A DNA stretch of 44,832 bases, from contig NZ_JAUFPZ010000003.1 of the NCBI RefSeq assembly GCF_030409505.1, positions 1 to 44,832 of the forward strand, written 5' to 3'. The notes below the pieces were generated by a model, which saw nothing but the letters and a program-made list of their open reading frames with translations, was not told the origin of the DNA and made no database searches. The stretch's first letter is position 1; each line of letters begins with the position of its first letter. The translations under genes and the position numbers were made by a program. This document shows, in pieces, positions 1-44,832 of this stretch. This stretch comes from Zunongwangia endophytica (lineage in GTDB: Bacteria > Bacteroidota > Bacteroidia > Flavobacteriales > Flavobacteriaceae).

Positions 1-681
1 GTTCCTACAATTAATTTACCGCTGAATAGTGTGAAGGATGTTAATTCTTCCTCTTGTTCTATAGTTGTTAATATATTTTATTTGGATCGAAGCTTGAAAC
101 ACTATGGTTCCTAAAATCCAAAATAATTTGTTAGAAGAATCGTACAATATCTCTAAAACTTCATCACCGATATCTCCTTTCCATCCCGCTCCATCTTTTG
201 AAAGAAGTTGTAATATTTTACCATCGCTGATTAAAAACTCGAAGTTATCGCTACCAGCAAAAAGTTTCGCTTGGGTAAGATCATGAGTATATATATCGCC
301 CGCCCAAGCATTGCTAAATACTGATTTATCATCTAAAACACAAACTGATTTTATATACCAAAAAGCTACTTATTTTTTTATTTGTAAGAGGTCTATAAGT
401 TTTATCTTTAACTAGCGTGCCGGGGTATAAAAATTGTCCATCATGGGTGCGTAAAATACCATCACTAGAAAGTAATTGTATCACCCCATTCCTGTCCATA
501 TAAGCTTCAGAAATCTTTTGATCATCTGCGGAATTATATTTTATACTATAATCTTGCTGGTAGGTGTCTTTATAAGCTGAAACATAACTACTTGATCTGG
601 TTTTGTTTTGTTAATAGAATCACCACAGGATAAAAGAAGTATAGAAATAAATAAAAGATAATATGATTTATTTTTTTTCAT
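1..681 (-). CDS. Lipoprotein of unknown function, frameshifted, runs off the left edge
   Basis: The ATG at 681 opens a lipoprotein signal peptide (MKKNKSYYLLF..., lipobox LLSC at residues 15-18), so the product is exported and lipid-anchored. The frame is lost near 590, but neighbouring frames continue the protein to the edge of the window. These pieces include YMDRNGVIQLLSSDGIL and ISDGKILQLLSKDGAGWKGD, two similar 'GxIxQLLSxDG' segments that suggest an internal repeat. I do not recognise the family. At least two single-base errors are needed to join the pieces (about 590 and about 350), with another near 80. It is divergent from the metallophosphoesterase gene at 1198. The lipoprotein call is firm; the function is unknown. 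Confidence 0.55.
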
Positions 682-1197
682 AGGGTCATAATTTATAGTA
701 CATACTTGAATCGAATTATCTATCAACAATCAAATATTGCAACGTCTGCAAACAAATTAACTAATTTAAAAAGTGTACTGCCACTTATATTTTATATGGT
801 TTGCATAGAATTTTGACTAAAATTCATGATTTTTAAATTCAGGGTGAACTAATTATAAAAGTGTATTCTATTTTTTGATTGTACCAGAATGATTTCTAGA
901 TATTGAATTCTATTCTTGAACTCTCTGCGCGATCTAATGTTTTTTTTATTTTAGATTCGGGGCATTTTGAGAATTCAAAATCATTTTGTGGTGATCATAA
1001 TTATAGTGATTTTAGTCCCTTGGGTAGTATTCTATTAGACCAGTCAAAATAAATGTAGTGTAAGTGCTAAGCTGACCATTATATTTGTATTGAAGTAGAT
1101 AGATGAATTTAGATTCAGAAATATCTAAGTTTAGATTTACTATAAGCATTAGGGATACTTCACTTCAAAAAATAGAAAATCTAATTTTTTCAAAATA
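682..1197. other. Divergent intergenic region
   Basis: About 515 bp without a credible gene on either strand. It must hold the promoters of the lipoprotein (minus) and the metallophosphoesterase (plus). A TATATTTG box at 1080-1087 matches the Bacteroidota -7 consensus TAnnTTTG, but I see no matching upstream TTG element at normal spacing. A small perfect hairpin (arms 964-970 and 975-981) is present. Confidence 0.4.
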
Positions 1198-2160
1198 ATG
1201 ACCAATATTAAAAATAAAAATTCTGCGTAGAAGCATTTATAACTCGTTCAGGATTAGCTTTAGCTTCTTTTCCATTTTTATCTAAATCTTGCAAAATTCA
1301 TCTAAAGAGCCTAAAGAAGAATCAAGTGAAACTTCTTTTGAATTTGCTTTTTTAACGGATATTCATATCAAACCTGAAATGAATGCTCCTAAAGGTTTTC
1401 AAATGGCCATAAACAAAGTAAACGAGTTAAATCCAGACTTTGTTTAACCGGAGGAGACTTGGTTTACGATGTTATGCGTGGAGATCATAAGAAGAGCGAA
1501 TCACTTTTTGATTTATATAAAACAATTGATTCAGGGATTTAAAATGCCAGTATATAATTGTATAGGAAATCATGATTTGTTTGTATATATGAAGAAAGTC
1601 CTGAAGATGAGAACCACCCAGATTATAAATATGGAATGTGGGAAAGACATTTTGGAGATTCTTATTATTCTTTTGATCACAAAGGATGGCACTTTGTTAC
1701 GTTAAATTCTTTAGACGTGACCCATGATAAAAAATATAAAGGGTTTTTTAACCAAGATCAGTTAGAATGTTAAAAGAGATCTCAAAAAAGTCAATAATTC
1801 TACCCCTATTGTGATTACCACCCATATACCTATGATTTGTACATATTCCCAATTGAACGGAGAGGGTAGTCGTACAGTTGCTAATGCTTTTGAAGTATTT
1901 ATAATATTAGAAGCTTATAATTTGAAATTAGTATTACAAGGACATATTCATTGGAAGGAATACGGAGATGTGAATGATAGATTCCAATTCTTAACTGGAG
2001 GTTCTATAGCAGGAAATGGTTGGAAAGGCCGCAGACATAATACCAAAGAGGGCTTTGTGAAAATAAAGGTAGAAAGCGAGGATTTTTCGTGGAATATGTT
2101 GATCACGGTTGGAAGATGAACGGCTTAAAGCAGAGAACCGTGCAATATGAGATGCAATGA
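1198..2160 (+). CDS. Calcineurin-like metallophosphoesterase, Tat-type signal, frameshifted
   Basis: This gene encodes a secreted metal-dependent phosphoesterase of about 320 residues. Joining the frames gives all the metallophosphatase motifs in order: DIH, GGD, GNHD, THIP and GHIH, which bind the two metal ions. The N-terminus reads RRSFITRSGLALASFPF when one base is restored, a twin-arginine signal, so the enzyme would be folded before export. The ATG at 1198 is the first that reaches this signal. Near 2097 a lost G hides the true C-terminus: the restored frame reads FSWEYVDHGWKMNGL and stops at 2160 instead of 2119. At least five one-base errors are present. It converges on the AraC regulator. 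The exact substrate cannot be read from the sequence; phosphomonoesters or phosphodiesters fit its neighbours. Confidence 0.75.
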
Positions 2161-2212
2161 CAATTTAAAAGTAAGAACCTAGTTTTGAAATACGTATCTC
2201 TCTAAATAGATG

Positions 2213-3056
2213 TTATCTGAAGTTTTTTCTATACTCTGTAGGGGTTACACCCATACTTACCTTAAAATAGTGGTTAAAATTAGCTAGATTATTATAGCCA
2301 CTTTCGTAACAAATTTCAGTGATTTGCTTATCTGTTTAGCTAAAAGTTTGGCCGCCATTCCTACTCGTACATTTTTAACATATTCCATAAATGTAATACC
2401 TGTTTTTTTCTTGAAGAACCTACAGAAAGAACTTGGAGCCATATTTAGTACAGAGGATGCTTCTTCCAGATTAATACCTTCCTGAATATTTAAAAACACG
2501 TACTCATAAACTTTATTGATTTTTTCAATATTTTTTGAGAATACAGAAGATTGATTCAAAGGATTCGATAATTTTTTCGGTCTTTAATCTTTAATAAGAG
2601 ATTAAAAATCCTCAATAATCCTATATAATATTCCAAGCCTTCACTTTGGGAAAGTCCTATTAAGATTTCACGTATTTCATAATCATTTTCGACTTTAAAA
2701 TGAATACCTCGACTCGCTTGTTTGATAAAGAAGAATATTTTGGAGTTCTGGCATTTTGAAATACTCATTTAATAATAATTCTTCTGAAAAATGAGTCACT
2801 ATGCAATTAGGCTCTTCATTTTTTTCTCTATCTAGAAGTTCCCAACAATGTGGCAACTCAGCACCTAACAACACTAGATCTCCTTTTTCAAAATTAGAAT
2901 GTTATCGCCAACAATTCTTCTGCCTGTCCCAGATGCTATATAATTTAGTTCAATGTTTTTATGAGAGTGTATTATAGTTTCGCCAGAAAGCGCAATTTCT
3001 CTGGTAATAAATGAGTGGTTATTTGGGATATATATTTTGTCAAAAATAAATTCCAT
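2213..3056 (-). CDS. AraC-family transcriptional regulator, frameshifted
   Basis: This is a DNA-binding regulator of about 280 residues. The N-terminal half is a cupin-like sensor (IHSHKNIELNYIASGTGRRIVGD, then LVLLGAELPHCWEL after a frame change). The C-terminal half is the double helix-turn-helix domain: VYEYVFLNIQEGINLEEASS, FCRFFKKKTGITFMEYV and, in a third frame, ICYESGYNNLANFNHYFK followed by the typical GVTPTEYRKNF ending at 2213. I prefer the ATG at 3056; a TTG at 3083 would add nine residues. At least four one-base errors break it. It sits between two phosphoesterase genes and probably controls one or both, though no operator could be assigned. The family is clear; the ligand is unknown. 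Confidence 0.8.
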
Positions 3057-3083
3057 GTGCTGTAATATTAACTCTTGGTTCAA

Positions 3084-3561
3084 TATTACATATAAAATTT
3101 ATCCCTAATGGTTAAGATTCTATGATAATCGTAAAATAATTGTATTAATCTTATTCGCTTTTATATTCTTTTGCTCTTGAAAGAGAGGGTGAGATCTAGC
3201 TAATATTCCATTATTCGGAGTTTAAATTTTTGAAAGCAATACGGCTTGGAATTAATTTTCAGCTATAAATTATTTTAAATTATCTAGTTATAGGTATTCA
3301 ACTTATTTAAGTGAGAAAAATTGAAGCTTATCTCTTTTATAAAGATTATTTGAATTCGTTGTTAAGGTAAGGTGTTACGCTAGCTTTTAGAATTATTCCT
3401 TAAATAACCTTATGGTAATTAATTTATCACAAAATAGTAATGTACAATTGAAGCCCGTTTATCCTAAAGACAGTAATATGTTTAAAATCTTTTCATCAGA
3501 ATAAAACGGTTTTTAAACAAATAGAATAGAGGTATTAAATTTCAATAAAATAGTATTTAAA
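3084..3561. other. Intergenic region between AraC regulator and phosphatase
   Basis: About 480 bp, very AT-rich, with no credible ORF. It should carry the divergent promoters of the AraC gene and the purple-acid-phosphatase-like gene. I found no strong -7/-33 pair and no clear terminator. Confidence 0.35.
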
Positions 3562-4938
3562 ATGCAAAAATGTCTACAAGCATTATCAGTGGTGATATTG
3601 CTTAATTTTACACTACATGCACAACATAAGCACTCAGATAGCTTAACCCATCATCATTCACATTACACAGAACATGTTGAAACGCCGGCTCACAAATTAA
3701 TATTTCCTTCAAGCACTCCAGATCGTATTATATCTAATCTTACAGAAGATCAAGCACATACCTTTGCTGTGAATTGGCGTACAGATCAGCAGGTTTTAAA
3801 TGGGTAGTAGAAGTAGCGCTAGCAACTGATGGCCCGGAGTTTTTACTAGATGGTGTTCGTAGAATAGATGCCATATCAGAGAAAATTGAAAATCAAAATA
3901 GAAATGAAGCGCTGGTTAAAGCTACTTACCATTCTGCTTTGTTACAGATTTATTGCCAAATACGACCTATGTATATAGAGTAGGTAATGGCGAAAAAAAT
4001 GATGACTATTGGAGCGAATGGTTTCAAATTAAAACCGCTAAAACAGGGAGCGAAGAGCCCTTTAGCTTTATTTATTTTGGAGATGCTCAAAACAATATAA
4101 AGTCATTATGGTCTAGAGTTATACGCAGTTCATATCGTAAATTTCCAAAAGTTGATTTATGCTTCATGCAGGAGATTTGATTAATGACCGAGACTCTAAT
4201 CTAGAATGGGAGAATGGTTTTATGCAGGTAGCTTTATTCATGCCACAGTACCTAGTGTAATGACTCCAGGTAACCATGAATACAGGTGTTTTAACTTCTC
4301 TTTGGAAACCTCAATTTACACTTCCTGAAAATGGACCTACAGAGGATTTGAAAGAAACCTGCTTTTCTATCGATTATCAGGATATGAAATTGATTTCGAT
4401 AGATAGTGAAGCTTTTGATGAAAGTATGGAATCAAGAAATGCACAAATAGAATGGTTGGAATCTGTATTAAAGTCAAATACAAAAAAATGGATAACTATT
4501 TTTACACATTATCCGTATATTCAACTGCTGAAGGCGTGATAATTGGGAACTACGAGAAGCTATAAAACCACTTATAGATAAATACAAAGTAGATTTGGTA
4601 TTACAAGGGCATGATCATACATATGCAAGAGTTTTCCTGAAAATAAGGTAAAGGCTAACAGTTGTGAAAGATATAGGTACTGTGTATGCAGTATCGGTAA
4701 GTGGACCAAAAATGTATGAATCAAAAGACCAAAACTGGATGGTGAGAAGAGGAGAATATACTCAACTTTTTCAGATTATTACGGTTGCAGAGAATTCGAT
4801 TAGTTATGGAGCATATACTCCAATAGGTACACTTTACGATTCCTTAAAATCATCAAAAAAAATGGTAAAAAGAAATTGATAAATATGATGCCAAAAACTC
4901 CTACAAGATTAAAAGAAGATTTTGTGAAGCCAGATTAA
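3562..4938 (+). CDS. Purple-acid-phosphatase-like metallophosphoesterase, frameshifted
   Basis: This is a secreted phosphatase of about 460 residues. It opens with a signal peptide ([21 protein letters not shown]) and a His-rich segment ([17 protein letters not shown]). Next comes a fibronectin-III-like domain ([19 protein letters not shown] ... [12 protein letters not shown]), the layout of purple acid phosphatases. The catalytic metallophosphatase domain shows YFGDAQ, AGDLI, GNHEY, THYP and GHDHTYAR across several frames. The frame is broken at about 3795, 3945, 4155, 4210, 4280, 4525, 4635 and 4860. The last shift moves the stop from 4879 to 4938 (ending [10 protein letters not shown]). 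The expected role is release of inorganic phosphate from organic esters outside the cytoplasm, which matches the phosphodiesterase that follows. Confidence 0.78.
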
Positions 4939-4949
4939 GTATTCCCGCG

Positions 4950-4992
4950 AGCTATGAAAATATAAATACTTCTAGTTCATATTTTCATAGCT
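4950..4992. repeat. 14-bp perfect inverted repeat after the phosphatase gene
   Basis: The arms AGCTATGAAAATAT (4950-4963) and ATATTTTCATAGCT (4979-4992) are perfectly complementary around a 15-nt loop. It lies 11 bp after the phosphatase stop and 72 bp before the phosphodiesterase gene. It lacks a T-run, so it is either a weak terminator, an mRNA-stabilising hairpin or an operator. Confidence 0.6.
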
Positions 4993-5064
4993 TGAATACA
5001 AAAATAAAAACAGTAATCAAAAAGCAACTTTCAATAATCAGTAGTAAAGTAAATCAAGTAAGTT

Positions 5065-5924
5065 ATGAAGATTTTTAAGCTGGTAATAGTAGGGATATTC
5101 TCCTTTTTTATTTCTTGTGCAGCACCCAAAATTTCTAGTAATCTCAAAGACACTATAGAAGTTTTTAACGATGCTAATTCAAAAATGATTTTGGTGGCTG
5201 CCCATAGGGAGCACATTTAAATAATTTTGAAAATTCTATAGCATCCACAAAAAAAGCTATCCAAATTGGCGTAGATATCATAGAAGTAGACTTACGAACC
5301 ACTAAAGATGGACATTTAGTTTTAATGCACGATTCTAAAATAGATCGAACCACTACTGGTAATGGGGAAGTAGAGGAGATGACTTTAGCAGAAATTCGTC
5401 AATATCACTTAAAATCATCTTCTGGAAAAATAAGTGAGGAGTCTGTACCTACTTTCGAGGAGTTCTTAAAGATAACTAAGGGTAAAATTATGGTCGATCT
5501 AGATATGAAAACTGATAATGTGGAAGGAATTCTTACTAATGTAGCGAAAAATGCTATTGATAATGAAGTTTTATATTTTGATAATGATTATAATCAATTA
5601 AATAAAATTCAAAACTTAAAAAAATCAGCACAATTGATGCCTCGTGCATATTCATATCAGATGGCAGATTCGGCAATTACTCGGTTTAAGCCCGCTGTAA
5701 TTCATATAGATGATAAATTTTATACTAGTAAAGTGGTAGAATTAATTAAAAATAATAATGCCAAAATTTGGATAAACACTTTAGGGAAATTTGATTCTGA
5801 AATTCGAGAAGGAGAGATAGAAAATGTAATGAAAAAAATACTTAAGAACGGAGCCAATATTATACAGACCGATGAACCTGAAAAATTATTGGAGTTTTTA
5901 AAATCTAAGAATCTACATAATTAG
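5065..5924 (+). CDS. Glycerophosphodiester phosphodiesterase, lipoprotein
   Basis: This enzyme cleaves glycerophosphodiesters to sn-glycerol 3-phosphate plus an alcohol. The start MKIFKLVIVGIFSFFISC carries a lipobox (FISC), so it is membrane-anchored outside the cytoplasm. GDPD motifs are complete: AAHRGAH (after restoring one G at about 5208), IIEVDLRTTKDGHLVLMHDS with the catalytic Glu/Asp/His, then VDLDMK and, near the end, IIQTDEPEKLLEFL. The length of about 286 residues suits the periplasmic GlpQ-like type. There is a single frameshift, in the GGGG of the HRG motif. It follows the phosphatase on the same strand and is closed by a strong terminator at 5951. The family call is solid. Confidence 0.88.
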
Positions 5925-5950
5925 ACTAATTTTTTATAATTTGAGTTATA

Positions 5951-5992
5951 GTTTATAAAGGGTACTAGTATCCTTTATAAACTTTTCTTTTT
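5951..5992 (+). terminator. Rho-independent terminator after the phosphodiesterase gene
   Basis: A perfect 11-bp stem, GTTTATAAAGG (5951-5961) with CCTTTATAAAC (5972-5982), encloses a 10-nt loop and is followed by a T-rich tail. It separates the phosphoesterase genes from the ECF/Sus locus. Confidence 0.85.
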
Positions 5993-6326
5993 TTATACGA
6001 AATCATTTTTTGAATTATTCTGCAATAACTTTTTATAGACTTCATGTCTTTGATGATCTTTCAAAATCATTCTTCTTATAATTTTTAAAATTTAATGCAT
6101 TATGTAGGATAACTGTTGTTCTAAAAATGGAGAAATTTAGTGGTGTACTATAATATATGATTTAGATCAATTTTTAGATATGTATTAGTTTTAGCGCAGA
6201 GAATTCCTAATTCAAAATCTAAAAACTGTTCTATTATTAATTTACTAAAATCATCACAGCATTAAATTCTTGTAAACAAAATAGCTATTTTTGTTAAAAA
6301 ATTGTTTTTGTACAAAACAACGTTTC
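5993..6326. other. Intergenic leader of the first ECF/Sus locus
   Basis: About 330 bp without a gene. It presumably holds the promoter of the sigma factor gene. TATTTTTG near 6285 resembles a -7 box, but its spacing to the nearest TTG (about 13 bp) is short. Nothing else was seen. Confidence 0.3.
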
Positions 6327-6858
6327 ATGGATGATGAATTACTTAAAACACTAAAAGAAGGAGACAAGCGAGCATTAACAGCTTTATATAATAAGTATTG
6401 AAAATGTTATATATATCTTCTTTTAATCTTCTAAATAAAAGAGAGACTTGTGAAGAAATTATTCAAGACGTGTTCATTGATCTATGGAATAACCGATCTA
6501 AGGTTGAGATTAGAGTTTCATTAAAAAGTTATCTCTTTGCATGCGTGAGATATAAAGTATTTTCAGAATTTAGGAAGAGTAAAACTTTGCACGTTGAGTT
6601 ATTTGAAAATATAGACTCTAGATTACAACAAGTTACTCCCGAATCTAAGATTATTCACGAGGAATTAAAAGAACATATAAAAGTCGTAGTAAATAATCTT
6701 CCTGAAAAATGCCAAAACGTATATAAACTGAGTAGATATGAGCAACTGACTCATAAGGAGATTTCAGAAAAGTTAGGTTTTCAACTAAAACAGTAGAAAA
6801 TCACATTACAATAGCTCTTAAAATTCTTCGCTCATCTCTTGGGATATATACTTTATAG
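6327..6858 (+). CDS. FecI-type ECF sigma factor, frameshifted
   Basis: This is an extracytoplasmic-function sigma factor of about 177 residues that would direct RNA polymerase to the locus downstream. It starts MDDELLKTLKEGDKRALTAL. Region 2 is recognisable (EEIIQDVFIDLWNNR, SLKSYLFACVRYKVFSEFRK) and so is region 4 (LPEKCQNVYKLSRYEQLTHK, EISEKLGF, then STKTVENHITIALKILRSSL in a shifted frame). One base is missing at about 6398 (TGG read as TGA) and another near 6783. The true stop is at 6858. The anti-sigma factor FecR follows 190 bp later on the same strand, so this is a normal Bacteroidota sigma/anti-sigma/TonB-transducer cassette. Confidence 0.85.
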
Positions 6859-6992
6859 TACTACTTTTTCATCTATAAAAGTCTATTATTAAACCTTTGT
6901 TATTGGTTGATGTTAGTGTTTTAAATGTTAATTATTGAATGTTATTTTTATTAAATTATGTTAAATTAATAAAAATATTAAAATCTATTAGG

Positions 6993-7013
6993 GGGTAGTT
7001 AGTCTTTATGACA
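6993..7013 (+). promoter_or_regulatory. Candidate ECF-type promoter before fecR (copy 1)
   Basis: GGGTAG at 6993-6998, inside a run of five G, is followed ten bases later by TGACAC. The same GGGTAG core appears before the second fecR gene (15829). In both loci it lies about 45-55 bp ahead of fecR, where an ECF-controlled promoter is expected. The assignment to sigma binding is inference. Confidence 0.4.
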
Positions 7014-7049
7014 CTATACTTTAGAAACTTAAATTAGATTTTAAAAATA

Positions 7050-8176
7050 TTGGAGATTAATAATACAAAGTTCCAAAAACTCATAGAACAATATCTAAGC
7101 GGTGATATTAATAGTGAAGAGCTTCAGCAGCTTATAAATTATTATGAAAGTTTTCAGAAAGACGATGTTTGGATTGATAAAATGGGTGAGAAGGAACTTA
7201 AAAGTAAAATGCTTATTTCTATTCTCCAATCATTGGAATATGAACCGGAGACAAAGACAATACCGCTTTATACGAAAAGTTTCTTTAAATATGCTATAGC
7301 TGCCAGTATAGCATTTTTTGCAGCAATTAACTTTTACTATTATAATCAAAAAAATGAGATTGACTTAGTTGGGGACTCTAATGTGCAAATAGGGGTAAAG
7401 CAACTCTAATCCTTGCAAATGGTTAGTTTAATTTAGGAAATGGAAAAGAGTATCATTCAGCATCGTTTATAGTGATGGAAGAAGCTAATCTATCACGGTG
7501 AAAAAGACAATCAGCTTCAAAGGTTTCATATAATTATTTAAGTGTTCCTATAGGAGGAGAGTTTTTTGTTGAATTAGCCGATGGTACGGAGGTTTGGTTA
7601 AATTCAGATTCAAAAATTGCCTTTCCAAAAATTTCGAAGACGGAGAAAAAAGAGAAGTAATTGATTTATGGGGAAGCATATTTTAAAGTCTCTCCAAGCT
7701 CAGAACATAAAGGATCAAGATTTGTCTTGAAAACGGGCGAACAGTATCGAGGTTTTGGGAACCCAATTCAATGTAAAAGCTTATAAAGAAGATACTAATA
7801 TCTATACAACTTTAGTCGAGGGTGTTGTAAAATTGAATAGTACCGATAGCCAAAGTAAAAATTTAGTTCCTGGGGAACAGGCAATCTTCAGCAAACAAAA
7901 TAAGGATCTAATTATTTCGCCCGTCGAAATATCTTATGAAGTTTCTTGAAAGAAGGTGTATTCAAGTTCAAATATAAAAACCTAGAGCAAATTATGACCG
8001 TATTATCACGATGGTATAACGTTCAGGTTATTTATGAGGATGAAAATTTGAAGGAAGTAAAATTTAATGGACAACTTCGAAAAGACCAAGAGTTAAAAGA
8101 TATCTTAGAATTGTTTAAAAACACAAATTTTATAACGAATTATGAAGTAAAAAATAACGTAGTTATACTGAAATAA
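7050..8176 (+). CDS. FecR-family anti-sigma factor, frameshifted
   Basis: This inner-membrane anti-sigma factor of about 375 residues holds the ECF sigma until the SusC transducer signals. The cytoplasmic N-terminal part (KFQKLIEQYLSGDINSEELQ) is followed by one membrane helix (YAIAASIAFFAAINFYYY, about residues 78-96). The periplasmic FecR domain has the family phrases FFVELADGTEVWLNSDSKI, VLGTQFNVKAYKED and LVPGEQAIF. The C-terminal domain (FKFKYKNLEQIMTVLSRWYN) ends VKNNVVILK. The apparent start is TTG at 7050; an ATG miscalled here is possible. Frameshifts lie at about 7395, 7425, 7470, 7505, 7640, 7665, 7740 and 7948. Confidence 0.82.
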
Positions 8177-8188
8177 CATAATAAAAAA

Positions 8189-8237
8189 GGAGTAAAGCCT
8201 GCACTCGCCAAAGTTGATGCTTTCTCCCTTCAATTAA
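8189..8237 (+). promoter_or_regulatory. Leader hairpin with CGCCAA loop before susC (copy 1)
   Basis: The stem GGAG(t)AAAGC (8189-8198) pairs with GCTTTCTCC (8219-8227). An inner short stem presents the six-base loop CGCCAA (8206-8211). CAATTAA follows at 8231. The second susC leader has a different stem but the same CGCCAA loop and the same downstream CAATTAA. Confidence 0.5.
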
Positions 8238-8337
8238 TAACCAGTTAAATATATTAACTAATTAACACCCTCTAAATTTATGAAATAAAATTAACTACTA
8301 ACTCGACTGTTCAGTTTAGGAGTACATTAAAATTCTA

Positions 8338-11300
8338 ATGAAAAGTTTCGTTTTTTTATTCTGTACAACTGTATTCAGTTTTACGTCTACTAACATTTTA
8401 TCTCAAAATGCTAATATTAGCATCGATTCTGATAAAACAATTTCAGTAGATGAGGTACTTAATTTAGTGATGACAAACTGATTATGTTTTTGTATATCAG
8501 TCCGATTTGTTCAAAGACTTGCCAGAAGTCGAATTAAAAAAAGGAATTATCAAGGCTAACAATTTGCTTAATTCTAGTTTGGTAGATAGCAACTTTGATT
8601 TTGTATATGATAATGAATATACAATTATTTTTAAAGAAAAACCGAACACAACTCAACAACAGCTGCTTGTTAGTGGAACAATCACCGATGAGCAGGGAAT
8701 GCCTTTACCTGGATTGACTGTTTATATTTCCAGTACCCAGCCGAATATGGAGCAAGGTGAAAATGGAAGCAAAACTATGGTAAGAGGCACTGTTACCGAT
8801 TTTGATGGCAAATTTTCAATTCAAGCAGACAAAGGACAGTTTTTAGTTATTACGGTGTAGGTATGAAATGTATTACCAAAAAGTAGAATCTACAATGAAA
8901 AATGTTTCTATTTCCTTGAAGGAAGAAATGAATTCTTTAGAAGAGGTTATGGTGGTTGGGTACGGAACAACAAAAAAAAAGATTTAACAGGATCTGTAGG
9001 ATCTGTGAAGGCTGAAGAGTTAGGGCAGATTCAAACACAAACGGTAGATCAGGCTTTAATAGGAAAAGTTGCCGGAGTTTATGTTCAAAATAGAGGAGGG
9101 CAACCAGGAGCCGGAGCTTTTGTGCAAGTTAGAGGGCTCAGCCAAATTAGAGGAGACAATCAACCATTATATGTTATTGATGGAGTTCCAATAAATATCA
9201 CACCAAATACCGAATCTCTTGGGATTATTAATTATGGTTCGCGTGAAAATCCGCTTTTATCTATAAATCCGGATGATTTGAACGTGTAGATATTTTAAAA
9301 ATGCTTCAGCAGCTGCGATCTATGGATCAAGAGCCGCAAATGTGTAATAGTAACTACAAAACGTGGTAAACGAGGTGAAGCACCAAGATTATCTTTTAAT
9401 GTAAGTTCTACCATTCAAAATCCGTGGATACTTATGATTATTTGGATGCCTCAGATTATATATCCTGGACTCAGGCAATGCTCGTCGTATATTAAGTGGT
9501 GTTCCTGAAGAAAATTGGGAATCTGCTTACCCAGTACAAAATAGGATCTTAAAAAATCCAGATAGTTATTTTGGAAATGCAGATGCAAACTGGCAGGATA
9601 TTATAAAGAATAAAAATGCTTTATGGACAAAGTATAGTCTTAGCGTTAGCGGAGGTACAGAAAAAGCCAGTTACTTCACTTCTCTTGTATTTCAGATCAG
9701 GATGGAGCTATGATAGGTAATAATTTTAAGCGCTACAATTTAAGTACAAACGTAGATGCCAATGTAACCGATCTTTTAAAAGTAGGGACGTCTATTAATT
9801 ATAATTATTCCATTAATAAGAATAAGGGTTTACTTCCTTAAGTCAAGGACAATTTAGACCCGATTTAACTCCTTATAATGATGATGGATCATATTCAACT
9901 TTTGATGGCGAATATGGTGAGCAGTTTACACTTTTGGGCAATGAAACCAAATGAGGGATAAAAAATTTCTAAAAACCTTTTAGCCACGATTTTTGGGAAT
10001 AGATTATAGATGATTTAAAGTTTAAATCTCGAATTAGTATTGGCTTGAAAGAAGATAATATCGATGAGTTTTACACTTCAAAATCTACAGAGGCTTTATA
10101 TGAAGGTTTATATTATAGTCGACCTGGTGCTGTTTTAGGTGTACAAACTAATAATAACTGGTCTACGACATTTACAAATACGCTAAACTTCAACAAAACA
10201 ATTAATAAAAATCATACAATCGATGCTGTTGTTGGAGTTTCTTGGATCGGAGTCGTTATGATGCAGAATCACAAACTTATAGAGGTTTTCCAGACGATGA
10301 TATTTTAACTAACATAGCTTCAGCAAGTTTTTTTGATGATGCCAATAGTGAGAGTTTACAGCAGGCTTAAACTCTATTTTTGGAAGAATAAACTACAATT
10401 ATAAAAGCAAATACTTAGCTACATTTACTGCACGTAGGACGGATCAACAAAATTTGGTCCAGATAATCAATTTGGATTTTCCCTTCTGGTGCTCTTGCCT
10501 GGAATATGCATAACGAAGATTTCTTAAGAGAAGTAAGTTTTGTTAATCAACTTAAGCTAAGAGCTTCTTTGGGGCGCGTAGGGTCTGACAATTTACCTTC
10601 TTTTACCTACTTGTCCTACTATCAAGCGTTAGAAAATGGAGATTCTTATTATGATGGCCAAAACGGTATAGCTGTTACAGGAGTGCCAAATACAGGAATT
10701 AGATGGGAAGAAACCGATCAATTAGATCTTGGTGCAGAATTTAGTTTATTCAATAATCGTTTAGAAGGTGAGATTGTTTATTATGAAAAAAATACTTCCG
10801 GTATAATTTTATTTTCCCCAATCCCTGCAGAAACTGGATTCAACTCTTGGAATACTAATATTGCAGATGTTTCGAATAAAGGTTGGAGATAACAATAGGA
10901 GAGATATCATCAGAAATAAAAATTTCACTTGGATTATTCTTAATAATATCGCAACTGTTAAAATAATGTGGATCATTTGTATGGTTCAAATTCAGGAGAT
11001 CAAACTGGTATTGTAGAAGGTCAGCCTATTGGCGTAATAATGGGGTACGATGTAATTAAAATTGTTCAGACACAGGAAGAAATAGATGAATTAAATAGTA
11101 CGCTAGATGGTCGCTATCAATCTTCACTAAGACAACCAGGAGATTATCTTTTTAAAGATATAAATGGTGACGGTAAAGTTAATACAAATGATAGAACACC
11201 TATTGGTAATCCTAATCCCGATTTCTTTGGGGGAACAACCGACTTTCTTACAAAAATTGGAGTTTAAACATGAATTGGAATTTTGTTAGTGGAGCGCAAC

Positions 11301-11717
11301 GAGAATATGAAATGATAACAAAATTAAGGTCTATCGATATTAACTCAAATATCACCAATCTAGTAAGTAATACATGGGCAGAAAATAATACTGATGCAAC
11401 TTATGCCAGACACGGTTCAAGAAGTCACGGCTCTACTCCAAGTTCAAAATCAATTGTAATGCATCTTACATTAAACTTAGATCTGCTTCTATTAGTTATA
11501 ATTTGCCTAAAAAATGGTTTGGAGATACAGGAATTTCTAATACTCGATTAACCTTGAGTGGAAATAACCTAATCACTATTACCGATTATCCCGTTTAGAT
11601 CCTGAAGATGTTTCTAGTTTTGGTTTTGCAAACCGAAGTACCAATTTCAACTCAGATGATGGACTTTCGTATCCAAATGTTAGAACTTTCACATTTGCTC
11701 TAAATGTGACCTTTTAA
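8338..11717 (+). CDS. SusC/RagA-family TonB-dependent transducer, frameshifted
   Basis: This is an outer-membrane import channel of about 1,126 residues. The order is: signal peptide (MKSFVFLFCTTVFSFTSTN), STN signalling domain (about 30-105), a carboxypeptidase-regulatory-like domain (LLVSGTITDEQGMPLPGLTV), the TonB-box/plug start EEVMVVGYGTTKKKDLTGS, plug motifs (QPLYVIDGVPIN, AAAIYGSRAANVIV) and a long barrel ending NVRTFTFALNVTF at 11717. The STN domain means substrate binding can signal to FecR upstream. More than a dozen one-base errors break the frame; one is in the A-run at 8985 coding KKK and one in the GG of the AANG motif at about 9341. SusD follows 42 bp later. The substrate is unknown; the phosphoesterase genes next door suggest a phosphorylated compound, which is inference. 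Confidence 0.9.
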
Positions 11718-11759
11718 ATAGAATGCAAGAGCATATTATCCCAAACAAAAATTTAAAAG

Positions 11760-13242
11760 ATGAAAAAAATACTATACAAATATATAAGCGTTTTAACGAT
11801 TTTGGTAACTATATATTCTTGCCACTAACCGAAGAGCTGGACGATTATGAACCCTTATATTCATTAGACGCCGAAGATGCAATTGATACACAAGAGACTG
11901 CAGAATTAGCGTTAGTTGGAGCATATTCTGGTTTTACACAAAAAGAAGGTAGCCCATTTCCAGATATGTTTATTATTCCAGATGTTTTAAGTGGATAGCA
12001 CTGTAGGGCGCATATTTTCTTCAGATCCAGAAGAAGCGGCCTTTATTCAAAACGATCCAATTTCAACTGGTACGGTTAGAACATTAAACATTTATACTGG
12101 TTTATATGAATTTATTAATAGAACAAATTGGATAAGTACTGTAGAAGGACTTGACGATGATATTTTTGAACCTCAAGTAAGACGTACAGAAATAATTGCT
12201 GAAGCTAAAATTCTAAGAGCTTTAGGACATTTTTATTTGTTACGCAATTTTGGTCAGTTTTACGATATTAATTCAAAATATGGTATAAATACAAGATTAG
12301 AGCCCGCCAAATCGGCTGAAGCATACTCTAGAGATTCAGTTTTAGAAACTTACGAAACGATATTAAATGATTTGGAATATGGTATTGAGAATGGTCCTAG
12401 TTTAAGAACTAAAGGCTATACTAATAGCACCTTTGCAAAAGGATTAAAAGCTAGAGTATTATTATATATGCAGCGTTATAGCGAAGCGGCTATTGTAGCA
12501 AAAGAAAATTGAGAGTTCCAATAGTAACTTCAGTTTAGAACCTACTTTTTTATCTATTTTTGATGATCATGAATCATCCGTAATATTTCAAAGTTCAGAA
12601 ATTTTATTTGGGACAAGAGGGAACCTGCAGCTACTATATGGGATCTTATTACAGTGGTTTTTTGCCACTATTACTCAGGATTATTTCAGTTAATGGATCG
12701 TTGAATGTTAATGGACAGACAATTAATATTGGTGTTCAGAACGAACAGAAGAAATATTTTTTCCGAACTCATCGTATGGAGGATATTATTCAACAAAATA
12801 CACTTCAAATTTCACAGACGGAGATTATGACATGATTTACCATATGCGTATGGCTGAAGTTTATTTAATATTTGCCGAAGCAAATGCCAGAGCAAATAAT
12901 ATGGTAAAACCAGAAGCTTTGGAAGCATTAAATACAATTCGACAGGGCAGGGGCAACTTCGACTGGTGAAGGCGGTTTTGAGAAGTATACGACAACTATA
13001 AGTTTAGATCAATTTCTTACGGCTGTTCGTTATGAAAAATTAGCAGAGTTGTATTCAGAAGTGGGGAGACATGGTACGATCTAATTCGCTACGATTATAG
13101 CGATGGTTTTAATTCAGGTTTTCAGGTATCTGATGTTAAAGCATCAGCCACAGATCCAGAAAAATTTATTTTACCAATTCCAACTGAGACTATAGATGCA
13201 GGAGGGAATATGATTGTTCAAAATCCAGGTTATGACGATTAA
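11760..13242 (+). CDS. SusD/RagB-family nutrient-binding lipoprotein, frameshifted
   Basis: This surface lipoprotein of about 494 residues forms the lid of the SusC channel and binds its substrate. The ATG at 11760 gives the signal peptide MKKILYKYISVLTILVTIYSC, whose lipobox ends in the acylated Cys. The frame shifts just after it. SusD features are LVGAYSGFTQKEGS, EAKILRALGHFYLLRNFGQF, the helical repeat YETILNDLEYGIENGP, AKGLKARVLLYMQRYSEAA, MRMAEVYLIFAEANAR and the closing FILPIPTETIDA...NPGYDD. Breaks lie at about 11825, 11995, 12512, 12610, 12800, 12950 and 13065. It pairs with the SusC just upstream. Confidence 0.88.
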
Positions 13243-13345
13243 TTTTAATAAAAGTATGGATAATGCACTGGCTTTAAAACCCGTGATTTGCCATAATCCT
13301 TATGCAATCAGAAATACCTAATATTAAATTTTAAAACACTTAGAA

Positions 13346-14533
13346 ATGAAAAAGCTTATAGCACTGTTTTGTGTTATCCTGATACTCATAGCTTGTCGAG
13401 ATGATATAAAATTAAAGCCTGGTATAAAATTTCTGGTAAAGTTCGAGGAATGGAGACTGGAAAATTATTTCTTATTTCAAAAAAGCCGAGCGGAATTCAG
13501 GTTGATACTTTATATGTAAAGTCTGGAAATTTAATTTCAGAAACAGTCTGGAGAATGATGTACTAGAAGCATATATTGCAGATCAGCCTAATTATCGTTC
13601 AAGTAATAATAAAGCCAGCATTTATATAGAACCAACTCGTATGCAATTACAACTTAATACCAGTGATTTTGAAAGTGTTGAATTAACAGGTTCTCAAACA
13701 CAGGAGGACGCTGAAGCATTACAGCAAAAGCAAAAGGAACTGCGGTTAAAATATAAAAATGAGCTTGGCGCTTATTCAGCTAATGGAGAGCGACTAAAAA
13801 AAGCCAAAAACCCTGAAAAAAAAAAGAATTAAAATGGAAGGATGACGAATTGAGAGGTGAGCTTCAACCTTATTTCGAAGAAGAAAAAGCTTGTCAAACA
13901 ATTTATCAACACATCCAAAATCGTATATAAGCTTTGAAAATATACTTTATATGATAGAGGATTCACTCAGGAAGAAGCCAGAAAAGTTTATAATGAATTT
14001 CCAGAGAGCTTTAAAAAAGAAAACTTGGATCGGTGATTAAAAAACAAATCGACGATAAGTCAAAAGGTATCGTAGGTGCAACTGCTGAAAATTTTAGTAA
14101 GGTGGATATTGATGGCAAACCTCTAAAATTAGAAGATTTTAAAGGACAATATGTATTATTAGATTTTTGGGCTTCGTGGTGTATTCCCTGTAGAAAAGGA
14201 AATCCGCATTTGTTGAAGATATACGATAATTATAATGACAAAGGTTTTGAAATAATAGGTGTTTCTGATGATGATAGAAATCCTGATGCATGGCTAAAAG
14301 CAGTAAAAAAAGATAGAATAGGAGTATGGCGTCATATCTTAAGAGGGATGGAGGTGGATACCACCAGTGGAGGATTCAAAATAGTCAATCAAGGTATCAC
14401 AGAAGGATACAATATTTCTTCTTTACCGACTAAGATATTAGTAGATCCAGATGGAAAAATAGTTGGGCGTTACGACGGAAGTAAAGCAGATGAGGAAGCT
14501 TTGGATAAGAAGTTGGCAGATTTATACGAGTAA
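13346..14533 (+). CDS. TlpA-like thioredoxin-fold lipoprotein with DUF4369-type N-terminus, frameshifted
   Basis: This is a periplasmic thiol-disulfide protein of about 396 residues. The N-terminus MKKLIALFCVILILIAC has a lipobox. The first half (ISGKVRGMETGKLFLISKKP and following) resembles the beta-rich DUF4369 domain often fused to TlpA proteins. A charged helical linker follows (about residues 125-160). The C-terminal 166 residues are open and clean (14033-14533): VGATAENFSKVDIDGKPL, VLLDFWASWCIPCRKGNPH with the active-site pair WCIPC, and LPTKILVDPDGKIVGRY with the cis-Pro loop. It follows SusD by 103 bp and pairs with the second TlpA-like gene of the window in the same position behind SusD. 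Confidence 0.82.
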
Positions 14534-14633
14534 GTATTGAATCATATTCTATTTCATTTAACTTAACAATTTTGTCAAAGATTTTAAAGCCTGCTCTATA
14601 ATTGCTAATACCTTAAATCCTAAGTATTTTTAG

Positions 14634-15085
14634 ATGAAAAAGAGTATGAGAAAGATAGGAGTTAAAAGTGTTTTACGAATTTTGATGGGATCTGCGATGG
14701 TCTTTGCGGGTATCGCTCATCTATCTTTTAAGCGAAAAGAATTTCAGGCACAGGTGCCAAGATGGTTGCCAACAGACCAAAAAACAATGGATTTGACAGT
14801 GCTTAGTTCTGGTATTACAGAAATTACTTTAGGCTTGTTAATGATTTTATGGAAAGAAAAGAGGATAACTACCGTCTAATGTTGGCGCTTTTCTATGTAC
14901 TTATTTTTCCTGGCAATATTTCACAATATCAAAATAAGATTGATGCATTTAGCTTAGATAGCGACACTAAACGTTTTGTTCGATTACTGTTTCAACCCGT
15001 TTTAATTTATGGAGCATTATGGACTACCGGTGCAGACAAATATTTGATAGAGAAATGCGATTTTCAAAAGTGTCTTAAAAATTAG
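14634..15085 (+). CDS. DoxX-like small membrane protein, one frameshift
   Basis: This is an inner-membrane protein of about 150 residues with four hydrophobic segments. It starts MKKSMRKIGVKSVLRILMGS, then AMVFAGIAHLSF, and later LTVLSSGITEITLGLLMILW, LMLALFYVLIFPGNISQYQ and LFQPVLIYGALW. The LRxxxGxxxxxAGxxHL pattern and PGNIxQYxN segment fit DoxX-family proteins. The two halves overlap in different frames at 14849-14879, so one base is missing there. It lies 100 bp behind the TlpA-like gene, possibly as the last gene of the locus. DoxX proteins are often linked to thiol or sulfur redox chemistry, but a specific role cannot be read here. Confidence 0.65.
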
Positions 15086-15211
15086 AAGACTTTAAACTCA
15101 AAATCCATTAATTCACTACGATTTAAATAAAAAATTCAGCGGAGTAGCTACTATGATATTGAGCCTGCTATTTTGCTGGATGTTATTTAATTGAGCTTTG
15201 CCATTTTTTGA

Positions 15212-15778
15212 TTAAATTCTTCCGAAACAGAGTATAAGCAATAGGTCTGTTTCCTCTTTAAATTCTTTCCTAATACGTTTAAGAGCAATACTCATCTGTG
15301 CTTCCACAGTTTTTACAGAAATCTGTAGTTTTTCCGCAACTTCTTTATAAGAATAGCCTTTTTGCTTATGCATTTTAAATATCATTTTGCATCGATCGGG
15401 AAGGTCATTTACGGTCTTTTCAATCAGTTTTATTTTTTTCTGAAAATCTTCTTCAGGTTCTTCTACTAAAAGTTGAAGCGCTTGATGCTTTAGACCCTCT
15501 AAGTAGCTTTTGTTTTTCTTTTCTTTTCTGAAATTATCAACAAATCTATTATATGCTGAAGTATACAAATAACTTTTTACTGAAGTTGTTAAATTGATCT
15601 GATTTCTTTTTTCCCATAATTTAATAAAGGTATTCTGAGCAATGTCTTCGGCATCTGCAGTCTTATCAGCATACTGTAAAAGATAGGCTACCAGGGGTTG
15701 GTATAATTCATTGAAAAGTAGGGTGAACGACTTTTCATCCCCCTTTTCCCATAAATTATTCAATTCAGAATTAGTCAT
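15212..15778 (-). CDS. FecI-type ECF sigma factor, intact
   Basis: This is a complete 188-residue ECF sigma factor. Region 2 spans about residues 10-75 (LFNELYQPLVAYLLQYADKT, AEDIAQNTFIKLWEKRNQI, SVKSYLYTSAYNRFVDNFRK). Region 4 spans about 120-175 (LPDRCKMIFKMHKQKGYSYK, EVAEKLQISVKTVEAQMSIA, LKRIRKEF). Unlike the first locus, it is transcribed away from its FecR partner, with 99 bp between the two starts. It likely acts on the promoter in that gap. There are no frame problems. Confidence 0.9.
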   Translation of the reverse strand: MTNSELNNLWEKGDEKSFTLLFNELYQPLVAYLLQYADKTADAEDIAQNTFIKLWEKRNQINLTTSVKSYLYTSAYNRFVDNFRKEKKNKSYLEGLKHQALQLLVEEPEEDFQKKIKLIEKTVNDLPDRCKMIFKMHKQKGYSYKEVAEKLQISVKTVEAQMSIALKRIRKEFKEETDLLLILCFGRI

Positions 15779-15828
15779 ATTTACTGCAAGAAACGATAAA
15801 GGTTAAAAAAAAATTAATTTTTCTTTAA

Positions 15829-15850
15829 GGGTAGCTTTATTTTTTTCGTC
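15829..15850 (+). promoter_or_regulatory. Candidate ECF-type promoter before fecR (copy 2)
   Basis: GGGTAG (15829-15834), a T-rich 12-base spacer and CGTC (15847-15850) lie 28 bp before the fecR start at 15878. CGTC is a common -10 core of ECF promoters. The first locus has the same GGGTAG core in the equivalent place. Confidence 0.45.
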
Positions 15851-15877
15851 ATTAATGTGTAAAATAGTGTATATACG

Positions 15878-17010
15878 ATGGGTAATATTGATAATTTAAT
15901 ATCAAAATTTCAAAATAAAAGCATTAGTGATGAAGAATTGTCTGAGCTTGAAAATTGGGTAAAAGATAGTAAAGATAATAACGATTATTTTATAAAGAGC
16001 GTTCAGACCGACTATTTAATTTCATCTTTTTATCGAAAGCAAGAAGAAATTCCGAATTTATCAAATCTGAAAAAACCAATAATTGCTCTAAATTCGAAAA
16101 AACAGCGTGCTAATTTGATGAAATTTGCAGCTATTTTTATTGTTGCACTTATAGCTTCCAGTACGGCATACTTCTACTTTTTTAATCCGGCAGAAACTAC
16201 TTATGCGCCCGGAAAATTATTATCACGAATGAAAATGGTGAAAAAATAACCGTAGACTATCAAATTAAACAGATCGTATATAATGAAGAAGGAGAAGTTT
16301 CAAATTTGGGATCACAAGTAAAAAAGAATCCAAATACTAGCGAAAAAGACAATAATAGGTTAGCGTATAACACGATTAATGTACCTAAAGGAAAGCGCAT
16401 CCAATTAGTGTTATCAGATGGAACGAAAGTATATCTTAATTCTGAAAGTTCACTACGATTTCCTTCTCACTTTCCAAAAACAGAACAGTTACGAAAGGTC
16501 AGTATTACCGGCGAGGCAGTTTTCGAAGTACATAAAGATTCTTTAAAACCTTTTATAGTAGAGGCAGGTATGCTGAATATAGAAGTTTTGGGAACACGAT
16601 TTAATGTAGATGCCTATCCTCAATCTAAACAAATTTCGACTACACTGGCAGAAGGATCGGTACAGATAAATTACGACAATGAAGTTTTTAAACTAGAACC
16701 AGGTGAAGCCGGAATACTTAGCCAAAATACAGATGTGCTGAGCGTAGAAAAAGTAAATGTAGCTAATAAAATGGCTTGGGTAGACGATCGTCTATTGTTT
16801 ATTAACGAGTCCTTTGCAGAAATTCAAAAGAAAATTGAGCGCAGTTACGGAGTTCAAATTATTAATAAAAATGCCCATTTAAATGACGTACGGTTTAACG
16901 GGATTTCGATATCAAATCAGAAACTATCGAGGATGTACTAGATGCCTTTAAAGCAGTAGACTTTTTCGAATATACTTATAAAAAATAATATAGTAACCAT
17001 TAAAAAATAA
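15878..17010 (+). CDS. FecR-family anti-sigma factor, frameshifted
   Basis: This is an anti-sigma factor of about 377 residues. The cytoplasmic part (IDNLISKFQNKSISDEELSE) precedes one membrane helix (FAAIFIVALIASSTAYFYFF, about residues 86-105). The periplasmic FecR domain has INVPKGKRIQLVLSDGTKVY, LNSESSLRFPSHF, VLGTRFNVDAYPQ and LEPGEAGIL. The C-terminal domain with the FNGISI segment continues out of frame to FKAVDFFEYTYK...NIVTIKK at 17010. One-base errors are at about 16215, 16920 and 16985. It is divergent from its sigma factor and 94 bp ahead of the SusC transducer it should sense. Confidence 0.87.
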
Positions 17011-17036
17011 ACGATGACTTAGCGCTTAAACAAAAA

Positions 17037-17056
17037 GGGAATGCGCCAACATTCCC
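17037..17056 (+). promoter_or_regulatory. Leader hairpin with CGCCAA loop before susC (copy 2)
   Basis: A perfect 7-bp stem, GGGAATG (17037-17043) with CATTCCC (17050-17056), presents the loop CGCCAA (17044-17049). CAATTAA follows within a few bases. The same loop and downstream motif occur before the first susC gene. Confidence 0.55.
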
Positions 17057-17088
17057 TCAAACAATTAACTATTTCCTCAAACAATTAA
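17056..17088. repeat. Direct repeat, 13 bp at 20-bp period, before susC
   Basis: CTCAAACAATTAA occurs at 17056-17068 and again at 17076-17088, ending 15 bp before the susC start. The 20-bp period is near two helical turns, so a protein or an RNA-binding regulator could read both copies. A small local duplication is the simpler explanation. Confidence 0.7.
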
Positions 17089-17103
17089 AAGTTATTCAAA
17101 ATT

Positions 17104-20100
17104 ATGAAAATAAAGTATTTGAAGATGAAAGCTTCATTCATTTTAACCTTGTTTTGTGTTTTGCAGGTTTCTGCACTAGAAACCCTTGCTCAAAAATTTA
17201 ATATTGATCTGGATGGGGCTAAGGTTACCCACGTTATAGAACAGATCAAACAACAAAGTGATTATAAGTTTTTTTACAAAGACGATGTGATTAATGAAGA
17301 ATGGCAGGTCAATATTCATAGCGATAGTGAAGAGATTACTAATGTTTTAAAGCAGCTGTTCAAAAATTTACCGGTGAGTTTTGTCATTCAGAAAAAGCAA
17401 ATTATTCTGAAAAAAAAGAACCAGTTTCGTCTCCTGAAACTAGTAGTATCGATATACAGCGTTATATTGATGGTACGGTAAAAGACGAATCTAATTTCCC
17501 AATTATGGGAGTTACCGTTTGGTTAAAAGGTTCTCGCGTAGGATCTGTTACAGATGAAGATGGAAAGTTCAGAATGCAGGCTGTTACCGAGATACTTTGG
17601 TTTTTAGTTTTATAGGTTTTAAAACCAAAGAACATGTGCTAACGAAAAAAACTTAGCTATTAAGCTGGAAACCGATATTAGTGGTTTAGATCAGGTTACG
17701 GTGGTTTCTACCGGTTATCAAAAAATCAATAAAGAGCGTGCAACAGGTTCGTTTTCTACCATAAGCGGAGAAGAGTTACAACAAGTACCGGTAAACAATG
17801 TGATGCATCAGTTGGAAGGGCGAGTTCCTGGTCTACAAATCGAAATTTTAGAATCTGATAATACATTTGTTTACGACAATCTTGAAAGAGAAACCGAGGG
17901 AATACCAGCTATAATTTTCAAATTAGAGGCCAGTCGACTATTGATGGTAATAAAAGTCCGCTTATTGTTATCGATGGCGCCCCAACCGAGCTGGATATAA
18001 AAAATATTAATAGTGCTGATGTCGAGAATATAACATTTCTAAAAGATGCTGCCGCTGCTTCCATTTATGGAGCAAGAGCCAAAAAGTAATTGTGATCGAT
18101 ACAAAAAAAGGCACTAAAGGAAAAATGAGGGTTAACTTTTCTCATACCAATACTTTCTCAACAAAACCTTCTATATCAGGTCTTCCTTTAATGAACTCTA
18201 GCCAGGTGCTGGATTTAGAACAGGAGTTGGTAGATAAAAATATTATTGCAGATCCTGCACAGTCAGGGCCCTTTTTAGTTCCTATCCTGTAAGTGATGGG
18301 GTAGAAAGTATGCTAGAATATAAACGAGGAAATATAAGTCTAGATGAGCGCGAAGCACGTTTAAATGATTTACGTGGAAGAAATAATTATAATCAATTAA
18401 CCAGATACTTAATGCAGCAGGCTTCGGCTACTACCTATAATTTATCACTAAGCGGAGGTAGCAATAATTACAGTTATTTCACTTCGGCTTCTTATTCGAA
18501 TGAAAAGACACAGCGAAAAGGTTCTGAGGGTGATAAGATGACGTTTACCATAAATCAAAACTTTAAACTGTTTGATTATGCTGATGTAAGCACTAGCCTT
18601 AAAGGTTCCTTTTTTAATTTTGATGAGAACGGGATAGGTTTGCAACCATTAGCCGGCAGCGTTATTCTTATTTACCTTACGATAGACTTCGTGATGAAAA
18701 TGGTAATAATGTTAGTTTTGCTCGTGAATTTTATCGTGATCAAATAGCTGATTTTGAAGATGCTGGATACCTACCATGGGAATATAGTTATTTAGATGAA
18801 TTAGAAAACAAAAACTCAACTGCTCAGGAGCAAAACTATTCTGCTAATATCCAGATCTCTCTACCAATTTTCAAAGGATTGAATGCATCGGGAACTTATT
18901 TGATAGAACGTTCTAACAGAAGCAGACCAATCTTATACAATGAAGATACATATTACACCAGAAACCTTATAAACAATGCTACTTATTTAGATCCTTCTAC
19001 TAACACTATTACTAGAGGATTGCCTTTAGGTTCAGTTTATCGAAGAAACAGAAATATTTTAACAAGCCAGACTACTAGAGCACAATTAAATTATAATGAA
19101 CGTTTCAAAGATCACTCAATTGATGCTATTGCTGGTATAGAATTTAGAGAAACTCGGGAAGAGGTATCATCAGGAACTTTATATGGTTATAACGAAAAAA
19201 CGCAAACTTCGGTAGATGTAGTCTCTCTAAATTACACTACAGTAGAAGGGTGGAACTCAACTTTAAATTATGGCAATCAGTTAACCGACCAAAGAAGAAG
19301 ATTTTTATCGTATTACGGAAATGCAGCTTATACATATAAAAAGAAATATGTGGTTTCTGGTAGTGTTAGACTGGATGATTATAACAATTTTGGAGTTGAT
19401 AAAAGTTATAGAAGAACACCTTTATGGTCTACTGGTGTTAAATGGAATGCCAGTAAAGAATCTTTCTTAAAAAATTTGAAGCGATTAATAATCTGAGTTT
19501 TAGAGCTTCCTATGGTTTTAACGGAAATATCAGTTTAACGACATTCCCTTTTACCAAAATTTCGATTGCTAATACCGATTATAATCTTTCTCAATTACCT
19601 TACGCATTTGTATCGGCAGCAGCAAATCCTTCACTAAGATGGGAGAAAACGGGAATATTAAATATTGGTATTGATTTTGGATTGTTGGATAATCGAATTT
19701 CAGGTAGTTTGGAATATTATAAAAAGAATAGTGATGATTTAATTCAGGAATTCCCGGTATCAGAATTTTATGGAGTTCCCAACCGCGCACTTACCAGAAA
19801 TACTTCAACTTTAGAAGGGAAAGGGGTAGATCTTAGCCTAAACGGTATTTGGATTCAATCTAAAAATTTTACGGCTAGCTCTAATTTTATCTTTACTTAT
19901 AATACGAACGAAGTAACCGATTCTCGTTTCGAAAATTATTCAACATATCTAAATGGTTCAGGAAGTACTCCGCCAATTGTAGACTATCCATTAAATAGTG
20001 TATTTGCATTTCGCTCTGCTGGATTAGATGAAAATGGAGCCTTTCAGGTCTATGATCGCAATGGAGATATTGTTGGTTCTAATGAATTATTAACCGATAT

Positions 20101-20637
20101 CGAGGATATGAAATATATGGGAACTAGCACGCCTAGGTATTATGGAAGTTTAAATACAACATTACAGTACAAGCAATTCTCACTATTTGTATTAGCGACC
20201 TATAAGATGGGGTATAAACTATTCAAACCTACTTTTGATAATTATATTTCTCGTTTCAATGAGTTCACCGGCTACAATTTGAATACAGATATTGCAGATA
20301 GATGGCGCGAACCGGAGACGAAAATTCTACCAGTGTACCGGGTGTTTTAGGATTGGGAGGATACTCTTATCCTAGATATAGGTTAAGTGAAGATAAGGTA
20401 ATCTCTGGAGATCATATTCGATTACGTGAAATATCTCTTAGTTATGACCTTTCTGAGGTTTTACCAGAAAGCTTTATTAGAGGAGCTTCATTATCATTCA
20501 CCGCTCGTAACCTAGGACTTTTATGGCGCGCGAATAACGATGATATAGATCCAGATTTCTTACCATATACAACAGGAAACCAAATAAGACCTACCCCTAC
20601 AGCGATGTATTCTATAGGCTTAAATGTTAACTTTTAA
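17104..20637 (+). CDS. SusC/RagA-family TonB-dependent transducer, frameshifted
   Basis: This is an outer-membrane channel of about 1,177 residues. Domains: signal sequence (MKASFILTLFCVLQVSALET), STN domain (about 35-100, FNIDLDGAKVTHVIEQIKQQ), a carboxypeptidase-regulatory-like domain (VKDESNFPIMGVTVWLKGS), TonB-box region (DQVTVVSTGYQKINKERATG), plug (LEGRVPGLQIE, PLIVIDGAP, AAASIYGARAK) and a barrel ending TPTAMYSIGLNVNF. The STN domain makes it the probable signal donor for the FecR just upstream. Frame breaks lie at about 17425, 17590, 17650, 17915, 18085, 18270, 18655, 19480 and 20320; from 20320 on the sequence is clean. SusD begins 9 bp after the stop, a tight operon. The substrate is unknown. 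Confidence 0.92.
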
Positions 20638-20646
20638 TTCGATACT

Positions 20647-22062
20647 ATGAAACTAAATTATATATATACCTTTTTATTTATAATAGCTACAACTTTAGTG
20701 AGTTGTGATGATTATGTCGATATAAGAACAGAAGGAATATTATATCCAGAAGATACCGAAAATTACAGGTATTTATTAAATAATACTCCTATTTATGATC
20801 TCTCTTATAGTCTGGTAGATATACCTACAGACGATATTTCTATGCGTTATGATCATGCCCAATATTTTGAGACTAATGCGGCAAATTCAGAGTTCAATCG
20901 CCCCTTTAAGGATACTTATATTTTTGCTGATTCCATTTACCGTACTGGTGAGATGGATAGTGAGATAAAAGCGATGTACGAAGGACTTTATAGCGCCAAT
21001 GTGGTGATTACTGAAGTTTTAGAAAGCACAAGTGGTGCAGAGCAGGAAAAAAATGCTTTGCAGGGTGAAGCCATGGTTCATAGGGCTTATTTATTTCTTA
21101 ACCTGGTTAATACTTTCGGAAAAGCTTATGATGCTAATACGGCGAGTACAGATTTAGGAATTCCAATGTTTATCGAACCAACCGTAGATCAAGATATTAA
21201 AAGGGCGACAGTACAGGAAGTTTACGATCGCATCATTACAGATTTAACCTCAGCAGCCAATTCAGGCTTACCTGGAGTTCGCAGTGGTACAGAAGTTGGT
21301 TTTCCGTCTAAATCCAGTGCTCATGCATTGCTTGCGCGAACCTATTTATATATGGGCGATTATAGCAAAGCTTTAGAAAATGCAGAGCAAAGCCTTGCTT
21401 TACAAAACACCTTGCTAAATCTAGAGAATTATACGGAAACTCCAGATTTTAGCTGGCCACGACGAATAGAAGATCCAGAGCTTATTTTATCGAAAAAAAC
21501 GATGAGGTCTTATAATTATCTACCAACATTGTTATCTCTAAGTGACGACTTGTTGAATAGTTTTGATAGCACCGATTTGCGTTATCAACTTTATACAAGA
21601 CCTAACGAAGAGCTTACTTATGGGGATATTACAGAAGGAAGATCTTACTGTATAGCAAGGTTAACTGGAGAGAATCGTAATGCCGGGCCAACGGTGCCAG
21701 AAATGTATTTGATTAAAGCAGAATGTCTAGCTCGTGCTGGGAATACAGAAGCTGCTATGGATGCATTAAATACGTTAAGAGAAGCGCGTTTTAGAGCTGA
21801 AGATTATATCGCTTTAAGGGCTGGTGACCCTGAAGATGCTTTAATAAAAGTTCTGGCAGAGAGAAGACGTGAACTTATGGGAAAAGGTGGATTTAGATTA
21901 TTCGATTTAAAACGTCTAAACAAAGACCCAAGATTTGCCAGAACAGTAGAGCATGAGTATTTAAATGAAACCTACACGTTAGAGCCGGGAGGTGATAGAT
22001 ATCAATTTCCTTTTGCTTCAACCTTATTCCAATACGCGCCTAACCTAGAGCAAAATCCATAA
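20647..22062 (+). CDS. SusD/RagB-family nutrient-binding lipoprotein, intact
   Basis: This is a complete 471-residue SusD homologue. It starts MKLNYIYTFLFIIATTLVSC with a lipobox ending at Cys20, so it is surface lipid-anchored. The SusD helical core is visible: AMYEGLYSANVVITEVLEST, LQGEAMVHRAYLFLNLVNTF, AHALLARTYLYMGDYSKALE, VPEMYLIKAECLARAGNTEA and the C-terminal ERRRELMGKGGFRLFDLKRL. It lies 9 bp after susC and is followed by a hairpin. No frame errors were seen, in contrast to the SusD of the first locus. Confidence 0.93.
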   Translation: MKLNYIYTFLFIIATTLVSCDDYVDIRTEGILYPEDTENYRYLLNNTPIYDLSYSLVDIPTDDISMRYDHAQYFETNAANSEFNRPFKDTYIFADSIYRTGEMDSEIKAMYEGLYSANVVITEVLESTSGAEQEKNALQGEAMVHRAYLFLNLVNTFGKAYDANTASTDLGIPMFIEPTVDQDIKRATVQEVYDRIITDLTSAANSGLPGVRSGTEVGFPSKSSAHALLARTYLYMGDYSKALENAEQSLALQNTLLNLENYTETPDFSWPRRIEDPELILSKKTMRSYNYLPTLLSLSDDLLNSFDSTDLRYQLYTRPNEELTYGDITEGRSYCIARLTGENRNAGPTVPEMYLIKAECLARAGNTEAAMDALNTLREARFRAEDYIALRAGDPEDALIKVLAERRRELMGKGGFRLFDLKRLNKDPRFARTVEHEYLNETYTLEPGGDRYQFPFASTLFQYAPNLEQNP

Positions 22063-22070
22063 AAAATAAT

Positions 22071-22094
22071 AGTCCCCGGGATTAGCCGGGGACT
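22071..22094 (+). terminator. Strong hairpin between susD and the thioredoxin-fold gene
   Basis: A perfect 9-bp GC-rich stem, AGTCCCCGG (22071-22079) with CCGGGGACT (22086-22094), encloses a 6-nt loop. It is not followed by a T-run and lies inside an apparent operon, so partial termination or protection of the upstream susCD message is more likely than a full stop. Confidence 0.55.
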
Positions 22095-22113
22095 TAATTA
22101 GATTCATAAAAAT

Positions 22114-24093
22114 ATGCGAAAAATAAAAATATTGCTAGGTATACTATTAGTGCAGTTCACTATAAATGCCCAGCAAACCGAACCAATTTTTTCTGTAAGT
22201 CCAAAACTACCTAATCCAGGAGATCAGGTTGCGTTAAACTATAACTCAGAGAATACAGTATTAAAAGACGCTAAAGACATTCAGGCGGTGATCTATGTAA
22301 ATGCAGATCATCAATGGTCGGCTAGCGATCTAACTTTTCAGGAAACCGAAGATAATCATTGGAAAACCTCCTTTACGTTACCTGAAAATACAGCCCTTAT
22401 AAGCTGTGTTTTTAAATCGGATACTTTAGTAGATAGAGGTGGCACAACTACTTATTCCTGGTTACTCGATAAAGAGCCGGGCTCTTATGCTAGCTGGGGT
22501 ATTTTAAGATCTAAAATTTTCCAAGAGGAAAGTATTGCAATAGTAGACGATAGCGCTTATATCTCTAGCGAGATTGGATTAATGTGGATCAATAAAGAAA
22601 TACAGAAATTTCCTGAAAGCCGAAATCTATATTTTTACGAAGGACTAAAATTAATGCAAGATTCGAAAGAAGGTGATCATAGCAATCGAATTCAGAATGA
22701 AATTAAGCATATTTTAGAGCAGGATCTTACTAAACTTCAGCAATATAAAATTCAGAAATCACTTCAGTTATTAGATACAGAAAAGTATAAATCTTTTATT
22801 GATTCTGTAAATGATGCTTTACTGAAAACATATCCTAAAGGAGTTTTAGCAAGGGATAATGAGATGAAGCGTTTGTTTACTGAAAGTGATATTCAGAAAA
22901 AGATCCGTGAATTTGAAGAATTTCAATCTAATTTTCCTAAAGAGGATTTTAAAGATGTCTTTACATTTACTGAAGATTTGTATTACGACAAATTATACAG
23001 AAGTATAGCTTATAGATACATTACAGAAAACGGAAATTATAGCTTTGTGTTCGACAATCTAAAAGATGCAGGTTTTTATAATCTGGTAGATTATAGCTGG
23101 CATTTTGTAAGTATTCCGTATAATAACGAGTCTATAGCAGTGGATAGTTTAAATACTATTGCAAGCAAAATCATACCTGAATTAGAAGTTCGAGAAAAAG
23201 AGATTCCTAAAAGATACGAAGGGAAATTATCGATTCTGGAATGGAAACAAAAAGCACAGGAAGCATCTGCTCGAGAATATTTAACCTACGCTAAAATTCT
23301 TGATGAATTAAAAGATTACGAAGCTGAAGATCATTATTTAGAAAAAGTAAAATCATTCTATATTTATGAAAATACAGATTTTAATGAGCTTTATGCAGAT
23401 TATTTACTAAGACAGGGTAATAAAGAAGCAGCGATTAATTTTATTAAAGAAAGCCTTTCGCGTAATAATGCTACAGCGCAAATGCTTTCTATACTTAAGG
23501 AAGATTTTTTAGCACAGAATGGGAGCAACGCCAATTTTGAAGATTACGTAAGCGCTATTAAATCTGGCGATTCTCAAGATCAATTTAAAGAAGAATTGAT
23601 TGCTGAAATAATTAATAAACCTATTGAAGATTTTGAACTGGAAAGCTCTTTAGGAGGAACAGTAAAGTTGTCTGCTCAAAAAGGAAAAATCGTAATTATC
23701 GATATGTGGGCTACGTGGTGTGCCCCTTGTAAAAAAGCAATGCCCGGCATGAAGATGGCGGTAGATAAATATTCTGAAGATAAAAATGTACAATTTTACT
23801 TCCTAGATACTCAGGAATACATTTCAGATTATAAAAAGCAAACAGTAGAATTTATCGAGGAAAACAATTATCCTTTCGAGATTCTTTACGACGCTAAAAA
23901 TCCCGAATCAGGTAAGTTCGACGATACTTATGCTAAATATTCAAAAGCATTCGAATTTTCAGGAATTCCACAAAAAATGATCATAGATCAACATGGAAAA
24001 TTAAGATGGCGATCTACTGGTTACTCAGGAAGCCCAAGCGAGCTTGCAGACGAAATTTCTATCATAATCGAATATTTGAAATCTGAAAAATAA
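22114..24093 (+). CDS. Large periplasmic thioredoxin-fold (TlpA-like) protein, intact
   Basis: This is a 659-residue secreted protein with signal peptide MRKIKILLGILLVQFTINAQ. Residues about 21-120 look like an Ig-like beta domain. Residues about 150-510 are helical and charged, with TPR-like stretches (YLTYAKILDELKDYEAEDHY, ELYADYLLRQGNKEAAINF). Residues about 515-655 are a TlpA-type thioredoxin domain: PIEDFELESSLGGTVKLSAQ, IDMWATWCAPCKKAMPGM with Cys536 and Cys539, and SGIPQKMIIDQHGKLRW carrying the cis-Pro. It is much longer than ordinary TlpA because of the N-terminal extension. It starts 51 bp after susD and ends 6 bp before the hydrolase. A DsbD-type protein two genes on is a plausible source of its electrons. 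Confidence 0.88.
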   Translation: MRKIKILLGILLVQFTINAQQTEPIFSVSPKLPNPGDQVALNYNSENTVLKDAKDIQAVIYVNADHQWSASDLTFQETEDNHWKTSFTLPENTALISCVFKSDTLVDRGGTTTYSWLLDKEPGSYASWGILRSKIFQEESIAIVDDSAYISSEIGLMWINKEIQKFPESRNLYFYEGLKLMQDSKEGDHSNRIQNEIKHILEQDLTKLQQYKIQKSLQLLDTEKYKSFIDSVNDALLKTYPKGVLARDNEMKRLFTESDIQKKIREFEEFQSNFPKEDFKDVFTFTEDLYYDKLYRSIAYRYITENGNYSFVFDNLKDAGFYNLVDYSWHFVSIPYNNESIAVDSLNTIASKIIPELEVREKEIPKRYEGKLSILEWKQKAQEASAREYLTYAKILDELKDYEAEDHYLEKVKSFYIYENTDFNELYADYLLRQGNKEAAINFIKESLSRNNATAQMLSILKEDFLAQNGSNANFEDYVSAIKSGDSQDQFKEELIAEIINKPIEDFELESSLGGTVKLSAQKGKIVIIDMWATWCAPCKKAMPGMKMAVDKYSEDKNVQFYFLDTQEYISDYKKQTVEFIEENNYPFEILYDAKNPESGKFDDTYAKYSKAFEFSGIPQKMIIDQHGKLRWRSTGYSGSPSELADEISIIIEYLKSEK

Positions 24094-24099
24094 ACCTTA

Positions 24100-25504
24100 A
24101 TGCTTAAAATAAAGCAACTTGTAATCCTTTCAATCTTTTCTATTGCAGCTGTTGGTCATTCTCAGGAACTTTGGCAAGGACAGTACAATTCAAAAAGGAT
24201 TTTGTTAGAAAAAGTAACGATTTCAGAGGGTTTAGACTCACTTTATTTAAGTAGTCCGGAACATATGTATAAAAAACTCCCCCTTCAACAAGAAAAGAAG
24301 GGGGATTCTCTTTTTTTAGTGAACGAGAATTATAATATCAGTCTCAAAATCGAGACGATATTGGGTGATTTGAGTCAGGATTCTTTGCGAGCTAATTATA
24401 TCGATTACACTGGGATCCATCAAGTAAAGTTAATTTCAACAGATAGTTTACAGTCGCTTACTTTTCCGCAGCATCCCAAAGGAATATTACCTTACATTAA
24501 TAAAGAAGTAACATTTTATAGTGAGAAAACAAATGTAACTTATAGTGGAACGTTGGTGCTACCTAAACATAAAAAGCATTATCCATTAGTTTTTTTGCTG
24601 AATGGAAGTGGACAACAAGAACGGAACTACACCTATGCCGGCATCAGTTTTTTACAGTGCTTGCGGATGCTTTAGCCAGAGAAGGAATAGCTTCTTTTAG
24701 AATGGACGATCGCGGCATTGGAGAAACTACCGGAGATTTTGAGCATTCAACAATTGAAGATTTTGTCCAGGATCTTGAAGCTGCAAAGTCTTTTATAAAA
24801 TCTCAGGATAAAATAGATCATTCCTTTTTGGAATAATTGGTCATAGTGAGGGCGGAGTAGTGGCTTCTATTGCTGCTTCCAGAAATAAGGATTTTGAATT
24901 TATGCTGAGTCTCTCTGGCGTGGGAGTTAACGGACTACAAATTCTGGATCTACAGAACAGCGCGATACTAAAATCTATGAATATTGAAGATTCCCTGGTA
25001 GAACATCACATGGAATTGTATAATTTTTTATTTAAAACGGTTTATAATCTCCAAGAAGAGGATAGTTTAAAGCTGCAGTTAGAACAAGCGGTAAATAATT
25101 GGATGCAGGATAAAGATGAAGATTTACTAAAAAGTATGGGATTGGCCAATGGCCGTGAAAAAAATTTGATTTATAGATTTCACAAGGAAGCAAAAAAAGA
25201 TGCGTATCAATACATGATTCGTTATAATCCTAAAGATTATTTGCCCAAAATTGAAATTCCTGTAATGGTTTTAAATGGAGCAGAGGATATTCAGGTGCCC
25301 GCCGAAGAAAATGTCGCTGGATTCCAGAAATATCTATCAAAATCAACTAATTTTGCATCGAAAATCTATCCAAACCTAAACCATATGTATCAACACTGTC
25401 ATACCTGTATTGCTTCAGAACAAAGCGAACTTGAAGAAGTTTTCGCGCCAGAAGTTCTTGCAGATATCACTAAGTGGATACATAAAGTTTATCAAACAAA
25501 GTAA
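24100..25504 (+). CDS. Secreted alpha/beta hydrolase, frameshifted
   Basis: This is a serine hydrolase of about 468 residues. Signal peptide: MLKIKQLVILSIFSIAAVGH. A small beta-rich N-terminal domain (about 22-120) precedes the hydrolase core: YSGTLVLPKHKKHYPLVFLL, NGSGQQERN, FRMDDRGIGETTGDF, and the nucleophile elbow GHSEGG. MVLNGAEDIQV holds the likely acid residue and NLNHMYQHC the catalytic His. One-base breaks are at about 24650 and 24828. It begins 6 bp after the thioredoxin-fold gene and is followed 20 bp later by the DsbD-type gene, so it is part of the Sus operon. It could be an esterase or peptidase acting on the imported substrate; the substrate is unknown. Confidence 0.82.
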
Positions 25505-25524
25505 TTTCAATTAAATAGTCTTCA

Positions 25525-27481
25525 ATGAAAATAGTTATTGCCAGTATCCTTCTATTTTTTTCAACATTCTCACAGGCGCAAATTTATGATCCTGTATCTT
25601 TTGAAACTTCTGTTGAAAAAGTAAACGAAAATCAGTACGCCTTAATAATTAATGCTTTTATCGAACCCGGTTGGCATTTATATTCGCAAGATGTACCTTC
25701 TGGTGGTCCTATTCCTACTTCATTTCAATTTTCATCTAATGATAACTATGCTCTAAAAGGCGAAGTTATCGAGCCTGAAGGTCATGTTATAGACGATCCT
25801 ATTTTTGAAATGGAAATCAAATATTTCTCAGATAAAGCCACTTTTAAGCAAATTATAGAACGCAAGTCTCAAGGTGCTTTTCAAATAAAAGGTCGCGAAT
25901 TATGGTTTGTAACGACGAAAGTTGTTTGCCACCTACACAGAAAAAAAATGTAGTATTTAAATTTTCTAAATTGAATAATACGGAAGTTGCTTCCGCGGCA
26001 GATTTAGATGAAGAACCAAATACCGATGGAGAGACTACTGATTCCGAAAAATCTGTAGAACAAGATAAAGAATCCGTTGAAGAAAATATTAGTCCGCAGG
26101 TGTCTGGAGATATGGTTGATGCTGTTGCCAAAACTGATAATAGCGCTGAAGATGCTAATGAAGATACTATTACAACTGAAGAAGTAGATGGAGAAAGTGA
26201 AAATTCAGAAAGCCTTTGGTCAATTTTTATATTAAGTTTTCTAGGCGGTTTTGCGGCTTTACTTACCCCATGTGTTTTCCCTATGATTCCTATGACGGTA
26301 AGCTTTTTTACCAAACAAAGTAAAAGTCGTGCTTCGGGAATTAGAAATGCCATTTTCTATGGATTATTTATTATCATAATTTATGTGATTTTAGGCTCTG
26401 TAGTAACCGGGATTTTTGGAGCAGATGCGCTTAATGCCCTTTCTACAAATGTATGGTTCAATGTCATATTCTTCATTTTATTGATCTTTTTTGCTTTTTC
26501 ATTTTTGGGAGCTTTCGAGATCATGTTACCAAATTCTTGGGCTAATAAAATTGATTCTCAAGCCGATCGAGGTGGGATTGTAGGTATCTTTTTTATGGCG
26601 CTGGCATTAGCTATTGTTTCTTTCTCCTGTACAGGACCTATCTTTTACTTGTTAGAAGCAGCATCTAAAGGAGGTATTGCACCTATTGTAGGAATGCTTG
26701 GATTTTCAACTGCAATCGCATTGCCATTTGCTTTATTTGCAGCATTCCCAGGTTGGTTAAATTCGCTTCCCAAATCTGGTGGATAAATACAGTAAGTAGT
26801 ATTAGGATTTTTAGAGCTTGCACTAGCATTTAAATTTTTAAGTAATGCCGATTTGGTTTTACAACTTCATCTGTTAGAAAGAGAAACCTTTTTAGCGATT
26901 TGGATTGCAGTTTTTGCCGGACTTGCATTATACTTATTCGGGAAAATCACATTGCCGCATGATAGTCCTTTACCACATATTTCAGTAGGAAGATTATTTA
27001 GGATTATTAACTTTATTTTGTAGTTTATCTATTCCTGGTCTTTGGGGTGCTATTACAATGGATTAGTGGTTTCCCTCAAATATAGTAAGATGAAAATTAC
27101 GTTAGGAATTTTGTGGTCCAAACAATATTCCAAAAATGAAATGCTTGGTCAAATCGTTATGTTTTATTAAGAAGGAATGGCTTATGCAAAAAGTCAGAAC
27201 AAACCGTGATGTTGGATTTTACAGGTTATTAATAAAAATTTTTAAGAATTGAAGATGTAATGAAGTCCTTAGTGGAAGTCCTAAAATATGTTATTTATTT
27301 AAGTTTTAAAATTGTGAATTTGAAAAAAAAATTGTTTAGTGAAATTTGTGGGAATGATTTTTTCAGATAATTATAAAGCAATTATTATTAGTGTTAAATA
27401 ATTTAACTTGAATAAACCTTACATCCAGATATAGAATCTTATTTGGGATGGCTACAAGAAGGTTTAGAGAATTATAAGTAA
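25525..27481 (+). CDS. DsbD-type thiol:disulfide interchange protein, frameshifted with corrupted 3' end
   Basis: This protein carries electrons across the inner membrane to periplasmic thiol proteins. Signal peptide MKIVIASILLFFSTFSQAQ leads into the DsbD alpha domain (FIEPGWHLYSQDVPSGG; its Cys pair in REFMVCNDESCLPP once a T is restored at about 25900). A long acidic linker follows (about 26000-26210). The membrane domain has TPCVFPMIPMTVSFF and SFSCTGPIFYLLEAAS, the two redox cysteines. Later helices read LGFLELALAFKFLS and LAIWIAVFAGLALYLFG out of frame. The C-terminal thioredoxin domain survives only as islands: EGMAYAK...NKP and VMLDFTGY (27171-27229) and PDIESYLGWLQEGLENYK (27425-27481). 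The segment expected to hold the CxxC shows no Cys codons, a heavier kind of damage than elsewhere. Confidence 0.82.
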
Positions 27482-27500
27482 AATAATCGATTTTAGATAT

Positions 27501-27544
27501 AAAAAAAGGGATCGTTGCTTTTAAGCTTCGATCCCTTTTTTTTT
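27501..27544. terminator. Bidirectional terminator between DsbD-type and MFS genes
   Basis: GGGATCG (27508-27514) pairs with CGATCCC (27528-27534), with an inner GCTT/AAGC stem. It is flanked by seven A before and nine T after. It can stop transcription from both sides, fitting the converging genes. Confidence 0.9.
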
Positions 27545-27580
27545 AATGATTTTTTGCTATTCCCTTTCTTTTGTTGTTTT

Positions 27581-28764
27581 TTAAAAAAAATTTGAGTAAA
27601 AAATAACCAAAATTAATGGAATTCCCACGCCAAGGTAACGCAGTGACATATCGAAAGTAGTGGCGATTTCCCCTGAAGAAGATATTACGAAACTTGAGAT
27701 TGATGTAATAATATAGAGCAATCCACCAATAAGTCCACCAGCGATACCAGCATTGCTAGGGAAATAAATCATGTTTTGGGTAAAGTAGTTGGTAAAAATA
27801 AACCCAGAAACGATATGGATCACAAAAGCAAAAGCAATTAAAAGGTAAAGATGATCTAATTGCGTTGCCGCGGCTATAAACACGAGTAAAAGCACAATTT
27901 GTGCGAAAGCTGAAATTCGTAATTTCTGAGGAAAATTTTGGCTAGCAAAGGTCTTACTTAAAATTCCGCCAATCATCCAGGATATTCCTAAGATTAGCGT
28001 ACAATACCCCGTAGTTACTGCATCAAATCCAAAATGATGTTCTACCACAAACGGGCCAGCGATATTAAATACCATCACGGTTGAATAAGCTAATCCTAAA
28101 ATCAAGATTCCTAAAACAAACGCCTTATTCTTCAGCATTACGGCATAAAGCATTGATGTTTTTTCAGATTAAATTTCTTGACATTTCTAATCGTTTCTCC
28201 ACTAAAAATTAATTCAGCAAAAAATAGAATTGCGGCATATATCGCTAAAAAGTAAAAATTTGCCTGCCAATCAAACAAGCTTTCCAGATAACCACCAAGA
28301 AAAGGAGCAATTATCGGCCCGCAAGACCATACGATGGTAAAAAAGCTTAAAAAATGTTTTCGTTTTACTTCATCATAAAGGTCTACAAAATAAGCTCGCT
28401 TTGCGACCACGATAAACGATGTTCCTAATCCCTGTACGATTCGCCAAAAGCAAATAACCCAAACCTGATCTGTCCATGTAATAGCAAGGCTACTAATAAT
28501 TAGAGCAATTAATGAAAATAACACAGGTTTGTAGCGCCCAAGACTGTCCAATAAACTTCCTACGAACAATTGCGCAAAACCATAGCTTAAAAAGAAGCAA
28601 GTAAGCGTAAGCTGAATACTTTTTTCTGAAACCGATAAATTCTCGGCCATCGATGGAAATGATGGCAAATAAATATCTGTCATAAACCCAGAAAGTGGAA
28701 TGGTGAAAAAGGTAATTATCGTTGCAATTTGTTTTTGTCTTTCAGAAGCTTGTCTTAGGTGCAT
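27581..28764 (-). CDS. MFS transporter of the Bcr/CflA drug-efflux type, one frameshift
   Basis: This is an inner-membrane exporter of about 394 residues with twelve hydrophobic helices. Family signs are the first helix TFFTIPLSGFMTDIYLPSFP, the motif-A-like loop SLLDSLGRYKPVLF between helices 2 and 3, and GLGTSFIVVAKRAYFVDLYD. The second half (AVMLKNKAFVLGILILGLAY onward) lies in another frame from about 28150, so one base is missing at the KTSMLYAVM junction. Such transporters use the proton gradient to expel small molecules such as drugs; the substrate cannot be told. It is transcribed against the Sus operon and shares the terminator at 27501. Confidence 0.85.
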
Positions 28765-28919
28765 TAGTTAGAAAAGTTGGCGGGGTAGGGGATTTATAAA
28801 TTTTTGAAGTATAGTCGAAAATTGGTGCTTTTGCTTTCAGTTTTAGTATAAACTGGAGAATATTATATTACGGTTTTCCCTTACTTATTCTACGGTTAAA
28901 TTTCAAACAACTGGAAACT

Positions 28920-28955
28920 AGTAGGTTAAATTTGAGATATAATTTAAAACCTACT
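28920..28955 (+). promoter_or_regulatory. Inverted repeat ending 3 bp before the M57 protease start
   Basis: AGTAGGTT+AAATT (28920-28932) pairs with AATTT+AACCTACT (28941-28955) with a 2-nt bulge and an 8-nt loop. It includes TAAATTTG (28927-28934), a match to the Bacteroidota -7 box. It is either an operator over the promoter or, if transcribed from further upstream, an RNA hairpin blocking the ribosome. Confidence 0.5.
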
Positions 28956-28958
28956 TAA

Positions 28959-29809
28959 ATGGAATTAAACAAACTACCACTCGTTTTGGCAGCGACAGGA
29001 CTGCTTTTTACTTCCTGTCAAAAAGATGAAACAGCACCAGAGACTCAAGAATTGCTGAATAATGAGGCTCCAAGTTCATCACAAATTCCTAAAGAGGTAA
29101 TAGAAAAGGTAAACAATTTACATTTCAATTCAGATTATATTGAAACTTTCGAACTTACTTTACCTGGAGGTGCTACAGAAACCACTTATTTAATTGAAAA
29201 TGATATTGCAATGTCTGCCGATCAATTAGATAAGCTTAGCACCGCAGATATTACCAGTAAGCAGTATCGTACTTACAATTTGGTTAGTAGTCCCAGAACC
29301 ATCAATGTTATTGGTTATACGGGTACAGGCTATGGACAAAATCTTTCCAACAAAATGCAACAGGCATTACAAAGAGCTGTAGCGAATTATAACGATTTAA
29401 GTATTGGTCTAACCTTCAATCTTAGTTTCGGTACTAATTATAGTTCTTCAGACATTGTTGTTTATAAAACTAGCAATGGACAGGCTGGTGGAGTAGCCGG
29501 TTTTCCATCAGGCGGAAATCCATACAAATTTGTACAGATTTTTTCAGGAATGGAAAGCTATAGTACATCAACCAACGAACATGTAATCACTCACGAAATT
29601 GGACACACTTTAGGATTGCGCCATACCGATTGGTTTTCTAGACAGAGCTGTGGCCAAAGTGGTGAATCTGCAAATCCAGACGGAGCGGTGCATATCCCGG
29701 TACCGAGACGGGGTATGATGCGAACTCTGTAATGTTAGCATGTTTTAGCGCCAACGAAAGTGGAAATTTTGGTGGTGACGACGAGAAGGCTCTAGAATAT
29801 TTATACTAA
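28959..29809 (+). CDS. M57-type 'dual-action HEIGH' metalloprotease lipoprotein, one frameshift
   Basis: This is a zinc protease of about 283 residues. The signal peptide ends LLFTSC, so it is a lipoprotein (Cys at residue 20). The propeptide-like region spans about 21-105. The catalytic part begins near RTINVIGYTGTGYGQNLSNK and contains the zinc motif THEIGHTLGLRHTDW (Glu is the catalytic base), the pattern of Peptidase_M57. Downstream, CGQSGESANPDGAVHIPGTE and SVMLACFSA supply the Met-turn-like segment after one lost base at about 29700. The real stop is at 29809. Next on the strand is a tiny lipoprotein and then a sensor kinase pair. Its target is unknown. Confidence 0.82.
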
Positions 29810-29847
29810 CCACAGAGCATTATTTTTAAATGTAATTAGCCCAAAGT

Positions 29848-29921
29848 CACCCGGCGAGAAAACTTTCTTAGAATCTCCAAACCTACTTATTAATATGGCA
29901 TGTATGTCTAAGTGCCGGGTG
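29848..29921 (+). repeat. Long-loop inverted repeat after the M57 gene
   Basis: CACCCGGC (29848-29855) and GCCGGGTG (29914-29921) form a perfect GC-rich 8-bp stem around a 58-nt loop. It is followed by TTCTTATTTAT. It may be a terminator or a leader structure for the next gene. Confidence 0.45.
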
Positions 29922-30009
29922 TTCTTATTTATCCTTTCTGTCTCTCGCAAGCATATCCTTTTGTAAGAGAATGTCTTCACTTTTTTAATAATACATTAAA
30001 CAATCATCC

Positions 30010-30198
30010 ATGAAAAATTTATTTACACTTCTAATTTTGGGAACGCTAATGGCAGTCACTTATTCTTGCGAACCTGAAGCTCTACCTGTATCTAATGCCG
30101 AAACACTTGAAGAATCTGAAATAATAGATATCGATACTTATGCTGATTCTTCTGGAAGAGAGGAAAATGAACAGGAAAGAAGAGATCCGCCTGAATAA
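30010..30198 (+). CDS. Small lipoprotein, 62 residues
   Basis: This is a short exported protein. The signal peptide MKNLFTLLILGTLMAVTYSC ends in a clear lipobox, leaving a mature part of only about 43 residues. The mature part is strongly acidic in its middle (ETLEESEIIDIDTYADSSGR) and ends NEQERRDPPE. I do not recognise a family. It lies 200 bp after the M57 protease and 148 bp ahead of the sensor kinase, on the same strand. It could be a partner or substrate of either, but nothing in the sequence proves it. The signal peptide and the intact frame support a real gene. Confidence 0.7.
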   Translation: MKNLFTLLILGTLMAVTYSCEPEALPVSNAETLEESEIIDIDTYADSSGREENEQERRDPPE

Positions 30199-30267
30199 GA
30201 AGAGCAAGATTAATCTTCTAAACAAAAATAAATTTGAGAAATTTATGATTAAATTCTTAAATTGATC

Positions 30268-30332
30268 GATGCCCAAATCTATATATCAATACGAGACAAC
30301 ATTAATATTTTTTAATTCAGAGTTTGGGCATC
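30268..30332 (+). repeat. 10-bp inverted repeat in the kinase leader
   Basis: GATGCCCAAA (30268-30277) and TTTGGGCATC (30323-30332) are perfectly complementary across a 45-nt AT-rich loop, ending 14 bp before the kinase start. There is no T-run. A leader fold, an operator pair or, less likely, a small invertible segment are possible. Confidence 0.55.
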
Positions 30333-30346
30333 TAAACAACTGAATA

Positions 30347-32373
30347 TTGAAGAAGAATTATTTTTTATTTTTACTATTAGTCTTAATGCTTTCATCCTGT
30401 GATCTATACCAGTCACAGGATGAGTCCTTTTCTAAGGATGCTATCGAAATTTCAGACGATTTTAAGCTGGATTCTCTAGATTTAGAAGTTAGAAAGGAGA
30501 AACTGAAAGCATATTTAATTCAGACTTCAAAACTTAATGATGATACGCTTAAAAAGAAAAATTACCTGCATGCTTCTTATTACGCAGCTTCGATAGATTC
30601 CGCTTTATTTTTAGAAGCCAATTCCAAGGCTATAGCTTATGCAACACAACTAAAAGATAGTTTAGGGCTTGCCGGCGCTTTTTGGGATCGTGGATATTTT
30701 TATTCAGAAATTGGTGGATATCGTCAAAGTTACGATGCCTATCAAGAGGCAAGTGAACTTTATTTAAAAAACGACAAGCCAGTATTGGGAGGGAGATTGC
30801 TAATAAATATGGCGATTCTTCAATCTGATATTAAAGATTATGTGGGAAGCGAAGTAACTACGGTTAGAGCTTTAAAAGTTTTAAAGCCTTTGGATGCAAA
30901 AGAATACATTTATCGCTGTTATAATAATCTGGCGGTGGCTTACAACCAAATGAATGATTTTGAAAATTCATTAGACTACCATAAAAAAGCCTACGAGATT
31001 CAGCAGGAATTAGGCAATAATACCTACCAGAAAGCTTCAACATTAAATAATATAGGTGTGCTTTATGAAAACATGGGGCGATTTGACGATGCGATAAAAT
31101 GTTTATGCTGAAGCATTAGAATTTTCAGAATTAGAAAAAGAAAACCTCAGGTTTATGCTAAAATTATCGATAACCGTGCATTTGCTGAATTTAAAATAGG
31201 AAAGAAAGAACATATTCCTGAAGACTTTTTTAAAGCACTGCATCTAAGAGAAGCTATAGGTGATGAAGACGGTGCTATTTTTTCTAGTATGCATCTTGCC
31301 GAATATTACGAAGGTATTGACAAAAATAAGGCATTAAAATATGCCGATAAAAGCAGAATATTAGCTCAGCGAAGGGAGCATATGCAAGGTTTAATGGAAT
31401 CTTTAAGATTACAGGCACGATTAGATAAGGCTAACAGTTATGCGCATCTTGAGCGATATATACACTTAAAAGATAGCTTAGAAAAAGAAGAGCGAGCTGC
31501 TCGTAATCAATTCGCACGAATACGTTATGAGACCGATGAATTTATTGAGCAGAACAAATATTTGAATGCACAGCGAAAATGGATAATCTTAGGTGCAGGA
31601 TTTCTGCTGATTATTGTAATACTTGGATTTGTAGTACGCCATCAAAAGATTAAAAACAAACAGTTGAAATTAGAGAAACAACAGCAACAATCTAACGAAG
31701 AAATCTACAATTTGCTTATCGACCAGCAAAACAAATTAGAGGAAGGTCGTCAAAAGGAGAAAAAACGTATTGCTGCGGAATTGCATGACGGAATACTTGG
31801 AAAAATATTCGGAATTCGGTTAATATTAAGTAGTCTGAATAGCAAAGTGGATACCGAGTCGGTGGAAACCAGATCAAATTATATTGCTGAATTGAAAAAG
31901 CTAGGGAAGAGGTTCGCAGTATTTCTCATGATTTGGATGCCAATATATTCGATTCTCGATCTGGATTTATAAGTATTCTTAACGAGCTATTAAATGAGCA
32001 GTCTATAATAGGAAAATACGAAGTGGTTTTAAATAATGACCCTAATATCGAATGGGATAAGGTAAGTAGCAAAATTAAAATTAACTTGTTTAGAGTTCTG
32101 CAAGAGTCTACTTATAACGTAACGAAATATGCCCAGGCTCAAAAAGTTATTGTAGTCTTCAAAAATCAGGATACGCATCTTTTTGCAATGATCAAAGACG
32201 ACGGAACAGGCTTTGACATTGATGCGACACCAAAAGGTATAGGATTAAAAAATATGAAATCCAGAATTAATAATCTAAATGGTAAAATAAACTTTAAGTC
32301 TAGTGAAGAAGGCACAGCGATAAGTATACAGATACCTATTAATCAAAATCGTAAAATATGGCTAACCGCTTAA
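30347..32373 (+). CDS. TPR-containing sensor histidine kinase (HisKA_3 type), frameshifted
   Basis: This is a membrane sensor kinase of about 675 residues. The start is TTG at 30347, giving MKKNYFLFLLLVLMLSSC, a signal with lipobox. Residues about 60-390 are tetratricopeptide repeats (CYNNLAVAYNQMNDFENSLD, STLNNIGVLYENMGRFDDAI). One membrane helix (WIILGAGFLLIIVILGFVV) and a coiled coil precede the phospho-acceptor box KKRIAAELHDGILGKIFGIR. The ATPase part has FRVLQESTYNVTKYAQAQK, IKDDGTGFD and GIGLKNMKSRINNLNGKI. Breaks lie at about 31100, 31145 and 31905. The response regulator start overlaps its end by 16 bp, so the two form one unit. The signal sensed is unknown. Confidence 0.88.
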
Positions 32374-33014
32374 AAGTGTTGATTGTAGATGATCACCCGA
32401 TAATTATAGAAGGTTATAAAAGCACGTTGCAATCCTGTAAGCACGAGATTCTCGTGCAGACCGCCAACGATGTGGATACTGCTTTATTACAAGTGCGTAA
32501 TGCCGAACAATTTTTCGATATTATCATATTGGATATTAAAATCCCTGCATCCAAGGATGGTAGAATAATTTCTGGGGAAGATTTGGGGATGAAATTTCGC
32601 GAAATCACACCACATTCTAAGTTGGTTGTGCTTACGATGTTCAATGAGAAATATAGACTTCAGAATATTCTAAAAAGCATAAATCCTGAGGCTTTCATGA
32701 TCAAAAGCGATGTAGGTTCTACAGAACTGTGCGCAGCAATTCTATCGATAAACAACGGTATTCCTTTTTACAGTAAGACGGTACGCGAATTGTTTAGAAG
32801 CCAAATGACACGAGATATTACCTTAGATGAAAACGATAGGAAAATCTTATATTATCTTTCTAAAGGAACCAAAACAAAAAATCTGGTCGATTATATTCCG
32901 CTTTCCTTAGCTGCTATTGAAAAGCGAAAAAGAAATATTAGGAAGCTTTTTGAAATAGAAGAATTAGGGGATAAATTAATTTTGGACAAAGCAGAAGAAT
33001 ATGGTTTTCTTTAA
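32358..33014 (+). CDS. NarL/LuxR-type response regulator, intact
   Basis: This is a 218-residue regulator paired with the kinase just upstream. The receiver domain (about 1-130) has the acidic pair VDDH, the phospho-acceptor Asp in DIIILDIKIP and the conserved Lys in AFMIKSDVG. The C-terminal part (about 150-218) is a helix-turn-helix of the LuxR-like class, though divergent (YLSKGTKTKNLVDYIPLSLA, AIEKRKRNIRKLFE). The reading frame is complete. Its stop codon overlaps the stop codon of the 50-residue gene on the other strand. Targets are unknown; the M57/lipoprotein genes next door are candidates. Confidence 0.9.
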   Translation: MANRLKVLIVDDHPIIIEGYKSTLQSCKHEILVQTANDVDTALLQVRNAEQFFDIIILDIKIPASKDGRIISGEDLGMKFREITPHSKLVVLTMFNEKYRLQNILKSINPEAFMIKSDVGSTELCAAILSINNGIPFYSKTVRELFRSQMTRDITLDENDRKILYYLSKGTKTKNLVDYIPLSLAAIEKRKRNIRKLFEIEELGDKLILDKAEEYGFL

Positions 33015-33163
33015 TCTAAAGAATTTTTAGTAACCCACGTTTTCCAACCAATAATAGCCATTTGTAATTTACTAGCATTAGCCAGGTCTAATTGCTTCTT
33101 AGAATAACTTGGCAGTATTTTTTTATTCAATTTCGCTAATGATGTAAACAGCTTCTTTTTCAT
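33011..33163 (-). CDS. Conserved-looking 50-residue basic protein
   Basis: This is a short intact ORF of 50 residues starting MKKKLFTSLAKLNKKILPSY and ending AIIGWKTWVTKNSLD. It is basic, with a likely amphipathic first half and a hydrophobic C-terminal segment. From memory, Flavobacteriia carry short proteins of this type (a 'KxQLAIIGWRxWVT' ending), sometimes labelled SsrA-binding protein without good reason; this needs a search. The frame is open in a region with few errors. A TATCTTTG box (33188 to 33181 on the minus strand) matches the -7 consensus 17 bp before its ATG. Its stop codon overlaps that of the response regulator by two bases. The function is unknown. Confidence 0.65.
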   Translation of the reverse strand: MKKKLFTSLAKLNKKILPSYSKKQLDLANASKLQMAIIGWKTWVTKNSLD

Positions 33164-33224
33164 TCTTAGTCAGTTTCTATCAAAGATATTAAAATATTGA
33201 TATTCAGTAAAAAAGAAGCTGTTT
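33146..33224. repeat. 15-bp perfect inverted repeat spanning the start of the 50-residue gene
   Basis: AAACAGCTTCTTTTT (33146-33160) and AAAAAGAAGCTGTTT (33210-33224) are perfectly complementary across 49 bp. The left arm covers codons 2-6 of the 50-residue gene; the right arm lies 11 bp past the M56 stop. The spacer holds the TATCTTTG promoter-like box (33181-33188). Confidence 0.75.
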
Positions 33225-33235
33225 TTTTAGAATTT

Positions 33236-35364
33236 TTATTTCTTTTTAGGTTTCTCACTCGTAATCTTGAAATCGTCTTTTTCAGTATCCATTATCATAT
33301 AAAACTCATCAATCGAATCACTACTGGAAGCGCTATACGTCACATTCCAAAAAGAAGCACCTTTATGTCTGGCTTTGATTTTTACATTAGTAAGAATTCC
33401 TGAATCATCACGCTTCAATTTTTTAATATTAATTTCAATATCATAGGTCTCTTGGATAGCTTTGATGATATTCTGAATGGCGGCATCTGTTTCATTAGGA
33501 TGAATAGTATATACGAAAGTTGTTGATTTTTGAGGTAATTTACCTTTAAAGGTTTTAGTGTAAACTTCAATAACACCATTAACTGCACGATCATTTTTAT
33601 ACTTTTCTGAGGCTTTTTTATCTTTCAAAACATTAATAAAAATGATATCATTTGGCTTGATGTTTTCAAGAGTTTTTTGCTCTTCAACTTTTCCGTTAAT
33701 AACCAATAATGGTTTTCCATCAATTAAGTGATTATTTCTTAAGATTATAATATGGCTAGAATCTGCTTGTTTTTGATTTTTTATAATCAGTGAATTATCC
33801 TGAACTTTTGTGGTATAGAGTTTAACACCGTATTTAGAAACTCGGCTTCCGTAAAGAGCCCTAGCTTTCTTACCTTCAAGATAAGTGATGTTTTCTATGT
33901 CATTTTTCTCAATATCATTAAGAAAAGCATTGCTCTTCTGTGGAACTCCATTCAGAATATAAAGAGTATCATTTAAAATATTAGAAGAAGTAGTCGCTAC
34001 TTTACCTTTGCCATTAATCGTACTACGCTCTTTATCTTTCGAACTTTCTTCAACCGTCTTCTCAGTACTTTTTTCTTTATTTAGAGTAATAATAGAAGGT
34101 GTTTTCTTATCTAAGAATTTCAAAAACTTAAGTTGGATTGCTTCCTGTTTTTTATCTATATCTTTTAAATAGGTTTGAAAATCTTCAATAAATTCGGTTT
34201 TAGAAAGTTTAACTACGCCATCTTTTCCTTTTTCACCAAATTGTTTTACTGCAGTTTCGGGTGCTATCACTTGGATAGATTTATAAACTATAGTTTTACC
34301 TTCAAGTTCATCTCTTTTATAATTTTGGTTGTCCAAAATATATAAGGCATTTTCACCTAAATCCTCAAGTGAAATTGATCGTTTTGGTGATTTGTAAGTG
34401 TTATTTTTTTCAGTTTCAGTATAACTTCCAATTCCCGTGATTTCAGGATTATCTACGGTATCAGTATACTGAGATCTATTTCCCTTTGAAGAGTTGAGCA
34501 CTACACTTTCTTTCTTTAAATTGAAACTATAAAGGAATAGGCATAAAAATGGAATTACTAAAATAGTCTTCCACGAGGTGTTTTTCTTTTTCGATTTGTT
34601 AAGCATAATAATACGTTTTTTGATGAATGATTGATAAAACTGATTAGTCATGGCCGGCTGCATACCAACACTTGCCATAACTAGCGCTTTTTGGTATTCT
34701 TTTTTGCTGGCTATTGTAGCTACTGCATCTTGATCGGCTAGAAATTCTAAGTTTTGGACGATAACTTTTTTGTATAACCAGATAAACGGATTAAACCAAA
34801 ATACCACACAGAGTATAGAAATGAAGATCACATCCAAAGAATGCCACTGTCTTGCATGGATTTGCTCATGCTTCAGGATTAATTTTAGGTCTTTTTGTTG
34901 ATGTTTTTTAGGATTGTAAACGATATTATTAAAGAATGAAAAGGGTTTAATATCCTTAGTCGTTCTCACCAATTTTAAATTCTTGTATTTTTTAAGAATC
35001 CAGAATTAATAACCTTCTTTAGGCTGTAGATCTGAAAAGCAAATCGTAAGCTCATTACTGAAACACCAAATAAGTAAACATAAAAACCAATTTGCCACCA
35101 ATCTGTTGGTTCTTCGATTACCGTGTTTTCCTGCTGAAAATCGCCATTCATAACAGTATATGGTATCTCGGTGGACGGCAATTCTATGTATTCTTGCTGA
35201 GTGAGATAAATAAGTGGTAAAACTAAAGAAGTCGCCAAACCTACTAAAAGAAACTTACGGTTTTGCATAAAACTTGTTTCCTGTTTCAGCAAAATAAAGT
35301 AAGCCAAATAGAAAATAGCAATTAAAGCTGAAGATTTTAAAAGATGGAAAATTAATTCTTGCAT
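33236..35364 (-). CDS. M56 (BlaR1-like) membrane metalloprotease with TonB-plug-like repeats, one frameshift
   Basis: This is a sensor protease of about 709 residues. The N-terminal part has hydrophobic helices (IFHLLKSSALIAIFYLAYFI, FLLVGLATSLVLPLIYL). A base is missing from the A-run at about 34990. The catalytic cytoplasmic domain has PFSFFNNIVYN and KHEQIHARQWHSLD, a HEXXH zinc site (34870-34856), then LEFLADQDAVA. After the last helix (TILVIPFLCLFLYSF) the protein is extracellular: three repeats (about 34351-34193, 33967-33803 and 33721-33554) resemble the plug of SusC proteins, with LYILNGVP, ITYLEGKKARALYGSR and LLVINGKVE, INVLKDKKASEKY, NGVIEVYTK. A final domain follows. It is the last gene of the blaI operon. 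By analogy with BlaR1 it would cleave BlaI on sensing a signal. Confidence 0.85.
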
Positions 35365-35381
35365 GCTTACTGGTTTATATT

Positions 35382-35840
35382 TTATTTATCTTCTGTCTTG
35401 TAAATACCGGCGTTAAGATCTTTTGATAATTCAAATCGAAAATTGCTGCTGGTTCTTAAAATAATTTTCTGATTCTTAAAGCTTAAAAGGTTAGGGCGTT
35501 TGTCTTTATAAGCCTGATTTTCTAAAGTAGCACCAATTTTAAAATTAGTCTCATCGGGAAATTTTCTACTAATAGTATAGCTATCTAATTGACCATTAAG
35601 ATAAGAGATTTCTGAGATCTTTATAATAACCGAGTCTCTATAAAATTGGTTAAATAATTTTACCCGGTTTTGCAGCTCTTTTTTACTAATATCATTTTCA
35701 AAATAGAAAGAATATTGGGACGATTGTTCCATAGTTTCGATTTCATCGACATTGCAACTGTAAAACATTATGCTAAGAAGAGGAAGCAGAAAACTTAGTT
35801 TTAGAGATCGTAATCTAGCGAATGTATGTTGATTAATCAT
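35382..35840 (-). CDS. Lipoprotein of unknown function in the blaI operon
   Basis: This is an intact 152-residue ORF. The signal peptide (LRSLKLSFLLPLLSIMFYSC) ends in a lipobox, about residue 29. The mature part is a mixed alpha/beta sequence: YSFYFENDISKKELQNRVKL, FNQFYRDSVIIKISEISYLN, and a last part rich in beta-forming residues (LSFKNQKIILRTSSNFRFEL). I do not recognise a family. Its ATG overlaps the stop of the gene before it (ATGA, 35837-35840) and the M56 gene begins 17 bp after its stop, so translation is coupled within the operon. A periplasmic partner of the M56 sensor is a reasonable guess, no more. Confidence 0.7.
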   Translation of the reverse strand: MINQHTFARLRSLKLSFLLPLLSIMFYSCNVDEIETMEQSSQYSFYFENDISKKELQNRVKLFNQFYRDSVIIKISEISYLNGQLDSYTISRKFPDETNFKIGATLENQAYKDKRPNLLSFKNQKIILRTSSNFRFELSKDLNAGIYKTEDK

Positions 35841-36196
35841 GATAGTTCGGTTTCTTGATTGATGAGTAATAAAACTGGAAATTCTAACGTCTTAAATGGC
35901 TTAGAAAATAATTGATATTGGTGATTTTTGATTTTCTTTTCTGCAACTTTAATTTTTGATTTCAGGATGAAGAAATGCTTGATCTTTTTTATTTCTGAAA
36001 TGATTTCTGCAGAAGCAATAAGCCACTTCAACTGAAATAGCTTAACACAGCATCGTATTAGAAACCCAAAACTTATAATAGATATTGATAAAAGAAATTC
36101 AGTATAATTTATAGAATTTTTGAGAAGCAGTTCATATCTGGCAAAAAATAACGCCAGGATTAGAAAATGTTTCAATATGTAAATCCAAAATTGCAC
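35837..36196 (-). CDS. Small membrane protein of unknown function in the blaI operon
   Basis: This is an intact 119-residue ORF starting with GTG at 36196, four bases after the blaI stop. It has two hydrophobic segments (FWIYILKHFLILALFFARYE and YTEFLLSISIISFGFLIRCC) followed by a basic cytoplasmic tail (KLFQLKWLIASAEIISEIKK). The second helix and the 'KLFQLKWLI' stretch loosely resemble the early part of M56 proteins (compare QIYSLKKVI in the M56 protein downstream), so it may be a shortened M56 relative without the zinc site. That similarity is by eye and weak. Tight spacing on both sides supports a real gene in the operon. Confidence 0.55.
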   Translation of the reverse strand: MQFWIYILKHFLILALFFARYELLLKNSINYTEFLLSISIISFGFLIRCCVKLFQLKWLIASAEIISEIKKIKHFFILKSKIKVAEKKIKNHQYQLFSKPFKTLEFPVLLLINQETELS

Positions 36197-36199
36197 GTT

Positions 36200-36564
36200 T
36201 TATTGCTTCTCTTTATTTTCAATAATTTCTAGAATTTCTCTCAATTCTTCAGCACTAATTTTTTCTTCTTTAGCAAAAAAGGAAACCATGCTTTTATAAC
36301 TATTGTCAAAAAAACGTTTAGTAGCGATATTCATAAACTGTTTCCTATACGCTTCTTTGGTAATAATTGGATAATATTGATGCGTTTTACCGTAGGCTTT
36401 ATAAGAAACATATTTTTTTTCTTCAAGATTCTTACGATGGTAGAAACCGTATTATAATGAAGTTTTTGTTCTTTAATATGCGGGATAATTTCTTTAACGA
36501 AAGCTTCCTCGAGCTTCCATATAATCCGCATAATTTCTTCTTCTTTATTCGTTAACTTTTCCAT
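36200..36564 (-). CDS. blaI: BlaI/MecI-family transcriptional repressor, one frameshift
   Basis: This is a winged-helix repressor of about 121 residues. It starts MEKLTNKEEEIMRIIWKLEE, followed by the recognition region KLHYNTVSTIVRILKKK. One base is missing near 36415; the next frame continues KYVSYKAYGKTHQYYPIITK, then the dimerisation part (YKSMVSFFAKEEKISAEELR) to the stop at 36200. Length and order match BlaI/MecI. Such repressors bind palindromes as dimers and are cut by an M56 protease, here encoded three genes on. A 14-bp palindrome over its own promoter (36613-36626) suggests self-repression. The symbol is given for the family; no beta-lactamase is present in the window. Confidence 0.85.
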
Positions 36565-36594
36565 GTCGATGTCTATCTTCAGATATGTAGATGA

Positions 36595-36626
36595 TAAATA
36601 TAACGAAAAAAATAGTTTTCAAACTA
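36595..36626 (-). promoter_or_regulatory. Promoter and palindromic operator of the blaI operon
   Basis: The 14-bp palindrome TAGTTTTCAAACTA (36613-36626) is followed on the minus strand by exactly 10 bases and then TATATTTA (36602 to 36595), a near match to TAnnTTTG. The palindrome contains a TTTG at -33 spacing (17 bp). The ATG is 30 bp beyond the -7 box. The same arrangement occurs at 37642-37673. Confidence 0.6.
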
Positions 36627-36643
36627 AAAAAGTAGTAATTATT

Positions 36644-37637
36644 TTAAAGCGCGTAATTTAGTGGTAAGGATAAGGACATTCTCGCCTGTCCCATTGCGCC
36701 AGAAATATTGAAAGCTCGAGTAGGAGTGAAGTTTCCAAATTTGTCAATATAAAACGGACTTTTATATATAAGACCAGATTGCTGGTTTTTATGCAGTATG
36801 CTAATCGTGTCTTTTGTCATTGCCACTTTTGTAAATTGATCTGCCTGCTGAATATCGAAATACTTATATGTGGTACTTCAAATCTCTCGTAGAAAATTCT
36901 AAAATCATCTTGAGCAAGGTTTCTCTTTGATAGGGAGCGCATAAACTGAAGCAAGGATCCTTCAAAAGCTTCCTCACGATTTTTTAAATGGCGTCTTCTT
37001 GGTTTCTCATTTTGTTCTTTATAAAAGCTGCTTCCTTCATAAAAGGTGTATTCAATCAAATAAAGACCAGAACTTCCTGTACTAAATTTGATAGTAAAAT
37101 CTATAAGCTCATATTCTATAAAATAGCCCAGATGATTATTTTTAATTATTAGCGGTTCTTTCGCATACGCAATGAGTTCGTTTTGTGAAGGGGTATATTA
37201 AGTTTAATCGCATCTTCATTCAATATTTTACATTTTAACGCAGCAGTTGTATGCCCCAAAAATTCTCTGCGGAAGTAATTAAGTTTTCTTTTGCGAGACC
37301 AGGGATCGGTTTCCAGGACTACCGTGCCCAGCTCATCCATACTTTCTTCAAGAAAAACAATTGGATAATTTTTATCCTTGAAAACTGAAATATTAGGTAC
37401 TGTCCTTGTTTTAAATCCGATGGATCTAAAAATTAATGGTGAAATGTTAGAAGATGAATTCTCGATTTTGAAGTAACCTTTCGTATTGCTAACAGTACCA
37501 AGACTGGTACCGTCAAAATAAATTGAAACCGACTGAACAGCTGTTGAATCTTTTGCATTTAGAACTCTTCCAGTATACACTTCCTGAGCCTGAATATGAA
37601 ATGAAAATAAAATAGCTAAGAGTAAAAGTCGTTTCAT
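36644..37637 (-). CDS. Carboxypeptidase-regulatory-like domain protein, secreted, frameshifted
   Basis: This is a secreted protein of about 331 residues. Signal peptide: MKRLLLLAILFSFHIQAQ. Residues about 19-95 form a carboxypeptidase-D regulatory-like beta domain (YTGRVLNAKDSTAVQSVSIY, GTSLGTVSNTKGYFKIEN). The remainder (GTVVLETDPWSRKRKLNYFR, REFLGHTTAALKCKILNEDA, FYERFEVPHISISIFSRQI, GLIYKSPFYIDKFGNFTPTR) matches no enzyme I know. Breaks lie at about 37155, 37065 and 36822. Proteins with this layout are common in Bacteroidota and are thought to act at the cell envelope. It has the same operator as blaI, 80 bp downstream, so the two are probably co-regulated. Confidence 0.7.
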
Positions 37638-37641
37638 AAAT

Positions 37642-37673
37642 TAAATATAACGGTTTTTTTAGTTTTTAAACTA
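37642..37673 (-). promoter_or_regulatory. Promoter and palindromic operator, twin of the blaI site
   Basis: TAGTTTTTAAACTA (37660-37673) differs from the blaI palindrome at one base. It is followed on the minus strand by exactly 10 bases and the identical TATATTTA (37649 to 37642). A partial second copy, TAGTTTTTAA, lies at 37680-37689. The -7 box ends only 4 bp before the ATG, which implies a nearly leaderless message. Confidence 0.6.
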
Positions 37674-37749
37674 TATGTGTAGTTTTTAATTCAGTATTTC
37701 ATTAATAGAATAGCTTTAAAGTTTAAGTTATATTAGCACAAAAAAGTGT

Positions 37750-38696
37750 ATGGATATTGTTTACATACTAATTGGTTTAGTGTTATTAGTGGTAGGTGGT
37801 GAGTTTTTAGTAAGATCATCTGTCGCTCTTTCTTTTAAGATGAATATCTCTCGTATGGTCATTGGGCTAACGGTAGTTTCTTTTGCGACATCAGCACCAG
37901 AATTATTAGTGAGCTTGCAGGCAGCGATGGAAGGATTTTCAGATATTTCTTTAGGGAATATTATCGGCTCTAATATTGCTAATATTGGTTTGGTTTTAGG
38001 GATCACAGCGCTTATTTCTCCCATTGCGGTAGATAGTGACTTCTATAAGTTTAATTGGCCGGTGATGATGATCTTTTCATTTGCATTATTTTTCTTCTTA
38101 CTTAATGGGGAAATATAGACCGGTTAGAAGGTGGAGCTTTAGTACTTGGACTACTAATTTATCTACTTTTCTTGATTATTCGTAGTAGAAAGGTAAAGGA
38201 AAATGTAGTAGAAGAGGTAGATGAAAGCCTAGAAGGCACTTCCTGGTTTAAGATTATTATCTGGTTAGTAATTGGCGGAGCGGCCTTGTATGGAGGATCA
38301 GAATTATTAGTAGATGGATCGGTTGCGTTGGCGAGAGACTTAGGCGTTAGTGAAAGAATTATTTCTGTAACAATGATCGCTATAGGTACCAGTATTCCCG
38401 AGCTTGCTGCATCGGTAATAGCAGCCTTAAAGAAAGAGAAAGCCCTATCTTTTGGTAATTTGATAGGTTCCAATATTTTTAATATAGCTTCAGTATTAGG
38501 TATAACTGCTTTAATTAAACCGATCGTGATGCAATCTCAGGAAGTTTTGAGCAATGATATTTATTGGATGATTGCCTTTTCTTTCATACTAGTTCCCATG
38601 GCTTTTATTCCGAAGAAATTTCTATTTGGAAGAGTTAAAGGCCTAGTTATTCTAACCGGATATTCGGTATTTCTTTATATCACTATTTTTAGGTAA
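37750..38696 (+). CDS. Na+/Ca2+ exchanger-family antiporter, one frameshift
   Basis: This is an inner-membrane cation antiporter of about 315 residues with about ten helices in two homologous halves. Both halves carry the alpha-repeat signature: FATSAPELLVS with GNIIGSNIANIG in the first, and GTSIPELAASVIAAL with GNLIGSNIFNIASVLG in the second. The acidic residues in these repeats bind the cation. A short acidic loop (ENVVEEVDESLEG) lies between the halves. One base is missing at about 38115 (after FFFLLNGEI). The family exchanges Ca2+ for Na+ or H+, keeping cytoplasmic calcium low. It stands alone, divergent from the carboxypeptidase-like gene. Confidence 0.9.
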
Positions 38697-38749
38697 CAGC
38701 TTTTGATAATAGAAAATAGAGCATGAGACGCCATAAATTAGTCGTCTGA

Positions 38750-38778
38750 ATCACCAATCTTGATTCTTATTTGGTGAT
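38750..38778 (+). terminator. Hairpin after the exchanger gene
   Basis: ATCACCAA (38750-38757) pairs perfectly with TTGGTGAT (38771-38778) around a 13-nt loop, 54 bp past the exchanger stop. There is no clear T-run, so termination is uncertain. Confidence 0.4.
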
Positions 38779-38873
38779 CTGATTGCAGATTTTAGTACTT
38801 CTGTTTCAATTTTTGGCCTTTATTGAAAAATTGTTTCAAACAGCCTAATTTCAGTATTTAATAAAATTAGTGC

Positions 38874-38904
38874 AATAAAAAAGGCGTTTCTGAAAGAAAC
38901 GCCT
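38874..38904 (-). terminator. Terminator of the glutamine synthetase II gene
   Basis: AGGCGTTTC (38882-38890) and GAAACGCCT (38896-38904) form a 9-bp stem with a 5-nt loop. Read on the minus strand it is followed by TTTTTTATT and lies 38 bp after the gene's stop. Confidence 0.85.
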
Positions 38905-38941
38905 AATCTAAGATTATTACAATCTAGCCTAAATCTGTTAT

Positions 38942-39950
38942 TTATTCTGCATTTTTAACCGTCTTAATAATACGGCTTGCAATTTTATAAGGATCACCAT
39001 TAGAAGATGGCCTTCTATCTTCTAACCATCCTTTCCATCCGCGCTCTACAGTTGCGATTGGAATACGGATTGATGCTCCACGATCAGAAATTCCGTAGCT
39101 AAAGTCGTGGATAGAAGCAGTTTCGTGCTTACCAGTTAAACGCATGTGGTTATCTGCACCGTAAACGTCGATGTGTTCTTTTACAACTGGACGGAAAGCT
39201 TCACAAATTTTCTCGTAAGTTTCACGGTTTCCAGCATTTCTTAAAGTTGAGTTAGAGAAGTTGGCGTGCATACCACTACCATTCCAATCTAAATCGCCTA
39301 ATGGTTTTGGATGAAGATCAATTGCAATTCCGTATTGCTCACCTATTCTTTCTAACAAATATCTTGCAACCCAAATCTCGTCACCAAGCTGCAGCTCCTT
39401 TAGCGAAAATTTGATATTCCCACTGTCCGGCAGCAACCTCACCATTAATACCTTCTACGTTTAATCCAGCTTCAAGGCAAACATCTAAATGCTCCTCAAC
39501 GATAGATCTACCATAGGCATTGTTTGCACCTACAGAACAGTAATAAGGTCCTTGTGGTCGTGGATATCCATTAGCTGGGAAACCTAAAGGTTTACCTGTT
39601 TCAGTATCAATAAGGAAGTATTCTTGTTCAAATCCAAACCAGAAATCATCATCCTCATCGTCTATAGTAGCTCTTCCATTAGTTTCGTGAGGTGTACTAT
39701 CTGAATTAAGTACTTCGCACATTACTAAGAATCCATTTTTACGTTGTGGATCTGGACATATAAATACTGGCTTTAATAAACAGTCAGAAGCATTTCCTTC
39801 AGCTTGTCCTGTAGAAGAACCATCAAAAGACCATACCTCACAATCTTCTAACTTTCCTGAAAAATCAGTTACTACTTTTGTTTTACCACGTAACTTCTGA
39901 GTTGGCTTACTACCATCAAGCCATATATACTCCAACTTTGATTTGGTCAT
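38942..39950 (-). CDS. Glutamine synthetase, eukaryote-like type II, one frameshift
   Basis: This enzyme joins ammonia to glutamate using ATP. At about 336 residues it matches the short GSII type rather than bacterial GSI (about 470). Motifs are IWLDGSKPTQKLRGKTKV, WSFDGSSTGQAEGNASDC in the N-terminal beta-grasp part, FGFEQEYFLID with metal ligands, GPYYCSVGANNAYGR, and in the second half DWNGSGMHANFSNSTLRNAG, NHMRLTGKHETAS and SIRIPIATV. The two frames overlap at 39381-39445; one base is missing in the AAAAGDEIW stretch near 39395. It is divergent from the GSIII gene, and the 225-bp gap holds a strong palindrome. Confidence 0.93.
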
Positions 39951-40068
39951 AATCTAATTCGTTTTTTTATAAAATTGAACGTCTAAGGTTAACAAAAATA
40001 TAATTTTTTTGAATAAAATGTATATTTTTTTAGGGTGCATTTATTGAGAATTTTCAATTTGTAAATAA

Positions 40069-40091
40069 TACCCCCTAATTTTTAGGGGGTA
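40069..40091. promoter_or_regulatory. 10-bp perfect palindrome between the two glutamine synthetase genes
   Basis: TACCCCCTAA (40069-40078) and TTAGGGGGTA (40082-40091) are separated by three T. It is by far the most GC-rich element in this AT-rich gap. It lies 85 bp before the GSIII start and 119 bp before the GSII start, so a regulator could control both. A TTTTTTAGGG half-copy is at about 40025-40035. Confidence 0.5.
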
Positions 40092-40134
40092 AACATTATT
40101 TAATGTTTTTCAAGGTGTTGTAGTGAGAAATATT

Positions 40135-40142
40135 TAAATTTG
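40135..40142 (+). promoter_or_regulatory. Candidate -7 box of the GSIII gene
   Basis: TAAATTTG fits TAnnTTTG and lies 33 bp before the ATG. The nearest TTG (40118-40120) is 14 bp upstream, shorter than usual, so this is tentative. Confidence 0.3.
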
Positions 40143-40175
40143 ATCGTAATATTTTATTAATCATAATAGCTTAAC

Positions 40176-42352
40176 ATGTCAACACTTAGATTTAAGGCAA
40201 TAGAAGAAACCTTTAACCGAAAATCTGTAAATATCGAAGAGCCAGGAAGGCGCTCAGCGATTTTTGGAAGTAATGTCTTTAATGAGTCGGTTATGAAGCA
40301 GTATTTAACCAAAGAAGCATATAATAATGTGATGGATGCTGTGAAGACCGGAGCGAAAATTAACCGAACAGTAGCCGATCATATTTCTGCTGGAATGAAA
40401 GAATGGTCTATTAATAAGGGAGTTACTCATTATACGCACTGGTTTCAGCCTTTAACAGGAGCAACAGCTGAAAAGCATGATGCATTTTTTGAAACTATAG
40501 GTGATGGACTAGCGATAGAAAAATTTGGCGGAGGATCTTTGGTTCAGCAAAGCCAGATGCTTCCAGTTTTCCAAACGGTGGAATTAGAAATACCTTTGAA
40601 GCTCGAGGATATACCGCATGGGATCCTACTTCACCGGCATTTATTTGGGGAACAACTTTATGTATTCCAACAGTTTTTGTTTGTTATACGGGCGAGGCTT
40701 TAGACTATAAAACACCACTTCTTAGAGCTTTACAAGCAGTAGACCAGGCGGCAACAGATGTTCAAAATATTTCGATAAAAATGTTTCTAAGGTGAATGCT
40801 ACTTTAGGTTGGGAGCAGGAATATTTTCTTGTAGATTCAGCTTTAGCAGCGACTCGACCAGATATTCAATTAGCAGGTCGTACACTTTTAGGACATTCTC
40901 CAGCAAAAGGGCAGCAATTAGACGATCATTATTTTGGATCTATTCCATCACGTGTCTTAGCCTATATGAGAGATTTGGAGATCGAGTGTATGCGTTTAGG
41001 AATTCCGGTGAAAACCAGACATAACGAAGTTGCTCCAAATCAATTTGAGTTAGCACCAATTTTTGAGGAAGCTAACCTTGCGGTAGATCATAATTCATTA
41101 ATTATGGATGATGAATAAGATTGCCGAGCGTCACCATTTTGTGGTGTTAATGCACGAAAAACCATTTGCCGGAATAAACGGAAGTGGAAAACACAATAAC
41201 TGGTCTTTAGGAACTGATACGGGCATTAATCTTTTATCTCCCGGTAAACTCCTATGAAGAATCTTCAGTTTTTAACCTTCTTCATTAATACGATCAAAGC
41301 AGTTTGCGATAATGAAGAATTATTAAGAGCTTCTATTGCAAGTGCATCTAACGATCACCGTTTAGGAGCGAACGAAGCACCACCAGCAATTATTTCAGTA
41401 TTTATTGGTAGTCAGTTAACGGCTGTCTTGGATGAGTTGAAAAAGTAACTTCCGGGAAATTATCTCCGCAGGAAAAAACAGAATTGAAACTAAATGTTGT
41501 AGGAAAATTCCAGAAATTCTTTTAGATAACACCGATCGTAACCGTACTTCTTCTTTCGCATTTACAGGTAATAAATTTGAATTTAGAGCCGTAGGATCTA
41601 CTGCCAACTGTGCAAATCCTATGACAGTACTTAATGCGATAATGGCTAAGCAGTTAAAAGACTTTAAAGTTGAGGTTGATAAGCTGATTAAGGATAAAAA
41701 AATGAAGAAAGACGATGCTATCTTCAATGTTCTTAGAGAGTATATCAAGAAAAGTAAAAAGATTAGATTTGAAGGTGATGGTTACGGAGAAGCTGGGAAA
41801 AAGAGGCTGAAAAACGTGGCTTAAGCAATAATAAAAAACACTCCAGAAGCATTAAAAGCTCAAATTTCTAAAAAAGCGATTAAGCTTTATGAAGAATTAG
41901 GAGTGATGAATACTGTAGAAGTTGAAGCTCGCCACGAAATCGAATTGGAAGAATACGCAATGCGCATCCAGATCGAAGCAGAGTGCTAGGTGATATTGCA
42001 AGAAATCATGTAATCCCAACCGCAATTAGATACCAAAATGTTTTGATTAAAAACGTTACTGGTTTAAAAAGTATCTACGGCGAAGATTTTAAAAAGTACG
42101 CTGAAGAACAATTAGACTTGGTTGAAAAAGTTTCTAACCATATCGCAGTAATTAACAGTAAAGTGAGCGCTATGATCGAAGCTCGAAAAGTAGCGAACAA
42201 ATACGAAGATATTCAGAAAAAGCAGAATCTTATTGTCACGAATAAAACCGTTTTTTGATGAAATTCGCTACCATTGCGATAAATTAGAATTACTGGTTGA
42301 TAATGAAATCTGGCCACTTACTAAATATAGAGAGTTGTTATTTACTCGATAA
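40176..42352 (+). CDS. glnN: Glutamine synthetase type III, frameshifted
   Basis: This is the large GSIII form of about 725 residues, which catalyses the same ATP-dependent glutamine synthesis. It starts [20 protein letters not shown]. The GSIII-specific N-terminal domain has [20 protein letters not shown]. The catalytic part shows [72 protein letters not shown] and the GSIII-only C-terminal helices ([40 protein letters not shown]). About ten one-base errors break it, for example at 40550, 40605, 41113, 41250, 41450, 41500, 41800, 41985 and 42230. The true stop is 42352. The symbol is given for the family. Confidence 0.92.
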
Positions 42353-42388
42353 TCGAGAATAAAAATATAAGGCTTGCCTTGCAATAAG

Positions 42389-42436
42389 TATCTAGCAAAA
42401 GTCTCATGGGATCGCCTATAGGTGGTTTACTAGATA
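42389..42436 (+). repeat. Imperfect inverted repeat after the GSIII gene
   Basis: TATCTAGCAAA (42389-42399) pairs with TTTACTAGATA (42426-42436) apart from one C/A mismatch, enclosing 26 nt that include CCTATAGG. It precedes the terminator at 42460. Confidence 0.35.
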
Positions 42437-42459
42437 GGATTAGATAACTTAATCATAAA

Positions 42460-42490
42460 AGCTCTGCGAAACGCAGGGCTTTTTCTTTTT
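42460..42490 (+). terminator. Rho-independent terminator between GSIII and purM
   Basis: AGCTCTGCG (42460-42468) pairs with CGCAGGGCT (42472-42480; one G-T pair) over an AAA loop, followed by TTTTCTTTTT. It closes the GSIII transcript, so purM needs its own promoter in the next 55 bp or relies on read-through. Confidence 0.88.
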
Positions 42491-42543
42491 ATAAACTTCT
42501 TAAAGAATTTAAAACTGATTATCTTGACGTCTAAACCAAATTC

Positions 42544-43709
42544 ATGAGTCAGGACTAAGTAAAAGGTATAGTCAGCGTGGTTTTCAAGCAGTAAAGAAGA
42601 TGTGCACAACGCGATTAAAAATGTAGATAAAGGACTTTTTCCTAAAGCATTTTGTAAAATAGTTCCCGATTACCTAACTGGTGATGAAGATTACTGCGTA
42701 ATTATGCACGCCGACGGAGCAGTACAAATCTTCACTAGCTTACATGTACTGAAAGAAACCGGAGATCTTTCGGTTTGGAAAGGTATTGCACAAGATGCCT
42801 TGATCATGAATATTGACGACTTACTTTGTGTTGGTGCAACTAATAAAATCTTACTTTCTTCTACAATTGGTAGAAATAAAAGTTTGGTTCCGGGAGAAGT
42901 AATTTCAGCAATTATTAACGGAACTGAAGAATTGATTGCCGATCTTAAAAATTTGGTGTAGAAATTCATTCTACCGTGGGGGAAACTGCAGATGTTGGAG
43001 ATTTGGTAAGAACTATTATTGTAGATTCTACGGTAACTGCTAGAATGAAGCGCAGTGAAGTAATCGACAATAAAAATATTGAACCGGAGATGTTATTGTT
43101 GGTTTAGCTTCTTATGGACAGGCTACTTACGAGAAAGAATACAACGGAGGGATGGGCAGTAAACGGTTTAACCTCTGCACGTCACGATGTTTTTGCAAAG
43201 ATTTTAGCTGAAAAATATCCTGAAAGTTTTGATGCTTCTATCCCGAATGAGTTGGTATACTCCGAAGCAAAAAATTAACAGATACCGTTGAAGATGCTCC
43301 TTGATGCCGGTAAATTGGTGTTATCGCCAACCAGAACTTATGCTCCCGTAATTCAGAAAATAATATCGAAATTCAGCAATAAGGAAATCCACGGAATGGT
43401 GCACTGTAGTGGAGGAGCGCAAACCAAAATTCTTCATTTTATAGACAATCTTCATATTGTTAAGGATAACCTTTTTGAAGTTCCGCGCTTTTCAAATTAA
43501 TTCAGCAGGAAAGTAAAACCGATTGAAAAAATGTACCAGGTTTTTAATATGGGACATCGTATGGAAATCTACGTGAAACCAGAGCATGCTGAGGATATCA
43601 TCGCGATTTCAAAATCTTTAATATTGATGCACAGATTGTTGGAAGAGTAGAAGCTTCAGATAAGAAATCACTTACTATTAATAGCGAATTTGGAGAGTTT
43701 AATTATTAA
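42544..43709 (+). CDS. purM: Phosphoribosylformylglycinamidine cyclo-ligase (AIR synthase), frameshifted
   Basis: This enzyme closes the imidazole ring in purine synthesis (FGAM plus ATP to AIR). At about 388 residues it is the longer Bacteroidota form. It starts MSQD, and successive frames give [151 protein letters not shown] and the end [13 protein letters not shown]. Breaks lie at about 42560, 42590, 42955, 43090, 43155, 43275, 43490 and 43610. Three deletions cancel within 42715-42770, turning the expected [13 protein letters not shown] into unrelated residues. Being essential on minimal supply, it argues strongly for sequencing error. Confidence 0.93.
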
Positions 43710-43829
43710 TAATTCAATTTTTCACTCTAAAAATAAAGATTAACGCCAAAGAAAATTGCGATAGCATCAATTTCGCTACTTTTTTATCTTAAACCTTTGT
43801 TTATATTTGCCTCCAAACGAGGCCGATAA

Positions 43830-44517
43830 ATGGAAGAGAGTAGAAGGTTTATTGCACTATCTATAGTTTTTTGGGTATTACTAAATTTTACGACACTATT
43901 AGTTTTTGATGATGAGTTTGGGCGATGGATGCGCTTCATTACTTCTGCATTTTATTTAATTGCCTTAGTATTTATCAACACTTATGGTTGAGATTATTTC
44001 TCGCTTTTTTCTATTTGCTATTTGTGACTTTTCAGTAATATTTTATGAAGATCCTACTTTCAATGCAGCGGCCTTTATCAGTAGAGGTTTGGCCTTTATC
44101 ACTGTAAGTAGTATTGGTTTTGTTTAGATTAAATCGATTTCGGATTTCGAAAATAGAGTTGCTGTTGGGCTTATACTTGTTGGTATAAATTGCTTTTTGC
44201 TGTTTGAGCTGGAAAGTATGATGACGCTTCATGATCACGAAGAATTGGGAAGGCAGCCTTTTATGGCTTTGCAGGGATAACAATTATTACGATGATCATT
44301 GCAGTTTCTTATAATAATCGATTCAATAATAAAAAGAGTCTTTTTTACTTAGGCGCGGTTCTATGGATGATTCTTTCTGATCTTTCCTTTTTTATATCTT
44401 ATTATTTTAGATTTTTCAATATTCAATTATCCAGACCGTATTTTTAATATCTTGGGATCTGGATTTCTTGCGCTCTTTGCGACAACTACCTATAAAGAGA
44501 AATTAGAATTATTTTGA
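43830..44517 (+). CDS. Multi-pass membrane protein, possibly YhhN-like, frameshifted
   Basis: This gene encodes an integral membrane protein of about 229 residues with seven or eight hydrophobic segments. Pieces in order: RRFIALSIVFWVLLNFTTLL, FITSAFYLIALVFINT, FFLFAICDFSVIFYEDPTF, FITVSSIGFV, IELLLGLILVGINCFLLFEL, GITIITMIIAVSY, LFYLGAVLWMILSDLSFFIS and ILGSGFLALFATTTYKEKLE. The LGAVLWMILSDLSFF segment recalls the 'G-FxxSD' helix of YhhN-family (lysoplasmalogenase) proteins, and DFSVIFY may be the matching early Asp helix, but the rest is divergent. Breaks lie at about 43985, 44128, 44275 and 44412. The ATG at 43830 is the natural start, 120 bp after purM. Confidence 0.5.
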
Positions 44518-44575
44518 CTAAATTTCAAAAAATCAGCTTGGTAAATAACCCAAATTCGTCAATTTAATCTGGAAT

Positions 44576-44832
44576 TTACGATTCTGGATTGTTTATTCTA
44601 AAGAGATAAATATCATCTGAAATGTCCAATATCGCTTCGTAGCGATGGTCTGTAATTATAATGCTTTCTGTTCTTTTTCTTTTTGAATTATTGTTGAAAA
44701 TTTTTCGATCATTAAAGAAAAGTTGCGCAAATGGTTCGTCCCAGAAGCACAATGACATTTCTCTCAAGACCAGATAGATTTCAATAATTCGTTGTTCCCC
44801 ACCGGAAAGTTCTCTTATTCTCTGATTATTTT
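44576..44832 (-). CDS. ABC transporter ATP-binding protein, C-terminal part only
   Basis: Only the last 85 or so residues are in the window; the gene runs off the right edge. Visible are the ABC signature RELSGGEQRIIEIYLVL, the Walker B segment with catalytic Glu (LCFWDEPFAQL) and the switch His (SIIITDHRYEAILDISDDIY). The tail ends LFRINNPES at 44576. The Walker A half is outside the window. The frame is open throughout this part. It converges on the membrane protein gene, with 58 bp between the stops. What it transports cannot be told from this part. Confidence 0.8.
   Translation of the reverse strand, partial: NNQRIRELSGGEQRIIEIYLVLREMSLCFWDEPFAQLFFNDRKIFNNNSKRKRTESIIITDHRYEAILDISDDIYLFRINNPES

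Follow-up and report, generated by a model that had tools for sequence, protein, structure and literature searches.

Two nearly identical palindromes in the stretch of Zunongwangia DNA analysed here (44,832 nucleotides, hereafter the window) are very probably the central half-sites of two operator arrays, at which a repressor of the BlaI/MecI/CopY family, encoded at 36200-36564 of the same window, would block transcription. This reading is built on sequence comparisons, namely on the arrays themselves, their conservation, their phase, their placement at promoters and their co-occurrence with the repressor gene blaI.

The window corresponds to contig C3 of a genome of 4.38 Mb. Comparison with the overlapping ends of the chromosome contig C2 gave 99.64% identity with 41 gap openings over the 14 kb compared, and the end overlap of C2 covers 13 kb at 99.99%. 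The window (1-44832) is thus a redundant, indel-rich duplicate of the C2 ends, so that its broken frames are best read as assembly or sequencing noise and frameshifts anywhere in it should be distrusted; the gene-level analysis was therefore based on the intact C2 copies. All genes concerned lie on the minus strand. The blaI gene (PF03965, 36200..36564) is broken in the window and intact on C2 (121 aa), as are the CarboxypepD_reg-like secreted-protein gene (36644..37637; 331 aa on C2) and a BlaR1-like M56 metallopeptidase gene (33236..35364; 709 aa on C2). The second and third genes of the blaI operon are small hypothetical genes, membrane-like (35837..36196) and lipoprotein-like (35382..35840) by eye, both with no match in Pfam or NCBIfam. 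Judged by BlaI, the nearest named relative is Zunongwangia pacifica (91%). A plasmid origin was rejected, as the 1.1-kb region had no match among 72,556 plasmid records.

The palindromes were found exactly where the original prediction had placed them, TAGTTTTCAAACTA at 36613-36626 and TAGTTTTTAAACTA at 37660-37673, and along the minus strand TATATTTA comes after a gap of exactly 10 bases in both cases (36602-36595 and 37649-37642, respectively). Each is the middle of a longer array, ACTA-N6-TAGT-N6-ACTA-N6-T(A/C)GT followed by a -7 box, in which the half-sites alternate in orientation at an exact 10-bp step; the 10 bp noted between palindrome and TATATTTA are N6 plus the fourth half-site. Array 1, before blaI (36603..36636, minus strand), shows 0 mismatches to ACTA-N6-TAGT-N6-ACTA-N6-TCGT and was aligned in 113 orthologue upstreams. 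Its half-sites (36636-36633, 36626-36623, 36616-36613 and 36606-36603) form two tandem dyads of the ACTA-N6-TAGT type, with palindrome 1 as the two inner half-sites at their junction. Array 2, before the CarboxypepD_reg-like gene (37650..37683, minus strand), reads ACTA-N6-TAGT-N6-ACTA-N6-CCGT with 1 mismatch, and palindrome 2 likewise comprises its inner half-sites. The last half-site is degenerate in both window arrays (TCGT at blaI, CCGT at the CarboxypepD_reg-like gene), which counts against the explanation that we favour.

That this arrangement is hard to explain by chance, as had been argued, was borne out by the composite of palindrome, N10 and octamer, which at up to 3 mismatches has 2 matches in the window against 0.03 expected, a number reached in 0 of 100 shuffles. 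Similarly, the 34-base array has 4 matches (two sites on both strands) against 0.10 expected, and 4 were reached in 0 of 100 shuffles. For the bare palindrome with at most 2 mismatches, the window shows no enrichment (13 against 9.6 expected). In its exact form the palindrome occurs at 4 unique places in the genome, namely the two of the original prediction, one between the 3' ends of convergent genes and one inside an ORF, and TATATTT at a distance of N8-12 is found only at the former two. The other two copies (the convergent genes being nth-like and wrbA-like by eye) were rejected as operators for want of a -7 box and an array.

The octamer TATATTTA serves as the putative -7 box of both promoters and at blaI abuts the last half-site; its consensus is TAnnTTTG, which the accessible part of PMC9723704 gives as the sigma-A -7 consensus of Flavobacterium psychrophilum. 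Among 96 aligned arrays, the last TAGT and the start of TAnnTTTG are 2 bases apart in 66 and directly adjacent in 13, and TAnnTTTG was not found in 16. Because the -7 box sits at a fixed place right after the array, the array spans the -33 to -7 region, an arrangement that would fit repression by occlusion. The proposed overlap of the palindrome with the -33 element applies to the blaI promoter of the window, where TTTG lies inside TAGTTTG, but not generally, as TTG is missing from that position in 4 of the 6 genus genomes. At the CarboxypepD_reg promoters of 4 of the 6 genus genomes, TATATTGC (3) or TATATTGT (1) occupies the -7 region, a sequence closer to SM5 (TAnnTTGY), an alternative promoter motif of F. 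psychrophilum, than to TAnnTTTG.

The fixed position relative to the -7 box also bears on the notion that the arrays are accidents of AT-rich intergenic DNA, or else terminators or other structures acting at the RNA level. The sequences are indeed AT-rich, the bare palindrome lacks enrichment, and one additional match in another genome is terminator-like; yet the 10-bp phase is fixed and both the shuffled and the reversed-pattern controls speak against such an origin, to which we attach practically no probability.

Within the genus, ACTA-N6-TAGT-N6-ACTA-N6-T(A/C)GT-TATATT precedes both blaI and the CarboxypepD_reg-like gene in all 6 genomes, with CCGT at the second promoter of the window. The expectation that the palindrome itself would be kept before blaI in close relatives held in part: its exact form is present in 2 of the 6 genomes only, the others having TAGTTTAATAACTA (3) or TAGTTTAACAACTA (1), while the pair TAGTT/AACTA and its spacing are retained. 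Beyond the genus, we assembled 114 orthologous blaI loci (6 from genus genomes, 28 from a family search and 80 named loci) and scored 300 bp upstream of each, one locus being dropped for its short upstream (n = 113). A four-half-site array with at least 14 of 16 bases was present in 105 of the 113 upstreams, 70 of them perfect, against 3 of 2260 shuffles; a six-half-site array with at least 21 of 24 bases was present in 82 of 113 and in 0 of 2260 shuffles. Zunongwangia, Christiangramia, Gillisia and Salegentibacter have about four half-sites, as their six-site scores fall below 20 of 24. Eight upstreams scored 13 or less. Five of them, from three genomes of which two were listed twice (Altibacter, Aureisphaera and G088), carry the array at a more distant upstream position, where a longer operon starts in which blaI comes later; one scores 13 (L144), and two (L149 and L174) are without explanation.

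The array also tracks the repressor gene at the genome level. Of 199 family genomes sampled, 88 contained its exact form (0 of 199 for the reversed control), and it was present in 86 of the 111 genomes with a blaI orthologue as opposed to 2 of the 88 without, the orthologue cut (E < 1e-37) having been chosen after a gap in the match list was seen. One of these 2 genomes (G056) carries a broken orthologue fragment of 60% identity. The absence of the exact array from 25 of the 111 orthologue genomes counts against our explanation. In an order-level sample, 26 of 50 genomes of the family contained the array against 2 of 246 genomes of other families (control 0). Among 23 genomes searched by name, 22 contained it, in 21 of the 22 with a match at the blaI operon by coordinates, and control matches totalled one. 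A blaI gene at least 50% identical lies within 1.5 kb in 71 of the 82 array loci among the matches listed, some of which are the same places; the remaining 11 include one at a contig end and a terminator-like one in G158, listed twice. The latter, between HU-like and RNase E/G-like genes (named by eye), was set aside because it resembles a terminator-type palindrome. Likewise set aside was a 24-mer of G004, ACTAGCAGCGTAGTCATTCAACTA, which fits the 24-base pattern in 8 identical copies and is probably a mobile element with an accidental fit.

One could suppose that an unlinked regulator binds the array and that blaI is merely one of its targets, since small regulons with a common motif can belong to any regulator and the binding of BlaI is itself inferred. 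We consider this very improbable, given the array's position at the blaI operon in the genomes searched by name, its co-occurrence with the orthologue, the likeness of the half-site to canonical BlaI dyads and to the half-sites of Clostridium thermocellum BlaI (GTCTAT, GACTAT; PMC8457756), and the fact that a sister clade of BlaI carries an array of different spacing at the promoter of its own gene.

Which pair of half-sites makes up the dyad was approached through the spacing in 102 unique upstreams of the clade to which the window BlaI belongs (clade 1; some of the 113 loci come from the same genome) and 40 of the sister clade (clade 2), with per-position counts confined to upstreams with at most 2 mismatches (96 and 38, respectively). 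The distance from ACTA to TAGT is 10 bp in 93 of the 102 clade-1 and 39 of the 40 clade-2 upstreams. By contrast, TAGT to ACTA measures 10 bp in 84 of the 102 clade-1 upstreams and 8 bp in none of them; for clade 2, 38 of the 40 upstreams have 8 bp and 1 has 10 bp, i.e. the inter-dyad gap is N6 in clade 1 (84/102) and N4 in clade 2 (38/40). Clade-1 arrays start with ACTA: one step further upstream, the TAGT slot is filled (at least 3 of 4 bases) in only 4 of 96 arrays, while the two slots inside the array start are filled in 69 and 70 of 96. Two other BlaI types of the genus have dyads of the N6 geometry too, namely TCTACATTTGTAGA in 6 of 6 genomes and, in 3 genomes, TACTACATTTGTAGTA or a sequence that differs from it at one base. 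As clade 2 alters the junction distance only, the arrays start with ACTA and the paralogues use N6 dyads, ACTA-N6-TAGT, which is the canonical BlaI/MecI geometry, is the most likely dyad unit, and the palindrome first noted most probably marks where two tandem dyads meet.

The original prediction had instead taken the palindrome TAGTTT-NN-AAACTA as the operator, which would make it the unit bound by one BlaI dimer, the outer half-sites then being accessory. A 10-bp repeat does make either pairing geometrically possible, and the junction bases beside the inner half-sites are near-invariant (T 98%, A 100% in 96 arrays), the inner spacers of the dyads being less conserved. Nevertheless, the sister clade changes precisely the TAGT-to-ACTA distance and retains ACTA-N6-TAGT, arrays begin at ACTA, the canonical BlaI-type dyads of the genus (as in TACTACATTTGTAGTA) are ACTA-N6-TAGT, and the exact palindrome is missing at blaI in 4 of the 6 genus genomes, all of which renders the palindrome an unlikely unit. 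The broader proposal, that the element is the operator of the repressor encoded by blaI, fared better, since the element goes with blaI across the family and is placed at the promoter of blaI or at the head of its operon; what lacks support is the palindrome as the operator unit.

Clade 2 is represented in the genome of the window by a paralogue (C2:2630781) with the same half-sites, and an M56 gene adjoins it in its own genome (L009, by eye); the M56 protein of that locus has an apparent TonB-C-like end, also by eye. In a tree of 84 proteins, 35 of them from clade 1, clades 1 and 2 were separate (support 100/95 and 85/92, with the bootstrap not settled). The pattern with clade-2 spacing occurs in 96 of 199 genomes (control 1) and stands at clade 2's own promoter. 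The recognition-helix stretch (YNTVSTIVR) is nearly identical in both clades. Asn38 is present in 103 of 103 clade-1 and 40 of 40 clade-2 proteins, with Thr in 9 of 9 proteins of the two types with canonical operators, and may thus go with the loss of the CA/TG core. The clades differ at residue 36 (His in 103/103 of clade 1, Ala in 40/40 of clade 2) and at residue 46 (Asn in 96/103, Ile in 40/40). Packing rather than base reading may separate the two clades; however, the spacing is not the sole possible discriminator, because the inner base differs as well, ACTAA...TTAGT being fixed (97-100%) in clade 2 only. Our tentative proposal, to which we assign slightly less than even chances, is that dyad centres 20 bp (clade 1) or 18 bp (clade 2) apart act as a spacing code that insulates paralogous repressors in the same cells. 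If this is true, specificity would come from dimer-dimer contacts along the helix, each repressor filling only the array of its own period, with a contribution of the inner base. The 20 versus 18 bp spacing would also offer a clean natural system for asking whether paralogues are insulated by their packing on DNA or by the bases that they read.

The repressor itself can be assigned to the BlaI/MecI/CopY family by its sequence. The intact C2 copy scores 111.1 bits against PF03965 (Penicillinase_R; cut-off 22.6) and the window fragment 49.6 bits, and a profile of 10 BlaI orthologues matches MecI (1okr) at positions 5-118 with E 1.7e-11 and BlaI (1sd4) with E 2.1e-6. The family trait of a dyad operator over the repressor's own promoter is apparent, at the sequence level, in the arrays of the 105 of 113 upstreams. 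The repressor scores below the NCBIfam cut-offs of the named beta-lactam repressors (49.6 bits against 180 for BlaI_of_BCL, 35.4 against 250 for MecI_of_mecA) and of CopY_TcrY (52.4 against 121.95). The TACANNTGTA core is not present in the operator, the inner bases of the dyads being AT-rich and variable; the ACTA-N6-TAGT geometry is shared with the operators of the beta-lactam type. Since the 121-aa sequence has no cysteine, it has no CXC metal motif. The M56 partner comprises an M56 domain (57 bits) and a stretch resembling a TonB-receptor Plug, with no transpeptidase or penicillin-sensor domain by Pfam and 31 bits against a cut-off of 400 for blaR1_generic (NCBIfam). As no penicillin sensor is detectable in it, a beta-lactam signal should not be assumed.

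These observations are consistent with a mechanism in which one repressor dimer would occupy each ACTA-N6-TAGT dyad. Two dimers in the window, or three in many relatives, would be positioned 20 bp apart and on one face of the DNA, the half-site step being about one helical turn, and their binding may be cooperative. Dimers lined up in this way would cover the -33 to -7 region and block transcription, so that the repressor would control its own operon, in which its M56 metallopeptidase partner is encoded, together with a small number of other genes whose products are secreted or surface proteins. If the M56 protein acts as BlaR1 does, it would sense the inducing signal, and repressor binding would be lost as a result.

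Several of these features recall known systems. MecI and BlaI of Staphylococcus and Bacillus licheniformis (PDB 1okr/1sax, 1sd4/1xsd) belong to the same protein family as the window BlaI, and they share with the predicted system, according to the available portion of PMC3305447, dimers that bind inverted repeats, more than one operator in each divergon (three are bound by B. licheniformis BlaI), a partner with an M56 domain, and autoregulation. By contrast, known MecI/BlaI operators have a TACA/TGTA core that is absent from the window arrays, the window M56 protein is devoid of a Pfam-detectable penicillin sensor, and the targets found are secreted or surface proteins rather than a linked beta-lactamase or PBP2a. 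CopR/CopY is likewise of the Penicillinase_R family and recognises the cop box RNYKACANNYGTMRNY, but its ACANNTGT core is absent in the window and the window BlaI has no cysteine; in pneumococcus, two operators (a cop box pair) lie upstream of the cop operon, with no cooperative binding reported, as far as the excerpt of PMC7253601 goes. Closest in layout is the C. thermocellum type (BlaI_0696 and BlaI_1845), for which operators of four protomers have been published (PMC8457756), with two pairs of inverted half-sites of the (A/G)ACTAT type upstream of the regulator operon, a layout that the window arrays have as well. C. thermocellum, however, belongs to the Firmicutes, and arrays of six half-sites, the 10-bp phase and the inter-dyad spacing of paralogues were not found in the accessible part of that source. 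Finally, clade-2 BlaI shares with clade 1 the near-identical recognition helix, the ACTA-N6-TAGT dyad and the M56 partner, and differs in the gap (N4 versus N6).

In the open-licence literature, judged by titles and the beginnings of abstracts, no paper on such an operator in Bacteroidota was found, and the portion of PMC12578637 available to us contains only unrelated uses of the search words. As far as this literature shows, three features are new: the operator of the Flavobacteriaceae BlaI/M56 systems, arrays that hold as many as six half-sites in strict 10-bp register, and an inter-dyad spacing specific to the clade. Together they provide a testable operator and regulon for a common and so far uncharacterised repressor/M56 pair of the Flavobacteriaceae, with CarboxypepD_reg, GLPGLI and TonB-receptor-like genes, serine hydrolases and a secreted protein with the motif HEHFHQ as predicted targets.

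The link between the blaI operon and a secreted-protein gene, also part of the original prediction, is upheld in the genus, where the array precedes the CarboxypepD_reg gene in 6 of 6 genomes (14 to 16 of 16 bases). The label 'carboxypeptidase-like' is not, since the domain is CarboxypepD_reg-like (PF13715), which does not in itself indicate carboxypeptidase activity. Outside the genus, two Leeuwenhoekiella genomes (L241 and L242) have a CarboxypepD_reg gene with an array on another contig than blaI, both located via the array itself. Of 28 homologues fetched from the 38 non-genus genomes with a CarboxypepD_reg homologue, L244 is the sole one with an array, and owing to its absence at the other 27 the gene was rejected as a family-wide target of BlaI.

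In 6 of 6 genus genomes, the 24-base form stands at the blaI operon, at the CarboxypepD_reg gene and at the promoter of a GLPGLI gene; further matches fall on several promoters of paralogues and on one repeat. For the GLPGLI target, the genes themselves were read in G000, G001, Z. pacifica (the G003 stretch by coordinates) and Flavobacterium akiainvivens, and the target was judged from the motif sequences only in G002, G004 and G005. In G000, a pair of GLPGLI genes precedes a large CarboxypepD_reg/receptor-like gene. F. akiainvivens has an imperfect array at blaI and an exact one 1.5 Mb away from it, about 30 bp before a GLPGLI gene (TIGR01200, 1.2e-52) that is again followed by a CarboxypepD_reg/receptor-like gene, so that this target recurs independently in a genus far removed from Zunongwangia. 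In F. suaedae, a six-half-site array precedes an outer-membrane gene with 34% identity over 203 residues to that of F. akiainvivens.

Elsewhere, blaI lies behind a serine hydrolase gene (L306 932-2353; PF00144, beta-lactamase/PBP fold, E 1.8e-55), and two further operons are headed by a hydrolase by sequence likeness only (L307 629-2074, L239 3838-5283). The gene for the HEHFHQ secreted protein belongs to the blaI operon in some genomes (L308) and has its own array where it is unlinked (G095, 55% identity). The protein has no Pfam match (L308) and no NCBIfam match (L305, L308), and the family is a candidate for an uncharacterised metallopeptidase; its members include L305 2030-3013, L308 968-1948, L309 932-1918 and L239 2838-3866 (as HENFHQ). 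A further array stands at a secreted esterase-like gene (PF00756) in G064. The common theme of the array targets is predicted secreted or surface proteins, and the regulon looks real but small, comprising the blaI-M56 operon, the CarboxypepD_reg gene, the GLPGLI operon and, elsewhere, secreted hydrolase-like genes. This points to BlaI-type systems being able to serve envelope proteins even where no beta-lactam sensor can be recognised.

The neighbours of blaI in the window are a sodium/calcium-exchanger-like gene and two glutamine synthetase-like genes (37750-38696 and 38942-42258; names by eye), and the same neighbours adjoin blaI in Altibacter, Aureisphaera and others (L239, L240, L306-L309), pointing to an old conserved locus. 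Finally, a further BlaI type, 46% identical and with the helix HYNSVATIVK, is encoded at L381 1564-1926, where it has an array-like promoter and an M56-like gene behind it, and adjoins a gene that by eye is glycoside-hydrolase-like.
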